Shown here in pieces: positions 1 through 64,000 of a DNA stretch of 64,000 bases. The notes beneath the pieces are model-generated. The model worked only from the letters and a program-made list of their open reading frames with translations. It had not been told where the DNA came from and made no database searches. How positions within the stretch are numbered: position 1 is the first letter of the stretch; the number at the start of each line of letters is the position of its first letter. The stretch is from contig NZ_JPLZ01000003.1 of NCBI RefSeq assembly GCF_000735135.1, positions 1 through 64,000 on the forward strand, read 5' to 3'. A program made the translations under genes and the position numbers. The stretch comes from Chryseobacterium sp. FH1. Lineage in GTDB: Bacteria; Bacteroidota; Bacteroidia; Flavobacteriales; Weeksellaceae.

Positions 1-151
1 AGAGCCTGTTTAAAAATGATTAAAAAATAAAATTTTCAAAGCATTTTTCTTTTCCCCAACCCTAAAGGGTGGAAAAACGCCTTGAAAATTTCATCAAAAT
101 TACTCCCTTTAGGGTCGGGGAAATAATTTTGATGAAATTTAAACAGGTTCT
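1..151 (+). repeat. MITE-like terminal-inverted-repeat element, copy 1
   Basis: The segment begins AGAGCCTGTTTAAA and ends with its near-complement TTTAAACAGGTTCT, which makes a terminal inverted repeat of about 14 bp. Between the ends lie two internal stem-forming stretches, one around CTCCCTTTAGGGTCGGGG. A nearly identical sequence in opposite orientation lies at 41364-41515. No ORF is inside, so a non-autonomous mobile element or a REP-type palindrome is the best reading. The left edge coincides with the window edge, so the element could extend further left. Confidence 0.7.
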
Positions 152-204
152 AAGTTGATTAATACTTCGAAAAATATAAATACCTTTAATCAAATTTAAA
201 ATCG

Positions 205-1074
205 ATGATGAACCGAAAAGATTTTATCGCCTTATCTTCGTTGGGATTTTTAGGATTGTATGCTTGTGGAACTTCAAATATGATGAACATTAGAAAACCT
301 TTAGCTATCCAATTGTACACGGTTCGGGATGCGATTTCTGATAACTTGGAAAAAGCGTTGGAAAAGTTAGCCGAGTTGGGATTTAATCAAGTCGAAATTT
401 ATGGTTACGACGGAACTTTCTTCGGGAAAACCAGAACGGAATTTCAATCGATTTTGAAAAATGTCGGTTTGGAAGTCATCAGCTCGCATCACACGACGGG
501 AATTGTTCATAGTACTAAAGGAACTTTGCTAAACGATTGGGAAAAATCTGTGGAGGATTTGCATTTCATCGGGTCAAAATATATGGTTTGCTCTTATCTT
601 TTCGAGGAAGAAAGGACTTTGGAACATTATAAAAAACTGCCCAAATTGCTCAATCAATCTGGCGAAATAACCAAGAAAGCAGGAATCGAGTTTGCGTATC
701 ACAACCACGATTTTGAATTTGAAAAGTTTGATGAAATAACTTTTTATGATTTCATTTTAGATAATACGTCTCCTGATTTGGTCAAAATGGAACTCGACCT
801 TTATTGGATAGCGAAAGCGGGTTTGAATCCGCTTACATATTTTGAAAAATATCCCAAAAGATTTCCACTGTGGCACGTGAAGGATTTGAAAGCTGGAACC
901 AAAGATTTTACCGAAATTGGAAACGGAACGATTGATTTCAAAACAATTTTTGAAGTGAGAGAAAAAGCTGGACTGAAACATTGGTTTTTAGAACAGGATT
1001 CCAGCGATAAGGATATGTTTGAAAGCTTGAAAATCAGTACAGATTACATTGCAAAAAATAATTTTTTTAAATAA
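205..1074 (+). CDS. sugar phosphate isomerase/epimerase family lipoprotein
   Basis: The 289-residue protein has the xylose-isomerase-like TIM-barrel pattern of the AP-endonuclease-2 superfamily. Visible landmarks are EIYGYDG near residue 65, YHNHDFEFEKF near 167, ELDLYWIAKAG near 200, WHVKDLK near 225 and a late EQDSS, which supply the His/Glu/Asp ligands for a divalent metal in this family. The N-terminus NRKDFIALSS followed by a hydrophobic stretch and LYAC (Cys about residue 21) looks like a lipoprotein signal, so it probably acts in the periplasm on a sugar or inositol derivative. The substrate cannot be read from sequence. Met1 and Met2 are adjacent, and the start at 208 is equally possible. 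No operon partner is obvious. Confidence 0.8.
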   Translation: MMNRKDFIALSSLGFLGLYACGTSNMMNIRKPLAIQLYTVRDAISDNLEKALEKLAELGFNQVEIYGYDGTFFGKTRTEFQSILKNVGLEVISSHHTTGIVHSTKGTLLNDWEKSVEDLHFIGSKYMVCSYLFEEERTLEHYKKLPKLLNQSGEITKKAGIEFAYHNHDFEFEKFDEITFYDFILDNTSPDLVKMELDLYWIAKAGLNPLTYFEKYPKRFPLWHVKDLKAGTKDFTEIGNGTIDFKTIFEVREKAGLKHWFLEQDSSDKDMFESLKISTDYIAKNNFFK

Positions 1075-1239
1075 ACCTTTTGCTGAGCGAAAGCGCCCTT
1101 GCGAACTTTAAAATGTTTTCAATATTGACAAAAAAATCTTAGCGCCTTTGCGTTTAAAAATACATTATTTTAACAAAATTTTATGATTTGTAAAATAAAT
1201 CCCTTTTCTTTGCCGTTCATTTCTTTATGAAACAACTTT

Positions 1240-2124
1240 ATGAGCGTTTACAGTAAGCTTGCTGAGAATCTACAATACATTTCGCCAACCTTCTACAAAA
1301 GCCGATTTTTCAAAAAACTGAAAGGTCTGGATGCTCATAATCTGTTGGCAAGAAGAGTGGAACCTGAGTTTCTTTGGATTAAAAATATTCTTTCGAAAGA
1401 TGCTGTTTTTATGGATGTTGGAGCCAATGTCGGCGCCTATCTTTTCACTTTGGAAAACCACTTGAAACCAGAAAATATTTACGCTTTCGAACCCAATCCG
1501 CAGTTGTTCAAAAGATTGGGGAGATTGTTCCCGAAAGTGAATTTGTCGTCGGTTGCCTTGTCTGATATTTCAACAATCGCAGAGTTCAAAATTCCTGTCA
1601 TCGATGGTGAAAAAATCCATACGAGAGGGACTTTGCAGACTTCCATCAAAGAGAAAAATGAAGAACAGATGATTCTTCAAAAAGTAGAGGTGAAGCCTTT
1701 GGATGACTTGGTCTTCGACGAAGTTTATATTGAGCGAAGTCGAAATGCTCAGACTGACAAATTGAATTTTCAACAACTCGATTTTATTAAAATTGATGTG
1801 GAAGGCAATGAGATGCAAACCTTGCGTGGCGCGAAAAAAACGATTGAGAAGTTCAAACCGATTTTGATGGTGGAAATGGAACAACGCCATCACGACGACA
1901 ATCTATGGACTTTGATTTCCGAAATTGCAGAGTGGGGATATTCAGTCAGTTATCTCGACAGAGAATCTCTGAAGCTGAAAACTTTGACAGAAGAATTCCT
2001 GAATCAGCAAAATCCTGACAATGTGAAGAATTACAAAGATTACATCAATAATATTATATTCCTGCCTAATCTTCGAAAGCCTCAGACTGACAATCAATCA
2101 TCATTTATCAACCATCAATTATAA
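1240..2124 (+). CDS. FkbM family SAM-dependent methyltransferase
   Basis: A 294-residue class I methyltransferase. The SAM-binding motif FMDVGANVGAY lies near residue 58, and the FkbM-typical IKIDVEGNEMQTLRGA lies near residue 184. FkbM proteins O-methylate polyketides or, more often in bacteria, surface glycans. The next gene starts 3 bp downstream and is a polysaccharide flippase, so methylation of a surface polysaccharide unit is the likely role (inference). The end region is rich in ATCAATCATCA-type sequence, the same low-complexity motif found in several spacers of this window. Confidence 0.85.
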   Translation: MSVYSKLAENLQYISPTFYKSRFFKKLKGLDAHNLLARRVEPEFLWIKNILSKDAVFMDVGANVGAYLFTLENHLKPENIYAFEPNPQLFKRLGRLFPKVNLSSVALSDISTIAEFKIPVIDGEKIHTRGTLQTSIKEKNEEQMILQKVEVKPLDDLVFDEVYIERSRNAQTDKLNFQQLDFIKIDVEGNEMQTLRGAKKTIEKFKPILMVEMEQRHHDDNLWTLISEIAEWGYSVSYLDRESLKLKTLTEEFLNQQNPDNVKNYKDYINNIIFLPNLRKPQTDNQSSFINHQL

Positions 2125-2127
2125 CAA

Positions 2128-3606
2128 ATGAGCGTCGTTGCAAGACAAGGTATAAAATATTCCATCATTGGTTATCTCGGTTTTTTGCTGGGAACGTTTT
2201 CGGCGATTTTCATTTTTCCGTACGATATGGAGTTTTATGGAAAGCTCCGTTACATTTTGCCAACTGCCGAAATGATAGTTCCAATCGTAGTTTTTGGACT
2301 CAGTTTTTCCAACGTCAAATTCTTCAGCAAAGTGAATGCTGATGGGAAACACCATAATATGTTGTCGCTCAGTTTGCTGGCGATTTTTATCAATTTTGCG
2401 ATTTTTATCGGTGCTTATTTTCTACTCAATTATCTCTTTCCCAGTCTCAAGGAAAGCCGACTCTGGGAAATGAAACGACTGATTTTGCCAATGGTTCTGG
2501 TTTTGGCCTTGTCTTCGGTTTTCAATAAATTCTTGACCAATTACAAACGAATTGTAGTTCCGAATATCTTCGAAAATTTCGTCCCGAAGATTGCCAATCT
2601 TGGCGCGTTTTGCCTTTTCTTTTTTATGGGATTCGCAGAAAAATCGGCTTATGGATTTTTCTTTATGATGTTCGTGATTTCGCTACTTGGATACGGATTT
2701 TACACCAATCGTTTGGAGAAAATCAAACCGGATTTTAATTTGGATTATTTCAAAAAAGACAAGTTTTACAGTGAGATTTTCACTTACAGTTTATTCGGAT
2801 TTCTTGGGAATATCGGGAACTACATCGCTATCAGAATTGATAATTTTATGATTGGCGAATATATCAGTTTTGAGGAAAACGGGATTTACAGCAATATTTT
2901 TTCAATCATCTCCATTATCGTGGTTCCGCAGATGGGACTTTTCAATATTTCTGCGCCTATCATCAACAAAGTTCTTGCGAATGGCGATTACGACGAGCTG
3001 GACAGATTTCATAAGAAAACCTCGCTTAGTCTTTTTTTCTTAGGCTTGGTTTTGTTCTGTTGCATCGTTGTAGGATTTCCTTACCTGGCAGATTTTATGA
3101 AGAATGGCGAAGATTTGAGAAGTGCTGAGCCAGTTCTTTGGATTCTCGGATTTGCGATGTTGTTTGACTTGGCGACAGGTTTCAACGGTCATATTATTTC
3201 GTTGTCCAAGTTTTACAAATTCAATATTGTGGTGATGTTGATTTTGGCGGTTCTCACGATTAGCCTTAATATGATTTTCCTGACTTACACAGACTTGGGA
3301 ATTCTCGGGATTGCCGTGGCTTATGCGATTTCGCTGTCATTGTTTAATATCATCAAAATCGTTTTCAACTACGTTAAGTTCAAAGTTTTTCCGTTGGGAA
3401 TCGAGATGATGTACGCTTTGATTTTGGGATTTCTGTCAATCAATGTGGCAATTCTGTTACCAGATTTTGAACATAATATTTTGAATCTTTTCTACAAACC
3501 CAGCGTCGTTTTGATTCTGCTTTTCATTGGAAATTACTTCCTGAAAATCTATCCGTTGGACAAATTTTTGAACAAGGATTTTATCAAGAGTTTGTTTAAA
3601 TTTTAA
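2128..3606 (+). CDS. polysaccharide biosynthesis flippase (Wzx/MATE-like)
   Basis: A 492-residue integral membrane protein with about 12-14 hydrophobic segments spread over its full length and few charged loops. That is the pattern of the oligosaccharide flippase/PST branch of the MOP superfamily. It would move lipid-linked glycan units across the inner membrane. It follows the FkbM methyltransferase by 3 bp, so the two are almost certainly co-transcribed. No glycosyltransferases accompany it here, so this is an isolated two-gene unit. It ends tail to tail with the next gene, 9 bp away. Confidence 0.85.
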   Translation: MSVVARQGIKYSIIGYLGFLLGTFSAIFIFPYDMEFYGKLRYILPTAEMIVPIVVFGLSFSNVKFFSKVNADGKHHNMLSLSLLAIFINFAIFIGAYFLLNYLFPSLKESRLWEMKRLILPMVLVLALSSVFNKFLTNYKRIVVPNIFENFVPKIANLGAFCLFFFMGFAEKSAYGFFFMMFVISLLGYGFYTNRLEKIKPDFNLDYFKKDKFYSEIFTYSLFGFLGNIGNYIAIRIDNFMIGEYISFEENGIYSNIFSIISIIVVPQMGLFNISAPIINKVLANGDYDELDRFHKKTSLSLFFLGLVLFCCIVVGFPYLADFMKNGEDLRSAEPVLWILGFAMLFDLATGFNGHIISLSKFYKFNIVVMLILAVLTISLNMIFLTYTDLGILGIAVAYAISLSLFNIIKIVFNYVKFKVFPLGIEMMYALILGFLSINVAILLPDFEHNILNLFYKPSVVLILLFIGNYFLKIYPLDKFLNKDFIKSLFKF

Positions 3607-3615
3607 TAATTAGGC

Positions 3616-4245
3616 TTAATCATATTTCGGATTAATCAAAATTTCTTCCTTTTTATCTGATTTCATAGAAGTTCTGGTTTGTTTCAGGCAAGTTCCTTTT
3701 TCGTCTTTTGAGATGCATTTTATTGTTAATTCATCAATCTTTTGATTGTCTTTTCCTGTGACGACAATCTTGGAAAGTTCATCATTAGCATAATGAAATT
3801 GACGCGTATGGAAGGTGTCGAAATTATCAACTATCTTGTCGATGCTTCCATTTTTGTTGTAATGGTAGATGCTTTCGTTCTGTTTGTATTGCTTTTGCGT
3901 GTAACAACTGATGCGTTCCCGCTGATTCGGTTTCCATCGCGTTTTGCAATAGTAGGAATCTTTGTCGGGATATCTTTCCACCGTGAACCAAAGTTTTTTT
4001 TCGGTGGTTTGCAAAAGCTTTCCGCCAGAATCAACGGTTTTGGAAGATTTGATTCTGCCATTTTTGGTAAAGACCATTTCCTTTTTCTGGAGAAGTTTTC
4101 TTTGACCATTTGAAACGTCATAGACTTCTTCCGTTGCAGATTTTATGCCTTTTGGAAGTAAGTTGGCTTTGGTGTATTTTTTCGTCGCACAAGAGGTGAT
4201 TGCTAAAAATAGAATTGAAAAACAAAGGATTCTCATAACTTTCAT
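3616..4245 (-). CDS. hypothetical lipoprotein
   Basis: A 209-residue protein whose N-terminus has a hydrophobic core and the lipobox AITSC (Cys about residue 19), so it should be an exported lipoprotein. The body has recurring patterns such as IYHYNKNGSIDKI and QFHYANDELSKI, reminiscent of MORN/RHS-type beta repeats. A second Met three codons in (4236) is an alternative start. Function is not recognised. Confidence 0.7.
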   Translation of the reverse strand: MKVMRILCFSILFLAITSCATKKYTKANLLPKGIKSATEEVYDVSNGQRKLLQKKEMVFTKNGRIKSSKTVDSGGKLLQTTEKKLWFTVERYPDKDSYYCKTRWKPNQRERISCYTQKQYKQNESIYHYNKNGSIDKIVDNFDTFHTRQFHYANDELSKIVVTGKDNQKIDELTIKCISKDEKGTCLKQTRTSMKSDKKEEILINPKYD

Positions 4246-4370
4246 TTTGGGAAAGGAACAGCAAAATGCTTTCCAAGAATGTTAATGTAAGTTGTGGTAA
4301 TATGAGAATAACATTATCCTTGTTTTTCAGCAATTGAGATAGCTTTGCTTTTACCAAGATTTTGAAGAGT

Positions 4371-5090
4371 TTATCTTTTCAAAAGTCTTTTAAAATAACT
4401 CAATAAAGTTGGCAAGAAAATAATTATCGCTAAAAAAGACAGAAATTTTAGAATGATGATAAGAAACTGAAAATTAAACGAGTAAGAATTCGAAAAATAA
4501 TCCATTGGAATGAATAATTTGCTCTGGTTTTCATCCTTTATCAAGATTTTGTACTCTTTGTTCTTAATGTAGCTTTGCAATGCTTTGTCCAGCAAATTTT
4601 GATAGTTGCTTTTATTGCTTTCGGTATTCCAAATCTGGTTTGAATAGTGGGCAATTGCATCTCTAGTATAGTATTCATATTGTTTTCCGTTCACAGTGTA
4701 GGCATAGCTGATGATGGCCGTTGCCGAAGAAGCGGAGTTTTTGGTTGTGGGCGTCCAATCTGTTTTGTAACTTGTTATTTTTCCATCTACTTCTTGCCAA
4801 TTGGGATGGAAAAATTTGAAACTTTCCAGTTGAAGTCTTGGTGAAAGCGACAGAATAAGAGACATCATCAAATAAACACCAAAAGAAACTAGGAAAAACC
4901 TTTTGTTAATTTTGATTTTTCTGTAAACAAGTAAAGAAAAAATAGGCGTAAGAACAACGGTAGCAACGATGACAAAGAGTGAACTCGTCAGAAAAAATAT
5001 CAAATATAAAATAGGCATAAGATATCTGGACGTGAAATTCTCAGTGGCTTTTTTGGATTCTTGGAGCCAGTCATTGTTATTATTTATCAT
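4371..5090 (-). CDS. DUF3592 domain membrane protein
   Basis: A 239-residue protein with two hydrophobic segments near residues 22-50 and 60-80, a soluble middle, and another membrane segment near residues 208-232. The middle part reads W-x-E-V-x-G-K-I followed by Y-A-Y-T-V-N-G-K-Q-Y-E-Y, the pattern of DUF3592 domains. These occur in membrane proteins of unknown function. It is the last ordinary chromosomal gene before the decayed end of the cassette array. Confidence 0.65.
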   Translation of the reverse strand: MINNNNDWLQESKKATENFTSRYLMPILYLIFFLTSSLFVIVATVVLTPIFSLLVYRKIKINKRFFLVSFGVYLMMSLILSLSPRLQLESFKFFHPNWQEVDGKITSYKTDWTPTTKNSASSATAIISYAYTVNGKQYEYYTRDAIAHYSNQIWNTESNKSNYQNLLDKALQSYIKNKEYKILIKDENQSKLFIPMDYFSNSYSFNFQFLIIILKFLSFLAIIIFLPTLLSYFKRLLKR

Positions 5091-5155
5091 TGATATTAAA
5101 GTAAAGATTGAGCGTTATTCTTTGTTTTTGTTATCTTTTAGTTTTTTATTTAGAA

Positions 5156-5417
5156 TCATAACAATTCATTTCGTTTGATGTCAATCATATCGCTGTCAAT
5201 CCACAAAAGTTCTGGCTTGGAAGTGAAGTAAAGTCCAAAATATTTTTTCCGTGGATAATTATCAATAAATAGTGGCTTTGTATAGATTTGACGGATTCTA
5301 AAAAGCCCAATTTCAAAGGTGTTCTTTGTAGATTAACTATGAACAAATAAGAATCGCGCCAACACAAAGAATAATGCTGGTGTTGAAAGCGCTTCTTTTA
5401 AAATTGATTTGTGTCAT
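5156..5417 (-). pseudogene. small exported/membrane protein gene, frameshifted
   Basis: From ATG at 5417 the frame encodes MTQINFKRSAF and a hydrophobic stretch (SIILCVGAILICS), then stops at TAG. The frame shifted by one base continues with STKNTFEIGLFRIRQ and FGLYFTSKPELLWIDSDM and ends at TGA 5158-5156. The span is 262 nt, so one extra base separates it from an 86-codon gene. It begins 18 nt after the stop of the neighbouring frameshifted gene, suggesting a shared transcript. No family recognised. A sequencing error is a possible alternative. Confidence 0.55.
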
Positions 5418-5435
5418 TGGGTCTGGACAAGATGA

Positions 5436-6207
5436 TTAAATAGTTAACCGTATGTGTCTCGTCACACTGCGAATATCCCGTTTACTATGAATGCAACCTG
5501 AACAGACATAGATTGTTCCGTTTTTATCACAAACGATGTTAATCATCCTTATTTCATCTTCAGTCAATTTTGAGTCAGCGGTTTTTAATTGTTGAAGTCC
5601 TTCAACTGCGTACACTTGTTTTTCTGCATTTGCTGATTTCAACCACTTGAGTATTTCTGTTTTATTATTAGATTTGACCCATTCGTCCATTTGCGCTCTG
5701 CCTTCTGGACTTGTGCCAGCAATACCACATTGTGAACCGTACATAAAATCTGTTATAAACAAATCATTTTCATTTAAATCTAACTGATAAATGGTCTTAA
5801 AAGAACTTTTTAATTCACCAAAAGCACTATCATTTTTAAAACTATCAATGGTCTCATAGTACGGTTGCCAATCGTTACCAACACTATTGTGTTTCTTTTC
5901 ACTGAGTTCATAATACACAATATTGGTTTTGGTCGTAACGAGGTTCACACGATAAGTGTAAATCGAACTTGTCTCGGGATTATCTTCTTCCGGAACTGAT
6001 TTCTCAAAAATAAAAACACCTTCCTGAAAATCACTTGTCAGGTCACGCAAAAATGCCCAATGCAAGCTTGTTTGCTTTTCATTTTTTGATAGATTGTCGG
6101 TATAGTTTTTTAACGCAACGAAGTCCTTTGTAGCGAGAACCTTTTTAACGTCATTTTGAACTTGTCCAAAGTATTCCGATGAAAATTGATAGTAGTTTTT
6201 TATTCAT
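5436..6207 (-). pseudogene. hypothetical protein gene with 5' homopolymer frameshift
   Basis: A long frame (stop at 5436) is open up to about 6205 but has no ATG. An ATG at 6207 starts ATGAAT followed by six A residues in the wrong frame. Removing one A of that run gives a continuous 256-codon frame beginning MNKNYYQFSSEYFGQVQNDV. The body includes DLNENDLFITDFMYGSQCG and a C-terminal pair of Cys in IYVCSGC. The family is not recognised. The start overlaps the stop of an upstream fragment as TATGAATAA, a coupling-type arrangement. Slippage in the A run could be reversible, a real lesion, or a read error. A TTG at 6065 is the only in-frame start without the repair. Confidence 0.5.
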
Positions 6208-6370
6208 AAGTTAATGATGGTTTAATCCGTCTGCAAAGTCCCTTCGCTTCTCCAAAAAGTCCAAGTTTTTGGTAATAATTTTGAAAATACATTATCATAA
6301 GCATTCCAATGTACCAATTTATTTCAAGCCAAAATACATCTATTTTTTCACCTGTTTTAAAAAGGTTTTC
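6200..6370 (-). pseudogene. ORF remnant in decayed distal cassette
   Basis: An open frame without its own start encodes a tail that reads GEKIDVFWLEINWYIGMLM and ends RRIKPSLTYE at the TAA 6202-6200. The stop overlaps the next ATG. Upstream frames are interrupted by TAA at 6373 and others. The composition (aromatic, amphipathic) looks coding rather than random, but no family is recognised. It is probably the 3' part of a gene lost by frameshifts. Confidence 0.3.
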
Positions 6371-6639
6371 TTAGACTGATATTTTTTTGATAATATGCTT
6401 GCCTTACAAACTGAATTTTTGTATAAATCTTAAGGAACAGAAGAAGAAAGATAAATGAAAATAAAATCAAAATTTGACATCATATTTATTTGTATTTATT
6501 TTGTCGTTAAACTAAAAATAATCATTTAAAATATTTCAAAGTATTACTATTTAAATAGATAATTCCACAGTCGCTATCACGCAGTTATTAGATTTTTGAA
6601 ATTTCAATGTTTTTAGTTTGTCTTTTTAATAAAACTACA
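6371..6639. other. decayed spacer at distal end of the cassette array
   Basis: This AT-rich stretch holds no intact ORF. On the minus strand there is a 17-codon reading frame starting MMSNFDFIFIYL. No palindromic attC-like site is visible. It lies outside the last recognisable attC-like arm and is read as eroded cassette sequence. Confidence 0.4.
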
Positions 6640-6757
6640 CCTAGGGTTTCTGGGTATTTCTAAGTCGAAACTTTCAACTAAAATACAAATTTTAATCGAA
6701 GCAAAAAACGTGAATTTTAGACGTTCCGCCCGCTACTGCCAAACCCTTGTTGGCAGG
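6640..6757 (-). repeat. attC-like site 11 (left arm eroded)
   Basis: The right arm (CGCCCGCTACTGCCAAACCC then TTGTTGGCAG) matches the other sites, and the middle part resembles attC-like site 2 (TTCAACTAAAATACAAATTT). The left arm is degraded, reading TAGGGTTTCTGGGTATTTC instead of a GGGGCTTGGCTATGGCGGGC-type arm. It is therefore probably inactive. It ends the SUKH cassette 6758-7460. Confidence 0.6.
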
Positions 6758-6765
6758 AGTTGTTT

Positions 6766-7167
6766 TTAGTTGTCAATTAGTTCGTCAATTTTATCAGCGA
6801 CTTTTTCTGTCTTTCCTGTTTCGTGATGCCAAGTAAAAATTTCATCACTTAGTTTTCCGTTATTTTCCTTTGTCGGTAATAATACTAAATGGTCGCCACC
6901 TCCATTTGAAGCGATTGCAATCCCATTTGAGGGAAAATTACCCCAATTTTTTGTTTGTTTAGTTTCTAAACCGATATGATTACAAGTTCTACTAATTCTT
7001 TTCTTATCTGATTTGTCAAAAAATGGATATAGATTCCAATCGTCGTCCTCCGTCGTTAATTCTCCGCCATTTTCTTGCATCATTTTAGACTTGAAGTTAT
7101 CAGGAAAAAGAAATCCAAGTTCGTTTTCAGTTTCAATAATGTATTTTTTATCTATTGGGAATGGCAT
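6766..7167 (-). CDS. SMI1/KNR4 (SUKH) family protein, cassette-borne
   Basis: A 133-residue SUKH-fold protein. The order ELGFLFPDNFKSKMMQENGG, a Trp-containing segment, AIASNGGGDHLVLLP and a C-terminal helix is the pattern of the SMI1/KNR4 superfamily. Bacterial SUKH proteins commonly act as immunity proteins against contact-delivered toxins (family knowledge). No toxin gene is present, so this would be an orphan immunity gene carried as a cassette. The gene ends 9 bp from the attC-like site at its 3' side. Confidence 0.75.
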   Translation of the reverse strand: MPFPIDKKYIIETENELGFLFPDNFKSKMMQENGGELTTEDDDWNLYPFFDKSDKKRISRTCNHIGLETKQTKNWGNFPSNGIAIASNGGGDHLVLLPTKENNGKLSDEIFTWHHETGKTEKVADKIDELIDN

Positions 7168-7211
7168 TCTTTTATTTTTTTTAGATGTTAGTCAATAAAC
7201 CTAAAAGGAAT

Positions 7212-7414
7212 TTATTTTTTGAAAGTTAGAATACTTTCTTCAAGTAAGTCTAACGAAATATCTTGCTGAAAAAAGGTTAAGTTCTTTTTCCGTTTTGTGT
7301 CATCACGAAATATTTCCATAATTATTTTGTCGTCACAGTAAATTTCAACGCCAATACATTTCGGTCTTCACTAATATCGCTTGCAATAATTACTTTTTCC
7401 TTCGGTAGTTCCAT
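7212..7414 (-). pseudogene. small cassette protein gene, one-base deletion
   Basis: ATG at 7414 starts MELPKEKVIIASDISEDRNV, and the frame then closes early. The -1 frame carries on with VEIYCDDKIIMEIFRDD and LTFFQQDISLDLLEESI and ends at TAA 7214-7212. The span is 203 nt, one base short of 68 codons. Restoring a G in TTGGCGTTG would give VLGVEIYCDD and a 67-residue protein. It shares a cassette with the SUKH gene 44 bp downstream. Function is unknown, and it is too short to assign to a family. Confidence 0.6.
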
Positions 7415-7452
7415 TTGTTAATTGCTTTGGTTTTGAGTCGTTGTTTATAATT

Positions 7453-7590
7453 ACCGCCAATGTTTTGGAGCTTTGAGATAGCGGGGGCAACCGAAGTGCA
7501 AAAGTTCAGCCTTAAACCGAGCCTAAATTAATGAAAAAAAGCTGAAGTTCACACTTCAGCCTCCATAAAGCAAAACCCTTGTTAAAGGCT
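7453..7590 (-). repeat. attC-like site 10
   Basis: The left arm CCAATGTTTTGGAGCTTTGAGATAG and right arm AAAGCAAAACCCTTGTTAAAGG pair imperfectly, as in the other sites. Its right-hand core (CCTTTAAC on the minus strand) does not match the start of any cassette nearby, and the left core carries CATT instead of CGTT. An unrelated terminator hairpin sits in its centre. Confidence 0.6.
7534..7562 (-). terminator. intrinsic terminator after the aldo/keto reductase
   Basis: On the minus strand GGCTGAAGT-GTGA-ACTTCAGC is a perfect stem with a short loop followed by seven T residues. It lies 33 bp beyond the stop of the reductase gene and inside attC-like site 10. Confidence 0.75.
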
Positions 7591-7594
7591 GTGT

Positions 7595-8640
<1,046 letters not shown>

Positions 8641-8648
8641 AAGTGATT

Positions 8649-9218
8649 TTAGTGGATGTTTTTTCTAATTCTGCTTAATGAAGATTGCGTAATTCCCAAA
8701 TACGAAGCAATAAATGATAACGGCACACGATTTACCAATGTTGGGAATTTTTCCATAAAATCAAGATAACGTTCTTTAGCATCTTGGGAAATCAATTCAC
8801 TTCTTCTCGAAATTTTTTCGCTGTGATGTTTGGTAATTATTTTTTGAACAATGTTGTCCCACCCAATAATGGTATTGGCAATTTCTTTCCAATCTTGTTT
8901 TGAGAAAACAAGCATTTTGCAATCAGTGATTGCTGATAGATATTCTGAAGGTGTATAAACTTCGTCAACCGTATTGCCCGATAAAATCAAATGGTTTTCG
9001 TCAATAAAGTAGCGTGTGATTTCTTCGCCTTTGTTGTTATAGTAATAAACACGAAGAACACCGTCCGTAAGAAATCCGATTTGTCTAACTGTTTTTCCTG
9101 CTTCCCAATAAAACTCGTCTTTGCGAAGCTCAATTTCTTTCGCTTTGCTTTTTATGAGGTCAATTTGTTGCTTGTTCAAATTGCCGAATTGTAGCACATA
9201 TTCAATAAATTCTTTCAT
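8649..9218 (-). CDS. Crp/Fnr family transcriptional regulator (array module)
   Basis: A 189-residue protein with an N-terminal cyclic-nucleotide-binding-like beta barrel (for example KTVRQIGFLTDGVLRVYYYN near residue 43) and a short C-terminal helix-turn-helix ending FIASYLGITQSSLSRIRK. The ligand is not evident, and canonical cAMP-contact residues are not apparent. It lies directly upstream of the aldo/keto reductase. A near-perfect copy of the reductase operator stands in front of its own promoter, so it probably activates or represses both. Paralogues with the same size and order of neighbours occur at 59519 and 62670. Confidence 0.8.
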   Translation of the reverse strand: MKEFIEYVLQFGNLNKQQIDLIKSKAKEIELRKDEFYWEAGKTVRQIGFLTDGVLRVYYYNNKGEEITRYFIDENHLILSGNTVDEVYTPSEYLSAITDCKMLVFSKQDWKEIANTIIGWDNIVQKIITKHHSEKISRRSELISQDAKERYLDFMEKFPTLVNRVPLSFIASYLGITQSSLSRIRKNIH

Positions 9219-9222
9219 TTAG

Positions 9223-9267
9223 CAAAGTTAGAAATTGTTGCCTGTCGGTTATTTGTCATTTGGCAAA
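9223..9267 (-). promoter_or_regulatory. operator and -7 box of the Crp/Fnr gene
   Basis: TTTGTCA-TT-TGGCAAA (9252-9267) is a 16-bp palindrome with one mismatch. Its centre is 29.5 bp upstream of TAACTTTG (9230-9223), a perfect TAnnTTTG -7 element. The start codon at 9218 is only 5 bp beyond the box, so the transcript is nearly leaderless. Operator sequence and spacing match those in front of the reductase gene. Confidence 0.65.
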
Positions 9268-9302
9268 AACGTCTGATTGCTCGGTCGTTCTAATATGGTC
9301 TG

Positions 9303-9426
9303 TTACGGTTTGGGAATTTTCGATGGTGGGGCAATCGAAGCACAAATCTTCAATTTTGCACAAAACTTCAATCGAAGAAATACCGATGAACTTTGCACTT
9401 TCTATTGCCAAACCCTTGTTAGTGGA
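9303..9426 (-). repeat. attC-like site 9
   Basis: The right arm (TATTGCCAAACCCTTGTTAG) and central part match the consensus, while the left arm is partly eroded (GTTTGGGAATTTTCGATGG). The left core reads CGTA instead of CGTT on the minus strand. Its outer core TCCACTAAC is the exact complement of the first nine bases of the SUKH cassette it terminates. Confidence 0.75.
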
Positions 9427-9428
9427 GG

Positions 9429-9875
9429 TTATTTTATCCCTATTTCGTCATGCCATTCATACAATCCACCAGTTTCAAATACATTTCCCGTTAGAAATCT
9501 TTGGAGAAATTCGGTTAGAGAGGACGTTATGGTTTTGTCGGGATAACTTCCATTAAATATTTCAAACTTTCCTGTTTTTGTTCGTCTAAGTCCCCACATG
9601 TCAGAGTAAATCATATACTCCGAAAAATAAAACCAGTTGTCTCCATAGTCTTGCTGATATTGCTTAATGTCTTGAAGTGCAACCATATTAAATATGTCGT
9701 CATTACAACCAAAGCCATTGCAGGTCAAATAGAACTCTCTAAAGTCTATCGGCAATGAAAAACCTATTTTTCTTTCAAAGTCAGCGATGTCAAAAAGTGA
9801 CGCTGGAGGGTTGACGTCAATACCATTGTTATTATGCTTATGCCTTATTAAATTGACTAAGTCTCCTATGTTCAT
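9429..9875 (-). CDS. SMI1/KNR4 (SUKH) family protein, second cassette copy
   Basis: A 148-residue SUKH protein: IADFERKIGFSLPIDFREFY, CNGFGCNDDIFNM, a WFYF segment and a Trp-containing C-terminal part. The ATG at 9875 is chosen because the cassette begins at about 9900 (core GTTAGTGGA), so a start further upstream would lie inside attC-like site 8. It is not closely similar to the SUKH protein at 6766, so the two are independent acquisitions. Immunity to a toxin is the family's usual role; no toxin is nearby. Confidence 0.75.
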   Translation of the reverse strand: MNIGDLVNLIRHKHNNNGIDVNPPASLFDIADFERKIGFSLPIDFREFYLTCNGFGCNDDIFNMVALQDIKQYQQDYGDNWFYFSEYMIYSDMWGLRRTKTGKFEIFNGSYPDKTITSSLTEFLQRFLTGNVFETGGLYEWHDEIGIK

Positions 9876-9891
9876 TCTCGTCTGTTTAATT

Positions 9892-10090
9892 TCCACTAAC
9901 GGAAAAAGTATTGGCGAAGTGCGGTGATTTCGAAGAGCTGAAAGTTCAAGAAAGACCAAATGTAGACGATATTTTTTCGTGTGACTAAGTTATAAAAATG
10001 TCGAAACGAAAAATAGTGGCGACAAAAAAAGGTGAAAATTTTCAACTTTGATGAAAACACGCATTTTGCCAATACAATGTTATGTGTAGT
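9892..10090 (-). repeat. attC-like site 8, divergent and long
   Basis: The arms AACGGAAAAAGTATTGGCG (from 9898) and GCATTTTGCCAATACAATGTT (to 10081) pair through GTATTGGC/GCCAATAC, but the sequence and the ~199-bp length differ from the other sites. It keeps the AAC...GTT ends and the position between two cassette genes. This shows structure conserved over sequence, as is typical of attC sites. Confidence 0.65.
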
Positions 10091-10093
10091 ATT

Positions 10094-10684
10094 TTAATTC
10101 GGATTGAACTGAATATTAAAATACTTTAAATAATCCTCTATTGGCTCCAGTCCCATTTCTTTTCTTCTTTCATTCACAGTTTCAGGATTTTCTAATTTAT
10201 ACAATTTACCATTTTCTATTTGTGAACCATATATTTGGGGTTTTCCTTCGTCCATTAAAATCCTGTCTTTCATCAATGCGTACTGTTGTTTAGATAAGTC
10301 TCCATTTTCAACCGCTTTCTCTATTTGTGGAAAATACTTTTTTCTGATTTCTTCAGTACTATGTTGCAGGCCCAACCAGATTGCATCCATTTGTCTTTGA
10401 CCCACCTCCTTTAATGTTGGCATACCACATTTTTCAATAATGCTAATCACTAATTCTTGATTCCTATGATCTTCTTTAGCGTATTTGATGAGTTCATTTG
10501 ATTTTCTAATCCTTTGGTCACTTTCTAAAACTTCGCTCAAGATTTGACGTTTTTTGCTGCAATCGACTTCAATAATATCTACTGAACCTACATAGACAAA
10601 TTTATCTCTATTCATATAAAGGAATATTGATATTGTTAAAACAATTGCGGTTAATATGCTGAACAATATTTTTTTTATTTTCAT
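10094..10684 (-). CDS. DUF6624-like exported protein, cassette-borne
   Basis: A 196-residue protein with one N-terminal hydrophobic segment (residues about 5-20, ILFSILTAIVLTISIFLY). The domain that follows contains WLGLQHSTEEIRKKYF, LMKDRILMDEGKPQIYGSQ and NERRKEMGLEPIEDYL. The same order (IQHS, TDRIATFENKPQFYGTQ, RRKSIGLNTLEE) appears in the chromosomal gene at 60690, which I take to be DUF6624. ATG 10684 is used because upstream codons lie in attC-like site 7. Only about 28 bp separate the cassette start from the ATG, leaving no room for a promoter. Molecular function is unknown. Confidence 0.7.
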   Translation of the reverse strand: MKIKKILFSILTAIVLTISIFLYMNRDKFVYVGSVDIIEVDCSKKRQILSEVLESDQRIRKSNELIKYAKEDHRNQELVISIIEKCGMPTLKEVGQRQMDAIWLGLQHSTEEIRKKYFPQIEKAVENGDLSKQQYALMKDRILMDEGKPQIYGSQIENGKLYKLENPETVNERRKEMGLEPIEDYLKYFNIQFNPN

Positions 10685-10704
10685 TTCTATTTTTGGTTTA
10701 TATT

Positions 10705-10840
10705 GCAGACAACGTTTCGGGGCTTTGCGATGGTGGGGCAATCGAAGCGCAAAACTTCAATTTTGCACAAAAGTTGAACCGAAGAACAACCGTTGAACTT
10801 TGCAGTTTTGCCCCACTATTGCAAAACCCTTGTTGGCAGT
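10705..10840 (-). repeat. attC-like site 7
   Basis: The left arm GGGGCTTTGCGATGGTGGGG pairs with the right arm CCCCACTATTGCAAAACCC over 17 of 20 positions. Outer cores are GACAACG and TTGTTGGCAG. The core TACTGCCAAC matches the complement of the next cassette's start GTTGTCAGTA at 9 of 10 positions. Confidence 0.85.
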
Positions 10841-10857
10841 AGTTTTTTTATTCGTTT

Positions 10858-11457
10858 CTATATGTTTTTAAGTTTTTCGTCAAACCAAATGTCTTCATAA
10901 CCTTTACTGTCAATTAAAAATCTGAAGCCAATGTCAAGTCCTAAATATTTAATTATTTCTGGTCTTTGTTGTAGCAAATGTTCTGCACAAATTGGTTTGA
11001 AAAAGTCGTCTGCTTCTGAATATTCACCCGTCCATATAAACCAACCCGTTGTTCCTTTTTCTGCTGGATGTCTTAGTCCATTAATTGGGTCTTTTTCAAG
11101 GTTTGTGGAAACACCGATATTTAATTTCTTGTTGATTGGTTTCCAAGTTGAGTTACTTTTTTCGCAAATTTCTTTTTGTGTGTCAATGTGTATATTCCAA
11201 TTATTATGAATTAGCAAATCATCTTTTTCAGTCAATAAACGTTTTTTCCACAGTGAAACATTTGTTTTGTTAATTTCAAAATTAATATCCTCGTTATCCC
11301 ACTCAAAAATTGTATCTGAAATAATTTCGTCTTCGTCCCATTCGAAATCCTCATCGCTAATTGCAGTCCAAGCAAAATTTTGAATTACGATTTTGTCAAT
11401 TTTATCGTCTAAAAAATTGTCGCAAAGTTCTATTAAATTTTGTCTGGTTACTTTCAT
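10858..11457 (-). CDS. hypothetical cassette protein, immunity-like
   Basis: A 199-residue acidic soluble protein with no signal peptide. A conserved-looking core reads GLRHPAEKGTTGWFIWTGEY, then DDFFKPICAEHLL and LGLDIGFRFLIDSKGYEDIW. I have an impression of immunity-protein-like families found near polymorphic toxins, but I cannot name the family. ATG 11457 lies about 29 bp after the cassette start, so expression must come from upstream. Confidence 0.65.
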   Translation of the reverse strand: MKVTRQNLIELCDNFLDDKIDKIVIQNFAWTAISDEDFEWDEDEIISDTIFEWDNEDINFEINKTNVSLWKKRLLTEKDDLLIHNNWNIHIDTQKEICEKSNSTWKPINKKLNIGVSTNLEKDPINGLRHPAEKGTTGWFIWTGEYSEADDFFKPICAEHLLQQRPEIIKYLGLDIGFRFLIDSKGYEDIWFDEKLKNI

Positions 11458-11478
11458 TTCGAGTTGTTTCTAAAATTA

Positions 11479-11612
11479 CTGACAACGTTTCGGGGCTTTG
11501 CGATGGTGGGGCAATCGAAGCACAAATCTTTAATTTTGCACTAAATTTCAATCGAAGAACTACCGTTTAACTTTGCGGTTTCGCCCTACTATCGCAAAAC
11601 CCTTGTTATCTG
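11479..11612 (-). repeat. attC-like site 6
   Basis: This is a consensus-type site: left arm GGGGCTTTGCGATGGTGGGG, right arm CCCTACTATCGCAAAACCC. The outer core GCAGATAAC is the exact complement of the start of the lipoprotein cassette it terminates (GTTATCTGC at about 12307). Confidence 0.85.
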
Positions 11613-11618
11613 CTGTGC

Positions 11619-12293
11619 TTATTTTTCAGTAGTTCTTAGTGGTTGAAATTTTTCTAATTTATTAAAATCAAAATTATTTTTTGGTATTAGTTTGTGTGCA
11701 TCAAAAGACAAACCTCTATTGTTGTCAAATTTATTCTTTTCAAAGTTTTTAATTTCAAGATAATTTGAGCCCATAATTATTTGTGAGTTTTCATTATTAT
11801 AGACTAAAGAATCATTTTCATTTTTAAAAATTAATTTTCCATTTTTTTCATAAAATTTTGAGAATTTAAATTCCGACATTGCCATTGATGAAAACATAGT
11901 GAAAACATTGTTTTTGATACTAATTCCTTTATAGTTTTGTGTTTCAGTTTTAAAAGGTTGTTTAGTTACAATACTATGATTTTGTGATATAGTATTAATT
12001 ATCAAGTTGTTATTTTTCCATTCTATCTTAAAAGGTCGAGAATTTTGAACTCTAAAAAAATCGCCATTATAAAGGTCAGGTTTTTCTTGATATTTCACGA
12101 CTTGTAAAGCATTTACAGTTGAGCCAAATGACATTCCACTTTCAATGTTGTACAAATAAACATCGTATTGATTATTTGGTGATGATAATTTTTCAACATT
12201 AGTTATTTGACTTTTTTCATATTTGGAGCAACTCCAAAATAGAGAAAAAATAATTAAAAATATGAAAATATTATTGTTAGAAGTGGTTTTCAT
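11619..12293 (-). CDS. hypothetical lipoprotein, cassette-borne
   Basis: A 224-residue protein. The ATG at 12293 gives a hydrophobic N-terminus and a lipobox FWSC (Cys about 22). Longer upstream readings run through attC-like site 5 and are not credible. The body is AT-rich, with beta-type patterns such as NGKLIFKNENDSLVYN. No family recognised. The start codon is about 14 bp from the cassette junction. Confidence 0.65.
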   Translation of the reverse strand: MKTTSNNNIFIFLIIFSLFWSCSKYEKSQITNVEKLSSPNNQYDVYLYNIESGMSFGSTVNALQVVKYQEKPDLYNGDFFRVQNSRPFKIEWKNNNLIINTISQNHSIVTKQPFKTETQNYKGISIKNNVFTMFSSMAMSEFKFSKFYEKNGKLIFKNENDSLVYNNENSQIIMGSNYLEIKNFEKNKFDNNRGLSFDAHKLIPKNNFDFNKLEKFQPLRTTEK

Positions 12294-12300
12294 AGCATGG

Positions 12301-12433
12301 CAGATAACGGTTCGGGTATTGCCGAAGGCGGGGATTTTAGTACAAAAGTTCAATCGAAGAACGAATGTTGAACCTTGCACAAATATCCAATCGAAGCCGT
12401 TCAGCCCCGCTTTTGGCAATACCTTGTTAGCGG
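12301..12433 (-). repeat. attC-like site 5
   Basis: The arms CGGGTATTGCCGAAGGCGGGG and CCCCGCTTTTGGCAATACC pair imperfectly. Both arm sequences differ from sites 6 and 7 but co-vary. The outer core ACCGCTAAC is the exact complement of the start GTTAGCGGT of the two-gene cassette it terminates. Confidence 0.85.
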
Positions 12434-12441
12434 TTCGTTGT

Positions 12442-13134
12442 TTATTCATTTTTGTTTCTTGCAATTCTAAATCCAAGGTCGTCAATTTTAAATTTTAGAG
12501 GATGACTTCTTCGTCTGGTAGTCGCCATTACGCTACGTTCTTCGTCACACCAACCTCCACCTCTGAAAATCCGATATGAGCCATACACTTCCGTGTCGTA
12601 TAAGTCTGAACACCATTCCCAAACGTTACCCAACATATCGTAAAGTCCCCAAGCGTTTGGTTTTTTCTGTCCTACGTTATGAGTTGTTTGTTCCGAATTA
12701 TCTTTATACCAAGCTATCAAATCTAATTTATCGTATCTGATTTCGGTTGTTTCTGCTTTACAAGCATATTCCCATTCTGCCTCTGTCGGCAAACGAAAAC
12801 CATTTGCTGTTTGGTCAAAAGAAATTTCTCCATTTTGCTCACTCAATATGTAGCAGGATTTTAGTTCTAACTTTTCAGACAATAGATTACAAAAAATAAT
12901 AGCTTCTTTCCAAGTAACAGTTTCAACAGGTAGTTTGTCACCTTTAAAAGTGCTTGGTGTTTCATTTATAATGTCAAAATAAATGTCTTGTGTTACGGGA
13001 AATTTTGCGAGTAAAAAGGGTTTTATGTTTACAGACCATTTTTGTTTTATTCTGTCATCACGCAATTCAATTTCTCCGCTCGGTATTTCTACCAAAAGGT
13101 TCTTTAAGGTCGTAGCTAAAACATCTATATTCAT
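12442..13134 (-). CDS. formylglycine-generating-enzyme-like (SUMF1/FGE-sulfatase) protein
   Basis: A 230-residue protein with the SUMF1/FGE fold markers: KPFLLAKFPVTQDIYFDI, PVETVTWKEAIIFCNLLSEK, NGFRLPTEAEWEYACKA, WGLYDMLGNVWEWCSD and a final RIFRGGGWCDEE with DLGFRIARN. True FGEs oxidise sulfatase cysteines, whereas many bacterial relatives act on other targets or are non-catalytic. The protein is shorter than typical FGEs (about 280-370), so a compact relative is likely. It is the second gene of a two-gene cassette, 23 bp after the DUF4180 gene, and its stop is 8 bp from the attC-like site. Confidence 0.8.
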   Translation of the reverse strand: MNIDVLATTLKNLLVEIPSGEIELRDDRIKQKWSVNIKPFLLAKFPVTQDIYFDIINETPSTFKGDKLPVETVTWKEAIIFCNLLSEKLELKSCYILSEQNGEISFDQTANGFRLPTEAEWEYACKAETTEIRYDKLDLIAWYKDNSEQTTHNVGQKKPNAWGLYDMLGNVWEWCSDLYDTEVYGSYRIFRGGGWCDEERSVMATTRRRSHPLKFKIDDLGFRIARNKNE

Positions 13135-13157
13135 TTGTCTGCCAATACTTTTATTGC

Positions 13158-13493
13158 TTATGATTGAGAAGCTACAAAGTTAATCTGTCTGCCTTTGTTG
13201 CTTTCATAAATGAAATCGTTAATACTTTTGCTCGTGTGTTTTGAGAAGTCGCCAATGATTGCCAACCGAACACGATAATTAGAAAATTTTTGAAGTATTT
13301 CGCCTGCCATTCCATTCTTTAAGTCAAAAAAGTCGGGCGTAATATTTTGTTCGTGAATTATGATTTTGTCGAAGTCCTGATAATACAAATTTCCCAACAA
13401 GTCTAAACCGTCCGAAGTGTTATTTATGATGTTGTCTGCTGAAATTACTTCTGCAATTTTTATGTCGTCTATATTGTGAATTTCAATGTTCAT
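13158..13493 (-). CDS. DUF4180 domain protein
   Basis: A 111-residue protein almost wholly covered by the DUF4180 pattern: DLLGNLYYQDFDKIIIHEQN, DFFDLKNGMAGEILQKFSNY and RLAIIGDFSKHTSKSINDFI. The fold is thought to be STAS-like or alpha/beta; function is unknown. It is the first gene of the two-gene cassette 12434-13543 and is followed by the FGE-like gene. The pairing may be functional, since cassettes usually hold one gene. Confidence 0.8.
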   Translation of the reverse strand: MNIEIHNIDDIKIAEVISADNIINNTSDGLDLLGNLYYQDFDKIIIHEQNITPDFFDLKNGMAGEILQKFSNYRVRLAIIGDFSKHTSKSINDFIYESNKGRQINFVASQS

Positions 13494-13536
13494 TTTGCTT
13501 GTCTTTCGTTTGTTGCACGGTGTCTGTTACAATGAC

Positions 13537-13673
13537 CGCTAACGTCCCACGGCTTGGCGATAGCGGGGCAACCGAAGCAGGAAAGTTTCAACTAAAATAC
13601 AAAATAAAATAGAAATAGAAAGCGTGGCTTGGTTAGATTCAGCCCCGCTATTGCCAAACCGATGTTGTCTGCA
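13537..13673 (-). repeat. attC-like site 4
   Basis: The arms ACGGCTTGGCGATAGCGGGGC and GCCCCGCTATTGCCAAACCG pair over most positions. The outer core TGCAGACAAC is the exact complement of the start GTTGTCTGCA of the ORF-less cassette to its right. Confidence 0.85.
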
Positions 13674-13988
13674 GTATTTTTTATTACGTCGAATCGGAAT
13701 TTCGTGCGTTCATTTCGATTTTGAGAAGCAGAAATTTTCAGCAATTTATTCTTCACCTAAATTTCATTTTTCGTCAGTTTATTTTTTCAAAGTTGTTTTT
13801 TATTGAATGTTTTCACGCAAAAAATTCCTTTTAATTTTCCGTTTTCCCTGTCATTGTCTTTCCGTTAAATTCAATTTGTCAGTTTTCAAGAATGTTTAGA
13901 TTTTCAAATTTAAGAAAGTTCATTTTTCAGAACTTCAGTTAATTCAATTTCAGGAAATTTGATAGATTAGGCTTGCGTAAAAATATTG
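13674..13988 (-). other. cassette without a recognisable ORF
   Basis: Between attC-like sites 4 and 3 lie about 315 bp with no reading frame longer than 15 codons after an ATG on the minus strand. The sequence is rich in TTTTC/GAAAA and has several short ATG frames (such as MNFLKFENLNILEN) that close quickly. It could carry a promoter, a small RNA or a dead gene. Its start and its attC-like core are complementary, so it behaves structurally as a complete cassette. Confidence 0.6.
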
Positions 13989-14121
13989 CAGACAACGTTT
14001 CGGGGCTTTGCGATGGTGGGGCAATCGAAGCACAAAACCTCAATTTTGCACAAAAGTTCAATCGAAGAACAACTGTTGAACTTTGCAGTTTCGCCCCACT
14101 ATTGCAAAACCCTTGTTATCT
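13989..14121 (-). repeat. attC-like site 3
   Basis: A consensus site with left arm GGGGCTTTGCGATGGTGGGG and right arm CCCCACTATTGCAAAACCC. The outer core TACAGATAAC is the exact complement of the start GTTATCTGTA of the cassette it terminates. That cassette gene's stop codon TAA is part of this core. Confidence 0.9.
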
Positions 14122-14820
14122 GTAGCCCAATATTTTGTTTATCCAATTTTTAGATTTTTTAGTTCTTACTTCCTTTTCAAGTTTAATATTATTTGAACTT
14201 CTTGTTATAGAAAATTCACTTCCATTATCCAAGAGTTCCCATCTATAAACACAGGAATTTTCTCCGTCACATTTTGGACATCTTGGATAAACTGTATAAA
14301 ATTGTTTTTGAATTATTAATGAATTTGCTAAAGCAATTCTCAGTTTATCACTTTCGTTTTCAATTATTGTTTCCTTTGTAATATCTTCGATTTTAAGTAG
14401 ACTTTCAAAATTTTCAGTAGGAAGTAACCTTTTTATCAAACTTGGTAAATTTCTTTTTGCAAGAATATCATTAAATGAGTATTCGGATATTTCAGAATAT
14501 TCACACTTTCTGCAAATCTTTCCTTCAAATTGATGAATATTTACATTTGGAAATTCAATTTTATTTTTTATAACAAATGTCCAACTCATTGATTTTAGCA
14601 ATTGGAATAGGTTTTCTTTCCAAGCTCCATTTTTATTATTTTCTCCAATTGCAATATCATTGATAGAGCCCATTCCTCCAAATGCTCCTCTATGATGTTT
14701 TGTTGATTGATTTATCTTCCAATCCTCAATATCTTTTTCAATCCATTTTGCCCAATGTGAATTATCAGATTCCTCCAAAATCTGTTTTTCTAACATCAAT
14801 ATTTTTAGATAGTTGTTCAT
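14116..14820 (-). CDS. hypothetical protein with two Cys pairs, cassette-borne
   Basis: A 234-residue soluble protein. Two CxxC elements, CRKC (about residue 109) and CPKC (about 190, in YPRCPKCDGENSCVYRWELL), suggest a structural zinc site. The N-terminus includes HHRGAFGGMGSINDIAIG. No family recognised. The stop codon lies inside the attC-like core, and the ATG is about 17 bp after the cassette start, so almost the whole cassette is coding. Confidence 0.65.
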   Translation of the reverse strand: MNNYLKILMLEKQILEESDNSHWAKWIEKDIEDWKINQSTKHHRGAFGGMGSINDIAIGENNKNGAWKENLFQLLKSMSWTFVIKNKIEFPNVNIHQFEGKICRKCEYSEISEYSFNDILAKRNLPSLIKRLLPTENFESLLKIEDITKETIIENESDKLRIALANSLIIQKQFYTVYPRCPKCDGENSCVYRWELLDNGSEFSITRSSNNIKLEKEVRTKKSKNWINKILGYR

Positions 14821-14829
14821 TTTGGGTTA

Positions 14830-14963
14830 CAGATAACGTTTTGGGGCTTGGCTATGGCGGGCAAATCGAAGCCGAAACCTTCAACTAAAATACAAATTTC
14901 AACCGAAGCACAAAACGTGAACTTTTGACATTCCGCCCGCTATTGCCAAACCCTTGTTAGCCG
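14830..14963 (-). repeat. attC-like site 2
   Basis: The arms GGGGCTTGGCTATGGCGGGC and GCCCGCTATTGCCAAACCC pair strongly. Compared with sites 1 and 3, both arms changed together (TGGCTATGGCGGGC with GCCCGCTATTGCCA). The outer core TACGGCTAAC is the exact complement of the start of the leucine-rich-repeat cassette. Confidence 0.9.
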
Positions 14964-14971
14964 TAGTCTTT

Positions 14972-15850
14972 TTAGTAGATGATTTTAGTTTTAGGCATTC
15001 TTTTTTCTATTTCTCTAATTTTAAATTCATCAATTGGATTATCAATTAGAGATATTTCTTTTAGTTTTTTTAATTCGGTTATTTCAATGGGTAGATTTTG
15101 AATATTATTTTCAAATAGATTTAGTTCTTCTAAATTTTCTAATAGTTTTATGTTATTGGGAAGTTGAGAAATTTTATTTCCACTAAAATGTATAATTCTT
15201 AGTTTATTACAATTAGATAAGCTGTCAACTATTGAATTAGCATTAAATTTCTCTTGATGTATATAACCTAACTCTTCTAAATTTGTTAAATATTTATATT
15301 TTAAAGTTAGTTCTGGAATTTGGTTTGCTCCTAAATTTAATCTTTTTAAATATTTGAATTTATGTACTTCGGCAAGATTTTTCCTGAAATCAAAGTTGTA
15401 TAAACTTGTTATATCAAGAGCTTCTAATTTTGTATTTCCTGAATAGAATTCATTTGGAAAATCTTTAAAATCATTCCACCAAAGTCCAATTTCTTTTAAG
15501 TTATGTAATTTTGTAATTTCTAATGGGAAATCATTTAATCTATTCATTCCCAAATTAAGATATTGTAAATTTTTCAATACTTCAATTCCTTTTACATCTT
15601 TAAAAGCATTTTTAGATAAATCCAACTCTTGTAAATTTTGCATTTTAAAAACAACCTCAGGAATTTTGTCAATTCCTTTTCCTGATAGGTCTAATCTTAG
15701 AACTTCTTCCAAATTTTTTGGTAAACTATCAAGTTTAAAAAGAAACTTATTTTCTTCTAATTCTTTTATGGAATATAACTTTGTTTCAGTTTTTTTTGAA
15801 CAAGAAATAAATGCAAATATTGAAAATGTTATTATTAGGAGAGTTTTCAT
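14972..15850 (-). CDS. leucine-rich-repeat lipoprotein, cassette-borne
   Basis: A 292-residue protein with a lipoprotein signal (hydrophobic segment, then FISC, Cys about residue 17) and about nine LRR units of roughly 23 residues. Examples are MQNLQELDLSKNAFKDV, LKNLQYLNLGMNRLNDF, LENLEELNLFENNIQNL and LKKLKEISLIDNPIDEF. LRR lipoproteins mediate protein contacts at the cell surface, or in the periplasm if retained there; the partner is unknown. The ATG lies 13 bp after the cassette junction. Confidence 0.85.
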   Translation of the reverse strand: MKTLLIITFSIFAFISCSKKTETKLYSIKELEENKFLFKLDSLPKNLEEVLRLDLSGKGIDKIPEVVFKMQNLQELDLSKNAFKDVKGIEVLKNLQYLNLGMNRLNDFPLEITKLHNLKEIGLWWNDFKDFPNEFYSGNTKLEALDITSLYNFDFRKNLAEVHKFKYLKRLNLGANQIPELTLKYKYLTNLEELGYIHQEKFNANSIVDSLSNCNKLRIIHFSGNKISQLPNNIKLLENLEELNLFENNIQNLPIEITELKKLKEISLIDNPIDEFKIREIEKRMPKTKIIY

Positions 15851-15858
15851 AAGATTAC

Positions 15859-15990
15859 GGCTAACGTTTTAGGGCTTTGCGATGGTGGGGCAATCGAAGC
15901 ACAAATCTTCAATTTTGTACAAATGTTGAACCGAAGAACTACAGTTGAAATTTGCAATTACGCCCCACTATCGCAAAACCCTTGTTAGCG
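15859..15990 (-). repeat. attC-like site 1 (first cassette)
   Basis: The arms AGGGCTTTGCGATGGTGGGGC and CCCCACTATCGCAAAACCC pair nearly perfectly through GCTTTGCGATGGTGGGG. The outer core ACCGCTAAC is the exact complement of the first nine bases of the first cassette, GTTAGCGGT at the attI-like junction. Confidence 0.9.
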
Positions 15991-16013
15991 GTTCGGCTTT
16001 TTTTGGTTCATTT

Positions 16014-16568
16014 TTAAAACTTTGATAAAAGTTCATCTTGTTCGTCTGGTTTGTCATAGGCATCGGCTTCTGTTAGATGTCCATCTTGGTCGCTTATTCT
16101 TGTAAGCTTTTTTCCTTGTCTAAATACTAATTGAAGTCCGTGTTCTTGTTCCCAGTCACATTCACAAGCAATGAAAACATATATATCTTGGTCTTTATAA
16201 TGTCGTCTTGTTACATAAATTTCACTGGGGTGGATAAAGTTCCAAATTTCGTTTTTGTTATTTATTTGTCTTAATGGCTCGTCATCTTCGTCATATTCTA
16301 CTGCTTCCAAAAAGTCCATACAGTTTTTGTATGCTAATTCTGAAATTGAATTTCGGTCATCTGTTTTTAGTGCAAGAAAATTTCTCAAAGCTTGGTCAGC
16401 TTCTTCGATAAAAGTCTTGTCGTGTTCAGGTTCAAAATCCATAAAAGTTATCGTCAACTTCTCATTTTCGAAAAACGGAATGGATATTTCTTCACTTTTC
16501 CACCAATCAGGGAAATTGTCATCTTGTTTTAGTTGTCCAATTATTTGGGATATAATTTCTTTTTTCAT
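16014..16568 (-). CDS. DUF6985-like protein, first cassette
   Basis: A 184-residue acidic soluble protein. The C-terminal half reads WNFIHPSEIYVTRRHY, DIYVFIACECDWEQEHGLQL, VFRQGKKLTRISDQDGHLTE. I associate this pattern with DUF6985, a family seen near polymorphic-toxin and immunity genes, but the assignment is from memory. As the attI-proximal gene it should be the most strongly expressed of the array. The ATG is 35 bp after the insertion point, and a TAnnTTTG box lies just upstream of that point. Confidence 0.65.
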   Translation of the reverse strand: MKKEIISQIIGQLKQDDNFPDWWKSEEISIPFFENEKLTITFMDFEPEHDKTFIEEADQALRNFLALKTDDRNSISELAYKNCMDFLEAVEYDEDDEPLRQINNKNEIWNFIHPSEIYVTRRHYKDQDIYVFIACECDWEQEHGLQLVFRQGKKLTRISDQDGHLTEADAYDKPDEQDELLSKF

Positions 16569-16594
16569 TTTTGTCGGTGTCGTTATTTAAGCTG

Positions 16595-16680
16595 ACCGCT
16601 AACACTCAAATATACGAAAGTTTGTTAAAAAGAAAAGAAGAATTTATTTTTTTAATAACATCGCAGTGTCATTAGTTTTT
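16595..16680 (-). other. attI-like insertion site
   Basis: The first cassette begins at GTTAGCGGT on the minus strand (insertion point at 16603). The sequence right of it has none of the attC arm sequence and leads directly to the recombinase gene, as attI does in integrons. Only one core (GTT) is clear. The outer limit at 16680 is a guess. Confidence 0.65.
16607..16614 (-). promoter_or_regulatory. cassette promoter -7 box (Pc-like)
   Basis: TATATTTG on the minus strand is a perfect Bacteroidota -7 element (TAnnTTTG), 4 bp from the GTT insertion point. The predicted transcript start therefore falls on the first bases of the inserted cassette. A clear -33 TTG at 17-19 bp is not seen. Confidence 0.5.
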
Positions 16681-16699
16681 TTTACTAATTTTATCTTTC
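16671..16699 (+). promoter_or_regulatory. recombinase promoter with inverted repeat
   Basis: TATCTTTC (16692-16699) differs from TAnnTTTG at one position and lies 48 bp before the recombinase ATG. Just upstream, ATTAGT-N7-ACTAAT (16671-16689) is a perfect 6-bp-arm inverted repeat overlapping the -33/-7 spacer, where a repressor could bind. Confidence 0.4.
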
Positions 16700-16746
16700 G
16701 CATTATTAATAGATAATATTGATTGTTCTGTGAGCAAATATTTAAA

Positions 16747-17838
16747 ATGCGAATGCAAAACACATTTAGGATGGACTTAGATTTATACAATTTCAGTTTT
16801 GGTACGCACAGAGATAAAAACGTTATTTGGATTCGTTTTGAGAAAAACTACACGTTGATTCAAGAACTTAGAAAAGCTTTTCCATCGGCCAAATGGAGCA
16901 ATACATACCGAGCCTGGCATTTGCCAGATCTTCCAACCGTGAGAGATGCGCTGGGGCTGGAGAGAAAAGAATGGGGAAGCCACATCAAATCCGAGATAGA
17001 TCCAGTGAACCAAAAGGCTTTTTCGGATTTTATAGATCAACTCAAGCTAAAAGCCTATAGTAAAAATACCATCCGGACATATGTTACAGAGTTTGGACAC
17101 CTGCTTAGGATTCTTAAGGCTTTTCCAGTAGACAATCTCTCAGAAGATCGGCTGAAAGATTACTTTCTTTACTGCTTAGAGAAAGAAAAAATCAAGGAAA
17201 ACCATTTGAACAGCAGGATCAATGCTGTGAAGTTCTATTTTGAGCAGGTACGTAGAAAATCGAGAATGTTATATGATATCCCGCGTCCCAAAATACCTCA
17301 GCTATTGCCAAAAATGCTGTCGCAAGCAGAAGTCCGAAAGATTTTTGACCATACAACAAACCAAAAACACCTGTTGATGTTGCAACTTTGCTACGGGATG
17401 GGACTGCGTGTAAGCGAGATTGTAAACCTGAAAGTAGAACATATCAACAGTGGCAATATGCTGGTTCTCATTGCAGGGGCCAAAGGAAAAAAAGATAGAT
17501 ATACCAATTTGCCAGAGTCCGTTCTGGTGCTTCTAAGGAGTTATTACAAAACCTATCGCCCGAAGGATTACCTCTTCGAAGGGCAGTACGGCGGAGCATA
17601 TACTGTTAGAAGTGTGCAAAGTGTCTTCAAGCAGGCAATGGGAAAAGCAAAAGTCAACAAAAACATTGGCGTCCACGGTTTGCGCCATTCCTATGCCACA
17701 CACCTGATGGAGAGTGGTGCAGATATTCGGTTTTTGCAACAGCTTCTGGGACATAATTCTATCAAAACGACGCAGATTTACACGCACATCACAGATATTT
17801 CCAAAGCCAAGGTAAAGAGTCCATTGGATTTTTTGTAA
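16747..17838 (+). CDS. tyrosine recombinase, putative integron-type integrase
   Basis: A 363-residue tyrosine recombinase with the full catalytic set: Arg221 (GMGLRVSEI), Lys248 (GAKGKKDR), His310 and Arg313 (HGLRHSYATH), His336 (LLGHNS) and Tyr345 (QIYTHI). The C-terminus KVKSPLDFL resembles the tail of IntI proteins. About 62 residues separate the Lys from the HxxR motif, close to the Xer spacing and much shorter than in IntI1, so the IntI-specific insertion appears absent. An extra N-terminal module of about 75 residues (AKWSNTYRAWHLPDLP) precedes the SAM-like core-binding domain; I recall similar modules in Bacteroidota recombinases. It is divergent from the cassette array. ATG 16747 is preferred over TTG 16723; 16753 is also possible. 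Confidence 0.85.
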   Translation: MRMQNTFRMDLDLYNFSFGTHRDKNVIWIRFEKNYTLIQELRKAFPSAKWSNTYRAWHLPDLPTVRDALGLERKEWGSHIKSEIDPVNQKAFSDFIDQLKLKAYSKNTIRTYVTEFGHLLRILKAFPVDNLSEDRLKDYFLYCLEKEKIKENHLNSRINAVKFYFEQVRRKSRMLYDIPRPKIPQLLPKMLSQAEVRKIFDHTTNQKHLLMLQLCYGMGLRVSEIVNLKVEHINSGNMLVLIAGAKGKKDRYTNLPESVLVLLRSYYKTYRPKDYLFEGQYGGAYTVRSVQSVFKQAMGKAKVNKNIGVHGLRHSYATHLMESGADIRFLQQLLGHNSIKTTQIYTHITDISKAKVKSPLDFL

Positions 17839-17970
17839 AAAAAGATAAAAAGAATTTATCATGGGGCGAGCAGATGAAAGCACCCAAAAAAGCACCCATG
17901 GCAAAACAGAAAATACTTAGGTTGTATACATTTCGACTAAAGATTGATAGATGTGGAGGTGTCGGCAAGT

Positions 17971-18129
17971 ATGAGAAAGTTAGCAGCACAAGATTGGATT
18001 TTCTATGTGCCACAAGATACAAAATGGCTCTTCATCAGCCCAATGCTAGATTTTGAGTCCACCAAAAGACAGCTTGAAAAAACAGAAAAATTTGCTGTCA
18101 ACCTTTGGGCGCAATCCGTAGATCCTTAA
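17971..18129 (+). CDS. small hypothetical ORF downstream of the recombinase
   Basis: A 52-codon frame beginning MRKLAAQDWIFYVPQDTKWL and ending AVNLWAQSVDP. A GGAGGTG sequence stands 9-10 bp before the ATG, unusual for this phylum. Amino-acid content looks protein-like, but the frame is short and has no known relatives that I recognise. It could be a remnant of a longer gene. Confidence 0.3.
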   Translation: MRKLAAQDWIFYVPQDTKWLFISPMLDFESTKRQLEKTEKFAVNLWAQSVDP

Positions 18130-18364
18130 AAACAAATAGAGGAATTTTCTCCCTTTAGGATTGGGACAAAAACAAAATTAAATATAAAAAATTCACCTCC
18201 TTTGGAGGGTTTTCCGTCGGTGGAAGGAGGGTGGCTTTCTAAAAGGGTAAAACTTTAATATTTATTAACAAAAACTTTTTTGTTATGTATCGATTAATAT
18301 GGCTATCTTGGTAAAGGTATTATAATTGATTGCAATTCATCATTTATAACACATAACTAAAACT
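18130..18364. other. non-coding spacer with GC-rich repeat before glgB
   Basis: It contains CTCCCTTTAGGATTGGGAC at 18149 and a mirror-like segment CACCTCCTTTGGAGGG...GGAAGGAGGGTGG (18193-18234). These belong to the same family as the CCCTTTAGGG cores in the 1-151 element and the CTCCTTTGGAG copy at 33335. No ORF. TATCTTGG at 18303 is a weak -7 candidate for glgB. Confidence 0.5.
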
Positions 18365-20314
18365 ATGATTGTTCAGCCATATTCTCTTTTTACCGATTTC
18401 GACATTTACCTTTTCCGCTCGGGAAAGCACACGAGACTCTACGAGAAGTTTGGCTCGCATAAACTAGAGGTAGATGGCGTTTCTGGGATCTATTTTTCAG
18501 TTTGGGCACCTACAGCAACAGAGGTTTCGGTGATCGGGAATTTCAACCAATGGAATTCTTTTTCACACAAGCTGGCAGGGCGTTGGGACCAATCCGGTAT
18601 CTGGGAAGGCTTCATTCCCCATTTAGATTTGGGCGAAGTTTATAAATACGGCATAAGAACCACAGAAGGGATTTTGCTGGAAAAAGCCGACCCGTATGCG
18701 CTCTGTTTTGAAGATGCTTTGCAGGCAGGCTCTGTTGTTTGCACCACGTGGTACGAGTGGGAAGACCACGATTGGATGAAAAATCGAGCAAAGCACAACA
18801 GCTTGGATTCTCCAATATCTGTCTATGAGATGCATCTTGGCTCTTGGATGAGAGATCCGGGAAATCCAGAGAGGTTCTTGAGTTATGGCGAAATAGCGGA
18901 CAAATTGGTACCTTATCTCAAAGCAATGAATTTTACCCACGTAGAATTTATGCCCGTGATGGAGTATCCTTATGACCCGAGTTGGGGCTATCAGATTACT
19001 GGATTTTATGCCGCTACCAATAGGTTTGGTTCGCCACAGGAGTTGATGTATCTCATTTCCGAGCTTCATAAAAACAATATCGGTGTTTTCTTAGATTGGG
19101 TTCCGTCCCATTTTCCGGGCGATGCTAATGGCTTGCATAGATTTGATGGTTCGTTTTTGTATGAACACGAAGATCCGAGAAAAGGTTTTCACCCAGATTG
19201 GAAGTCCTATATTTTTAATTATGGAAGACCAGAGGTTAAATCATTTCTAATTTCAAATGCTATTTTCTGGTTAGACCGTTATCACGCCGATGGATTGCGC
19301 GTAGATGCGGTGACATCCATGTTGCATTTAGACTATTCCAGAAACGAAGGCGAATGGGAACCGAATATCTACGGAACCAACGTCAATCTGGAGGCGAAAC
19401 AATTCCTTCAGGATTTTAATGTCGCTGTCTATGGAGAGTTTCCCGATGTGCAGACGATTGCCGAAGAAAGTTCAGACTTTCCTAGACTCACCAAACCTGT
19501 GCACGAAGACGGAATCGGTTTCGGAATGAAATGGATGATGGGCTGGATGCACGATACGCTAGATTATTTCAAAGAAGATTCGATTCATAGAAAACACCAT
19601 CATAATAAAATCACCTTCACGAGTGTGTATATGTATAATGAAAATTATATGATGCCACTTTCGCACGATGAGGTTGTTCATGGAAAGAGTAGCCTGATCT
19701 ACAAGATGCCTGGCGATGAGTGGCAGAAGTTTGCAAATCTGCGGGCAATGTACGTTTATATGTTTACCAATCCAGGAGCGAAATTGCTATTTATGGGAGA
19801 CGAAATCGCTCAAACCAACGAGTGGAATTTCACAACTTCCTTGGATTGGCATTTGTTAGAATATCCGATTCATAAAAACCTGCAGGATTTTGTTAAAGAT
19901 CTTAATTTGCTTTATAAAACTTATCCTGCACTATACGAGCAGCAGTTTTCACCAAAAGGATATGAATGGGTGAATGCAGATGACAAAGATAACTCCATCT
20001 TCATCTATCTTCGAAAAAGCAAAGAAGACAAGGAAGTTGTAATGACTGTTTTGAATCTGACACCAAATACTTTCGATTATAGAATTGGGGTTGAGAAAGA
20101 TTCAAAATGGGAAGTGATCCTCAATTCCGATGATACAAAATATAGCGGAAGCGGAGTAGAAGCGGTCATCTCCCAAGAATTGGACGAAGGTTGGAACAAT
20201 CGTGAGAATTCTATAATTCTAAGATTGCCGCCATTGTCTGGTTTGATCTTGAAACAATCAAAAGTTGAAAAGCCCAAGTCAAAAAAATTGGAGATTATTA
20301 AAAATAAAAAATAA
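18365..20314 (+). CDS. glgB: 1,4-alpha-glucan branching enzyme
   Basis: A 649-residue GH13 branching enzyme. An N-terminal CBM48/E-set domain (ISVWAPTATEVSVIGNFNQW) precedes the catalytic barrel with region I DWVPSHFPGD, region II DGLRVDAVTSML (nucleophile Asp about 315), region III AEESSDFP (acid/base Glu about 367) and region IV MPLSHDEVVHGKSS (Asp about 435). It lacks the extra N1 domain of E. coli GlgB and so is the short type. It introduces alpha-1,6 branches into glycogen. It leads a co-directional glgB-glgA-glgC set. The C-terminal tail is Lys-rich. Confidence 0.97.
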   Translation: MIVQPYSLFTDFDIYLFRSGKHTRLYEKFGSHKLEVDGVSGIYFSVWAPTATEVSVIGNFNQWNSFSHKLAGRWDQSGIWEGFIPHLDLGEVYKYGIRTTEGILLEKADPYALCFEDALQAGSVVCTTWYEWEDHDWMKNRAKHNSLDSPISVYEMHLGSWMRDPGNPERFLSYGEIADKLVPYLKAMNFTHVEFMPVMEYPYDPSWGYQITGFYAATNRFGSPQELMYLISELHKNNIGVFLDWVPSHFPGDANGLHRFDGSFLYEHEDPRKGFHPDWKSYIFNYGRPEVKSFLISNAIFWLDRYHADGLRVDAVTSMLHLDYSRNEGEWEPNIYGTNVNLEAKQFLQDFNVAVYGEFPDVQTIAEESSDFPRLTKPVHEDGIGFGMKWMMGWMHDTLDYFKEDSIHRKHHHNKITFTSVYMYNENYMMPLSHDEVVHGKSSLIYKMPGDEWQKFANLRAMYVYMFTNPGAKLLFMGDEIAQTNEWNFTTSLDWHLLEYPIHKNLQDFVKDLNLLYKTYPALYEQQFSPKGYEWVNADDKDNSIFIYLRKSKEDKEVVMTVLNLTPNTFDYRIGVEKDSKWEVILNSDDTKYSGSGVEAVISQELDEGWNNRENSIILRLPPLSGLILKQSKVEKPKSKKLEIIKNKK

Positions 20315-20386
20315 CCTGAAAAAAAGGAATGAAATTATAATGATTTGAAAAATATAATTCAAACAGTTGATTGTTTTATTTCTCAA

Positions 20387-20410
20387 ATGTCAGTCTGAGC
20401 AAAGTCGAAG
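20387..20410 (+). repeat. single arm of a dispersed TCGAAG repeat
   Basis: ATGTCAGTCTGAGCAAAGTCGAAG matches the arms of the long hairpin at 35754-35825 with few differences. Here only one arm is present, between glgB and glgA. Confidence 0.5.
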
Positions 20411-20444
20411 ACTATAAAACTAATAAAAATAATAGAGGATTTAT

Positions 20445-21851
20445 ATGAAAATATTTCACCTTTCTATGGAATGTTACCCAGTGGCGAAAGTCGGTGGTTT
20501 GGCAGATGTAGTAGGAGCTTTGCCAAAATACCAAAACAAAATGGGCTTGGATGCCAGCGTCATCATGCCTTGGTACAACAAGCCGTTTTTTTACAGCCAC
20601 GAGTTTGATATTGTCTTTGATGGCTTTATCCATCAGTCTTTCAATATGTATCAGGTGCAGGTGTTCAAAGAGAAAAGCAATGCGCTTGGCTTTGACCTTT
20701 ATTTGGTCAAGATTCCGGGGCTTTTGGATCGGGAAAGTGTTTATGGTTATTGGGATGAGAGTCAGCAGTTCATTGCGTTTCAGCACGCGGTGTTGCATTG
20801 GTTGAGTGCGATGCAGATTCGTCCGGATATTTTCCATTGTCATGATTATCACACAGGATTGGTGCCTTTTATGATTGACAATTGCTATGAATTTAGCTTT
20901 CTGAAAGGTGTAAAAACCATTGGGACCATACACAACGGCGAATATCAAGGGAGTATGGATTGGAAGATGTCCAGCTTTCTCCCACATTTCGACGGTTGGA
21001 AATCCGGGCTTCTGGATTGGAATGGCAGAATCAACCCAATGGCAACGATGATTAAAACTTCTAATGCCTTCAATGCCGTTTCGGGTGGTTATTTGGAAGA
21101 GTTGTTTTACAGCTTCCAAGGCTTGGAACCTTTGATGAATCAGGAACGTCAAAAAGCCTTCGGGATCATCAACGGAATAGACAACGAAGTTTGGGATCCC
21201 GAGACCGACGATATGCTGAAATTTAATTATAATAAAGATTACGCAGAGGAAGGCAAATGGGAAAACAAACGAGTGATTTGCGCAGAATATGGCCTTAATC
21301 CTAATCTTCCGCTTTTCGGGTTCATTGGTAGATTTGCGGGCGAAAAAGGCGCCGACCTTCTTCCTGAGATTATTGAAAGAAGTATTCAGGAAACCAATGG
21401 TTCTTTGAATATTATAGTTTTAGGTTCTGGTAACCAGCAAATTGAAAATCAATTAAAAGAATTGCAATACAAATTTAATATAAACCTTGCGATAGATTTG
21501 GGATATAAAGAATATCTTTCCCATCAGATCTATGCATCGTCAGATTTCTTGTTGATGCCGAGCAGGGTAGAGCCTTGCGGACTGAATCAGATGTACGCCA
21601 TGCGCTACGGAACTATTCCAATTGTTAGATACACGGGCGGTTTGAGAGACACGGTGCAGGATATTTCTTCCGGCGGAAGTGGACTGAACTTCACAAACCC
21701 TGGCGCAGAAGATGCGGCTCATGCCATCAAAAGAGCTTTGCACATCTACAGCCAAAAGGATTTGATGAAAGGATTGATCTATAATAATATGTCTTTTGAT
21801 TTCTCTTGGGAAAGGTCCGCTAAAAATTATACAGATCTTTACAATTATTAA
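20445..21851 (+). CDS. glgA: glycogen synthase
   Basis: A 468-residue GT5 ADP-glucose glycogen/starch synthase. The KVGGLADVVGALPKY element near residue 14 binds ADP-glucose. HCHDYHTGL lies near residue 127, FIGRFAGEKGADLLPEI opens the second Rossmann domain near residue 292, and SRVEPCGLNQMYAMRYG near 370 holds the retaining-GT catalytic Glu. It elongates alpha-1,4-glucan. It lies between glgB and glgC in the same direction, with spacers of 130 and 87 bp, so the set may be one operon or individually promoted genes. Confidence 0.96.
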   Translation: MKIFHLSMECYPVAKVGGLADVVGALPKYQNKMGLDASVIMPWYNKPFFYSHEFDIVFDGFIHQSFNMYQVQVFKEKSNALGFDLYLVKIPGLLDRESVYGYWDESQQFIAFQHAVLHWLSAMQIRPDIFHCHDYHTGLVPFMIDNCYEFSFLKGVKTIGTIHNGEYQGSMDWKMSSFLPHFDGWKSGLLDWNGRINPMATMIKTSNAFNAVSGGYLEELFYSFQGLEPLMNQERQKAFGIINGIDNEVWDPETDDMLKFNYNKDYAEEGKWENKRVICAEYGLNPNLPLFGFIGRFAGEKGADLLPEIIERSIQETNGSLNIIVLGSGNQQIENQLKELQYKFNINLAIDLGYKEYLSHQIYASSDFLLMPSRVEPCGLNQMYAMRYGTIPIVRYTGGLRDTVQDISSGGSGLNFTNPGAEDAAHAIKRALHIYSQKDLMKGLIYNNMSFDFSWERSAKNYTDLYNY

Positions 21852-21938
21852 TAAAATCCCAGTGATATTGGCTTAATATTGGTAAGAAAAGAGTAACTTT
21901 AATCAAATAACTAAATCATAAAATAACCAAACGCATTT

Positions 21939-23207
21939 ATGAAAGAAAGTGTAATCTCCATCGTTTTAGGGGGCGGAAGAGGAAGCCGATTATTTCCATT
22001 GACCAATACAAGATCAAAGCCTGCAGTTCCGATTGCGGGTAAATACCGTTTGGTAGATATTCCAATTTCAAATTGCCTTAATTCAGGACTGAACAGGATT
22101 TTGGTTCTGACGCAGTTCAACTCGGCATCATTAAATTCACACATCAAAAACTCATATCACTTTGATATTTTCAGCAAAGGATTTGTGGATATCTTGGCCG
22201 CTGAGCAAAATGTTGAAAACGAAAATTGGTATCAGGGAACAGCAGATGCGGTTCGCCAGACGATGAAGCATTTGGAAAAATACGAGTACGAATACATTTT
22301 GATTCTCTCCGGTGACCAACTTTATCAGATGGACTTCAAGGAGATGATCAATTTTCATAAAAAAAACGGCGGCGATATTACCATTGCAACCATTCCAGTG
22401 AATGCCAAAGATGCGACAGGATTTGGAATTATGAAAGCCGATGAAGGTAGCAATATCACTTCTTTTACAGAGAAACCAAGTCTTGATATTTTAGGCGATT
22501 GGAAATCTGAAGTTAGCGATGAAAGCAGATCTCAAGGTAAAGAATATTTGGCGTCTATGGGAATCTACGTTTTCAGCAAAAATGTCTTGAGAAAATTGTT
22601 TGACGAGCACGAAGGTGATGATTTCGGTAAAGATTTTATTCCAGCTTCTATCGGCGAATACAAAGTACTGAGTTATCAATATGATGGCTATTGGACAGAC
22701 ATCGGAACTATCGAATCTTTCTACGAAGCGAATTTGGATTTGGCGCAAGATTTACCTCAGTTTAACTTATTCAGTTCAAATCCTATTTATACCAGAGCGA
22801 GAATGCTTCCGCCATCCAAAGTTAATGGATCTTATGTTAGCAAAACTATTTTTGGAGATGGCTGTATTATTTTAGCCGACAAAGTTGAAAATTGCATCAT
22901 TGGAAACAGAACCAGAATCGACCGTGGTTCTACTATCGTCAATTCTTATGTGATGGGCGCAGATTATTATCAAACGGCTCAGCAAGTTGCTCAAAATGAA
23001 GCGGATGGAATCACAAGCATGGGAATCGGAAAATACTGTTATATTGACAAAGCTATACTAGATAAAAACTGTTACATAGGGAACAATGTAAGGATTATTG
23101 GTGGAAAACACCATCCAGACGGCGATTACGACACACATTCTATCAAAGAAGGAATTGTGGTGGTGAAGAAAAACGCAGTCATTCCGGACGGAACCAATAT
23201 TATGTAA
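21939..23207 (+). CDS. glgC: glucose-1-phosphate adenylyltransferase
   Basis: A 422-residue ADP-glucose pyrophosphorylase. The N-terminal nucleotide-binding signature LGGGRGSRLFPLTNTRSKPA lies near residue 10, with LSGDQLYQMDF near 127, FTEKPS near 177 and a C-terminal left-handed beta-helix (hexapeptide) from about residue 300. It makes ADP-glucose for GlgA and is normally the control point of glycogen synthesis through allosteric effectors. It is followed by a strong terminator at 23225. Confidence 0.96.
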   Translation: MKESVISIVLGGGRGSRLFPLTNTRSKPAVPIAGKYRLVDIPISNCLNSGLNRILVLTQFNSASLNSHIKNSYHFDIFSKGFVDILAAEQNVENENWYQGTADAVRQTMKHLEKYEYEYILILSGDQLYQMDFKEMINFHKKNGGDITIATIPVNAKDATGFGIMKADEGSNITSFTEKPSLDILGDWKSEVSDESRSQGKEYLASMGIYVFSKNVLRKLFDEHEGDDFGKDFIPASIGEYKVLSYQYDGYWTDIGTIESFYEANLDLAQDLPQFNLFSSNPIYTRARMLPPSKVNGSYVSKTIFGDGCIILADKVENCIIGNRTRIDRGSTIVNSYVMGADYYQTAQQVAQNEADGITSMGIGKYCYIDKAILDKNCYIGNNVRIIGGKHHPDGDYDTHSIKEGIVVVKKNAVIPDGTNIM

Positions 23208-23224
23208 TATTAATATATAGATTC

Positions 23225-23257
23225 AAGACCCTTCACAGCAGAAGGGTTTTGTTTTTT
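23225..23257 (+). terminator. intrinsic terminator after glgC
   Basis: The stem AAGACCCTTC-ACAGCA-GAAGGGTTTT is followed by GTTTTTT. It closes the glgB-glgA-glgC set. Confidence 0.85.
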
Positions 23258-23303
23258 AAATTTGGCAAATAATTTGTCTTACAAAATTCTATAAAATATT
23301 TTA

Positions 23304-24065
23304 ATGAAGAATATATTTTTGTTTTTAGGTATTTTCATTTTTTCGTCGCTGTCTGCGCAGTATGATAATATCAATGCTGGGGAAAGTATTAGTTTCAGAG
23401 TTCATTACGGCTTTTTGACAGCTGGTAATGCAACGCTGACTACAACCAAAACGTCTTACAAAGGTCAGCCAGCATTTTACGTGAAAGGCGTTGGGAAAAC
23501 AAGTGGTGCCGCGAAGGCTTTTTTCAAAGTGGAAGATGTGTACGAAAGTTATGTTAATGAAAAAAATCAACCGCTTTTCTATGTCCGAAATGTCTCCGAG
23601 GGAAGTTATACACAACATTTGCAAAGCACCTTCAATCCAGCTAATAATACCTTGGTACTAGTAGATAAAAAACACACCGACAGGCCGGCAAAAACAGTGA
23701 AAGTTCCAGACGATATTCAGGATATTTTGTCGTGCTTCTATTATTTGAGGAGTATGGACAACCTGAAAGTCGGAAGCGTTGTGAAAATGAATGTTTGGAT
23801 TGATGACGAGCTTTTTCCTTTTCAATTAAAAGTGGTTGGAACAGAAAAGATCAATACCAAATTTGGTAAGGTCAATTGTCTTAAAATTATTCCTTCCGTG
23901 ATTAGCGGTCGGGTTTTCAAAGCCAAGGAAGGCGTGACAATGTGGGTGACGAATGACCAGAATCGAGTTCCAGTTCTAATAAAAGCTGAGTTGGCCGTCG
24001 GGTCGCTCAAAGCAAGTATAGACAGTTATGCGAACGTAAAGTATCCAATGAAATTTGAAAAATAA
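23304..24065 (+). CDS. DUF3108 domain-containing exported protein
   Basis: A 253-residue protein with a cleavable signal peptide (FLFLGIFIFSSLSAQ) and the DUF3108 body: GESISFRVHYGFLTAGNATL, FYVKGVGKTSGAAKAFFKVED, and KEGVTMWVTNDQNRVPVLIK near the end. DUF3108 proteins are predicted periplasmic beta-rich proteins, often encoded near envelope biogenesis genes, and their role is not established. It stands alone between two terminators. Confidence 0.8.
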   Translation: MKNIFLFLGIFIFSSLSAQYDNINAGESISFRVHYGFLTAGNATLTTTKTSYKGQPAFYVKGVGKTSGAAKAFFKVEDVYESYVNEKNQPLFYVRNVSEGSYTQHLQSTFNPANNTLVLVDKKHTDRPAKTVKVPDDIQDILSCFYYLRSMDNLKVGSVVKMNVWIDDELFPFQLKVVGTEKINTKFGKVNCLKIIPSVISGRVFKAKEGVTMWVTNDQNRVPVLIKAELAVGSLKASIDSYANVKYPMKFEK

Positions 24066-24072
24066 TAAATTG

Positions 24073-24102
24073 AAAATCACTCTCTTAAGGGTGATTTTTT
24101 TG
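24073..24102 (+). terminator. intrinsic terminator after the DUF3108 gene
   Basis: The stem AAAATCAC-TCTCTTAAG-GGTGATTTTTTT lies 8 bp after the stop codon. Confidence 0.8.
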
Positions 24103-24131
24103 TTTGATTAAAAATATTGCCACAGGACAAG

Positions 24132-24160
24132 TTGAGATTTAAATAAGAAATTTAACTTTG
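24132..24160 (+). promoter_or_regulatory. Bacteroidota-type promoter of the SRPBCC/VOC cluster
   Basis: TTG (24132-24134), an 18-bp spacer and TAACTTTG (24153-24160) match the phylum's housekeeping promoter exactly. The predicted start is near 24167, about 23 bp before the ATG. Confidence 0.75.
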
Positions 24161-24189
24161 AATTTAGACAAACTCAAAAACAATTACAA

Positions 24190-24603
24190 ATGAAAAAACT
24201 GACAGTAACTTCGGAAATCAATAAACCTTTGAATGAAGTTTGGGATTTCTTCAACAATCCAGAACATATCGTGAATTGGAACTTTGCACACGAGAGCTGG
24301 GAATGTCCATCCGCAAAAAACGATTTAAAGGTCGGTGGAAAATTGGAAGTGAGAATGCAGGCAAAAGATGGTAGTTTCGGTTTCGATCTGGTGGGGATTT
24401 ACGATGAGGTTGTAGAAAATGAACTTCTTAAATACCATTTCGAAGACCATAGAAACATCGAAATTATCTTTGAAAAGCTATCTGACAACAAAACCAAAAT
24501 CACAGAAAACTTCGAACCAGAATATATGAATCCGCTGGATTTCCAAAAAGATGGCTGGCAAGCGATTTTGGATAATTTCAAAAAATATTCGGAAAGCAGA
24601 TAA
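24190..24603 (+). CDS. SRPBCC (START-like) domain protein
   Basis: A 137-residue AHSA1-type SRPBCC protein: SEINKPLNEVWDFFNNPEHI at the start, GKLEVRMQAKDGSFGFDLVG in the middle, and a C-terminal helix GWQAILDNFKKYSES. The fold forms a hydrophobic ligand pocket, and the ligand is unknown. It is first of seven same-direction genes of the SRPBCC, VOC and DinB families, a grouping common in Bacteroidota and Bacilli. Confidence 0.85.
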   Translation: MKKLTVTSEINKPLNEVWDFFNNPEHIVNWNFAHESWECPSAKNDLKVGGKLEVRMQAKDGSFGFDLVGIYDEVVENELLKYHFEDHRNIEIIFEKLSDNKTKITENFEPEYMNPLDFQKDGWQAILDNFKKYSESR

Positions 24604-24608
24604 TATTT

Positions 24609-24656
24609 CAGTACATCAATTATCATTTATCATTTATCAATTATCAATTATAAATT
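24609..24656 (+). repeat. ATCAATTATC-type low-complexity spacer
   Basis: Tandem near-copies of ATCAATTATC/ATCATTTATC fill the gap before the VOC gene. The same motif fills spacers at 26488-26528, 27056-27125 and 43779-43811 and appears at 2089-2124. Confidence 0.6.
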
Positions 24657-25508
24657 ATGAACAACGATATTTTCCCCTGCATCTGGACCAACCACAATGG
24701 TAGTCAGATTGCAAAGTTCTACACATCGATTTTTAGAAATTCTAAAATCACACAGGAAACGTCTATGGTCATCAACATAGAAATCGAGGGTCAGAAATTG
24801 ATGTTTCTGGACGCTGGTCCCATGTTCAAACCCAATCTCATAGTATCGTTGATGATGATGTGCGATTCCAAAGATGAGGTGGAAAATTACTACCAAAAAT
24901 TGTCTGAAAATGGAAAGGTGATGATGGAATTAGATTCTTATCCGTGGAGCGAAAAGTACGCTTGGGTGGAAGACCAGTTCGGCATCTCGTGGCAACTGTA
25001 TTACGGTGCGGAAAAAGCGAAACAGAAATTCTCGCCCGTGATGATGTTCACAGGAAGGAACAACGGAAAATGCAAAGAAGCTTTGAACTATTACACCTCA
25101 ATTTTTCCAAATTCCGAAATCGAAGGCATTATGGAATATCCCGCTGGACAAGGCGAACCAGAAGGAAACATCGGACATTCGCAATTCATAATTGATGGCT
25201 ACACGATGATGGCGATGGACAGCTCGCATCAACATCAATTCAATTTTTCGGAAGGAACATCGATGGTAGTTATGACGGACAGTCAAGAAGAAACTGATTT
25301 TTTTTGGAACAAGCTCACGGCTGATGGCGAAGAAAGTATGTGCGGATGGCTGAAGGACAAATATGGCTTCAGCTGGCAGATCACGCCGAAAAAATTAATC
25401 GAACTCACAAACACAGACAATCCCGAGAAAAACAAAAAAGCTTTCGACGCAATGCTGAAGATGAAAAAAATCAATATCAAAGATATTGAAGACGCTTTTA
25501 ATTCTTAA
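24657..25508 (+). CDS. two-domain VOC/PhnB-like protein
   Basis: A 283-residue protein made of two PhnB-like vicinal-oxygen-chelate modules. The first opens FPCIWTNHNGSQIAKFYTSI and the second (about residue 125) opens MMFTGRNNGKCKEALNYYTS. Each ends with the Trp-Gln motif ISWQLYYG or FSWQITPKKL. The family is often labelled 3-demethylubiquinone methyltransferase-like, but it has no methyltransferase motif and the activity is unknown. Confidence 0.85.
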   Translation: MNNDIFPCIWTNHNGSQIAKFYTSIFRNSKITQETSMVINIEIEGQKLMFLDAGPMFKPNLIVSLMMMCDSKDEVENYYQKLSENGKVMMELDSYPWSEKYAWVEDQFGISWQLYYGAEKAKQKFSPVMMFTGRNNGKCKEALNYYTSIFPNSEIEGIMEYPAGQGEPEGNIGHSQFIIDGYTMMAMDSSHQHQFNFSEGTSMVVMTDSQEETDFFWNKLTADGEESMCGWLKDKYGFSWQITPKKLIELTNTDNPEKNKKAFDAMLKMKKINIKDIEDAFNS

Positions 25509-25519
25509 ATCAAAAAGTT

Positions 25520-25960
25520 ATGGAAACATTTAAGTATCAAACAGAAATCGATGCTCCAGCAGAGAAAGTCTGGGACATCCTTTGGAAGGAAGACACGTAT
25601 TCCAAATGGACCCATTTTTTCAGCCCAGGTTCCCAGATGGTGACCGATTGGAAAGTGGGCGGTAAAACTTATTTTACAGATGTGAGCAAGAAGAATGGAA
25701 TGGTAAGCACGATTGATAAAATTGAAAAAAACAAATATTTGATTTTCAAACATTTGGGAGAAATAACCGACGGCGTGGAAGACACCGAAAGTGAAAAGGT
25801 GAAAGTCTGGAGCGGAAGCAAAGAGGCTTATTACCTGGAAGAAAACAATGGCAAAACAACTTTGAAAGTGGAAGTGGATTCCGATGAAAACTACAAAGAG
25901 ATGTTTGACAACGGATTCACGAAAGGTCTGCAAATCATCAAAGAATTATCGGAAAAATAA
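25520..25960 (+). CDS. SRPBCC domain protein
   Basis: A 146-residue SRPBCC protein: YQTEIDAPAEKVWDILWKED, then GSQMVTDWKVGGKTYFTDVS, and a late TTLKVEVDSDENYKEMF followed by a C-terminal helix. Only 11 bp separate it from the VOC gene and 5 bp from the DinB gene, so the three are co-transcribed. Ligand unknown. Confidence 0.85.
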   Translation: METFKYQTEIDAPAEKVWDILWKEDTYSKWTHFFSPGSQMVTDWKVGGKTYFTDVSKKNGMVSTIDKIEKNKYLIFKHLGEITDGVEDTESEKVKVWSGSKEAYYLEENNGKTTLKVEVDSDENYKEMFDNGFTKGLQIIKELSEK

Positions 25961-25965
25961 AAACG

Positions 25966-26490
25966 ATGGACACACCAAAATCAAAAAGATTAGACATCAT
26001 CATTCCCGCTTTCCGTGGTCATTCTCAGAATTTTCTGCTCGTTTTGCATGGGATTTCTGAAGACGATGCGAAAAAGAGAATCGAAGGCAGAACCAATCAC
26101 ATCGTTTGGATGGCCGGAAATTTTCTGGATATGCGCTTTGCGTTGGGAAATGTACTAGGATTAGATTTGAAAAACCCGCACAACGATTTGTTTTTCCAAG
26201 GAAAAGCGCTCGATGAAAATCTGAATTATCCAACTTTGAAAGAATTGAAAGAAAACTTTCATCAAATCTCACCATTGATTTACAACAAACTTTTGGAGAT
26301 TTCGGACGAAGATTTGGACAAGGATTTTCCGATGGGAATGAACATCGATTTCTTTCCGGAGAATATTCTCAATTTCATCGGAATGTGCATCGGTAGGGAA
26401 GATTATCTCTGCGGACAGATTGGATTGATGCGCAGGATTCTCGGTTATGAAGGAATGAAATATGATTTCGATAAAGACTTGAAATATTAA
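25966..26490 (+). CDS. DinB family protein
   Basis: A 174-residue four-helix DinB/DUF1572-like protein: DDAKKRIEGRTNHIVWMAGN carries the first metal-binding His, and NFIGMCIGREDYLCGQIGLM is a C-terminal helix in which the usual second His pair is not evident. DinB-fold proteins include thiol transferases and metal-dependent hydrolases; the substrate here is unknown. The gene lies 5 bp after the SRPBCC gene. Confidence 0.75.
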   Translation: MDTPKSKRLDIIIPAFRGHSQNFLLVLHGISEDDAKKRIEGRTNHIVWMAGNFLDMRFALGNVLGLDLKNPHNDLFFQGKALDENLNYPTLKELKENFHQISPLIYNKLLEISDEDLDKDFPMGMNIDFFPENILNFIGMCIGREDYLCGQIGLMRRILGYEGMKYDFDKDLKY

Positions 26491-26528
26491 TCAACTATCA
26501 TTTATAATTAATCATTTATTAAAAAACT

Positions 26529-26975
26529 ATGGCAACAGTCAATCCTTATCTCACATTCCATGGACAGTGTGAGGAAGCATTTAAATTCTACGAATCCGCA
26601 TTTGGTACCAAAGTCCCATTTTGGGGAAGATTTGGCGATATGCCACCAACAGAAGGAATGCCACCGTTGGCGGACGAATACAAAAACCAGATCATGCACG
26701 TCTCGCTCCCGATTTCCAAAGAGACGACGCTGATGGGAAGCGACTCTCTGCCAGGCATGGGCGAGTACAAAAACGGAAATGATTTTTCGATTTCCATCAA
26801 CACAGATTCAAGAGAAGAAGCGCAGAATCTTTTTAGCAAACTCTCCGAAGGTGGAAAAGTGACAATGGAACTTCAGGACACGTTTTGGGGCGCTTATTTC
26901 GGGATGTGGCAAGACAAATTCGGAATCCAATGGATGGTGAATTATGACGACCCATCGAAAGTACAGGCGCACTAA
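26529..26975 (+). CDS. VOC/PhnB-like protein
   Basis: A 148-residue single-module PhnB-like VOC protein: NPYLTFHGQCEEAFKFYESA, SLPISKETTLMGSDSLPGMG and the end motif WQDKFGIQWMVNYDDP. It is paralogous to the gene at 27135 (both start with the NPYL-F-G/D-EEAFKFY pattern), so a recent tandem duplication is likely. Confidence 0.85.
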   Translation: MATVNPYLTFHGQCEEAFKFYESAFGTKVPFWGRFGDMPPTEGMPPLADEYKNQIMHVSLPISKETTLMGSDSLPGMGEYKNGNDFSISINTDSREEAQNLFSKLSEGGKVTMELQDTFWGAYFGMWQDKFGIQWMVNYDDPSKVQAH

Positions 26976-27055
26976 TTACTAGATTTGTCTCGCAGATTTG
27001 GCAGATGTAGCAGATCCTACAAAGTAACTTGCAAAAGGTTAATTGCGACAGATTT

Positions 27056-27125
27056 CAATTATTAATCAATTATCAATTATCATTCAGCATTCAGCATTTA
27101 TCATTCATCAATTATCATTAATAAA
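27056..27125 (+). repeat. ATCAATTATC/CATTCAGCATT low-complexity spacer
   Basis: Tandem degenerate copies of ATCAATTATCATTC and CATTCAGCATTTATC fill about 70 bp upstream of the second VOC gene. They are the longest run of this spacer motif in the window. Confidence 0.6.
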
Positions 27126-27134
27126 AATTATCTT

Positions 27135-27572
27135 ATGCCAAAATTAAATCCTTACCTCAATTTTGATGGAACAGCAGAAGAGGCTTTCAAATTTTACCAA
27201 TCCGTTTTTGGTGGAGAATTTGTCGGTGGAGTGATGAAAATGGGCAATGCGCCTGGAACTGAGAATCTCTCGGAAGACGAGAAAAACCGAGTGATGCACA
27301 TTGCGTTACCAATCGGTAAAGACCTTTTGATGGCGTCGGACATCGTTCCATCGATGGGACAAAGCCTAAACCAAGGCAACGGAAATTATATTTCAATTTT
27401 TCCGGAAAGTAGAGAAGAAGCGGATAGGATTTTCAATACATTATCTACCGACGGTGAAGTGGAAATGCCGATGGAAGACCAATTCTGGGGTGACTATTTC
27501 GGTAGTTTCAAAGATAAGTTCGGGGTTTACTGGATGGTGAACTTCAGTAAAGATTCTGGATACGAAGGATAG
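27135..27572 (+). CDS. VOC/PhnB-like protein, tandem paralogue
   Basis: A 145-residue PhnB-like protein: LNPYLNFDGTAEEAFKFYQS, HIALPIGKDLLMASDIVPSM and FKDKFGVYWMVNFSKD. It is separated from its paralogue by 160 bp of low-complexity repeats. Enzymatic role unknown. Confidence 0.85.
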   Translation: MPKLNPYLNFDGTAEEAFKFYQSVFGGEFVGGVMKMGNAPGTENLSEDEKNRVMHIALPIGKDLLMASDIVPSMGQSLNQGNGNYISIFPESREEADRIFNTLSTDGEVEMPMEDQFWGDYFGSFKDKFGVYWMVNFSKDSGYEG

Positions 27573-27581
27573 AATTGGCAG

Positions 27582-27620
27582 AGACACAATTATTTTAGAT
27601 GTTGATGTAATTGTGTCTTT
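27582..27620 (+). terminator. probable terminator hairpin
   Basis: AGACACAATTA (27582) and TAATTGTGTCT (27608) form an 11-bp perfect stem with a 15-base loop and a weak T tract. It lies just after the VOC gene. Confidence 0.5.
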
Positions 27621-27644
27621 GTAATTAATAAAAAAATAAAATCT

Positions 27645-28088
27645 ATGGAAAAGCTAAGCGCAAAAGCATCCATTGGCATTCAGAAATCGATTTTTGAGGT
27701 TTTTGAAGCGATTGTCAATCCAGAACAGATGCAGAATTATTTTATTTCCAAAGGTTCTGGAAAAATGGAAGTGGGGAAAGAAATCCTTTGGTCATTTCCA
27801 GAATTTGATGGTTCATATCCTTTGACAACAAAAGAAATCATTCCAAATGAAAAGATTGTTTTCATCTGGGATCCAAAATCGATGGTGACCATAGAATTGC
27901 TGAAATTTTCTGAAAATGAAACCGTTGTGAAAGTATCAGAAGAGGGTTACGAAATGGATGAGAAGGGGGTCAAATGGACAATCGGACAAACCGAAGGCTG
28001 GGCAAATTTCCTTGCCTGTATGAAAGCTTGGCTGGAATACGGAATCCATTTGCGAAAAGGTGCTTTTGATTTTATGAAGACCAATTAG
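27645..28088 (+). CDS. SRPBCC/AHSA1 domain protein
   Basis: A 147-residue AHSA1-type protein: KASIGIQKSIFEVFEAIVNP, GKMEVGKEILWSFPEFDGSY, KIVFIWDPKSMVTIELL and the C-terminal helix GWANFLACMKAWLEYGIHLR. It is the last of the SRPBCC/VOC/DinB run. Ligand unknown. Confidence 0.85.
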   Translation: MEKLSAKASIGIQKSIFEVFEAIVNPEQMQNYFISKGSGKMEVGKEILWSFPEFDGSYPLTTKEIIPNEKIVFIWDPKSMVTIELLKFSENETVVKVSEEGYEMDEKGVKWTIGQTEGWANFLACMKAWLEYGIHLRKGAFDFMKTN

Positions 28089-28091
28089 AAT

Positions 28092-28121
28092 AAAAAGCTT
28101 TGCAATCGCAAAGCTTTTTTG
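28092..28121. terminator. bidirectional intrinsic terminator
   Basis: AAAAAGCTTTGC-AATC-GCAAAGCTTTTTT is a perfect stem with T tracts on both strands, between converging genes. Confidence 0.9.
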
Positions 28122-28131
28122 TTTGTTTATT

Positions 28132-28644
28132 TTATTGAAAATCGATTAAGTTCAGAACGCCATAACCTTTGAAACCATAAATATCTGAATAATTAAATTT
28201 TAATATAATGTAGTTTTTCTCTTTTTGTAAAATCTCAATAGAATTAATTCTTTGAAAGTGACTAGGAAAATTACCACTCGTTGGAGAAATTTTAAATTCA
28301 TTATTTGTGCTCTGAGTTATTCTAAAATATTTAAAAATGCCAAAATAATTTTCTTCAGTTTCTCACTGAGAATTTAGATTGATGAAAGGTTTGAAAGTCT
28401 CTGATTTTTTATCATAGATTTCGATTATTTGAGATTTGGAATTATATCTCAAGTACTCTTTATCCATCTTTTTAAAATCGGGATTGTAAAAGTCGGCAAT
28501 TACTCTATTGATTTTATTTCCATTGATGATGGTATCTTTTGCATTGGCAATTAATATTGGTTGAAAAAGCCTTAAATTTTGTGAGAAAAAATTGTTACTT
28601 AAAATTGAGAAAAATAGAATTAGTAATGATTTTATTATTTTCAT
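28132..28644 (-). pseudogene. exported protein gene interrupted by an in-frame TGA
   Basis: ATG 28644 starts a signal peptide (LLILFFSILSNNFFSQ) and a 93-codon frame that stops at TGA 28365-28363. The same frame stays open beyond it (ETEENYFGIFKYFRITQS, later KEKNYIILKFNYSDIYGF) and ends at TAA 28134-28132, just before the terminator. The whole would be 170 residues. The downstream part is clearly coding-like, so a point mutation to TGA is the simplest reading. Family not recognised. Confidence 0.7.
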
Positions 28645-28715
28645 TTGAGCAAAATTGAGTTAAATTTAAAAATAAGTTAATAACGTAATTTGTTAAAGAA
28701 TATCTCACCTCTTCG

Positions 28716-28802
28716 AAGCGCCCCGACCTGAATGGAGCTCTTTTTTGTGGCTGGTAACGCGATGGCAAAAAAAGCGGGAATGGAGGGCGGAAAAAGGCGC
28801 CC
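28716..28802 (+). ncRNA. flavobacterial structured repeat, possible Flavo-1-type RNA (copy A)
   Basis: A GC-rich island in AT-rich DNA: GCGCCCCGACCTGAATGGAG, then CTCTTTTTTGTGG, later AAAAAAAGCGGGAATGGAGG. The layout CCCCGA...CTTTTTTG...AAAAAA...GCGGGA recurs on the minus strand at 34643-34757. I recall this pattern from flavobacterial genomes and think of the Flavo-1 motif, but I cannot verify it here. Confidence 0.4.
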
Positions 28803-28813
28803 AGATAATCATG

Positions 28814-28842
28814 AAAAAAGAGCCAAATAAATCTGACTCTTA
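28814..28842 (-). terminator. terminator after the subtilase gene
   Basis: On the minus strand AAGAGTC-N8-GGCTCTT followed by TTTT lies about 10 bp after the stop codon. The stem has a T-G pair near the loop. Confidence 0.6.
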
Positions 28843-28849
28843 ATTTGCT

Positions 28850-30457
28850 TTATTCTTTGATGAATTTCTCTATCAATTCCTGATCACGGGTTTTTATCTT
28901 GAGGAAGTAATTTCCTTTTGCCAGTTGAGAAACATTGATGTTATTTTTTGTTTCTGTTTTTATCAATCTTCCCAAAACATCGTAGATTTCTATGGATTGG
29001 ATTGGTTTCTCAGTTGAGATGTTGATGAAGTTCTTTGCTGGATTTGGGTATATTTTGACCTGCGTTTTCTTTACGTCTGTGACACTAAGTGTCTGATAGG
29101 TTTTATAAAAATTGAGAATGCCATAGCCTTTTTGATCATTGTAATTTGGATACAGTGATGCATTTTGTCTTAGTCTGGTTTTGATGTCTTCTCTTGAAAT
29201 ATTCTTTGAAACCGACTGCAGAAGACAAGCTACGCCACCAGCTGCCAAAGGATTTGCAAGAGATGTACCGCTGGCTTGCGTGACCTGGTTGTTGTAAACG
29301 GTGAAAGTCTCGGATCCCCTTGTCACGCCATCTGGTTTCACTACGCCGTCAGCATTTGGACCATAAGAAGAAAAAGAAGAACTGTTTCCCTGCGCAGTCA
29401 CAGAACCGATGGTGAAAACTTTTTCGTTATCTGCCGGAGTAGCAACAAAGTGCCAAGGATTATTCCCGTCATTTCCTGCTGCAAATGTTACAAAAATTCC
29501 TTTCTCAGTCGCGAGTTGTGCACCTCTAGCAATGAAGGATGTTTTACCATTCATATCTGCATAGACATAGTCGTATCTGCTATCATCAAATTCATTGTAC
29601 CCCAAAGAAGTTGAGATCACATCAACGCCTTTTCTATCGGCTTCTTCTGCAGCTTCTATCCAGTAGAGTTGTTCTTCTGGGATTTCAATTCCGGCATTTT
29701 CACTGGCGTACAAGTAAAAATCAGCATCTGGTGCAGTTCCTACAAATTGATTATCTAGATAGCCACCAATTGTCCCTAGGCAAACGGTTCCGTGAGAGTT
29801 GAGTGATTGATTGTAAATATCATCGGTTTTATTGATGAAATTATAACCACCTTTTATCTTCCCATTGTCGCGCAGTCTTTTGAATGCACTTCCAGTATTT
29901 ACAGAAGGGAAACCAGTGTCAATGACTGCAATCGTCATTCCAGTTCCGGTGAAACCAGCAACGTGAAGTGCGCGGATATTGACTTGGTCGATCTGAGCCA
30001 ATCCAACTCCGTAGTTGAAAGTAGCCAGTGCATTTCGATTGGCAGATTCTTGACTGAATTCCTTGAACTTTTCAATTTTATCTTTTCGTTTTCCGCCGTT
30101 TGGATTTCGGACAAAACTTTCCACGTGGTCCACGTAGCTCTGTTGGGACAAAGTTTGGATTTGAGCTGGAGTCGCATTTACAGCAACGCCATTCAGCCAT
30201 TTTGAGTAATCATCAACTGTAAATCCAAGATTCTGAATATTCGTGATGTAAGTTGGTTCTATCGGTGCATCCTGATCCGAGAGGGTGATTCCCAAATTGG
30301 TTCGTCTGTCCAAAGATTTTTGGCTAAGTTCTGATAACGGATTGGAATAAAATGCGGCCTTGTTGGGTTTGTCTTTGAAGAAAACAAAAACTAATTCGGT
30401 TTGAGCCGTTGCTATCAAAGAAAAGCTAACCGACAAAATTGTAAAGATTTTTCTCAC
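28850..30457 (-). CDS. S8 subtilisin-like protease with T9SS sorting domain
   Basis: A 535-residue secreted serine protease. A signal peptide (residues 1-18) is followed by a pro-region with SYVDHVESFVRNP, then the catalytic triad Asp180 (IAVIDTGF), His222 (NSHGTVCLGT) and Ser399 (SGTSLANPLAAG), with oxyanion Asn329 (AAGND). A C-terminal Por-secretion domain begins about residue 465 (VKIYPNPAKNFINIS) and ends in a Lys/Glu-rich tail. It is therefore exported by the type IX system and anchored or released at the cell surface. It degrades peptides outside the cell. The gene stands alone with its own terminator. Confidence 0.95.
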   Translation of the reverse strand: MRKIFTILSVSFSLIATAQTELVFVFFKDKPNKAAFYSNPLSELSQKSLDRRTNLGITLSDQDAPIEPTYITNIQNLGFTVDDYSKWLNGVAVNATPAQIQTLSQQSYVDHVESFVRNPNGGKRKDKIEKFKEFSQESANRNALATFNYGVGLAQIDQVNIRALHVAGFTGTGMTIAVIDTGFPSVNTGSAFKRLRDNGKIKGGYNFINKTDDIYNQSLNSHGTVCLGTIGGYLDNQFVGTAPDADFYLYASENAGIEIPEEQLYWIEAAEEADRKGVDVISTSLGYNEFDDSRYDYVYADMNGKTSFIARGAQLATEKGIFVTFAAGNDGNNPWHFVATPADNEKVFTIGSVTAQGNSSSFSSYGPNADGVVKPDGVTRGSETFTVYNNQVTQASGTSLANPLAAGGVACLLQSVSKNISREDIKTRLRQNASLYPNYNDQKGYGILNFYKTYQTLSVTDVKKTQVKIYPNPAKNFINISTEKPIQSIEIYDVLGRLIKTETKNNINVSQLAKGNYFLKIKTRDQELIEKFIKE

Positions 30458-30601
30458 GTTTTGGTGATTTGGATTTTTTAAACTGATAAATAAATGTAAA
30501 TTTACAAAATAATGTTTTTGTATTTGAAATAGGTTTCAATAATTGTTTAGACCGATATTCCTTAAGATTTCAAATACATTTAATCATAAAATATTTGCAA
30601 T

Positions 30602-31738
30602 ATGAAGAAAATCCAGATGGTTGATTTACAAAGCCAGTATTATAAAATAAAAAGTGAAGTTGACAATGCAGTGCTAAACGTGATGGATTCTGCGGCTTTT
30701 ATAAACGGTCCGGAAGTCAAATCTTTCCAGGCAGATCTGGAAAATTATTTGGATGTAAAACACGTGATTCCTTGTGCCAACGGAACAGACGCGCTACAAA
30801 TCGCTTTGATGGCTTTGGATCTTCAGGAAGGTGATGAGGTAATAACGGCTGATTTTACATTTGCTGCAACTGTAGAAGTGATTCATTTATTAAAATTGAA
30901 ATCAGTTTTGGTGGATGTAGATTATGACACGTTTACAATTGATACAGAAGCAATCAAAAAAGCAATCACGCCGAAAACGAAAGCAATCATTCCAGTTCAT
31001 ATTTTTGGACAATGCGCGAATATGGAAGAAATTCTGAAAATCGCAAAAGAACATCATCTTTTCGTTGTAGAAGATAATGCGCAGGCAATTGGCTCCGATT
31101 TTATTTTTTCAGATGGAACGGAGAAAAAATCCGGCACGATGGGAACAATCGGAACAACATCATTTTTTCCTTCCAAAAATCTTGGTTGCTACGGTGATGG
31201 AGGCGCAATTTTTACCAATGATGATGAGTTGGCTCACAGACTGAGAGGCATCGTAAACCACGGAATGTATGAGCGTTATTACCACGATGAGGTGGGCGTA
31301 AATTCCAGATTGGACAGTATTCAAGCGGCAGTTTTAAGAAAGAAACTTCCAAATCTTGATTCTTACAACGAAGCGAGAAGAAAAGCGGCCGATTATTATG
31401 ACGAAGCTTTTGCAGAAAACGAAAATATCCTGACGCCGAAAAGAGCAGAAAACTCGACACACGTTTTTCATCAATATACATTGAGAATTACCAACGGAAA
31501 ACGCAACGAGTTACAGCAATATCTTACCGAAAAAGAAATTCCTGCGATGATCTATTATCCTGTGGCGCTGAGAAAACAGAAAGCCTATTTTCAGAAAAGT
31601 GATCCCGCAGATTTTGTTAATACAGATAAATTACTGGACGAAGTAATTTCTTTGCCAATGCACACAGAATTGGATGAAGAGCAGTTGAAGTATATTACAG
31701 ATTCTGTTTTGGAGTTTTTCACTTTGTCGAAGGAGTAA
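30602..31738 (+). CDS. DegT/DnrJ/EryC1/StrS family aminotransferase
   Basis: A 378-residue PLP-dependent sugar aminotransferase of fold type I. VEDNAQA (Asp158) contacts the pyridine ring and FPSKNLGCYGDGG contains the Schiff-base Lys192. ANGTDALQIALMALDL near residue 60 is the phosphate-binding region. Such enzymes transaminate nucleotide-linked keto sugars for surface glycans. It is followed by an exported protein gene and galE in the same direction, consistent with nucleotide-sugar metabolism. Confidence 0.93.
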   Translation: MKKIQMVDLQSQYYKIKSEVDNAVLNVMDSAAFINGPEVKSFQADLENYLDVKHVIPCANGTDALQIALMALDLQEGDEVITADFTFAATVEVIHLLKLKSVLVDVDYDTFTIDTEAIKKAITPKTKAIIPVHIFGQCANMEEILKIAKEHHLFVVEDNAQAIGSDFIFSDGTEKKSGTMGTIGTTSFFPSKNLGCYGDGGAIFTNDDELAHRLRGIVNHGMYERYYHDEVGVNSRLDSIQAAVLRKKLPNLDSYNEARRKAADYYDEAFAENENILTPKRAENSTHVFHQYTLRITNGKRNELQQYLTEKEIPAMIYYPVALRKQKAYFQKSDPADFVNTDKLLDEVISLPMHTELDEEQLKYITDSVLEFFTLSKE

Positions 31739-31767
31739 AATAGATTTAGTTTTAATCTAATTATTTT

Positions 31768-32289
31768 ATGAGAAAGGTACTCTTGATTTTAGGCGTTTTC
31801 ATTTCGATTGTAAGTTTTGCACAAAAAAATAGTTTTGCAGTTCTAAATGATTTTATGATTGAACTACCTGGAAAATGGATACGTACAAAAGATTATAAAG
31901 GCTCTCAGTTTGGTTTTGAGAATAAAAAATTGGGTGGCTTTTTTACAATTTCAATTAGGGAAACACAAAAAATAGAATTCTATAAAACTGAATTTTCCAA
32001 CTATTCAGAATTTGAACTTTTGAATGAATTTTTTAAATGGGATTTTGATTATTGGAAGGAAAACCCAAAAAATGAAGTTTATGAAGTTAGCAAAAATGAA
32101 AGTAATAAAACAATTATTTGGAAAGTAATGCCTCAACAAGTTGTAAAAAGTTCATTTAATTATAGATTAGATGGTATCCAAAATGGTTATATAATTTCAA
32201 TAAGTTATATTAATGAAAAAATGGAGGAACAACAAAAAATTGATTTACTTAAAAATATTTATTCAAATATAAAATATACTAAAAACTAA
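31768..32289 (+). CDS. hypothetical exported protein
   Basis: A 173-residue protein with a signal peptide (VLLILGVFISIVSFAQ). The body begins SFAVLNDFMIELPGKWI, a lipocalin- or PsbP-like opening seen in small secreted proteins that monitor or bind ligands. The family is not named with confidence. Codon use is more AT-rich than in the flanking aminotransferase and galE genes, which suggests later insertion between them. Its TAA is followed directly by the galE ATG. Confidence 0.65.
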   Translation: MRKVLLILGVFISIVSFAQKNSFAVLNDFMIELPGKWIRTKDYKGSQFGFENKKLGGFFTISIRETQKIEFYKTEFSNYSEFELLNEFFKWDFDYWKENPKNEVYEVSKNESNKTIIWKVMPQQVVKSSFNYRLDGIQNGYIISISYINEKMEEQQKIDLLKNIYSNIKYTKN

Positions 32290-33309
32290 ATGTCCATACT
32301 CGTAACAGGCGGTCTCGGCTACATCGGTTCTCACACAGTTGTAGAATTGATCAATAATAATTTTGAAGTCATCATTGTGGATGATCTTTCAAATTCGGAA
32401 AAATTTATTCTGAACAACATCGAAGAGATCACAGGCAAACGTCCGATTTTCTATCCTTTCGATCTCAGAAGAAAAGAATTGTTGACTCAGGTTTTCGATG
32501 CTCACAATATCGAAGGTTGCATCAATTTTGCCGCTTCAAAAGCAGTGGGAGAGAGTATGGTGAAGCCTCTGGATTATTATGAGAACAATCTTTTTTCTTT
32601 GATTAATGTGCTTCAGGAATTCAGAGAAAGAAATATTTCCAATTTTATATTCAGTTCTTCTTGCACCGTTTACGGTCAAGCAGATGAAATGCCGATTGAC
32701 GAAAATACACCGCTCAAAGAAGCAGAATCTTCCTACGGAAAAACCAAGCAAATGGGCGAGGATATCCTCAAAGACTTCTCAAGAGCTTATCAGAAAAGAG
32801 TCACTTTACTCAGATATTTCAATCCAATTGGTGCGCATCCGTCGGCTTTGTTAGGAGAATTACCAGCTGGAATTCCGAATAATCTCGTTCCGTATGTCAC
32901 GCAAACTGCCGCAGGAATCCGAGAAAAATTAAGCATTTGGGGCGACGATTATCCAACAGAAGATGGAACTGCAGTTCGTGATTACATCTATGTTGTGGAT
33001 TTGGCAAAAGCACACGTTGCTGCACTTAAGAAATTATTGAACTCCGAAGAAGAAACCGTTCTTGATATTTATAATTTGGGAACAGGAAAAGGTTCGTCAG
33101 TTTTGGAAGTCGTAAAAGCGTTCGAATTAGCAAATGACGTAGCCGTTCCATACCAGATCTGTCCAAGAAGGGAAGGTGATATCACCATCGCTTACGCCAA
33201 TGCAGACAAGGCCGAAAAAGAATTAGGCTGGAAATCAGAAACCACTTTGGAAGAAGCGCTCAGAACCACTTGGGAATGGCAAAAATATTTGAAAGAAAGA
33301 ACACATTAA
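32290..33309 (+). CDS. galE: UDP-glucose 4-epimerase
   Basis: A 339-residue extended SDR. The NAD-binding GGLGYIGSHT lies at residues 7-16, the catalytic Ser sits in IFSSSCTVYG near 123, the YGKTK motif lies near 152, and ARYFNP-type LLRYFNPIGAHPSA lies near 175. It interconverts UDP-glucose and UDP-galactose for glycan synthesis. The length is typical. It starts directly after the stop of the preceding gene, with no gap, so translation is probably coupled. Confidence 0.95.
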   Translation: MSILVTGGLGYIGSHTVVELINNNFEVIIVDDLSNSEKFILNNIEEITGKRPIFYPFDLRRKELLTQVFDAHNIEGCINFAASKAVGESMVKPLDYYENNLFSLINVLQEFRERNISNFIFSSSCTVYGQADEMPIDENTPLKEAESSYGKTKQMGEDILKDFSRAYQKRVTLLRYFNPIGAHPSALLGELPAGIPNNLVPYVTQTAAGIREKLSIWGDDYPTEDGTAVRDYIYVVDLAKAHVAALKKLLNSEEETVLDIYNLGTGKGSSVLEVVKAFELANDVAVPYQICPRREGDITIAYANADKAEKELGWKSETTLEEALRTTWEWQKYLKERTH

Positions 33310-33334
33310 TTTATTTTTTTACTAAAACTAAAAC

Positions 33335-33370
33335 TTCTCCCTCTCCTTTGGAGAGGGTTGGGGTGAGGAT
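33335..33370 (+). repeat. CTCCTTTGGAG dispersed repeat
   Basis: CTTCTCCCTCTCCTTTGGAG followed by AGGGTTGGGGTGAGG is a short palindrome-bearing intergenic repeat. It is related to the CCTCCTTTGGAGGG copy at 18193 and the CTCCCTTTAGGG cores of the 151-bp element. Confidence 0.55.
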
Positions 33371-33377
33371 ATACAAG

Positions 33378-33407
33378 CAAAACCAATCAATCCGATTGGT
33401 TTTTTTA
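33378..33407. terminator. bidirectional terminator between galE and the converging gene
   Basis: AAACCAATC-AATCC-GATTGGTTT with a T7 tract on the plus strand. The minus-strand side overlaps the stop region of the next gene. Confidence 0.8.
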
Positions 33408-34058
33408 TTTACATTTCTCAGCAAAGCTGAAAATACTGTGCAAACTCACTTCCGAAAAACTCTTGGATTTGATCTTTGAAGCATTGATCATCGCTTTTGC
33501 CAAAACCGACGTTGGCAAAGGCTGTTGACTTTTGAAAAGTCCCAATTTGTTGACAAACTTCAAAGCCTTCAACCCGAAAACCTCACCACTTCTGTCAGAG
33601 TTTTTACGCTCCAGCATTCCGGGTTTGAAGAAGGTCGTTTTCTCGAATTTCAGATTTTTGATGGCTTCTTCCAATTCACCTTTCATTCTGGAATAAAAGA
33701 TCTTAGAATCAGGACTTGCGCCATAAGAAGACACCAAAACAAAATCCTCCACTTGATTTTCCTTCGCCGCTTTCGCAAAATTATATTGATAGTCGTAGTC
33801 GATTTTCCACTGATTATCCTTGCTTCCTGCAGACTTCAAAGTCGTTCCGAGACAGGCAAACGCCACATCACCTTTCACAAGATGTTTCCATTCTTCCGGT
33901 CGGTCAAAATCTACGATGTGTGCAGTGATTTTATCATTATGAAAATCAGAACGGCGTCGAACGAAAATATCGATCTGCTCAAATTCCGGGTCGTGCGAAA
34001 GTTGATCCACAAGATCTTTCCCCGTTGCGCCAGTTGCGCCAATTACCAAAGCCTTCAT
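33405..34058 (-). CDS. NAD(P)-binding Rossmann protein (atypical SDR, HTATIP2-like)
   Basis: A 217-residue protein with the nucleotide-binding start LVIGATGATGKDLVDQL, DVAFACLGTTLKSAGSKDN in the middle and VEDFVLVSSYGASPDSKIFY with a YSRMKGELE motif. This is the atypical short-chain dehydrogenase group that includes HTATIP2/TIP30-like proteins. Substrate unknown. It is 42 bp downstream of idi on the same strand and probably co-transcribed with it. Confidence 0.85.
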   Translation of the reverse strand: MKALVIGATGATGKDLVDQLSHDPEFEQIDIFVRRRSDFHNDKITAHIVDFDRPEEWKHLVKGDVAFACLGTTLKSAGSKDNQWKIDYDYQYNFAKAAKENQVEDFVLVSSYGASPDSKIFYSRMKGELEEAIKNLKFEKTTFFKPGMLERKNSDRSGEVFGLKALKFVNKLGLFKSQQPLPTSVLAKAMINASKIKSKSFSEVSLHSIFSFAEKCK

Positions 34059-34100
34059 AATTCTAAGATTTGATAATAAAGTTAAGTAATTTTTTCGGGA

Positions 34101-34610
34101 TTAGTTCAACTGATTGCGATATTCCGCCCAAATGATCTTGAACCATTCCGTAAAATGCTCAGGATTTTCGGTAATTTCCTTTTCAAGGTCTTGGATAGAA
34201 ACATAGCGGATCTCAGAAACTTCATCCAAATTCAAATCAAATTTTCCCGAAAAATTCCCCGTGAAAACGTGATCCAACTCGTGTTCCCAAAGTCCTTCGC
34301 CAACATCCGCCTTGTAGATAAAATGGAATTTTTCCGTCAACTCACAATCGATTCCCAATTCCTCTTTCGTGCGTCTTTTGGCACCGTCCAGATAAGATTC
34401 ATTTAGGCGTGGATGCGAGCAACAAGCGTTCGTCCATTGGTTTGGCGAGTGGTATTTTTGGTTGGCGCGTTTCTGCAAAAGCATTTCGCCTTGGTCATTG
34501 AACAGAAATACAGAAAATGCACGATGCAAAAGTCCATTTTCGTGTGCCTGCATTTTTTCCATTTGCCCCAAAACATCATCGTTCGGATTTACCAATACCA
34601 CTTTTTCCAT
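34101..34610 (-). CDS. idi: isopentenyl-diphosphate delta-isomerase, type I
   Basis: A 169-residue Nudix-fold IPP isomerase. Landmarks are LHRAFSVFLFNDQGEMLLQK, the catalytic Cys in TNACCSHPRL (about residue 66), the Nudix-like RRTKEELGIDCEL and the Glu-bearing YKADVGEGLWEHELDHV. It isomerises IPP and DMAPP for isoprenoid synthesis (menaquinone, carotenoids). Length is typical for bacterial type I enzymes. Confidence 0.95.
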   Translation of the reverse strand: MEKVVLVNPNDDVLGQMEKMQAHENGLLHRAFSVFLFNDQGEMLLQKRANQKYHSPNQWTNACCSHPRLNESYLDGAKRRTKEELGIDCELTEKFHFIYKADVGEGLWEHELDHVFTGNFSGKFDLNLDEVSEIRYVSIQDLEKEITENPEHFTEWFKIIWAEYRNQLN

Positions 34611-34642
34611 AGCACAAAAATAAGGATTTTAAAATAAATTTT

Positions 34643-34757
34643 CAGAAGCTAAATCCCGCTTTCCACTATATCTTTTTTGTTTTTAGAAGTTTTGTCATCT
34701 AAATTTAAAATTTGCACCAAAAACAAAAAAGGATGCCGTTGCAATCGGGGCTAGTGG
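34643..34757 (-). ncRNA. flavobacterial structured repeat, possible Flavo-1-type RNA (copy B)
   Basis: On the minus strand: CTAGCCCCGATTGCAACGGC, then ATCCTTTTTTGTTTTTGG, an AT-rich middle, then AAAACAAAAAAGATATAGTGG and AAAGCGGGATTTAGC. Complementary TTTTTTGTTTTT/AAAAACAAAAAA arms close a large hairpin. The layout matches copy A at 28716. It lies between rsmA and idi and is not translated. Confidence 0.45.
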
Positions 34758-34792
34758 ATTTGTAAATCAATTGAAATTTTGTCAGAAACATC

Positions 34793-34842
34793 ATATTTGT
34801 CATTCCCGTAGGAATCTAAACTTAACTGTCGAGATTCATATG
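34793..34842. repeat. imperfect intergenic palindrome
   Basis: CATTCCCGTAGGAATCT and AGATTCATATGGAATG are near-complementary, with a 15-base spacer. No T tract follows, so it is not an obvious terminator. Confidence 0.4.
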
Positions 34843-34903
34843 GAATGATAATATTGCGTTTGAATTATAGTTTTAGCTGAAACTGTAAATCTAGAATTCA
34901 AAC

Positions 34904-35677
34904 CTACAAACTATTCTTCCATTCATTCGTAAAAGCAATAAAATCCGCAACAGACAATTCCTCCGCACGAATATCAAGAAAACGATGAGATTGCATATTT
35001 TCAGGAATGCCAAGAACTTTCAGAGAATTGCTCATTTTCTTCCGTCTCTGTCCAAATCCAGCTTTCACGATTTGTTTGAAGAGAACTTCATTTCCTTCCA
35101 ATCCAGGTTTCAGATTTCGCTTCATTCGGATAACGCCGGATTTCACTTTTGGTGGCGGATTGAACACATTTTCGTGAACCGTGAAAAGATATTCCACATC
35201 ATAATAAGCCTGGACCAAAACCGACAAAATTCCGTAATCTTTTGTTCTTGGAACGCCGGAAGTTCGCTCGGCAACTTCCTTTTGGAACATTCCGCTCATT
35301 TCCGGAACGTATTGGAAGTTGTCAATGATTTTAAATAAAATCTGAGACGAAATATTATAAGGGAAATTCCCAATCACTGCCAGTTCTTCGCCATCAAAAA
35401 CCGCTGGAATATCAGTTTTTAGAAAGTCGCCAACAAAATGCTGTTCTTCTAATTTTGGGTAATGTTTTTTGAGATAATCGATGGACTCGTTATCGATTTC
35501 CGCAACGTAGGTTTCAACGTCTTTTTCCAGAAGGAATTTTGTGAGAACGCCCATTCCTGGTCCCACTTCCAAAACTTTTTTATAACCTTCCAAAGAAAGC
35601 GAATCTACAATGTCACGTGCGATATTCTGGTCTGTAAGAAAATGCTGACCAAGGTGTTTTTTTGCTCTAACGTCCAA
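34904..35677 (-). CDS. rsmA: 16S rRNA (adenine1518/1519-N6) dimethyltransferase
   Basis: A 257-residue KsgA/RsmA protein. The SAM motif VLEVGPGMGVLTKFLL lies near residue 36, the catalytic IGNFPYNISSQILFK near 102 (NxPY), and the C-terminal helical domain contains GFGQRRKKMSNSLK. It dimethylates two adenines in the 3' end of 16S rRNA during ribosome assembly. Length and motifs are normal. It is preceded by a 290-bp gene-free region holding the structured repeat. Confidence 0.96.
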   Translation of the reverse strand: MDVRAKKHLGQHFLTDQNIARDIVDSLSLEGYKKVLEVGPGMGVLTKFLLEKDVETYVAEIDNESIDYLKKHYPKLEEQHFVGDFLKTDIPAVFDGEELAVIGNFPYNISSQILFKIIDNFQYVPEMSGMFQKEVAERTSGVPRTKDYGILSVLVQAYYDVEYLFTVHENVFNPPPKVKSGVIRMKRNLKPGLEGNEVLFKQIVKAGFGQRRKKMSNSLKVLGIPENMQSHRFLDIRAEELSVADFIAFTNEWKNSL

Positions 35678-35753
35678 TTCCGATTTTTTGCAAAGATAAG
35701 GTAATTATCGTCAATGTTCGAACTTGAGAAAAATGGAATCATACTCTAAAAAG

Positions 35754-35825
35754 TCTTCGACTCCGCTCAGACTGACATTCTTAAAATATTTAGTATTAGA
35801 GATGTCACACTGAGCGGAGTCGAAG
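35754..35825. repeat. long hairpin repeat (TTCGACTCCGCTCAG type)
   Basis: CTTCGACTCCGCTCAG-ACTGACAT and ATGTCACACTGAGCGGAGTCGAAG form a 24-base arm stem with few mismatches around a 24-base loop. A single arm recurs at 20387-20410. It is a REP-type intergenic element and may also act as a terminator between rsmA and the converging lactonase region. Confidence 0.75.
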
Positions 35826-35852
35826 TGCTTTACTATTAAGATTATTTTAAAA

Positions 35853-36977
35853 TTAATACATCTTAATTTTCACACAAGTTGGATGATTAATTTTTACCGG
35901 TTTTCCCACTTTTTTCAACAATCCTGTTTGCAGATTTCTTTTGAAAACCGTTACGTTTTGAGAGTTAACATTCGTCACAATAATGAATTTCCCAGTTTCA
36001 TCTATCGCAAAAGTTCTTGGATGTTTTCCTTTCACAGATTGATATCCGACAGATTCCAAAGTTCCATCTTCCTTGATTTTGAAGATTGCAATATTGTTTT
36101 CTTTGCCTCTGTTGCTCGCGTATAGGAATTTTCCGTCTGGCGAAATGTGAACGTCGGAACTTTCAAAACCTTCTTTGATTTTGTCTGTATGCGTCGCAAT
36201 TCTCTGGATTTCTTTCAGTTTGTTTTCCGAGAAATCGTAAACAGAAATCATTCCAGCCAATTCTTCAATCGAATAGACCAATTTACCGTCTTTGCTGAAC
36301 GTGATATGTCTTGGTCCGCTTCCAGGTTTTGTGTTGATGAATGTACTCTGACTGTCTATCAAAGGTTGTTTCTGAGTGGCATCAAATGGATATTGTAGAA
36401 TTTTATCAGCGCCCAAATCTGCAACAAGCACAGTCTTGTAATCTGGCGAGAAAACCGCAGAATGTGTGTGCGCTTTGTCCTGTCGTTTCGGGTCAACACC
36501 GCTTCCTTCTGTGAATGTAAAATGTTGCGCTATCGAATCGATTTTTCCATTTTCAAGAATTGGGAAAACTGAAATCGTTGGAATGTTGTAAGTCGCATTA
36601 ATGAGCCATTTTCCACTTTTATCAACATTCACATAGACTGGATTTTCGCCTCCAGTTTTTTGTTGATTTAGGAAAGTCAATGATTTTTTGTCCGCATCAA
36701 AAGCGAAAGCGCTTACTGTTCCGCTTGGCATTTTGGCGTCGGATGAGGCGTAAACATATTTTCCATCATTGGAGACCGTGATGTAGCCTGGATTGATGAC
36801 CTCGGAAGATGAAGTGACCTTCGTTAATTTTCCGCTTTCTGTATCGAGTTCATAAACATAAACCGCTTCCGAACTTTTGTCCCAATTATAAGAACCGAAA
36901 AAAACAAATTCTCTCTGAGAATAAAGACTTGTGAAAATTAAAAAACTTAGAAATAGACTGACTTTTTTGAAATTCAT
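35853..36977 (-). CDS. lactonase family (YkgE/Pgl-like) beta-propeller, exported
   Basis: A 374-residue protein with a signal peptide (SLFLSFLIFTSLYSQ) and a seven-bladed beta-propeller of the 6-phosphogluconolactonase/lactonase family: PGYITVSNDGKYVYASS, DKAHTHSAVFSPDYKTVLVA, GSGPRHITFSKDGKLVYSIE and KGKHPRTFAIDETGKFIIV. The cytosolic Pgl enzyme hydrolyses 6-phosphogluconolactone; an exported form would act on another lactone. A paralogue lies at 39415 on the other side of the DUF5686 gene, in the same orientation. Confidence 0.88.
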   Translation of the reverse strand: MNFKKVSLFLSFLIFTSLYSQREFVFFGSYNWDKSSEAVYVYELDTESGKLTKVTSSSEVINPGYITVSNDGKYVYASSDAKMPSGTVSAFAFDADKKSLTFLNQQKTGGENPVYVNVDKSGKWLINATYNIPTISVFPILENGKIDSIAQHFTFTEGSGVDPKRQDKAHTHSAVFSPDYKTVLVADLGADKILQYPFDATQKQPLIDSQSTFINTKPGSGPRHITFSKDGKLVYSIEELAGMISVYDFSENKLKEIQRIATHTDKIKEGFESSDVHISPDGKFLYASNRGKENNIAIFKIKEDGTLESVGYQSVKGKHPRTFAIDETGKFIIVTNVNSQNVTVFKRNLQTGLLKKVGKPVKINHPTCVKIKMY

Positions 36978-37041
36978 TGGGATGGATTTAGAGGATTTTT
37001 GTCACAGATATTTTTTTCAAATCTGATACTCAACAAATTTC

Positions 37042-39357
37042 CTAAAAATTCGCCTGAAAACCAAACTGAACGCCAAATTTTCTAACCTCGGAAGTCGCAG
37101 AAGTATTGTTATTAAGGTAATTTCCTCTCCAGTTGAAATCCAATCTCAACAATCTGAAATTCCCCCAACCGATATTCTCAATCCCGAAACCATATTCGTA
37201 GTAAGGTTTTTCTGGTGCGGTTAGTTTGATATTTCCAGCATTCATATTGATAGAGCCTTGTTTCAAACTTCCAACGCCGGAGCGGAAAAAGGCAACTTCA
37301 CGCAGTTTCAATTTTTTGATTAATGGAATCTGAGACAAAATCTTGCCGTTGAAATGATGCTCCAAAAACAAAACCGCGTAAGAATCTGCGACAAATTCAT
37401 AATAATTCATCAAAGAAAAAACACCTCGCACCAAACCGTACGATTGGTTGGCAGGCAAAACATTTTGCAAAGCCAAAGGCAAAGATTCAAAGTTTTTACC
37501 AGCTTCTACATTGGCAAACATTCGTCCCCAATTTCCGAAAAGAATCGGCTGAGCATAGTAAAATTGAAGTTTGTTGTAGTTGAAATCTGAATTAAAAATA
37601 TCTTTGAAACCTTTGGTATATTTCAAAATGAAAGTTGGATTCGTAGCCAAAGCCGTCATCTCATAACGTTCGACACCGTAAGTCGAGAATTTCGCGCCAG
37701 GTCTAGCCATAATGCTGAAAACCACTCTCGTATCATCCAATCTGGAAAGCACATTTCCATTTTTGATATAATCGATATTAAATAAACTAGAATCTGCGGA
37801 AACAATCGTTTGCTGAGTTGCATCTACTCTAAGTTGGATGTTTTTCCAAGGTTCGATGCTCGTGTAGAAATTACTTTGATTCACGGAACTCATACTCGTT
37901 GTTTCGCCACTGTTCAAAACAGAGGACGAAGCGAATGAACGTGTCATAATCCCCTCATCAGTCGTCAGTTGCACGCCCAATTGTAAAACATCTTTTCTGT
38001 ATCCAGCACCGATTTGGAAACGGTCGTTTTTGTTGAACATATATTTTGCCTCGCCACCATATTTCCATTTTTGGTCTCGGAAACCATAAGCAGTGTATGC
38101 TTGGATTCTCCACATATCGTGCTTTCCTCGGTAAGTTCGTAAACCGCCTCTCAGTCTCACGCCTTCTATATCATTATAACCAAAAGACTGAAAAATATTC
38201 CCGAAATCTATACCGCTATTTCCAATGTGAATAAAACCGGAATTTCCAATTTCAACGATTTTTACAATTTTTTTATACTTCGGATTATCAGCTAATTCGT
38301 CGTACATTTTATAGATGTTGCGGTCGTTTTCGGTAAGTGCTTCGGTTCTGTTGTTTTCCCAAAAATTTTCGTCTTTTGCAACGGCTTCATCTTCTGGGAT
38401 AACAATTTTGTTGATGAAATCATCAGCAATGCCTTTGTCAAATTCATATTCCGAATAATCTGCAATCCGCCGTGCAATCACAGATTTTGCTTCTTCCTTG
38501 TTATTGGTGACGAGATGAAGGATAGTTTCATTTCTGGTCGGAATAAACGTCGAGTCGTCTGGATTGTCAAATTCCAAATCCGTTGAAATATTTTTAACGA
38601 AGTTGATGTTAATTTTTTTGTTCGTCTGCATTTCCACTTTCATCACGTTGTATTTGTCCATCGAAATGTACAATCTACCTTTCAAAGCTAATGCGTCGGG
38701 ATTTTTTGGCGTAAATCTGATTTCGTAACTTCTTACGGTATTGATTTCAATCGTATCCGTGATATTATAATCGAAAACACCGAAACCATCGGTGGAAACA
38801 GGACTCACGAAGCCAATATTCAGATAATTGATGGTATTATCATAAATATTGATATCACGATACATATTCTGAATCGTCTTAGAAACGATTTGATTATTCT
38901 TCAAGCCAGATAGTCTTGTGGCAATCAAGTCTTTACGTTCTTTTTTTGGGTCGTTTTTTCCGTAGGTCTGGAAAATACTTTCGGTGATGAAAATTGGCAG
39001 AACCGCTTTGCCAGCTATTTCCGAAGAGTCATTGTACTTGAATAGAATAGAATCCATTCCTTTGAAAGCTCTTTTTTTAGTAAAAGCGCTGTCGATATTA
39101 TCCAGTCGGAAATCGATTTTCTCGTAAGTTTTGTATTTGTAATCCTTATGAAGAAGCAATCCGTTGGATTTTTTCTTTTTCCAAACTTCGCGCATAATGG
39201 CGTAAGCAGGATTCTCTTTTTTGTTTTTATATTTCTTAACGCCTTGGATGACAACGTTTTCGATTTCGTTTTCTTTTTCAGTCTGCGAAAAAAGCAAACC
39301 AGTCACAAAAATCAAGAAAAAAGAGAGAATAAATTTTTTATCAAGCATCGATTTCAT
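37042..39357 (-). CDS. DUF5686 family outer-membrane protein
   Basis: A 771-residue protein with a signal peptide (FFLIFVTGLLFSQ) and ENPAYAIMREVWKKKKSNGL, the conserved opening of DUF5686, a family often fused behind a carboxypeptidase-like domain. The C-terminal half has alternating beta strands and ends GVQFGFQANF with a terminal Phe, as in outer-membrane beta-barrels. No carboxypeptidase-like domain is present, so this is the short form. Role unknown. It is sandwiched between two lactonase paralogues, possibly as one functional set. Confidence 0.85.
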   Translation of the reverse strand: MKSMLDKKFILSFFLIFVTGLLFSQTEKENEIENVVIQGVKKYKNKKENPAYAIMREVWKKKKSNGLLLHKDYKYKTYEKIDFRLDNIDSAFTKKRAFKGMDSILFKYNDSSEIAGKAVLPIFITESIFQTYGKNDPKKERKDLIATRLSGLKNNQIVSKTIQNMYRDINIYDNTINYLNIGFVSPVSTDGFGVFDYNITDTIEINTVRSYEIRFTPKNPDALALKGRLYISMDKYNVMKVEMQTNKKININFVKNISTDLEFDNPDDSTFIPTRNETILHLVTNNKEEAKSVIARRIADYSEYEFDKGIADDFINKIVIPEDEAVAKDENFWENNRTEALTENDRNIYKMYDELADNPKYKKIVKIVEIGNSGFIHIGNSGIDFGNIFQSFGYNDIEGVRLRGGLRTYRGKHDMWRIQAYTAYGFRDQKWKYGGEAKYMFNKNDRFQIGAGYRKDVLQLGVQLTTDEGIMTRSFASSSVLNSGETTSMSSVNQSNFYTSIEPWKNIQLRVDATQQTIVSADSSLFNIDYIKNGNVLSRLDDTRVVFSIMARPGAKFSTYGVERYEMTALATNPTFILKYTKGFKDIFNSDFNYNKLQFYYAQPILFGNWGRMFANVEAGKNFESLPLALQNVLPANQSYGLVRGVFSLMNYYEFVADSYAVLFLEHHFNGKILSQIPLIKKLKLREVAFFRSGVGSLKQGSINMNAGNIKLTAPEKPYYEYGFGIENIGWGNFRLLRLDFNWRGNYLNNNTSATSEVRKFGVQFGFQANF

Positions 39358-39414
39358 CTGGCATTAACCTTTTAATAACTTTTTTTTATTTTAAATATTG
39401 TATCGATGTAAAAA

Positions 39415-40527
39415 TTATTTTCCTTTTTCATAAAATACGACATTCACAGGACTGCAAACAGGAATCGACTTTTTCGTAGGTGTCAACATTCCGGTTTTCA
39501 AATCGCGAGCAAAAATATTAATTCTATTTGTATCCTGATTCGCAATCAAGACTAATTTGTTATTCGGACTGATAGCGAAATTTCTAGGATTTCTGCCTGT
39601 CGTTTTTATTTGCTGAATTTTCTCGACTTTTCCATCTTTTAAAATCTTAAATGTAGTGATGTCATCCGCATCATCTCGGTTGGTGACGTAAGCAAATTCT
39701 TCATTGTCAGTCAAATGGATATCTGCCACTCGAAATTTGAATTTCACTTTTCTGGACAATAAAGTCTCTTCCTGAATCAAATCAATTTTCCCGGCATCAA
39801 AACTCAAAACAGAAAGGTCGCCACTCAATTCGTGAACCAGATAAATGAGATTTCCTGATTTGTTGAATGTAAGGTGTCTTGGTCCAGAGCCTTTTTTCGC
39901 ATCAAATTCACCAATTTTGTCAAGAACTTTTTCTTCGTTTGGATGATATTTGAAAACGTAAACTTTGTCCAATCCCAAATCGGTCGCCAATAGAAATTGA
40001 TGATCTGGCGAAAACTGAACTTGATGGATGTGCGATTTTTCCTGACGTTTCGGATTCACGCCAACGCCTTCGAATTCGATGTTCTGAAAAACCTCAGACA
40101 ATTTTCCATCTGCCAAACGTTTGAAAACATTGATGCTTCCGCCAGAATAATTCGCAACAATCACATTGTCTTCATCGGAAATCAGGAAACAAGGATCTTC
40201 GCCTTGGGTTTTTCTTTCGTCAATTTTAGTTAGGGTTCCTTTAGTTTCGTCAACAGAAAAAGAAGTGATTGTACTTTTTTCTCCATTTTCATTAACGGAA
40301 AAAAGGAATTTTTTGTCTGGACTCAAGCTTACAAAACTAGGATTGATAATTTCTTGGGTCTGAAATTTCAATTGGTGTTCATATGTATTTTCATCAAAAT
40401 CGAAAATGTGTATCCCACCGCTGTTGCACTTTTCACTGTTGGTGTAAGTGCCTATAATTATCGTGTTTTGTGCTGAGGAATTGATCATAAATACGATTGA
40501 AAAGATAAAACTGCTCCAGATTTTCAT
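39415..40527 (-). CDS. lactonase family (YkgE/Pgl-like) beta-propeller, paralogue
   Basis: A 370-residue exported lactonase-family propeller: INPSFVSLSPDKKFLFSVNE, KSHIHQVQFSPDHQFLLATD, GSGPRHLTFNKSGNLIYLVH and TGRNPRNFAISPNNKLVLIA. It shares the VNPKRQ(D/E)K(A/S)H(T/I)H signature with the gene at 35853, so the pair arose by duplication. The signal peptide is residues 1-19. Substrate unknown. Confidence 0.88.
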   Translation of the reverse strand: MKIWSSFIFSIVFMINSSAQNTIIIGTYTNSEKCNSGGIHIFDFDENTYEHQLKFQTQEIINPSFVSLSPDKKFLFSVNENGEKSTITSFSVDETKGTLTKIDERKTQGEDPCFLISDEDNVIVANYSGGSINVFKRLADGKLSEVFQNIEFEGVGVNPKRQEKSHIHQVQFSPDHQFLLATDLGLDKVYVFKYHPNEEKVLDKIGEFDAKKGSGPRHLTFNKSGNLIYLVHELSGDLSVLSFDAGKIDLIQEETLLSRKVKFKFRVADIHLTDNEEFAYVTNRDDADDITTFKILKDGKVEKIQQIKTTGRNPRNFAISPNNKLVLIANQDTNRINIFARDLKTGMLTPTKKSIPVCSPVNVVFYEKGK

Positions 40528-40683
40528 TACTATTGTTACAAAGAAAATTGTATATTTTGCGCGAATTTATCACATAAAAAATTAAGCCAAACGATATTTG
40601 TGATTAATTAACTTTATTTGAAGGAAAAGTCAGCAGATTTGCATGAGTCGATTTCTAAATTTAATTTTGCTCAAAATCTTGTT

Positions 40684-41328
40684 ATGACTTGGACGGAAGT
40701 TTTGAAACCTATTAAGGAAAGTGCTTATTTCATCAATCTTTGGGAGAATGTAAAATCGGAATTTAATTCTAAAAAATGTTTTCCGCCAACGAAGCAGATT
40801 TTCCGTGCTTTGGAACTCACGGAATTTGAAGATGTGAAAGTGGTGATCATTGGGCAAGATCCATATCATAATGATGGTCAGGCAAATGGACTATGTTTTT
40901 CCGTCTCAGAAAATGTGAAAGTACCGCCATCTCTCAAAAATATTTTCATCGAATTAAAAGATGATGTCGGTGTCGATAGAAAAAACAACGATTTGCAGGA
41001 TTGGGCAAAACAAGGCGTTCTCCTTCTGAATGCGACTTTGACCGTCCAAGCACACGAACCGAATTCCCATAAAAACATCGGCTGGGAAACTTTCACAGAT
41101 TTTATCATCAAGCAAATTTCTGATGAGAAGGAAAATGTGGTCTTCGTGCTTTGGGGCGCATTTGCACAGAAAAAAGCGTCATTGATTGATCAGAACAAAC
41201 ATTTTATAATTCAATCCGCACATCCATCGCCGTTTTCTGTTTACAGAGGGTTTTTTGGAAGTCGTCCGTTTTCCAAGATCAATAATTATCTGTTGGAAAA
41301 AGGAAAAAATCCAATTGTTTGGGGATGA
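40684..41328 (+). CDS. ung: uracil-DNA glycosylase
   Basis: A 214-residue family 1 UDG. Motif A GQDPYHNDGQANGLCFSV contains the water-activating Asp, LLLNATLTVQAHEPNSHKNI follows, and motif B HPSPFSVYRGFFGSRPFS contains the catalytic His and the Leu-loop equivalent. It removes uracil from DNA in base excision repair. ATG 40684 gives a normal length; an upstream TTG at 40618 is less likely. Confidence 0.96.
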   Translation: MTWTEVLKPIKESAYFINLWENVKSEFNSKKCFPPTKQIFRALELTEFEDVKVVIIGQDPYHNDGQANGLCFSVSENVKVPPSLKNIFIELKDDVGVDRKNNDLQDWAKQGVLLLNATLTVQAHEPNSHKNIGWETFTDFIIKQISDEKENVVFVLWGAFAQKKASLIDQNKHFIIQSAHPSPFSVYRGFFGSRPFSKINNYLLEKGKNPIVWG

Positions 41329-41363
41329 TTTTGGGTTTGAGAGTGGGAGAGTTTGAGTATTTA

Positions 41364-41515
41364 AGAGCCTGTTTAAATTTCATCAAAATTATTTTCCCCG
41401 ACCCTAGAGGGAGTAATTTTGATGAAATTTTCAAGGCGTTTTTCCACCCTTTAGGGTTGGGGAAAAGAAAAATGCTTTGAAAATTTTATTTTTTAATCAT
41501 TTTTAAACAGGCTCT
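41364..41515 (-). repeat. MITE-like terminal-inverted-repeat element, copy 2 (inverted)
   Basis: This 152-bp segment is the reverse complement of 1-151 with only a few differences. It has the same AGAGCCTGTTTAAA ends and the same CCCTTTAGGG/CCCTAGAGGG cores. It sits between ung and a lipoprotein gene. The element has no ORF. Confidence 0.75.
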
Positions 41516-41518
41516 AAA

Positions 41519-41941
41519 TTAATTTTCTTTTTCGTATTTCAAAGTTACGGACTGCGTTTCTGGTTTTGCACCAGGTTGCGGTCTTAGACTTTCCAAAGAA
41601 AATTTGTAGCCTGAAAAACTGAAACTATTCACAATGTTGTTTTGAAGAAAATCTCTGGTTCCAATTTTAAAATTGGCCTTTTCAGTTCCAGAAGTAGCTT
41701 CCATTTCTACAACGGCAATTCCTTCCCAAACACAGGTCACATCAACAGGACAACGACTATCTTCAATGACTTCATAAAACTTCAAAGTGATTTTCGAATT
41801 CGGAATTTTAACCTGTTTCTGATGATTGATTGTAACCATATTATTTGTTGAAACAGTTGTGTCAGCTTGTTGTGATTGCGTTTTGCAGTTGCTCATCAAA
41901 AGCAAAAGTGGAAGTAGGAAAAGTGTTTTGTAATTCATCAT
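41519..41941 (-). CDS. hypothetical lipoprotein
   Basis: A 140-residue protein with a lipobox (LLLMSNC, Cys about residue 19). The body contains EDSRCPVDVTCVWEGIAVVE, a disulfide-type pattern of a small secreted family with two Cys around CPxxVxCxWxG. Family name not recalled; function unknown. The next gene downstream of the element at 41364, it reads toward it. Confidence 0.7.
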   Translation of the reverse strand: MMNYKTLFLLPLLLLMSNCKTQSQQADTTVSTNNMVTINHQKQVKIPNSKITLKFYEVIEDSRCPVDVTCVWEGIAVVEMEATSGTEKANFKIGTRDFLQNNIVNSFSFSGYKFSLESLRPQPGAKPETQSVTLKYEKEN

Positions 41942-41949
41942 TTTTGTTT

Positions 41950-42438
41950 TTAAAAGAAAATATAATAGCCAACCACCAAAAACATTGCCAGCCCAACCAT
42001 CAAGTTAAATCCAGTTCCGTAAACGAAGCCAATAAAAGCACCTTTCATAGAGTTGAAAGCCTTTTTTCGATCGCTGAAATCGTGAAGCAATTCACCAACT
42101 AAGACGCCTAGTAGCATTCCAATCAAAAATCCAAACGGAATCGGGATGAAAATCAATCCCAAGATTGTTCCCACAAAAGAACCGACACTTCCGTAGCGCG
42201 TTCCGCCATATTTTTGGTTTGTTTTTGCTGGGATGACGTAATTTAAAACCGTGGAAACGATGGTGAGCAATGCAAATATCCAGACGTAGATCATCGGCAT
42301 TTCGTTTTCTGTCCCGAATTTGAAGATCAAAAGTCCGCAGATACTAAGCAGTAATCCTGGCAAAATAGGTAAGAATGTTCCCAAAAGCCCTACGAAAAGG
42401 AGAGCTAATGATATGATGTTGATTAAAGTAGAATCCAA
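41950..42438 (-). CDS. DUF456 domain membrane protein
   Basis: A 162-residue protein with four to five membrane segments and the DUF456 pattern: GLLGTFLPILPGLLLSICGL at the start and PFGFLIGMLLGVLVGELL in the middle, with small-residue-rich helices. Role unknown. It ends 9 bp from the lipoprotein gene on the same strand. Confidence 0.85.
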   Translation of the reverse strand: MDSTLINIISLALLFVGLLGTFLPILPGLLLSICGLLIFKFGTENEMPMIYVWIFALLTIVSTVLNYVIPAKTNQKYGGTRYGSVGSFVGTILGLIFIPIPFGFLIGMLLGVLVGELLHDFSDRKKAFNSMKGAFIGFVYGTGFNLMVGLAMFLVVGYYIFF

Positions 42439-42521
42439 TTTTATAATTTTATTAAAAATACAGTTTTCAAATCTAAGCAGAAAATTTATTATCCTTAAAT
42501 TTGTTGAAATATTTTGTCTTA

Positions 42522-43781
42522 ATGAAAAATGAACTAAAAGATTACAAAGATTTTCTGCAACTCATCAGCGATGAGATTCATTTTTTCTGCAAAGATTTCT
42601 TTCCTGATGAGTTTGTTCTTACAACCCAAATTACCTTCAAGTTTTTATTCTTGATAATTCTCCTTTTTGTAGTTTCATTTATCTTGAGAAATGGTATCAA
42701 TCTCACATTCAAATTCTTTTTTGATAAAGAAAAATATCCTGTGATGAAGTCCATTTACAAAGCAAAAGTGACCAATTCCGTGGCTAATATTTTATCATTG
42801 GGCTTCGGTAGTTTTGCCTATGTTTCAATCTTTTACAGACATCCAAAAAGTATGACTTTTTTAGAGAGATTGGTGGGTATTTTACTTGTGCTCGTAATTG
42901 CCAATATGGCTTTTCGTTTTATTAAGGTTTTACAAAATTATTATCTGATTCAAAAAGATTATTATAAAATAATTGCTATCAACTCGATATCTCAAACTGT
43001 TAGAATCTTTGGGACATTTATATTTAGTGTCATTGCAATTTGTGTTCTGTTTGGAATTAGTGGCAGTACAGTTTTAGGAAGTTTGGGAGCGATCACGGCT
43101 GTTATGGTTTTAGTCTTTCGAGATACGATTCTTGGTTTCGTAACAGGAATTCACGTAGCAACTTCAAAAAATCTAAAGGTTGGCGATTGGGTCGCAATTC
43201 CTAAATATACGATCGAAGGTAATATTGAAGATATAGATTTGCTCACAACTAAGATTAGAAACTTCGACAAAACACTTTCCACGATTCCAACCTACGATCT
43301 GCTGACAACGGAAATCAAAAATATGCAGGTGATGTCCGAAACAAACACCCGAAGAATCAAGAAATCGATTGTCTTCAATATCAAATCATTTAAGTTTTTG
43401 GATGACCAATTGTTCGGAGAATTGCTGAAGATCAATTTGATTCACGATTATCTTTTGGAGAAGAAAAAAGAGATAGAGCAGGAGAAAGCAAACTTGATCA
43501 ATTCGGACGAGATCATCAATGGACAACAGCTAACGAACATCGGAACTTTCAGAAAATACGCGATGAGCTATCTAAAAAACAATCCGAATATCGACCAAAC
43601 AGGAACCGTAATGGTGAGGCAAATGGAAATCACGCCACAAGGGATGCCTTTGGAGATCTATTGTTTTGCAAACGATTCAAAGTGGGAACATTTTGAGCAG
43701 ATCCAAGCAGATATTTTCGACCATCTTTTGGTAGCGTCCAAAGAGTTTGACCTCGAGATTATGCAGGTTCACAAAATTTAA
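42522..43781 (+). CDS. MscS-family mechanosensitive channel
   Basis: A 419-residue channel. The N-terminal membrane helices (residues about 35-55, 80-150) lead to GSTVLGSLGAITAVMVLVFR, the pore-lining TM3-like helix. The beta domain GDWVAIPKYTIEGNIEDIDL follows, then the cytosolic cage. It would release osmolytes upon hypo-osmotic shock. ATG 42522 is used instead of an upstream TTG at 42501. The N-terminal length fits the YnaI/YbdG-like size class. Confidence 0.9.
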   Translation: MKNELKDYKDFLQLISDEIHFFCKDFFPDEFVLTTQITFKFLFLIILLFVVSFILRNGINLTFKFFFDKEKYPVMKSIYKAKVTNSVANILSLGFGSFAYVSIFYRHPKSMTFLERLVGILLVLVIANMAFRFIKVLQNYYLIQKDYYKIIAINSISQTVRIFGTFIFSVIAICVLFGISGSTVLGSLGAITAVMVLVFRDTILGFVTGIHVATSKNLKVGDWVAIPKYTIEGNIEDIDLLTTKIRNFDKTLSTIPTYDLLTTEIKNMQVMSETNTRRIKKSIVFNIKSFKFLDDQLFGELLKINLIHDYLLEKKKEIEQEKANLINSDEIINGQQLTNIGTFRKYAMSYLKNNPNIDQTGTVMVRQMEITPQGMPLEIYCFANDSKWEHFEQIQADIFDHLLVASKEFDLEIMQVHKI

Positions 43782-43811
43782 AATTAATTATCATTCATCA
43801 ATAATCAATTA
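43779..43811 (+). repeat. ATCATTCATCAATAATC spacer repeat
   Basis: A short low-complexity spacer of the ATCAATTATC type before pdxJ. Confidence 0.45.
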
Positions 43812-44530
43812 TGACAAAATTAAGTGTCAATATCAATAAAATCGCAACGCTCAGAAATGCCCGCGGTGGCGATGTGCCAAGTGTGACGCAGGTCGCTTTG
43901 GATTTGGAAAGATTCGGCGCGCAGGGAATCACCATCCATCCAAGACCAGACGAACGACATATCACCAGAAAAGATGTGTACGATTTGAAACCTTTGGTGA
44001 AAACGGAATTTAATATCGAAGGCAATCCGCACAGACCTTTCATCGATATGGTTTTGGAAGTAAAACCAGAACAGGTGACTTTGGTTCCGGATTCTGATAA
44101 TGCGATAACGTCCAATGCTGGCTGGGATTGCGAGAAGAATCTTGATTTTTTGAAATCTGTTATTTCTGAATTTAAAGATGCCGGAATTAGAACTTCAATT
44201 TTTCTAGACCCAAATCCAGAAATGGTGAAATTCGCCTCCGAAACTGGCGCAGATAGAATCGAACTTTACACGGAAGCTTACGCGAAACATTATTTTCAAA
44301 ATAAGGAATTTGCTGTAGAATCTTATTTTAAAACCGCCGTTGTGGCGAGTGAATATGGTTTGGGAATCAACGCCGGACACGATTTAAGTTTGGAAAACCT
44401 GAAATATTTCGCAGACAACATTCCGAATCTTTTGGAAGTTTCCATCGGTCACGCTTTGATTTCTGAGGCTTTGTATTTGGGATTAGAAAATACGGTTCAG
44501 GCGTATTTGAAGCGGTTGGCGGTTTGGTAA
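43811..44530 (+). CDS. pdxJ: pyridoxine 5'-phosphate synthase
   Basis: A 239-residue TIM-barrel Pdx[21 protein letters not shown] opens the protein. The phosphate- and substrate-binding residues are in [41 protein letters not shown] and [13 protein letters not shown], and [12 protein letters not shown] closes the barrel. It condenses 1-deoxyxylulose-5-phosphate with 3-amino-2-oxopropyl phosphate to give PNP in vitamin B6 synthesis. The gene is complete and normal in size. Confidence 0.96.
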
Positions 44531-44535
44531 AATAA

Positions 44536-44846
44536 ATGGACGAATTAAAGCATTTTCTTAAGTCAAGAAAAGTAGAATTAATAATTTCAGCAATATATTT
44601 TGGAATGGAACTTTGGCAGTTTGTTCAATTTATCCTAGGGATTTGTTTTATGGAGAATGGTCTTTATCGGTATTAATTTGGACGATGCCCGTTACAATAT
44701 TGAGTTTTAGATATAGATATGCAGAAGCAGATTATCTGATTCCTGTTTTAATAATTCAGTTTGTAATGTTTGTTTTAACATTTCTATTTTTATGCTTAAT
44801 ATCGTCTTTATTCAAATCTATTTTTACAATTAAAAAATCGAAATAA
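44536..44846 (+). pseudogene. small membrane protein gene, one-base frameshift
   Basis: ATG 44536 starts MDELKHFLKSRKVELIISAI and reads to FVQFILG before closing. The overlapping frame continues with YPRDLFYGEWSLSVLIWTMP and several hydrophobic segments (IPVLIIQFVMFVLTFLFLCL) up to 44846. The span is 311 nt, one short of 104 codons, so a single base appears to be lost near 44625. It would encode a 103-residue protein with 3-4 membrane segments. Function unknown. Confidence 0.6.
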
Positions 44847-44868
44847 GTTTTACTTATCTAAAAATTAA

Positions 44869-45645
44869 ATGAAAATATTACACTCAAAAATATACGGAGA
44901 AGAAAGAACAGAAACGCCACTTTTGGTTTTTCACGGGTTGTTCGGAATGTTGGATAATTGGGCTGGTTTTGCGAAGGAATTCGGGGAATTTATGCCAACG
45001 CACATTCTGGACCTTCGGAATCACGGGCGCAGTTTTCATTCAGAATCGATGTCGCACGATGATTTGGCCAATGACATCCTCAATTATATGGAATCTCATA
45101 ACATCGAAAAAGCCAATCTTCTAGGCCATTCGCTCGGTGGAAAAGCGGTGATGCAATTCGCTATCAAATTTCCAGAAAGAATAAATAAATTGATCGTTGT
45201 CGATATTTCTCCAAAAGCATATCCGCCACATCATCAAGGAATTATCAAAGCTTTGCAATCTGTAGATTTCACGAAAGTTGAGTCCAGACAAGATGTAGAG
45301 AAAGTTTTAGGCGAATATATTCCTGAGAAATTTGTAATCCAATTTTTGATGAAAAATCTCTATTGGACAGAAGATAAAAAACTGAATTGGCGATTTAATC
45401 TTGAAACTTTAGCCGAAAAATATACAGAATTTGTTTCCAACGCCATCAAGTTTGGGATTTTCAAAGGACCAACTTTATTTGTTGTAGGAGCCAATTCGAA
45501 TTACATTTTGCCTCAGGACGAGTTACTCATCAGACAACAATTTCCGGATTCAAAAATCATCAAGATCGCCAACGCGGAACATTGGGTTCAGGCAAATAAT
45601 CCTGTCGACTTCAATTCTGCGGTGAAAGATTTTATTTTATCATAA
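44869..45645 (+). CDS. alpha/beta hydrolase (YbfF-like esterase)
   Basis: A 258-residue soluble alpha/beta hydrolase. The oxyanion motif HGLFGMLDNW lies near residue 22, DLRNHGRSFHSE near 48, and the nucleophile Ser in LLGHSLGGKAVM near 86. The late Asp lies near VVGANSNY and the His in NAEHWVQANNP near 243. The pattern is that of the YbfF/acyl-CoA esterase type. Natural substrate unknown. Confidence 0.88.
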   Translation: MKILHSKIYGEERTETPLLVFHGLFGMLDNWAGFAKEFGEFMPTHILDLRNHGRSFHSESMSHDDLANDILNYMESHNIEKANLLGHSLGGKAVMQFAIKFPERINKLIVVDISPKAYPPHHQGIIKALQSVDFTKVESRQDVEKVLGEYIPEKFVIQFLMKNLYWTEDKKLNWRFNLETLAEKYTEFVSNAIKFGIFKGPTLFVVGANSNYILPQDELLIRQQFPDSKIIKIANAEHWVQANNPVDFNSAVKDFILS

Positions 45646-45654
45646 ATAATTGCA

Positions 45655-45711
45655 TTTTAATTCAGATTTGATAATGGTATAAGCCTTGTATTACCGGATC
45701 TGAATTAAAAT
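45655..45711. terminator. hairpin between two hydrolase genes
   Basis: TTTTAATTCAGAT and ATCTGAATTAAAA are perfect 13-bp arms around an inner GGTA/TACC pairing. It may end transcription on either strand. Confidence 0.55.
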
Positions 45712-45718
45712 TATTTTT

Positions 45719-46660
45719 ATGAAATGGAAGTTGTCCATCATCCTGATTTTGTGTTTAACGTTTTTCAAATCTCAGAACACGATTTCCGAGGTTATGAAAA
45801 TTCCGGATGTTGCGTACACAACTTCTGATTCCATCGCCCACAAACTGGATATTTATCTACCTCAAAAATCTGATAAAAAATTTCCCGTTCTTATTTTTCT
45901 CCACGGCGGAGGCTGGATTGGGGGCGACAAAGCGTTTCCCGAAAAATATTATATGAATGATTTCGTGCTGAGATTTGTTCAAAATGGTTACGCCGTCGTG
46001 AGTGTCAATTACACTTTGCTGGACAAAAACACAAATTTTCCATTGCCTGTCGAGGATTCCAAAGAAGCGGTGAGATGGATTCGGGCAAATTCGGCACAGT
46101 ACAATTTTGATGACAAAAACATAGGGATTTTGGGCGCTTCTGCTGGCGCGCAGATTGGAATGCTCGTGGCTTATTCTAATGATGATCAATTTTCCGCCAA
46201 TAGCCGTTTTCCCAATTATTCCTCCAAAGTCAATTACTTTATAGACTATTTCGGACCGTCAGATCTCAACAAACTATTGCGCACAGAAGAGGCGGGTTTC
46301 AAAATTTTTCTTTTCAAACTCATATTTCCGAAAATCTATACAATGCGAAACGATATGATTCGTGGTTTTACAACCAAAGATATCAAAGAACAGAAACAAG
46401 ACGCCATCGACGGTTTGAAAGTTTATTCTCCTGTAACTTACATCAATGAAAATTCGGTTCCTACTTTGGTGATCCACGGAACCAAAGATAGAATCGTTCC
46501 CTTTTCCCAGTCCGAAATATTGAAGAAAAAACTCGACGAAAATAATGTGAGAAATGAATTAGTTCCTGTTGATAAAGGAGATCACGGACTGAATGAAGAA
46601 TCTGGACACGAATTGATGTTGGAGAAAACATTGGAGTTTATGAAGCAAAACACGCATTAA
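45719..46660 (+). CDS. exported alpha/beta hydrolase (BD-FAE-like esterase/lipase)
   Basis: A 313-residue hydrolase with a signal peptide (SIILILCLTFFKSQN). The HGGGWIGGD oxyanion motif lies near residue 62, the nucleophile Ser in GASAGAQIGML near 141, the Asp in VIHGTKDRIVPF near 262 and the His in KGDHGLNEESG near 289. This is the HSL/BD-FAE type that cleaves short-chain or feruloyl esters outside the cytoplasm. Substrate not assigned. Confidence 0.88.
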   Translation: MKWKLSIILILCLTFFKSQNTISEVMKIPDVAYTTSDSIAHKLDIYLPQKSDKKFPVLIFLHGGGWIGGDKAFPEKYYMNDFVLRFVQNGYAVVSVNYTLLDKNTNFPLPVEDSKEAVRWIRANSAQYNFDDKNIGILGASAGAQIGMLVAYSNDDQFSANSRFPNYSSKVNYFIDYFGPSDLNKLLRTEEAGFKIFLFKLIFPKIYTMRNDMIRGFTTKDIKEQKQDAIDGLKVYSPVTYINENSVPTLVIHGTKDRIVPFSQSEILKKKLDENNVRNELVPVDKGDHGLNEESGHELMLEKTLEFMKQNTH

Positions 46661-46711
46661 TTTCCTGATAGATTTCAACGTCCGGATACGAGATTTTTTA
46701 CTGAATTAAAT

Positions 46712-46719
46712 TATCTTTG
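46712..46719 (+). promoter_or_regulatory. -7 box of the small membrane protein/epimerase/acyl-CoA synthetase operon
   Basis: TATCTTTG matches TAnnTTTG exactly and ends 12 bp before the ATG at 46732. A TTG at the right spacing is not present. Confidence 0.5.
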
Positions 46720-46731
46720 TAAAAATCTTTA

Positions 46732-46992
46732 ATGAAAAAATATCAGGAGACTGTTTACAAGGTCATTTTGTTTTTTTCGGCGCTTGTCAACCTATTTTTG
46801 ATAGGGCTTTTGTTCTTTGTTCTCAGAGATTCACTTTCCGGACGGGGTAATTATTTTTTGATTTTGGAAGGCAGAAGTTTGTGGTATTTTGTAGGAATCA
46901 TAGTGGTTTACTCGATTGCCAATTCTTATCTATTAGTTAAGTTTTTCAAAAGACCGATAGAACTTGAACCTGAAAAATCCATAGAAGAATGA
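46732..46992 (+). CDS. small membrane protein
   Basis: An 86-residue protein with two hydrophobic helices (residues about 8-30 and 45-68) and a charged tail ending PEKSIEE. No family recognised. Its stop overlaps the next start as ATGA, so it is translationally coupled to the epimerase gene. Confidence 0.7.
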   Translation: MKKYQETVYKVILFFSALVNLFLIGLLFFVLRDSLSGRGNYFLILEGRSLWYFVGIIVVYSIANSYLLVKFFKRPIELEPEKSIEE

Positions 46993-47999
46993 TATTAATT
47001 ACAGGTGCAACCGGCATTTTGGGACGCGTGATCACTTTGGAACTTTTGAAAAAAGGAAAGAAAGTCCGCGCGACAAAACGAAAGACCAGCAATCTGGAAG
47101 ATGTTCGGAAATCCTATCAATTTTACACAGATCAGCCAGATTTTTACTTTGATCAGATCGAGTGGGTCTATATTGATTTTGAAGATCAAGATTCTTTGGA
47201 AACAGCTTTGAAAGATGTGGACGAAGTTTATCACTGCTCGGCAAAAGTAAGTTTCAACCCGAAAGAAGAAAAAAGTCTTTATAAAAATAATTCTGAAGCA
47301 ACAGAAAAGTTGTTGTTTTCAATCGATCCTTCGAAAGTTAAAAAGTTCCTTTTCGTAAGTTCCATCGCAGTTTTGGATGGTCTTAATGACGCTGGCGAGA
47401 TGGACGAGAATTCTGATTTCAATTCGAAGCTCGATCATTCCAATTACGCCATTACAAAATATCTTTCCGAGATGGAAGTTTGGCGCGCATCGGCAGAAGG
47501 TCTGAACACGGTCATCATCAATCCGGGCTTGATCATCGGTTCCGGAAACTGGAATCACAGCAGTGGAAAACTTTTCAAAGAAATGTCGAACGGTTTCACT
47601 TTTCCAGGATCTACAGCTTATGTTGATGTAAGAGATGTGGCGAAAATTGCTGTCGAATTAATGGAAAGATCCGTCTTCGGACAACGTTTTGTTTTGACAT
47701 CCGAGGTTGTAAAATACAAACATATCGCGGACAAAGTTCGAAAGTATTTCGGCAAAAAACCTGCGACGATGATCTCGAATTCCATTCTAGATGTGCTTCC
47801 ATTTTTCTCATCGATTTTCGGTTGGTTCATTCCAATTCTAAAATTGGGCAACAAGACCAACGTCGAAACCATTAAATCCGATTCTAAGGTCAGCAACCAA
47901 AAAGTCCGTGAAACTTTGAATTACGAATTCATTCCAATTGATGAAAGTGTGGATTTTCATCTGAAAAATTATGCGCAAAGCATTTCAAAATCAAATTAA
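46989..47999 (+). CDS. NAD-dependent epimerase/dehydratase family protein
   Basis: A 336-residue extended SDR: LITGATGILGRVITLELLKK at the start, DEVYHCSAKVSFNPKEEKSL near residue 77, and the SSIAVLDGLND and YAITKYLSEMEVW motifs with the catalytic Tyr and Lys near 158-162. It overlaps the acyl-CoA synthetase gene by one base (TAATG). A role in lipid or polyketide-like reduction alongside the synthetase is possible (inference). Confidence 0.9.
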   Translation: MILITGATGILGRVITLELLKKGKKVRATKRKTSNLEDVRKSYQFYTDQPDFYFDQIEWVYIDFEDQDSLETALKDVDEVYHCSAKVSFNPKEEKSLYKNNSEATEKLLFSIDPSKVKKFLFVSSIAVLDGLNDAGEMDENSDFNSKLDHSNYAITKYLSEMEVWRASAEGLNTVIINPGLIIGSGNWNHSSGKLFKEMSNGFTFPGSTAYVDVRDVAKIAVELMERSVFGQRFVLTSEVVKYKHIADKVRKYFGKKPATMISNSILDVLPFFSSIFGWFIPILKLGNKTNVETIKSDSKVSNQKVRETLNYEFIPIDESVDFHLKNYAQSISKSN

Positions 48000-49759
48000 T
48001 GAACATTGCAGAATTTCTGAACAAGAACACCAAACGATTTCCACAGAAAGCCTCTGTAGGATTCAAAAAAAATAACGAGTGGAAGGAACTGACTTGGGCA
48101 CGTTTCAAGCAAATGGTTTTCAAAACCGCAAACGCCCTTGTGGAAGCTGGTGTCAAAGAAAATGACAAAGTCGCCATCTACTCAGACAATTCTCCGGAAT
48201 GGATGATTATGGATCTAGCAGTTTTGTCCGTTGGTGCAATTACAGTTCCAATTTATTCTACAAACGGAACGGATCAGGTGGAATATATCATCAACCACGC
48301 AGAACCAAAAATCATTTTGACTGGCGACCAAGAGCAATACGAAACTTGTCATCAATTACTCGATAAAACCACTGGCGTTGAGAAAATAATCTCTGCAAAA
48401 AAGACATTTACGCTAAAAGATCGCTCCATATTTTTAGAAGATTTCATAGCTAATACTTCAGAAAAATTTCAAATCGTTTCGAAGACGGAAGACGATTTGG
48501 CGACAATCATTTACACGTCTGGAACTTCAGGAGTTCCGAAAGGTGTAATGTTGACGCACGGCAATTTCCAGAAAGCATTTGATGCACACGTGGAATTTTT
48601 CGATTTTAAGGATTTTGAGAAAGAACAATCGATGGCGTTTTTGCCACTCAGCCACGTTTTCGAAAGATGCTGGACTTTGTTTTGTTTTTCTCAAGGTGCC
48701 AAAGTTAGTTTCCTCGAGAATCCAAAACTGATTGCAAACGCCCTTCAGGAAGTGAAACCGACGACAATGTGTTCCGTTCCGAGATTCTATCAAAAAATTT
48801 ACGCTGGCATCAACGAAATGCTTGTCACAGCGTCTCCAACCAAGAAAAAAATCTTTGCTTGGGCGATTGAAACGGGAACGCAAGTTTCGGAAAGAAAAAG
48901 AAATCAGCAAAACGTTCCTTTTTTATTAAATCAAAAATATAAGATTGCGAACGCCTTGGTCTTTAATAAAATCAAAACAAAATTGGGCGGACGACTTTGG
49001 TTTATGCCTTGTGGTGGTGCGTCTATTTCTAAGGAAGTGACTCAGTTTTTCGATGCGATGGGAATTCATATTACCGTTGGTTACGGGATGACGGAAACCA
49101 CTGCGACCATCACAGCTTTTCCTTTTACAAGATACAAATATGGAACGGCTGGAAAGCTGATCGGTGATTCTCAAATCAAGATCGGGGCGAATGACGAAAT
49201 TCTCGTGAAAGGTAGTGGCATAATGAAAGGCTACTACAAAAATCCTGAAGAAACAGCAAAGATTTTTACCGAAGATGGCTGGATGAAAACTGGCGATGCG
49301 GGGATTTTGGATAATGAAGGAAATCTGACCATCACGGATAGAATCAAGGATTTGATGAAAACTTCAAACGGAAAATACATCGCGCCTCAACCGATTGAAA
49401 ATATGTTTTCCAACAACAGTTACATCAACCAAATTTTGTTGATTGCGGATGACAAACCGTTCGTTTCTGCTTTGATCGTCCCAAATTTTGAAACGCTCGA
49501 GGAAAAATTGAAAACAATGAATATTCCTTTCACAAGTTGGGAAGACATCGTAGAAAATGAAAAAATAAAATCGTTCTACCAAGAATTGATTGACGGCATT
49601 CAAACCCATCTCTCTGGTTTTGAGAAAATAAAGAAATTTATCCTGATGCCAGCGGATTTTGAAATCCAAAGTGGAGAGATCACACCGACCTTAAAAATCA
49701 AGCGAAATATTGTAATCGAAAAATATGCAGACAAAATCAATTTGATTTATAACAAATAG
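47999..49759 (+). CDS. long-chain fatty-acid-CoA ligase family (AMP-binding)
   Basis: A 586-residue adenylate-forming enzyme. The P-loop IYTSGTSGVPKGVMLTHGNF lies near residue 170, the A5 motif VGYGMTETTATITAF near 360, the A7 motif MKTGDAGILDNEGN near 429 and the A8 motif ITDRIKDLMKTSNGKYIAPQ near 443. It activates fatty acids to acyl-CoA (family knowledge). It is the last gene of the coupled three-gene operon from 46732. Confidence 0.93.
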   Translation: MNIAEFLNKNTKRFPQKASVGFKKNNEWKELTWARFKQMVFKTANALVEAGVKENDKVAIYSDNSPEWMIMDLAVLSVGAITVPIYSTNGTDQVEYIINHAEPKIILTGDQEQYETCHQLLDKTTGVEKIISAKKTFTLKDRSIFLEDFIANTSEKFQIVSKTEDDLATIIYTSGTSGVPKGVMLTHGNFQKAFDAHVEFFDFKDFEKEQSMAFLPLSHVFERCWTLFCFSQGAKVSFLENPKLIANALQEVKPTTMCSVPRFYQKIYAGINEMLVTASPTKKKIFAWAIETGTQVSERKRNQQNVPFLLNQKYKIANALVFNKIKTKLGGRLWFMPCGGASISKEVTQFFDAMGIHITVGYGMTETTATITAFPFTRYKYGTAGKLIGDSQIKIGANDEILVKGSGIMKGYYKNPEETAKIFTEDGWMKTGDAGILDNEGNLTITDRIKDLMKTSNGKYIAPQPIENMFSNNSYINQILLIADDKPFVSALIVPNFETLEEKLKTMNIPFTSWEDIVENEKIKSFYQELIDGIQTHLSGFEKIKKFILMPADFEIQSGEITPTLKIKRNIVIEKYADKINLIYNK

Positions 49760-49893
49760 CTTTTGGAAATATGTTTTCGGTAACGAATGATATGGTAGCG
49801 ATAGATTTTATCAAATTTTGGAGCCAATAGATATTTCTAAAATTGATTAAATTTACAAACCTTATAATAAGAATCTAATTTGAAGTTTTATAA

Positions 49894-52752
49894 ATGAATA
49901 CACAACAATTCGTAAATCGTCACATCAGCCTTAATGAGTCTGATAAAGCGGAAATGCTGAAGAAAGTAGGAGCAGGAAGTATAGAAGAATTAATCTCACA
50001 AACCATTCCCGATGCCATCCGATTGGAGAAGGACTTGGACATCTCCGAGCCACTTTCTGAGTACGAGATGCTTTTGCATTCCAAAGAATTGGCATCTAAA
50101 AACCTGAACTTCGACAACTACATCGGTTTTGGTTATCACAACACGATCTTGCCTTCTCCGATCCAGAGAAATATCTTGGAAAATCCGAGTTGGTACACAG
50201 CTTACACGCCTTACCAAGCGGAGATTGCACAGGGAAGATTGGAAGCTTTGCTTAATTTCCAGACTGTCGTTTCGGATTTGACTGGTTTTCCTTTGGCAAA
50301 TGCTTCATTGCTTGATGAATCTACGGCGGCGGCAGAAGCGATGCACATGTTCTTCAACAACAGAACGAAAGACCAAAAGAAAAATAACGCTTCGAAGTTT
50401 TTCATTTCGGATTTGGTTTTGCCACAAACGATTTCTGTTCTTAAGACAAAGGCAGAAGGTCTTGGCATCGATGTGATCGTAGGAAATCATATCAATCACC
50501 AGTTCAACGATTCTTATTTCGGTGTTCTACTGCAATATCCAGGGAAAAACGGAATTGTTTTAGATTACACAGACAATATTACTTATTATAAAGAATTCAA
50601 TCTTCAAGTGGTTGTAGCTTGTGATCCGATGGCTTTGGTAAAGCTGAAATCTCCTGCTGATATGGGCGCAGATTGTGCGGTCGGAACTTCCCAAAGATTC
50701 GGGATTCCGATGGGTTACGGTGGTCCTCACGCGGCGTTCTTCACTTGTAAAGAAGATTATAAAAGAGATATTCCGGGAAGAATTATCGGGGTTTCGCAAG
50801 ATATGTACGGAAAACGTGCGTTGAGAATGGCGCTTCAAACCAGAGAACAGCACATCAAAAGAGAAAGAGCAACTTCCAATATCTGTACAGCTCAGGTTTT
50901 ACTTGCTGTTATGGCTGGAATGTATGCGGTTTATCACGGACCAAAAGGTTTGGAATTCATCGCCGATCAAATCCATTATAAAACCAATGCTTTGGGCGAT
51001 GCGCTGAAAGTTTTGGGTTATGATATCGTGGATGAGCCAGTTTTTGACACAGTGAAATTCAGATTGCACGAGGAGGAAAAATCTTCTTTGAGAATGAAAA
51101 TGAGAGATCAGAAGATCAATCTTAATTATTTCTCTCAAGGTATCATCAGTATTTCATTAAACGAAACAACAACAGTTGACAAACTAAACCAATTGATCGA
51201 GGCATTTGCCCAATTCAAAGGGAAACAAGGTTACAAAGTGACTTTGAAAGAAGAATATTCTATCCCAGCAGAATTGTTGAGAGAAGATAAGATCCTTGAG
51301 GAAGAAGTTTTCAACAAATACCATACTGAGACGGAGTTGATGCGTTACATCAAACGTCTGGAAAGAAAAGATCTGTCTTTGACACATTCTATGATCTCGC
51401 TTGGATCTTGTACAATGAAACTGAACGCGGCAACTCAAATGATCCCGCTATCTTGGGGAGAATGGGGAAGTGTTCATCCATTTGTGCCAACTGAGCAAGC
51501 AGGAGGTTATCAGGAAATGATCAAAGAATTGGAGAAAGATTTAGCAGAAATTACTGGTTTCGCTGGAACTTCTCTTCAGCCAAACTCTGGTGCGCAAGGC
51601 GAATATGCCGGACTAATGGTCATCAGGGAATATCATAAAAACAGAGGCGAAGGTCACAGAAATATCGTTTTGATTCCACAATCTGCACACGGAACCAATC
51701 CGGCTTCTGCGGCAATGGCAGGAATGAAAATCGTAGTGGTGAAGAATCTTGAAAATGGAGAAATCGATTTTGAAGATTTCAAAGCGAAAACAGAGCTTCA
51801 TTCTGAGAACTTGTCTTGTGTGATGATCACTTATCCTTCAACTTACGGATTCTTCGATGCGAATATAAAAGAAATTACCAAACTGACGCACGAGCACGGC
51901 GGACAAGTCTATATGGACGGTGCGAATATGAATGCGCAAGTTGGATTCACAAGTCCTGGGAATATCGGGGCAGACGTTTGTCACCTGAATCTTCACAAGA
52001 CTTTCGCGATTCCTCACGGTGGCGGTGGCCCTGGAGTTGGCCCGATCTGTGTGGCGGAGCATTTGGTTCCATTCTTACCAACCAATGCAAATATCCAAAT
52101 CGGTGGAAAAGAAGCCATTGAAGGGATTTCTGCAGCACCTTATGGTTCTGGATTGATTTTGAATATTTCTTACGCTTACATCAAAATGTTGGGAACTTCT
52201 GGTTTGAAGAAAGCAACTGAGCACGCAATTCTAAATGCTAATTATCTGAAAGAAATCTTAGCTGAGCATTTCCCAATCCTTTATGCAAATGACAAAGGTA
52301 GAGTAGCACACGAATGTATCGTAGATTTCCGTCAGTTCAAATCTTTGGGAATTGAAGTGGCTGATATTGCAAAACGTTTGATGGATTACGGTTTCCACGC
52401 ACCAACAGTGAGTTTCCCTGTAGCTGGAACATTGATGATAGAACCAACCGAGTCTGAAAACAAAGACGAGATCGATAGATTTGCGGAAGCATTGATCAGC
52501 ATCAAAAAAGAAATTGATGAGATTGCAAACGGTGATGCAGACAGAGAAAACAATGTCTTGAAAAACGCACCTCACACCGAGCAGTTGGTGATCTCGGATT
52601 CTTGGGACAAGCCTTATGGAAGAGAGAAGGCCGCTTATCCATTGGATTGGGTGAGAACTCACAAATTCTTTGCTACAGTTGCTAGAATCGATGAAGCTTA
52701 TGGCGACAGAAATCTGGTTTGTACTTGTGAGCCGATTGAAGCTTATATGTAA
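49894..52752 (+). CDS. gcvP: glycine dehydrogenase (decarboxylating), P-protein
   Basis: A 952-residue full-length P-protein of the glycine cleavage system, with the homodimer-type fused N and C halves. The PLP Lys lies in HLNLHKTFAIPHGGGGPGVG near residue 700. The glycine-binding region includes GSCTMKLNAATQMIPLSW near 505 and SAHGTNPASAAMAGM near 600. The N-terminal half retains IGFGYHNTILPSPIQRN. It decarboxylates glycine and passes the aminomethyl group to GcvH. gcvT and gcvH are not in this window. Confidence 0.97.
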   Translation: MNTQQFVNRHISLNESDKAEMLKKVGAGSIEELISQTIPDAIRLEKDLDISEPLSEYEMLLHSKELASKNLNFDNYIGFGYHNTILPSPIQRNILENPSWYTAYTPYQAEIAQGRLEALLNFQTVVSDLTGFPLANASLLDESTAAAEAMHMFFNNRTKDQKKNNASKFFISDLVLPQTISVLKTKAEGLGIDVIVGNHINHQFNDSYFGVLLQYPGKNGIVLDYTDNITYYKEFNLQVVVACDPMALVKLKSPADMGADCAVGTSQRFGIPMGYGGPHAAFFTCKEDYKRDIPGRIIGVSQDMYGKRALRMALQTREQHIKRERATSNICTAQVLLAVMAGMYAVYHGPKGLEFIADQIHYKTNALGDALKVLGYDIVDEPVFDTVKFRLHEEEKSSLRMKMRDQKINLNYFSQGIISISLNETTTVDKLNQLIEAFAQFKGKQGYKVTLKEEYSIPAELLREDKILEEEVFNKYHTETELMRYIKRLERKDLSLTHSMISLGSCTMKLNAATQMIPLSWGEWGSVHPFVPTEQAGGYQEMIKELEKDLAEITGFAGTSLQPNSGAQGEYAGLMVIREYHKNRGEGHRNIVLIPQSAHGTNPASAAMAGMKIVVVKNLENGEIDFEDFKAKTELHSENLSCVMITYPSTYGFFDANIKEITKLTHEHGGQVYMDGANMNAQVGFTSPGNIGADVCHLNLHKTFAIPHGGGGPGVGPICVAEHLVPFLPTNANIQIGGKEAIEGISAAPYGSGLILNISYAYIKMLGTSGLKKATEHAILNANYLKEILAEHFPILYANDKGRVAHECIVDFRQFKSLGIEVADIAKRLMDYGFHAPTVSFPVAGTLMIEPTESENKDEIDRFAEALISIKKEIDEIANGDADRENNVLKNAPHTEQLVISDSWDKPYGREKAAYPLDWVRTHKFFATVARIDEAYGDRNLVCTCEPIEAYM

Positions 52753-52817
52753 TTAGGCTATTGATAATAGACAAGAGATGAAAGATATTTGATTCTCTTA
52801 AAGTTTTATAAAATTAT

Positions 52818-52847
52818 AAACCCCTCAACTGATTGAGGGGTTTTTTG
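52818..52847 (+). terminator. intrinsic terminator after gcvP
   Basis: The stem AAACCCCTC-AACTGATT-GAGGGGTTTTTT lies 66 bp after the stop codon. Confidence 0.9.
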
Positions 52848-53083
52848 TTGCTTCTTGATTTCTCGCAAGTCAAACATTGGTTTTTATCAATGTTTATCAA
52901 AGAAAAGGGTTAAATATCTATTTTGAATAATTAAAAATAATAGATATTTATTTTTATTGGTATGGTAATTGGATAAACGTTCGCACATCAAGTAGTAACC
53001 CTTTATTAATCGTGGAATAATAACATTTATTTCCATACTACTATTTGTGAATAAAACGTAAATAAACAATTAAAATTATTTTT
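52848..53083. other. non-coding leader region before the OmpA-family gene
   Basis: AT-rich with no ORF of note. ATACTACTATTTG (53036-53048) is a weak -7 candidate for the downstream gene, and there is no clear -33. Nothing else is seen. Confidence 0.4.
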
Positions 53084-54505
53084 ATGAAATCAAAATTAGC
53101 TATTTTGTCGTTGGCCTTGGCGTGCCCGGCAGTGATGTTCTCGCAAGAAATGATGCAGACGACTTCAACTACAGAAGTGGTAGAAACTACTCCACTTAAT
53201 TCTGATCCAAGATTCAACAGCTGGTCTGTTTCATTTGGTGGAGGTGTTCCGTTAATGCAAAATGCCGATCTAAAATCTGTGAGCAATGGTAATACACTCG
53301 TAGGTTATTCGGCTTACTTCAGTATCGACAAAGCCATTTCTCATGCATTCGGATTGAAATTACAATACGACCGTGGTGAAACAAGACAAGGTTATTTCAA
53401 CACGAAAGATGCAGCGCCTGCAAATGCGGCGGCTAATCTTCAAGCTGGAGCAAGAACTCAATATGATGCGATCTCATTATTAGGTGACGTTAATTTCTCA
53501 AACCTTTTGAGAAGAGTTGATAGCAAAGCAGATTACAGATGGGCAATCCACGGATATGCTGGTGTAGGGGTTTTAGCTTACAGAGCTTATCAGAAAGACG
53601 AATTTGGACAAAGAATGATGACTGAGGTTAAACCATTCAAATTCAATTCATTGTTTGGACAAGCTGGTGCAGGTTTGAAATACAAAATTACGAACAGAGT
53701 AGATATCGAAGGTAGATTGATGTATGTTGTGACTGGAGATGATGCATTCGACGGTGGCGGTAGCGATCAGTACAGTGCTATCAACAGAATCAGTGCTAAG
53801 ACTTCTGACAATTTCTTCAATGGAACTTTGGGTCTTACAGTTCATTTAGGTAAACACAGCTCAAGCCTAATGTGGCATGATCCTTTGGAAGAGGTTTACA
53901 ACAAAGTGGATGAATTGGAAACTAAAATCGATAACATCAAATTGTGTAAAACAGGTGATGCTGACAATGATGGGGTTTGTGATGATTGGGACAGACAACT
54001 TGATACGCCAGCAGGTGCAAGGGTTGACGGTTCTGGTGTAGCATTGGACGTTGATTTGGATGGCGTGATCGATCTTTATGACAAATGTGTGACGGTTCCA
54101 GGACCAGTTGAAAACGAAGGTTGTCCAGTGGTAAGCAACAGTGCTGTCTCTACTGACGAAACTATCGCAAACGGTGTTGAATTTGATTTGAATTCTGATA
54201 GAATCCTACCAAACAATACACCTATCTTGAACAGTGCTATCAGCTACATCAACTCTACTGGTGGAACTTACACTGTAATCGGTGCGACGGATACAAGAGG
54301 AACTGAAGGTTACAACCAAGCGTTGTCTGAAAGAAGAGCAAACAACGTAAAACAATATTTGATCACCAATGGTGCAGATGCATCAAAATTGGAAGCTCAA
54401 GGAAACGGTAAATTGGATTTGAAATATCCAGAGTGCGACCCAGCATCAAAATGTCCTGAGTGGAAAAACAAAGCTAATAGAAGAGTGTATTTTAAAGCAA
54501 AATAA
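53084..54505 (+). CDS. OmpA-family outer-membrane protein
   Basis: A 473-residue protein: a signal peptide (LSLALACPAVMFSQ), an N-terminal beta-barrel (about residues 40-270, strands such as SVSFGGGVPLMQNADLK and GTLGLTVHLGKHSSS), a calcium-binding TSP3-like linker (DADNDGVCDDWDRQLD near 293), and a C-terminal OmpA/MotB domain (IGATDTRGTEGYNQALSERR) that binds peptidoglycan. It links the outer membrane to the cell wall and is likely abundant. Codon use is of the highly expressed type. Confidence 0.93.
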   Translation: MKSKLAILSLALACPAVMFSQEMMQTTSTTEVVETTPLNSDPRFNSWSVSFGGGVPLMQNADLKSVSNGNTLVGYSAYFSIDKAISHAFGLKLQYDRGETRQGYFNTKDAAPANAAANLQAGARTQYDAISLLGDVNFSNLLRRVDSKADYRWAIHGYAGVGVLAYRAYQKDEFGQRMMTEVKPFKFNSLFGQAGAGLKYKITNRVDIEGRLMYVVTGDDAFDGGGSDQYSAINRISAKTSDNFFNGTLGLTVHLGKHSSSLMWHDPLEEVYNKVDELETKIDNIKLCKTGDADNDGVCDDWDRQLDTPAGARVDGSGVALDVDLDGVIDLYDKCVTVPGPVENEGCPVVSNSAVSTDETIANGVEFDLNSDRILPNNTPILNSAISYINSTGGTYTVIGATDTRGTEGYNQALSERRANNVKQYLITNGADASKLEAQGNGKLDLKYPECDPASKCPEWKNKANRRVYFKAK

Positions 54506-54524
54506 ATTTTACAATTCTATCACC

Positions 54525-54556
54525 CGAGACTGCCATTTTTTTGGCAGTCTTTTTTT
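54525..54556 (+). terminator. intrinsic terminator after the OmpA-family gene
   Basis: The stem AGACTGCCA-TTTTTT-TGGCAGTCT is followed by a T tract, 20 bp after the stop codon. Confidence 0.9.
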
Positions 54557-54572
54557 TGTGTTCCAATTGCGA

Positions 54573-55691
54573 TCATTTTTCTTTGATTAATTTTCCTAAG
54601 ATGTCAGATAAAATTTCTTGACCATTCTCATTGTAGATCAGACCATGGCTTCCTTCATCAATGGTTTCGAAATGCCAGTTTTTATTTTGATTTTTTAAGT
54701 AGATGCTGTTCACGTCTTCATATTTGAAAACGTCATCATCTTTTGCATTGATTGAATATAAAGGCTCTGAAATGTTTTTAAAATCAATGGCTCCAATGTT
54801 TAATTTTGGCATTGCAGAAATAGAGAAGTAGCCTTTGTACGGCATTTTTTTCTGTGTAGCAAACCAAAAGGTTGCCGTTCCTCCGTTTGACATTCCTCCA
54901 AGGAATAGATTGTTCTTATCGATGTTGTATTTCTTCTGAACTTCTTTGGTGATTTCCACTACATTTTTAAACGCTTCTAATTGGTCGACCCATCCAAAAT
55001 CTTTTTTTGCAAAAGGATAGATGATGATGGTATTGTGATTTTCTCCGTATTGGAAAATTGGCTCTTTTACAATGTCCGGATTTTCGTGGTAATAATTTGG
55101 AATACTATTTACGCCACCATGCAAATAAACAATGGCTTTCGTTGCTGTTTTTTCTAAATATTGTGAAGGGATATAGACCAGATAAGGAACTTTTTCGACA
55201 CCTACTTCGGAAAAATATAGTGAGTAACCTTTATTTGCTTTGATTGATTTTGAGGAAACTGCATTGTTTTTGATCGTGTCGACCCATTCCTTGCTTTTTG
55301 CTTTTGCTATATTTTCTTTTTCTATCAATGCTGTCTTCATGGAAGAGATCAGCTGTTCCCATTTTTCTGTATTGTGTAGGATCACCAGATTTTCATCTTG
55401 TAGCAAGTAATCTATTTCTCCATTTTTTAAACCTAGACCCTTGTTTTTAGCCTCCGTCAGCCAACTAAAGGCTTTCTCTTTATTTCCACACTTTACGGCA
55501 GAAACGGAACCATAGTAATAATCGAAGTAGGAACTGTTTTCAGGACTTAGATTTTTCTCCAAAATCTTAAATGCACTACAATAATCCTTCTTCTGTATAA
55601 AAGATGCAGCACTTTCAAGTTCATTTTGATAAGATTGGGCAAAGCTGAAAGTTGTAATGGATAGCATTGCAAGCGTGAAGAGTTGTTTCAT
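54573..55691 (-). CDS. exported alpha/beta hydrolase, PHB-depolymerase-like esterase
   Basis: A 372-residue protein with a signal peptide (LAMLSITTFSFAQ), an N-terminal helical TPR-like part (about residues 20-130), and a C-terminal hydrolase domain with VYLHGGVNSIPNYY, the nucleophile Ser in FLGGMSNGGTATFWFATQ near 270 and the final His in DEGSHGLIYN near 353. The family cleaves short esters outside the cell; substrate unknown. Divergent spacing of 63 bp to the AraC gene on the same strand. Confidence 0.85.
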   Translation of the reverse strand: MKQLFTLAMLSITTFSFAQSYQNELESAASFIQKKDYCSAFKILEKNLSPENSSYFDYYYGSVSAVKCGNKEKAFSWLTEAKNKGLGLKNGEIDYLLQDENLVILHNTEKWEQLISSMKTALIEKENIAKAKSKEWVDTIKNNAVSSKSIKANKGYSLYFSEVGVEKVPYLVYIPSQYLEKTATKAIVYLHGGVNSIPNYYHENPDIVKEPIFQYGENHNTIIIYPFAKKDFGWVDQLEAFKNVVEITKEVQKKYNIDKNNLFLGGMSNGGTATFWFATQKKMPYKGYFSISAMPKLNIGAIDFKNISEPLYSINAKDDDVFKYEDVNSIYLKNQNKNWHFETIDEGSHGLIYNENGQEILSDILGKLIKEK

Positions 55692-55753
55692 TGGTCATTT
55701 TTCAGCAAACATAACCTATTTTGAAGTTCAAAACTTGTAAAAATGGGACATCT

Positions 55754-56566
55754 TTACTTTTTAAAATGCCAAAAAAGATCCTCCTTACCAATCATAGAAC
55801 CTTTGTTGAAAAAATCTCTGGGCGTATTGTCTGTAAAGTTTTTGTAAACTTTGTTGAGATGCGACTGGTCTGAGTATTGGAACTCGGAAGCGATCTGTGT
55901 AAAGTTCTCTGTGGTATTTTTGGACAATTTTTGTTCGATGGTCTTCCGGAACAATATGATCTGATGAAATCTTTTGATAGAAACCCCAATATTTTGTTTG
56001 AATACTCTATTGATGTGTTTTCTACTGATATTAATCGTTTGCGATAGCTTTTCAACATGGAAGTGGTGCGGTTCTCCAAAGATAGCATCAAGACTTTTTT
56101 CAACGATAGGATTTGAAATCTCTTTCAATCTAAGGTATAGGAAATTATCTAGTAGATCAATCAGTTCCGAAATATCTTGGGTAGCAAATAAGTTATCCAT
56201 CTCTTTTTGTGAGAAGAATTCATAGTTTGTTATCCAATTAGAAAAGTGAATGTCTCTGTAAAACTGATTAATCCCAAATGGTCTGAAAACAATGACGATG
56301 CGATGGACTTTGCCAATTTGTTTTACATTGAGAGTCTTTTCACGCACCGGCACAAAGATCTGGAGCGGAGCAGCATTCTCGTTGAAGACAATGGCCTCTT
56401 TGTTTGTATAGATGTTTGATTTGTATAAGGAGATTGTGTTGTTATAATGGGGGAAGCATTCATATTCCGTGACCGTATTATTTTCTTTGATGTCCAAATA
56501 GTAATAGTCAATATACCTTTTTACTAAAGCATGTTTTGGTTTGAAGGTCTGGAATATGTTTTTCAT
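55754..56566 (-). CDS. AraC-family transcriptional regulator
   Basis: A 270-residue regulator with an N-terminal cupin-like sensing part and the C-terminal AraC DNA-binding pair of helix-turn-helices (EKLSQTINISRKHINRVFKQ near residue 193 and ENFTQIASEFQYSDQSHLN near 226). The ligand is not evident. It may control the esterase gene immediately downstream on the same strand (inference). Confidence 0.88.
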   Translation of the reverse strand: MKNIFQTFKPKHALVKRYIDYYYLDIKENNTVTEYECFPHYNNTISLYKSNIYTNKEAIVFNENAAPLQIFVPVREKTLNVKQIGKVHRIVIVFRPFGINQFYRDIHFSNWITNYEFFSQKEMDNLFATQDISELIDLLDNFLYLRLKEISNPIVEKSLDAIFGEPHHFHVEKLSQTINISRKHINRVFKQNIGVSIKRFHQIILFRKTIEQKLSKNTTENFTQIASEFQYSDQSHLNKVYKNFTDNTPRDFFNKGSMIGKEDLFWHFKK

Positions 56567-56714
56567 TTGTGTTTTGCGATTAGTTTTTAAGTCAGCTAAA
56601 AATAATGAAACTTTTCAAAAAATAAAACTTTTTTGCTATTGCAAATATTGTTTGCTAATGATCATTATTATATCACAAAAAGTAAAAATGGGAATCTGAT
56701 TGGTTTAATTACTA

Positions 56715-57303
56715 TCAAAACTGCTTTGGCTTCACCTTCCTCCCCGCACATTCCGCAATCTCCAAAATCCTTTTCTGTCTGGTTTCAGGCCTTTTCGCAC
56801 TGATGACCCAGTAAAGCATCATTTTCTTGACGGATTTGCTGAGGCTGTGGAAAAACTCGGTGGCGTTTGTTCTCCTGGAAAGTTCGAGCATTAAATCTTC
56901 GGGGATTAGGAGTTCTTCCACGCTATCCAGAATTTCCCACGAGCCGTTTTCTTTGGCAATGGTAATGCAGTCCAATCCGGCTTGGAACATTCGGTTTTCG
57001 GCGGTGAGTTTTTCTATTTTTTGTTTGTTGATTTTGGACCAGGTACTTTTCGGTTTTCGCTTTCCGAAATATTGGATGGAAGATTTATCGTCCAGTTTTT
57101 TCTTGAGGCTATCAATCCAACCAAAACAAAGCGCTTCATCCACAGCATCGCTCCAACTGACAGATGGTTTGTCCGATTTCTTGTTGTATTGAACCAGCCA
57201 AATTCCATTATCGCGCGTGTGATTTTTGATGAGCCAATTACGCCATTGCTCGGGCGTTTCGGGGTAGAAAGTTTCTTGAGTTTTATTTAGATTTGTTGGC
57301 CAT
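56715..57303 (-). pseudogene. YdeI/OmpD-associated family gene with 5' frameshift
   Basis: The frame 57143-56715 encodes the family body (DEALCFGWIDSLKKKLDDKS, later SRRTNATEFFHSL), but its N-terminal third lies in frame with no start codon: TFYPETPEQWRNWLIKNHT and GIWLVQYNKKSDKPSVSW. An ATG at 57303 reads MANKSK then TAA. Removing one T restores a continuous 195-residue protein beginning MANKSKKTQETFYPETP, the usual family length. Either a true lesion or a read error. Family function is unknown (bacteriocin-protection name in some entries). Confidence 0.65.
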
Positions 57304-57313
57304 TGATGAGATA

Positions 57314-57643
57314 TTAGTGCGTCGCCGATTTTGAAAATAAATTAATGACCAACACGCCGACGATGATGATTGCTATTCCTAAGATGGCTGGCAAATCCAA
57401 TTTCTGTTTGAAAAAGAAAACGGAGACCAAAGCCGTCAAAACAATTCCCAATCCCGTCCAAATCGCGTAAGCCACACCCAGCGGAATCTCCTTGATGGCG
57501 TGGGAAAAGAAATAAAAGCACCCGGTGAATGCAATGATTGTAATCAGACTTGGCCACAGTTTCGTGAAGTTTTCCGACCGTGCCAGACAACTTGTTCCTA
57601 AGACTTCCAGACAAATTGCCAATCCTAAAAATAGATATTTCAT
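57314..57643 (-). CDS. SMR-family small multidrug efflux protein
   Basis: A 109-residue four-helix transporter: FLGLAICLEVLGTSCLAR carries the membrane Glu14 needed for drug/proton exchange, followed by LGVAYAIWTGLGIVLTALV and a helix ending NLFSKSATH. It exports cationic compounds or guanidinium-type metabolites. A second SMR gene lies at 61402. Its gene ends 11 bp from the YdeI-family gene. Confidence 0.9.
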   Translation of the reverse strand: MKYLFLGLAICLEVLGTSCLARSENFTKLWPSLITIIAFTGCFYFFSHAIKEIPLGVAYAIWTGLGIVLTALVSVFFFKQKLDLPAILGIAIIIVGVLVINLFSKSATH

Positions 57644-57650
57644 TTTTGAT

Positions 57651-58307
57651 TTATTGTTTGATTTGATTGATTTGCTCCTGCAATTCCAAAAACATAAAGT
57701 AAACGATCGGAATATAGATCACGAGCGCAACAATTAGTGGTACTACAAATGATCTGCCTTTGTATTTCAGTTCTTTTGGTTGAGATTTATCCCTGATGAA
57801 AATCAAAATTGCGGAGCCAATGGCAGATAGAAAAAGTGGTAAAAATCTACTTTTGCCAAAATGATAATCTAATGTTTCGATGTAATTCAATAATAAAACC
57901 TGACCTGCGGAAAACAAGATTCCGAATGAAGCGGAGATCACAGCCACTTTGTTGTTCTTCAATCTAACAAAATTGATAGCCTGCAAAAATCCACCAAAGA
58001 AAACACCGAAAAGAATACTGAAAATCCAAATCACTTTGTTGGAATACAACTCGATCGCAGATGGATTTTCCGTCATATTTTCATCCCACGCTTTGTAGTA
58101 TTTATGTTTTTCATCGGTTTCCGCTTGGGTTTTCTCGCTGATCATTTGTTCGATCTGAAGTTTTTCGCTCTCTTCAAAAACCCTCCCTCGCGATTGTAGA
58201 ACTTCGTAAGCATAAGTGATGGCTGGCGCAACGAATTTACTGTCCGATTTGATATAATTTTCTAATTCTCTATCACTGAGTTTTTCAATGACTTTTTTGT
58301 TGACCAT
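57651..58307 (-). CDS. hypothetical membrane protein
   Basis: A 218-residue protein with an N-terminal coiled helical half (SDRELENYIKSDSKFVAP, then EESEKLQIEQMISEKTQA) and a C-terminal half with four membrane segments (VIWIFSILFGVFFGGF, VISASFGILFSAGQVLLL, FLPLFLSAIGSAILI, VVPLIVALVIYIPIVYFM). Not recognised as a named family. It lies 7 bp upstream of the SMR gene on the same strand and is probably co-transcribed. Confidence 0.7.
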   Translation of the reverse strand: MVNKKVIEKLSDRELENYIKSDSKFVAPAITYAYEVLQSRGRVFEESEKLQIEQMISEKTQAETDEKHKYYKAWDENMTENPSAIELYSNKVIWIFSILFGVFFGGFLQAINFVRLKNNKVAVISASFGILFSAGQVLLLNYIETLDYHFGKSRFLPLFLSAIGSAILIFIRDKSQPKELKYKGRSFVVPLIVALVIYIPIVYFMFLELQEQINQIKQ

Positions 58308-58349
58308 CTTTATCTATTGTTGAAAATTTTCCCAAACGAAAGTAATCAA

Positions 58350-58377
58350 AAAAAGCTGAAGTTTTCACCCCAGCTTG
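58350..58377 (-). terminator. intrinsic terminator after the monooxygenase-like gene
   Basis: On the minus strand AAGCTG-GGGTGAAAACTT-CAGCTTTTTTT. It resembles the terminator at 7534 (AAGCTGAAGT) in sequence. Confidence 0.75.
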
Positions 58378-58398
58378 TCATCTAAAAAATGTTTTTTC

Positions 58399-58710
58399 TT
58401 ATCCTAAATCCAACTCAGAAGCCAAAATAACTTCTCTGTTTTCCAACAACGGAATGATTTGTTTCACTGCAATTTCCTGATAATGATTCGAATTTTTATG
58501 AACTTCGATGCTCGCCATATCTTTATAGCTTTCGTTTAATATCAAAGTATTGCTGTCAGAATTGTCTTGATAGATTTTATAAAATATATTGCCTTCTTCA
58601 TTTGTACTTTTTTCAATCAATGATGGAAGTAAATCCAAAACGGTTTGTAGTTCTCCATTCTTAACTTGCCATTTGGCGAAGATGAAAATAGGTTGACTTT
58701 GATTTTCCAT
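58399..58710 (-). CDS. putative quinol monooxygenase (ABM fold)
   Basis: A 103-residue antibiotic-biosynthesis-monooxygenase-type protein: FIFAKWQVKNGELQTVLDLL, FYKIYQDNSDSNTLILNESY and MASIEVHKNSNHYQEIAVKQ. The fold forms a small ferredoxin-like barrel acting on quinols or aromatics (family knowledge). It starts 2 bp after the DJ-1/PfpI gene, so the two are co-transcribed. Confidence 0.85.
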   Translation of the reverse strand: MENQSQPIFIFAKWQVKNGELQTVLDLLPSLIEKSTNEEGNIFYKIYQDNSDSNTLILNESYKDMASIEVHKNSNHYQEIAVKQIIPLLENREVILASELDLG

Positions 58711-58712
58711 AA

Positions 58713-59390
58713 TTAATTTTTTTGATTTAATGAAGCCACAATTTTCTCTCCAACACCTCTCGCAGATTCAGGGTTTTGACCTGTCACAAGATTTCCGTCT
58801 GCAATGCTGTGTGCTGACCAAGCGGTTTCTGCGTGGAAGATGGCACCTTGTTTTGACAGTTCGGTTTGAAGGTCAAAAGGAACATCGGCAATCGCGTACA
58901 TTGATTCTTCTTCCGTGGTGAATGAGGTGATGTTTTTTCCATCAACCAAATATTTTCCGTTGCTCAATTTTACATTTAATAATGAAACTGGACCGTGACA
59001 AACGGCGCCTACAACTGCACCGCGTTCGTAAGTTTCGGCAAGTACTTTTTTCAAAGTCTGATGTTCCGGCATATCGACCATCGGAGCCAATCCGCCTGGC
59101 GTGAAAACAGCGTCATAAACGGTCGTGTCCACATAGCTTAGTTTGGTCGCTTTCTGCATTTCTGCCCAGCCATCACCAGTTAAAAATTTCAAATTGCCCG
59201 GGTCGCCGGCAAGATCCAATCCGTCAAGGTAAGGTGTTTCACCAGTCAATGAAGCGAAATCGATTTGGAATCCTGCCTTGTCAAAATCTGCGTATGGATG
59301 CGCTACTTCTGGTAAGAATGTCCCGGTTCTTCTGTTGTTTGGTCCAATTGAATTTGCGTTGGAAACAATGATTAAGATTTTCTTTTTCAT
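58713..59390 (-). CDS. DJ-1/PfpI-family protein
   Basis: A 225-residue DJ-1/PfpI superfamily protein (Hsp31/ES1-like). LIIVSNANSIGPNNRRTGTF opens it, DAVFTPGGLAPMVDMPEHQT lies near residue 95, and the nucleophile Cys in GAVCHGPVSLLN near 133 follows the usual elbow. Related proteins act as glyoxalase III or amidases on damaged aldehydes. It is downstream of a Crp/Fnr gene, as are the other redox-type enzymes of this window. Confidence 0.9.
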   Translation of the reverse strand: MKKKILIIVSNANSIGPNNRRTGTFLPEVAHPYADFDKAGFQIDFASLTGETPYLDGLDLAGDPGNLKFLTGDGWAEMQKATKLSYVDTTVYDAVFTPGGLAPMVDMPEHQTLKKVLAETYERGAVVGAVCHGPVSLLNVKLSNGKYLVDGKNITSFTTEEESMYAIADVPFDLQTELSKQGAIFHAETAWSAHSIADGNLVTGQNPESARGVGEKIVASLNQKN

Positions 59391-59436
59391 ATCTTATAAT
59401 TTTAATTGTTATTGATTTTGTTTAAAATTAATAAGA

Positions 59437-59444
59437 CAAAAGTA
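59437..59444 (-). promoter_or_regulatory. -7 box of the DJ-1/quinol monooxygenase operon
   Basis: TACTTTTG on the minus strand is a perfect TAnnTTTG element, 46 bp upstream of the ATG. A partial palindrome GAC-ACAA-GTC is centred 30.5 bp upstream of it, near the class II position. A second short repeat (CTTCAA-N7-TTGAAG at 59446-59464) overlaps the promoter. Confidence 0.55.
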
Positions 59445-59485
59445 GCTTCAACACCGCCTTGAAGAGAAGGACACAAGTCACAAAA

Positions 59486-59509
59486 AAAGTGTGACCGTAA
59501 TCACACTTT
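59486..59509 (-). terminator. terminator and CRP-like palindrome after the Crp/Fnr gene
   Basis: AAAGTGTGA-N6-TCACACTTT has perfect 9-bp arms. On the minus strand it is followed by seven T residues and lies 10 bp after the stop of the Crp/Fnr gene, as a terminator should. The same sequence matches the CRP core TGTGA-N6-TCACA and sits about 66 bp before the next transcript start. Both roles are possible. Confidence 0.6.
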
Positions 59510-59518
59510 CTGTATTTT

Positions 59519-60082
59519 TTATTTGGAATAAAGTCTGCTGAGCGTCTCCCTACTGACACCGAGATATTCTGCAATCAGCTTTTTTGGAATGCTTTGAAGT
59601 AAGTCGGGGTACAATTTAGAGAATTCTTCATACCGCTGTTGTGGCGTGCTGGAAAGCAAAAGTTTGACACGTTGTTGGAGCGCGATGTAGCCGTTGGTCA
59701 ATTTCATTCTGTAGAAATGTTCCATTTTATGGAGTTCCGATGACAGTTTTTCCCTGCCTTCCAAAGTGGAGACCAAGACTTCGCCAGCTTCGATGCATTC
59801 GATGTACATTGTTGCTTTCTTATTCTGAAAAAATGCCTGATAATCGGACATCCACCAATTTTCTTTGGCAAATTGAAGAATGAATTCCTTGCCCTGCTCA
59901 TCTAAGTAAAACACTTTGAAGATGCCTGACAGCACCAAAAATTCATACTGAACATCGTCACCTTCATTGATTAGAAACTGATTCTTCAACGTTCGTTTCG
60001 GTGTGAAGAATGGTTTTATCAAATCAAATTCATCATTTGTCAATGAGACGATTTCTCCAATATGCGTGCGCAGTTTTTCCAT
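59519..60082 (-). CDS. Crp/Fnr family regulator (DJ-1 module)
   Basis: A 187-residue cNMP-domain regulator: VLSGIFKVFYLDEQGKEFIL, then MSDYQAFFQNKKATMYIECI, and a C-terminal HTH PKKLIAEYLGVSRETLSRLY. It lies upstream of the DJ-1 and monooxygenase genes in the same direction. The size and gene order are the same as in the modules at 8649 and 62670, so the three regulators are probably paralogues controlling neighbouring enzymes. Ligand unknown. Confidence 0.85.
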   Translation of the reverse strand: MEKLRTHIGEIVSLTNDEFDLIKPFFTPKRTLKNQFLINEGDDVQYEFLVLSGIFKVFYLDEQGKEFILQFAKENWWMSDYQAFFQNKKATMYIECIEAGEVLVSTLEGREKLSSELHKMEHFYRMKLTNGYIALQQRVKLLLSSTPQQRYEEFSKLYPDLLQSIPKKLIAEYLGVSRETLSRLYSK

Positions 60083-60094
60083 TGGATTTGCTTT

Positions 60095-60676
60095 CTAAAC
60101 CTCTTCTTTTGTAATCCATTTTCCGACTGTTGGTGCTTCGTAATTCTTCATTTTGTCCAACAGTTCTTCAATATTATCGCTCACAATGAGCATATCTTGG
60201 TTCACTTGTTTGAGGAAACCTTTGTCAACGGTCGTTTGTATGAATGTAATCAATGAATCATAAAATCCATCGATATTCAGGATGGCGATTGGTTTTTTGT
60301 GAAGTCCCAATTGCGCCCAGGTCAGCATTTCGAAAAATTCTTCCAAGGTTCCAAAACCGCCTGGCAAAGCAATCACGCCGTCGCAAAGGTCGTTCATTTT
60401 GGTTTTTCGTTCGTGCATTGTTTCCACCAAAAATAATTCGGTCAAGTGGTCGTGGGCAATTTCTTTTGACCTGAGGAAGTTGGGCAAAACACCAAAAACT
60501 TCGCCACCTTTTTCCAAAACGCCATCTGCTACAGCGCCCATCAATCCGACGTTTGCACCGCCATAGACCAATCCGATATTCTCTTCCGCCAGTTTGTTTC
60601 CTAATAAAATGGCTTGTGTTTTATAAATCTCATCAGTTCCGAAGCTGGAACCGCAAAATACTGTTACTCGTCTCAT
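60095..60676 (-). CDS. LOG-family nucleotide phosphoribohydrolase
   Basis: A 193-residue Rossmann-fold protein of the LOG/TIGR00730 family: VYGGANVGLMGAVADGVLEK near residue 37, HERKTKMNDLCDGVIALPGG near 88, and the catalytic GFGTLEEFFEMLTWAQLG. LOG enzymes hydrolyse AMP or cytokinin nucleotides to release the base. Its stop lies 12 bp from the Crp/Fnr gene start, so they may share a transcript. Confidence 0.93.
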   Translation of the reverse strand: MRRVTVFCGSSFGTDEIYKTQAILLGNKLAEENIGLVYGGANVGLMGAVADGVLEKGGEVFGVLPNFLRSKEIAHDHLTELFLVETMHERKTKMNDLCDGVIALPGGFGTLEEFFEMLTWAQLGLHKKPIAILNIDGFYDSLITFIQTTVDKGFLKQVNQDMLIVSDNIEELLDKMKNYEAPTVGKWITKEEV

Positions 60677-60689
60677 AATTTCTTAAATT

Positions 60690-61289
60690 CTATTTAATCC
60701 AGCCCACCAATTTTTTCCAATTTTCCATCTCCGTTTTTCTCTTAAACAAATCTTTTGGTGGCGAATGATTTTCGTTTTTTGCCTGTGTTCTGATGATTTC
60801 CGCTTGTTCCTCAAGTGTATTCAAACCAATCGATTTTCTTCTTTGATCGACTTTCTTGATGTCATCAAAAGCATTCGGGCTCAATTCTCCATTTTCGTCC
60901 CAGTCAAATTGGGTTCCGTAAAATTGCGGTTTATTTTCAAAAGTCGCAATTCGGTCTGTGAGATAGGCGAGATTTCTTGGATCAGCTTTCATCTTTTTGA
61001 CTTCAATTTCCAAAAGTTCAGCACATTTTTTCATAAACTCAGGTTTTCCAATCGAGTGTTGAATCACCAACCAAGCTGAATAAGCGGAATGATTTCCCAC
61101 TTTTTCAACTGTTGGAAATCCAATGATATCGATGATTTGATTTAAAACTTCCGCATTTTGATTGTGAAGATTTTCCATTTCTTTATTGTAACCTTCACCC
61201 AATTTTCCTTCTGAAATCAATTTTTCCCGAAGCTCCAAATCTGCATTTTGAAGTCCAATGATGATTTCGGGAATGTCTTTTTGGTTCAT
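60690..61289 (-). CDS. DUF6624-like protein, chromosomal copy
   Basis: A 199-residue soluble protein: SAYSAWLVIQHSIGKPEFMK, LTDRIATFENKPQFYGTQFD, then DQRRKSIGLNTLEEQAEIIR. It shares this order of motifs with the cassette gene at 10094 and so belongs to the same family, which I take to be DUF6624. Here there is no signal peptide. It is 13 bp upstream of the LOG gene on the same strand. Function unknown. Confidence 0.75.
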   Translation of the reverse strand: MNQKDIPEIIIGLQNADLELREKLISEGKLGEGYNKEMENLHNQNAEVLNQIIDIIGFPTVEKVGNHSAYSAWLVIQHSIGKPEFMKKCAELLEIEVKKMKADPRNLAYLTDRIATFENKPQFYGTQFDWDENGELSPNAFDDIKKVDQRRKSIGLNTLEEQAEIIRTQAKNENHSPPKDLFKRKTEMENWKKLVGWIK

Positions 61290-61354
61290 ATTTATTGGGA
61301 TCTATAATTAATGAAATATAGCTTTAATCATTAATAATTCGGTGCAAAATTAAT

Positions 61355-61386
61355 TAAAAAAAACTCTCAAATGCTGAGGGGTTTTT
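61355..61386 (-). terminator. intrinsic terminator after the SMR gene
   Basis: On the minus strand AAAAACCCCTCAGC-N5-GAGAGTTTT with a T8 tract, 16 bp after the SMR stop. Confidence 0.75.
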
Positions 61387-61401
61387 AAGTTTATGATTGA
61401 A

Positions 61402-61728
61402 TCAATGCGAAGTTTTGGAAAAAAAATTCATAATCACGACACCAATTACGATTAACAAAATTCCAATGATTGCTGGAGAATCCAATTTCTGTTTGAAGAT
61501 AAAAACAGAAACCATTGCAGTGAGAACAATGCCCAAACCTGCCCAAATCGCATAAGCTACGCCCAATGGAATTGTCTTCAAGGCTAATGATAGAAAATAA
61601 AAACAAATCAGATAAGCCACAATCACGACGATGGAAGGTAGCCATTTGGTAAAACCTTCTGAAGCTTTCATAAAACTGGAGCCGACCACTTCAAAGATAA
61701 TGGCCAAACCAAGAAATAAGTATTTCAT
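61402..61728 (-). CDS. SMR-family small multidrug efflux protein, second copy
   Basis: A 108-residue four-helix SMR transporter: LGLAIIFEVVGSSFMKAS with the functional Glu14, LGVAYAIWAGLGIVLTAMV and a final IMNFFSKTSH. It is clearly paralogous to the gene at 57314 (same YAIW-GLGIVLTA-VSVF-FKQKLD core). It is 6 bp downstream of the NAD(P)H-binding protein gene and part of its operon. Confidence 0.92.
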   Translation of the reverse strand: MKYLFLGLAIIFEVVGSSFMKASEGFTKWLPSIVVIVAYLICFYFLSLALKTIPLGVAYAIWAGLGIVLTAMVSVFIFKQKLDSPAIIGILLIVIGVVIMNFFSKTSH

Positions 61729-61734
61729 AATCTG

Positions 61735-62598
61735 TTAATAAATAAAAGTATCTTCCAAGTAGATTTCCAAATCGATACTTCTGTGTCCCAACAATTCGTC
61801 CAAATCTGAAGAAACAACATTGTACTCATCATTCCTTATGATGGAAGCTAATAATGTGGAGTACAAAACGTCCATTTTGCTAACGCCATATTCTTTTAGT
61901 TTCGTTTCATAATCTTTTGGGTCAGGACTTTCATAAGCTACATTTTTCCCAGAAAATTCGGAAAGTAATTCTGCAATCTCAGCAAAAGAATAGGATAGAG
62001 AGCCCGTTAATTTATAGATTTTGTCGATATGTCCGTCGTCGGCCAATACATTGGCAATCGCCTTTCCCATTTCATCACGTTTGGCAAAAGATGCTTTTCC
62101 GTTCTCGGCTGGAAAGGAGATTCCAGTGTTCACTACATCATAACCTATGAAGAATGGAAGCGTTTCTGCGTACAAACCGTTTTGAAAAATGGTGTAAGGC
62201 AGGCCACTTGTGATAATGTAATTTTCAGTCGTGCTGTAAGCGTCTGTCAAAGAACCTAATTTGGATTCCGAAACATTTTCATTCCGTGCGCCACTGGTGT
62301 AGTAGATTTGTGAAATGCCAGCATCTTTGGCAGAATCTATCACGTTTTTGTGTTCTTTTAATGCATCATTGCTGTTCGAACTTACAAGTAAGACTTTTGA
62401 AACGCCCTCAACTGCTTTTTCAATCGAGGCTTTGTCTGCATAAGCGCCGATTCGAACTTCGAGTCCCTTTGCTTTTAATGCTTTTCCTTTTTCTGCATTT
62501 CTTACCAATGCAACTATTTTGTCAGCTGAAATTTTTGTTAAAAGATGATTGATGACCGCAGTTCCCAAATGTCCTGATGCGCCTGTAATTAAAATCAT
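61735..62598 (-). CDS. NmrA-like/QOR2-type NAD(P)H-dependent oxidoreductase
   Basis: A 287-residue atypical SDR: LITGASGHLGTAVINHLLTK, VRIGAYADKASIEKAVEGV, VLLVSSNSNDALKEHKNVID, and a later GYDVVNTGISFPAENGKASF. This is the pattern of quinone oxidoreductase 2/NmrA-like enzymes that reduce quinones with NADPH. It is downstream of a Crp/Fnr gene and upstream of an SMR pump, suggesting a response to toxic quinones or similar compounds. Confidence 0.9.
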   Translation of the reverse strand: MILITGASGHLGTAVINHLLTKISADKIVALVRNAEKGKALKAKGLEVRIGAYADKASIEKAVEGVSKVLLVSSNSNDALKEHKNVIDSAKDAGISQIYYTSGARNENVSESKLGSLTDAYSTTENYIITSGLPYTIFQNGLYAETLPFFIGYDVVNTGISFPAENGKASFAKRDEMGKAIANVLADDGHIDKIYKLTGSLSYSFAEIAELLSEFSGKNVAYESPDPKDYETKLKEYGVSKMDVLYSTLLASIIRNDEYNVVSSDLDELLGHRSIDLEIYLEDTFIY

Positions 62599-62618
62599 AA
62601 CTCATTAAATTTATGATG

Positions 62619-62663
62619 CAAAGGAACAGGATAATTTAACTGGATTTTTTGACAAAAGTCAAA
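62619..62663 (-). promoter_or_regulatory. Fnr-type operator and -7 box of the oxidoreductase/SMR operon
   Basis: TTTGAC-AAAA-GTCAAA (62648-62663) is a perfect 16-bp palindrome. Its centre is 29.5 bp upstream of TTCCTTTG (62626-62619), a TAnnTTTG-like box. The geometry is the same as in the array module at 8596 and 9223. Confidence 0.6.
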
Positions 62664-62669
62664 TTAAGT

Positions 62670-63230
62670 TTACTTCTTTCGTATGCGACTAAGTGTCTCC
62701 TGACTGATGCCAAGATACGATGCAATGTGACCTAATGAAACACGTTGCGAAACTTCCGGTTGTTCGCTCAGTAAGGTTTGATAGCGCTGTTCCGCCGATT
62801 GTGTGTGCAGAGATATTATGCGTTCTTCCAGAATTTTACAATATTCCTCGGCCATTATTCTGCCGATGGTTTCTATCTGATGGTACTTTTTATAAAGCTC
62901 ATTGAGGTCGTCGGAGGTAATGTAATAAATGTTGGATTGCTCCAAAAACTGAATGTTTTCAAAAGAGGGAAGTTTGTAGAACAAAGGCAAAATGGAACCT
63001 AAAATGAGGTTCTCAAAACCAAACCAAGCATTGACTTCTTTGTCATCCTTAATGAAAAAAGAGCGCACCAATCCTTTCTCAATAATGAACAAACTGGAAA
63101 CAATTTGGCCTTGCTTAAGGAAAAAATCACCTTTTTGTTTTGTCTGGGTTTTAATTCTTTTGGATAATTCTGCTTCTATTTCTGGATTTAAATTTCCGTA
63201 TTCCTTGAATTTTTTGATTAATGGATTCAT
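62670..63230 (-). CDS. Crp/Fnr family regulator (oxidoreductase module)
   Basis: A 186-residue cNMP-domain regulator: IVSSLFIIEKGLVRSFFIKD, VNAWFGFENLILGSILPLFY, and the C-terminal HTH LGHIASYLGISQETLSRIRK. ATG 63230 is preferred over the TTG at 63245 because a TAnnTTTG box lies at 63254. It precedes the oxidoreductase/SMR pair. Ligand unknown; it is similar in layout to the two other Crp/Fnr genes. Confidence 0.85.
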   Translation of the reverse strand: MNPLIKKFKEYGNLNPEIEAELSKRIKTQTKQKGDFFLKQGQIVSSLFIIEKGLVRSFFIKDDKEVNAWFGFENLILGSILPLFYKLPSFENIQFLEQSNIYYITSDDLNELYKKYHQIETIGRIMAEEYCKILEERIISLHTQSAEQRYQTLLSEQPEVSQRVSLGHIASYLGISQETLSRIRKK

Positions 63231-63253
63231 ATCGCGTGGAGACAATGCAACTT

Positions 63254-63261
63254 CAAAGATA
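63254..63261 (-). promoter_or_regulatory. -7 box of the Crp/Fnr gene at 63230
   Basis: TATCTTTG on the minus strand matches TAnnTTTG exactly, 23 bp before the ATG. No clear -33 and no palindrome at the usual place. Confidence 0.5.
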
Positions 63262-63319
63262 ATTAAATCAAGATTTACATTAATTGAAACCTCACATCAA
63301 TCATAAGAAAAACAAGAAA

Positions 63320-64000
63320 TTATTTAGATTGATGCAAAACTAGATATTCCCAAGGCTCCATCGTGATGATGAAGGTTTCGGAAACTGTTTTTTCTTCGCC
63401 GATAAAAAGATTTTTATAAATTCCCTTGTCAAATGACGTATCAAATTGCACCATAATCAGTTCCTTGCTGAGATTGACAAATGCTAGAACTTTGTCGTCG
63501 TTTTTTTCTCGCACAAACGAAATCACTTGGTCCATTCGGTCATTCATAATTCTCACCATTTCTCCGCCCCAATCGCCGTTCCAGAGCGCTTGGTTTTGAT
63601 GTTTTAATGAAAATAGAGTGGTGTAGAGCTTTTCGAATTTATGAGGCGTCCAGTCAATCGGGTCTTTTTCAAAAAACTCCAAAGAGCGGTCGAGTCCGGC
63701 TTCCTGTCCGCTGTAAACCAACGGAATGCCGTCCATCAAAAAGGTGAAAACTGTGGTCGCTTCCAACGCTTCTCCAAAATTATCGTATTGATTGCCTTCC
63801 CAGGAATTCTTGTCGTGATTGTCGATGAAGTTCATTCGGATTCCGGCTTTTGGGAAAATGGAAACGTGCTCGGCAATGTACGCTTCGGTAAGGGTTTTCA
63901 CGCTCAGGTCATTCTGAACAATCTGATGCAGAATATTCCAAAGCGTCCAGTTGTACGTGGAATCAAAGGCCTTGCGGTGAAGTTCCTTATCTTCGGCTTC
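63320..64000 (-). CDS. alpha-amylase family glycosidase, C-terminal part (cut by window edge)
   Basis: A GH13 protein entering from the right edge. The visible part includes RMNFIDNHDKNSWEGNQYDN (region IV His-Asp), IPLVYSGQEAGLDRSLEFFE, PIDWTPHKFEKLYTTLFSLK and the C-terminal beta domain ending MEPWEYLVLHQSK. The frame is open to 64000, so only about the last 226 residues are seen. It degrades alpha-glucans; whether it is linked to the glycogen genes at 18-23 kb is not shown by position. Confidence 0.85.
   Translation of the reverse strand, partial: EAEDKELHRKAFDSTYNWTLWNILHQIVQNDLSVKTLTEAYIAEHVSIFPKAGIRMNFIDNHDKNSWEGNQYDNFGEALEATTVFTFLMDGIPLVYSGQEAGLDRSLEFFEKDPIDWTPHKFEKLYTTLFSLKHQNQALWNGDWGGEMVRIMNDRMDQVISFVREKNDDKVLAFVNLSKELIMVQFDTSFDKGIYKNLFIGEEKTVSETFIITMEPWEYLVLHQSK

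What the first reader, a model, noticed from the sequence alone, without database searches (positions are those of the whole stretch)
5156..17838. Integron-like gene-cassette array in a Bacteroidota chromosome
A run of at least eleven related ~130-bp imperfect palindromes separates small genes that all read leftward. The run ends at a site lacking the palindrome arms, next to a divergently transcribed tyrosine recombinase. The genes lack room for promoters (13-35 bp from junction to ATG in several), differ in content, and include immunity-like and unknown proteins. This is the layout of a chromosomal integron. Integrons are best described in Proteobacteria; I recall few reports in Bacteroidota, so this may be an undescribed or little-described system.
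Basis: partly seen in the sequence, partly recalled or inferred. Interest (0 to 1): 0.95.

Follow-up and report, generated by a model that had tools for sequence, protein, structure and literature searches.

The report
Bacteroidota integron run by non-IntI recombinase
A Bacteroidota chromosome (likely genus Epilithonimonas) holds a row of eleven gene cassettes separated by palindromic sites, beside a recombinase that lacks the domain defining known integron enzymes; it likely captures genes as integrons do, and relatives carry homologues of the resistance genes tet(X) and lnu(H) as cassettes in the same kind of row.

Summary
Confirmed. Eleven related palindromic sites separate leftward-reading genes and end at an attI-like junction (16603) beside a divergent tyrosine recombinase. 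The strongest evidence is a closed-circle memory: the first bases of each cassette match the arm of its own downstream site rather than its neighbours' (85 of 99 letters; 0 of 100,000 shuffles as good), repeated in 44 segments from 11 other loci. Relatives keep a promoter-like junction (TATATTTG-N3-GTT) and diverge beyond it; a species sharing both flanks shares no cassette, while single cassettes recur in other species and genera. The recombinase is not IntI: it lacks the IntI-specific domain (box I Arg to box II His 89 residues, against 131), scores below the IntI cut-off and lies outside a fully supported IntI group; none of 40 cassette starts fits GTTRRRY. Such sites occur in 178 of 295 species sampled from the class, IntI in 1 of 295. 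In two relatives a tet(X) homologue is a cassette, in one behind an lnu(H) homologue; the tet(X3) plasmid keeps the same cassette start and a truncated site. Recombination is untested. Verdict: a new integron-like variant whose enzyme is not IntI, and a likely route for tet(X).

The parts
16747..17838 (+). tyrosine recombinase of the system (363 aa from ATG; the open frame begins at TTG 16723): N-terminal domain of about 90 aa, SAM-like domain, catalytic domain; no IntI-specific domain
16598..16625 (-). attI-like junction: crossover G^TT at 16603 next to the promoter-like box TATATTTG (+ strand 16607-16614), reading into the array
15865..16603 (-). cassette 1: DUF6985 gene 16014-16568; site 15855-15994
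14837..15865 (-). cassette 2: leucine-rich-repeat protein 14972-15850; site 14827-14966
13996..14837 (-). cassette 3: DUF6966 protein 14116-14820; site 13986-14125
13543..13996 (-). cassette 4: short, no clear gene; site 13533-13674
12308..13543 (-). cassette 5: DUF4180 13158-13493 and FGE-sulfatase-like 12442-13134; site 12298-12436; body recurs junction to junction in another genus
11486..12308 (-). cassette 6: weakly DUF5412-like protein (open frame 11619-12485 overruns the site upstream; the true start is probably inside the cassette); site 11476-11615
10713..11486 (-). cassette 7: Imm33-like immunity protein 10858-11457; site 10703-10842
9900..10713 (-). cassette 8: DUF6624 protein 10094-10741 (start probably inside the cassette); larger, diverged site 9890-10089; gene region 84-93% identical in four other species
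9306..9900 (-). cassette 9: SUKH/SMI1 immunity-like protein 9429-9959 (start probably inside the cassette); site 9296-9428
7461..9306 (-). cassette 10: Crp-like regulator 8649-9218 and aldo/keto reductase 7595-8593; site 7451-7591; the gene pair has no R1 site around it in three related species
6634..7461 (-). cassette 11: SUKH/SMI1 protein 6766-7167; half-decayed last site 6634-6759

Best explanation
This is an integron-like gene-capture system in which a tyrosine recombinase without the IntI-specific domain likely inserts circular gene cassettes, through folded palindromic sites, at an attI-like junction beside a promoter-like box, so that the newest cassette would be transcribed first. Shown from sequence: cassette boundaries at G^TT; ends that match within a cassette and not between neighbours, as expected if each cassette was once a closed circle; the conserved junction; no shared cassette between two species that share both flanks; the same cassettes in other species and genera. 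Inferred: that this recombinase does the cutting, that it acts on one folded DNA strand, and that TATATTTG is a working promoter. Older cassettes would be pushed away from the junction and decay, as the last sites here seem to have done. Immunity-like proteins and proteins of unknown function make up 8 of 12 genes, which fits a bank of locally useful genes rather than one pathway.
For: Ends of the 11 cassettes: 85 of 99 letters agree within a cassette, against a shuffle mean of 60.3 and maximum of 82, none of 100,000 reaching it; the two arms standing in one site agree at 53 of 90. Replication: 44 segments from 11 other loci, 301 of 396, within-locus shuffle mean 238, maximum 281, 0 of 20,000. 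Junction: TATATTT in 13 of 13 loci read (window included) and TATATTTG in 12 of 13, each with GTT three bases on and unlike sequence after it; TAnnTTTG-N2-5-GTTR in 25 of 106 recombinase loci (two repeat other rows, one is the window), expected 0.02 per locus. Turnover: G003 shares genes of both flanks at 90-97% protein identity (recombinase 84%; one antisense frame 66%), yet its 13 listed matches to the array at this locus are all 124-168 nt, site-sized (E 1e-20 or better). Mobility: cassette 5 body 12425-13544 is 75% identical in another genus, junction to junction; the cassette 8 gene region is 84-93% in four species, one of another genus. Linkage: 17 of 59 listed recombinases lie within 20 kb of a listed site, about 1.5 expected. 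Stem pairing.
Against: No recombination was observed. Ten of 20 sites in the genome are not beside the recombinase. Of 13 stretches read upstream of orthologues, 10 have an R1 match at E 1 or better and 3 have none: G018 (about 19 kb read), G012 (about 6 kb) and G034 (contig ends). Cassettes 8, 10 and 11 match their own site less well (6, 5 and 7 of 9). In one search, 15 of 44 segments lacked GTT or AAC at an anchor. Most of the excess of bottom-strand wobbles in the cassette ends comes from one position (31 of 46; without it 15 against 6). The I2 domain that IntI uses to read extrahelical bases is absent, so a conventional double-strand reaction is not excluded. The motif PKDYLFEGQ, seen in every row of alignment A5, is partly an artefact: KDYLFEGQ was a search word, and the strict motif is in only 4 of 295 class genomes, the own genome among them.
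Confidence: 0.86

Rival explanations
1. The recombinase moves the cassettes, but on ordinary double-stranded DNA, and the palindrome serves only as a paired binding site.
For: It has no I2 domain; passages of PMC4792948 say that IntI itself can still exchange double strands and that extrahelical bases and I2 were probably the first step to single-strand recombination.
Against: One strand is enriched for G.T wobbles in the cassette ends (46 against 6) and the inner stem (129 against 27), the consensus structure has a one-sided 4-nt bulge beside the R box, and the + strand folds more stably in 8 of 10 sites. Related sites are not independent, and position 10 alone gives 31 of the 46.
Confidence: 0.25
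2. It is a true IntI integron whose integrase has lost its extra domain.
Against: IntI is one group with 100/100 support and a long branch, and no row of this family falls inside it; 57 measured rows (window and repeats included) have a distance of 89, 90 or 81, none near 131. The deep order of the tree is unresolved, so a sister group of IntI is possible.
Confidence: 0.08
3. The palindromes are MITE- or REP-like repeats that inserted between genes, and the recombinase is a neighbour by chance.
For: Half of the sites of this genome lie outside this array; most listed recombinases of the class survey (42 of 59) have no listed site within 20 kb, though both lists are capped.
Against: A repeat inserted into DNA would not make the two ends of each intervening segment match; the orientation in the array is uniform; the junction is conserved at the recombinase; linkage exceeds chance.
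Confidence: 0.04
4. The host XerC/XerD pair moves the cassettes as in Acinetobacter pdif modules.
For: The recombinase is Xer-like by sequence, so Xer enzymes might act on similar sites.
Against: The genome has separate Xer-like genes elsewhere that fall in other groups; the sites are about 120-bp palindromes in one orientation, not 28-bp pdif sites (size from PMC13028724). No separate search for pdif sites was made.
Confidence: 0.02

Closest known systems
Sedentary chromosomal integrons with IntI (Vibrio, Xanthomonas and others)
   Same: Tyrosine recombinase divergent from an array; attI-like end; palindromic sites alike within the array; one or two genes per cassette, read in one direction; crossover G^TT; array-less clusters elsewhere (general features recalled and from PMC8618304, passages).
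   Different: No IntI-specific domain, outside the IntI group; core GTTRNNNGNNA rather than GTTRRRY (0 of 40); junction set directly on a Bacteroidota-type promoter-like box; IntI in only 1 of 295 genomes of the class.
Integrons previously reported in Bacteroidota
   Same: Same phylum. PMC9024848 (passages) reports one complete integron in Bacteroidetes (Salinibacter ruber M1) besides Chlorobi and Ignavibacteriae; PMC9668308 and PMC8618304 list the phylum (passages).
   Different: Criteria seen in passages are IntI and/or attC clusters (PMC9668308) or IntI with its additional domain (PMC2426708). Here 93 of 345 phylum genomes have IntI over the cut-off, but only 1 of 295 in the window's class.
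Riemerella anatipestifer aph(3')-IVb natural transformation (PMC13148043)
   Same: Integration without homology of a gene with a 27-bp 5' and a 140-bp 3' stretch, the latter folding like attC; the authors liken it to lnu(H) and blaRATA and call the mechanism not yet fully elucidated (section read).
   Different: That section names no recombinase; whether their strain carries this family was not tested here.
xerD-tet(X3)-res-ISVsa3 of Acinetobacter (PMC7494873, PMC13028724, passages)
   Same: The recombinase gene beside tet(X3) on pHH1107 is a relative of the window recombinase (46.6% identity, distance 89); tet(X3) keeps the cassette start and a partial site.
   Different: Recombinase and tet(X3) read in the same direction; its open frame is short (246 residues); the site is truncated (R1 11.3 bits, E 0.88).
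Archaeal XerA-like recombinases (NF040815; 4a8e, 5hxy)
   Same: Best NCBIfam match and best PDB sequence matches; XerA also heads both fold lists.
   Different: Below the equivalog cut-off (207.7 against 220 bits); carries an extra N-terminal domain and sits beside a cassette array.

Membership tests
IntI integron | integrase with the IntI-specific additional domain near patch III | tested here: not met
   box I Arg to box II His distance 89, against 131 in 13 of 14 IntI rows (one not measured) and 96 in three XerD; the IntI4 alignment skips chain residues 209-246
IntI integron | integrase falls in the IntI clade / reaches TIGR02249 cut-off | tested here: not met
   8 IntI rows 100/100 as one group without this family; 180.9 bits against a cut-off of 265
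IntI integron | R-box core GTTRRRY at cassette starts | tested here: not met
   0 of 40 starts fit GTTRRRY; 39 of 40 fit GTTR; G at position 7 in 38 of 40, A at position 10 in 40 of 40
IntI integron | sites foldable into an imperfect hairpin with conserved pairing | tested here: met
   55 anchored sites of 77: 87% of cells paired against 38-53% slid; 19 of 28 pairs with double changes, though slid versions also show 10-22
IntI integron | attI next to the integrase, cassettes beginning there | tested here: met
   13 of 13 loci read, window included; 25 of 106 loci by strict pattern
IntI integron | cassettes behave as former closed circles | tested here: met
IntI integron | different cassettes at the same locus; same cassettes elsewhere | tested here: met
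   between species, not between strains
IntI integron | cassette promoter Pc | tested here: inconclusive
   conserved TATATTTG at the junction; that TAnnTTTG is the Bacteroidota -7 box is recalled, and no transcription was measured
IntI integron | site-specific recombination on the folded bottom strand | not testable with these tools
   only indirect strand bias
IntI integron | SOS control of the integrase | not tested
   no search for a LexA site was made
XerA (NF040815) equivalog | score over curated cut-off | tested here: not met
   207.7 against 220 bits
pdif modules moved by host XerC/XerD | 28-bp dif-like sites in inverse orientation bounding the units | tested here: inconclusive
   the units are bounded by about 120-bp palindromes in one orientation; no separate search for pdif sites was made

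The most novel reading that the evidence does not exclude
Bacteroidia run a second, IntI-independent integron system, widespread in the class, that recombines folded palindromes without the I2 domain and plugs each new cassette straight onto a promoter; it is the natural platform in which tet(X) and lnu(H) live as cassettes, and the mechanism behind the homology-free uptake of resistance genes reported in Riemerella.
Probability: 0.65. Interest if true: 0.97.

Novelty: new variant of a known kind. Interest (0 to 1): 0.93.

Why it matters
Integrons are defined by IntI, and PMC4792948 (passages) treats extrahelical bases and the I2 domain as probably the first step towards recombining folded single strands. 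A family with the same anatomy but no I2 makes that directly testable. It would explain why a survey found a single complete integron in Bacteroidetes (PMC9024848) although sites of this type are in 178 of 295 sampled species of the class, against 13 of 97 in an order where IntI is common. It also offers a route for tet(X), whose origin in Flavobacteriaceae is reported without this kind of capture in the passages seen of PMC7494873: in two genera of the window's family a tet(X) homologue sits in such an array, and the tet(X3) plasmid shares its cassette start.

Tried and rejected

PKDYLFEGQ as a family signature: dropped, since one search found the strict motif in only 4 of 295 class genomes and KDYLFEGQ was a search word.

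Defence cargo: 9 of the 12 cassette proteins and the recombinase were scanned with PADLOC; 3 of these 10 had weak matches (best E 3.8e-6). Phages: part of the array (5400-13300) matched phage records only at one short stretch, 105 bases or fewer. Rfam: no family at the sites. as a count of the family: not used, since host XerD also passes E 1e-45. The listings are cut at about 150 rows, so the linkage count is partial; its expectation of 1.5 assumes 3.7-Mb genomes and unlinked sites.

Literature: 10 searches. PMC13148043: passages and section 11. PMC9668308, PMC9024848, PMC8618304, PMC2426708, PMC8565304, PMC7494873, PMC13028724, PMC12561888, PMC8352920, PMC4792948, PMC8694125, PMC10973501: passages only. 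Other papers: listings only. Most subscription journals and all preprints are missing from the library, so absence from print is not proven.
Full report
What is there. The window is the start of contig C3 of a 3.98-Mb genome. The genus is likely Epilithonimonas: the relatives G012 and G017, labelled same genus, have recombinase contigs whose lengths agree with named records of E. hominis and E. hispanica. Between 6634 and 16603 lie eleven related palindromic sites and the leftward genes between them. The array ends at a half-site at 16603, about 144 bp from the ATG of a rightward tyrosine recombinase. Cargo by Pfam: DUF6985, leucine-rich repeats, DUF6966, DUF4180 with an FGE-sulfatase-like protein, a DUF5412 match below its cut-off, Imm33-like, DUF6624, two SUKH/SMI1 proteins, and a Crp-like regulator (also just below cut-off) with an aldo/keto reductase. 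One short cassette has no clear gene.

Cassette memory. In an integron, the first bases of a cassette come from the same circle as its own downstream site, so they should pair with that site's arm and not with the arm next to them in the array. This was tested on all 11 cassettes: 85 of 99 letters agree within cassettes; shuffled pairings average 60.3 and never exceed 82 in 100,000. Cassettes 8, 10 and 11 are the weakest (6, 5 and 7 of 9). The same test on 44 segments of 11 other loci gave 301 of 396 against a within-locus mean of 238 and a maximum of 281 (0 of 20,000); among the 29 segments with GTT and AAC at both anchors it is 239 of 261, and 15 segments lack one or both. I know of no repeat-insertion model that yields this.

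Structure of the sites. The model R1 was built from 6 window sites. Of 77 sites collected, 55 carry AAC and GTT at the expected places; there the 28-pair stem is 87% paired, against 38-53% for slid arms. The count of pairs with double changes (19) does not exceed the slid versions (10-22), so pairing, not that count, is the evidence. The consensus structure has a one-sided 4-nt bulge beside the R box. G.T wobbles favour the + strand, the bottom strand relative to the cassettes: 129 against 27 in the inner stem (11 columns against 6) and 46 against 6 in the cassette ends; one position supplies 31 of the 46, and the sites are related by descent, so this is supportive rather than decisive. Single-strand folds are strong at 6 of 10 sites and weak (z above -2) at 4. 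The cassette start reads GTTRNNNGNNA (G at position 7 in 38 of 40, A at position 10 in 40 of 40), and none of 40 fits GTTRRRY.

The junction. In 13 of 13 recombinase loci of the genus and family that could be read, the window included, the strand facing the array reads TATATTT (TATATTTG in 12), then three bases, then GTT, and beyond it the sequences differ; a fourteenth locus (G034) was cut by its contig end. A strict pattern finds it upstream of 25 of 106 recombinases (two rows repeat others, one is the window), including 7 at 41-46% identity; 0.02 per locus is expected. That TAnnTTTG is the Bacteroidota -7 promoter element is recalled. If it works here, each new cassette is placed directly on a promoter.

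Turnover and mobility. Five species (G001, G003, G004, G012, G018) share the genes downstream of the recombinase with the window, and G003 also those at the other end of the array. Protein comparison of 13 cassette frames with the stretches read there found none of them, apart from a 33-residue match that lies in a site, and the 13 listed G003 DNA matches at this locus are all site-sized. Elsewhere, the two-gene cassette 5 recurs junction to junction in another genus, between two sites, one of them weak (21.7 bits), and the cassette 8 gene region is 84-93% identical in four species, one of another genus. The Crp-reductase pair of cassette 10 occurs in three species with no R1 site in the stretch read around it, which suggests recruitment of an ordinary chromosomal pair. 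Against a tidy picture: of 13 stretches read upstream of orthologues, 3 have no R1 match (G012, G018 and the cut contig of G034), and 10 of 20 sites of the own genome are elsewhere, in four places.

The recombinase. Catalytic residues are present. Nearest solved relatives are archaeal XerA and IntI4 by sequence, and XerA, IntI4 and XerH by fold. The box I Arg to box II His distance is 89 here; among rows measured it is 89 in 51, 90 in 5 and 81 in 1 (counts include the window and repeats of the same locus), 96 in three XerD and 131 in 13 of 14 IntI rows; in 25 rows, one of them IntI, the motif was not matched. IntI forms one group with 100/100 support; 16 of 17 rows of the window's lineage form another at 100/100; the order of deep branches is unresolved, and several Xer and other recombinase rows are long branches. 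So the family is not IntI but may be its sister.

Distribution. IntI over its cut-off: 93 of 345 genomes of the phylum, but 1 of 295 of the window's class. R1 sites at E 0.001 or better: 178 of 295 in the class, 13 of 97 in an order outside it where IntI is common, 38 of 59 close relatives at E 0.01. Of the listed recombinases in genomes with a listed site, 17 of 59 lie within 20 kb of one, about 1.5 expected; both lists are capped.

Resistance genes as cassettes. A site of the window matches plasmid sequences in 58 records, 46 of them Acinetobacter. On an Empedobacter brevis plasmid an R1 site (104 bits) sits at the end of lnu(H), whose start matches its own site arm at the first 9 letters. 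In genome G030 the first cassette at the junction encodes a tet(X) homologue (85.8% to Tet(X3)), its start agreeing with its own site arm at 9 of 9 letters; in genome G026 a tet(X) homologue is the second cassette, also 9 of 9, behind an lnu(H) homologue (74.5%). Aligned with pHH1107, the G030 cassette is 86% identical; mismatches stand before the cassette start, and the roughly 300 bases printed after it are identical. On pHH1107 a relative of the window recombinase stands upstream of tet(X3), and a site match of 72 bases at 79.5% lies 21 bp after its stop; by R1 that remnant is not significant (11.3 bits, E 0.88). That tet(X3) left a Flavobacteriales array as a cassette is therefore an inference from the shared start, the relative and the remnant. 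PMC13148043 (section read) reports homology-free integration in Riemerella of a gene with a 140-bp attC-like tail; this system is a likely explanation, but presence of the recombinase in that strain was not tested.

Verdict. It works, by the sequence evidence, like an integron. It is not a member of the IntI-defined family, since three defining features were tested and not met. I rate it a new variant of a known kind, with confidence 0.86 in the cassette-capture reading and less (about 0.7) in single-strand recombination.

Noticed in passing
window 5140-6169: Left of the last site, a stretch 94% and 83% identical to a place in G020; a 92-nt piece (5319-5410) recurs in G014 and G018. It may be another mobile or repeated element.
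   Followed up: partly
window 34648-34756, - strand: Flavo-1 RNA (RF01705), 70.8 bits.
   Followed up: no
L042 (G030) 15239-16396 and L043 (G026) 16473-17630: tet(X) homologues inside cassette arrays of two other genera of the family.
   Followed up: yes
L153 and L154 (Empedobacter plasmids): Further resistance genes (catB, tet(36), mef(C)-mph(G), arr, tet(X2)) lie near sites of this type; whether each is a cassette was not tested.
   Followed up: partly
L114, L092, L156: In some relatives the sites lie downstream of the recombinase in the other orientation, a second layout of the same system.
   Followed up: partly
window 16747-17010: N-terminal domain of the recombinase, predicted as strands and helices, without a family or fold match; absent from part of the second lineage.
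   Followed up: partly
L074, L116: A relative of the recombinase at 61% identity in a Treponema MAG and a partial one at 57% in a Desulfobulbaceae MAG; binning error was not excluded.
   Followed up: no
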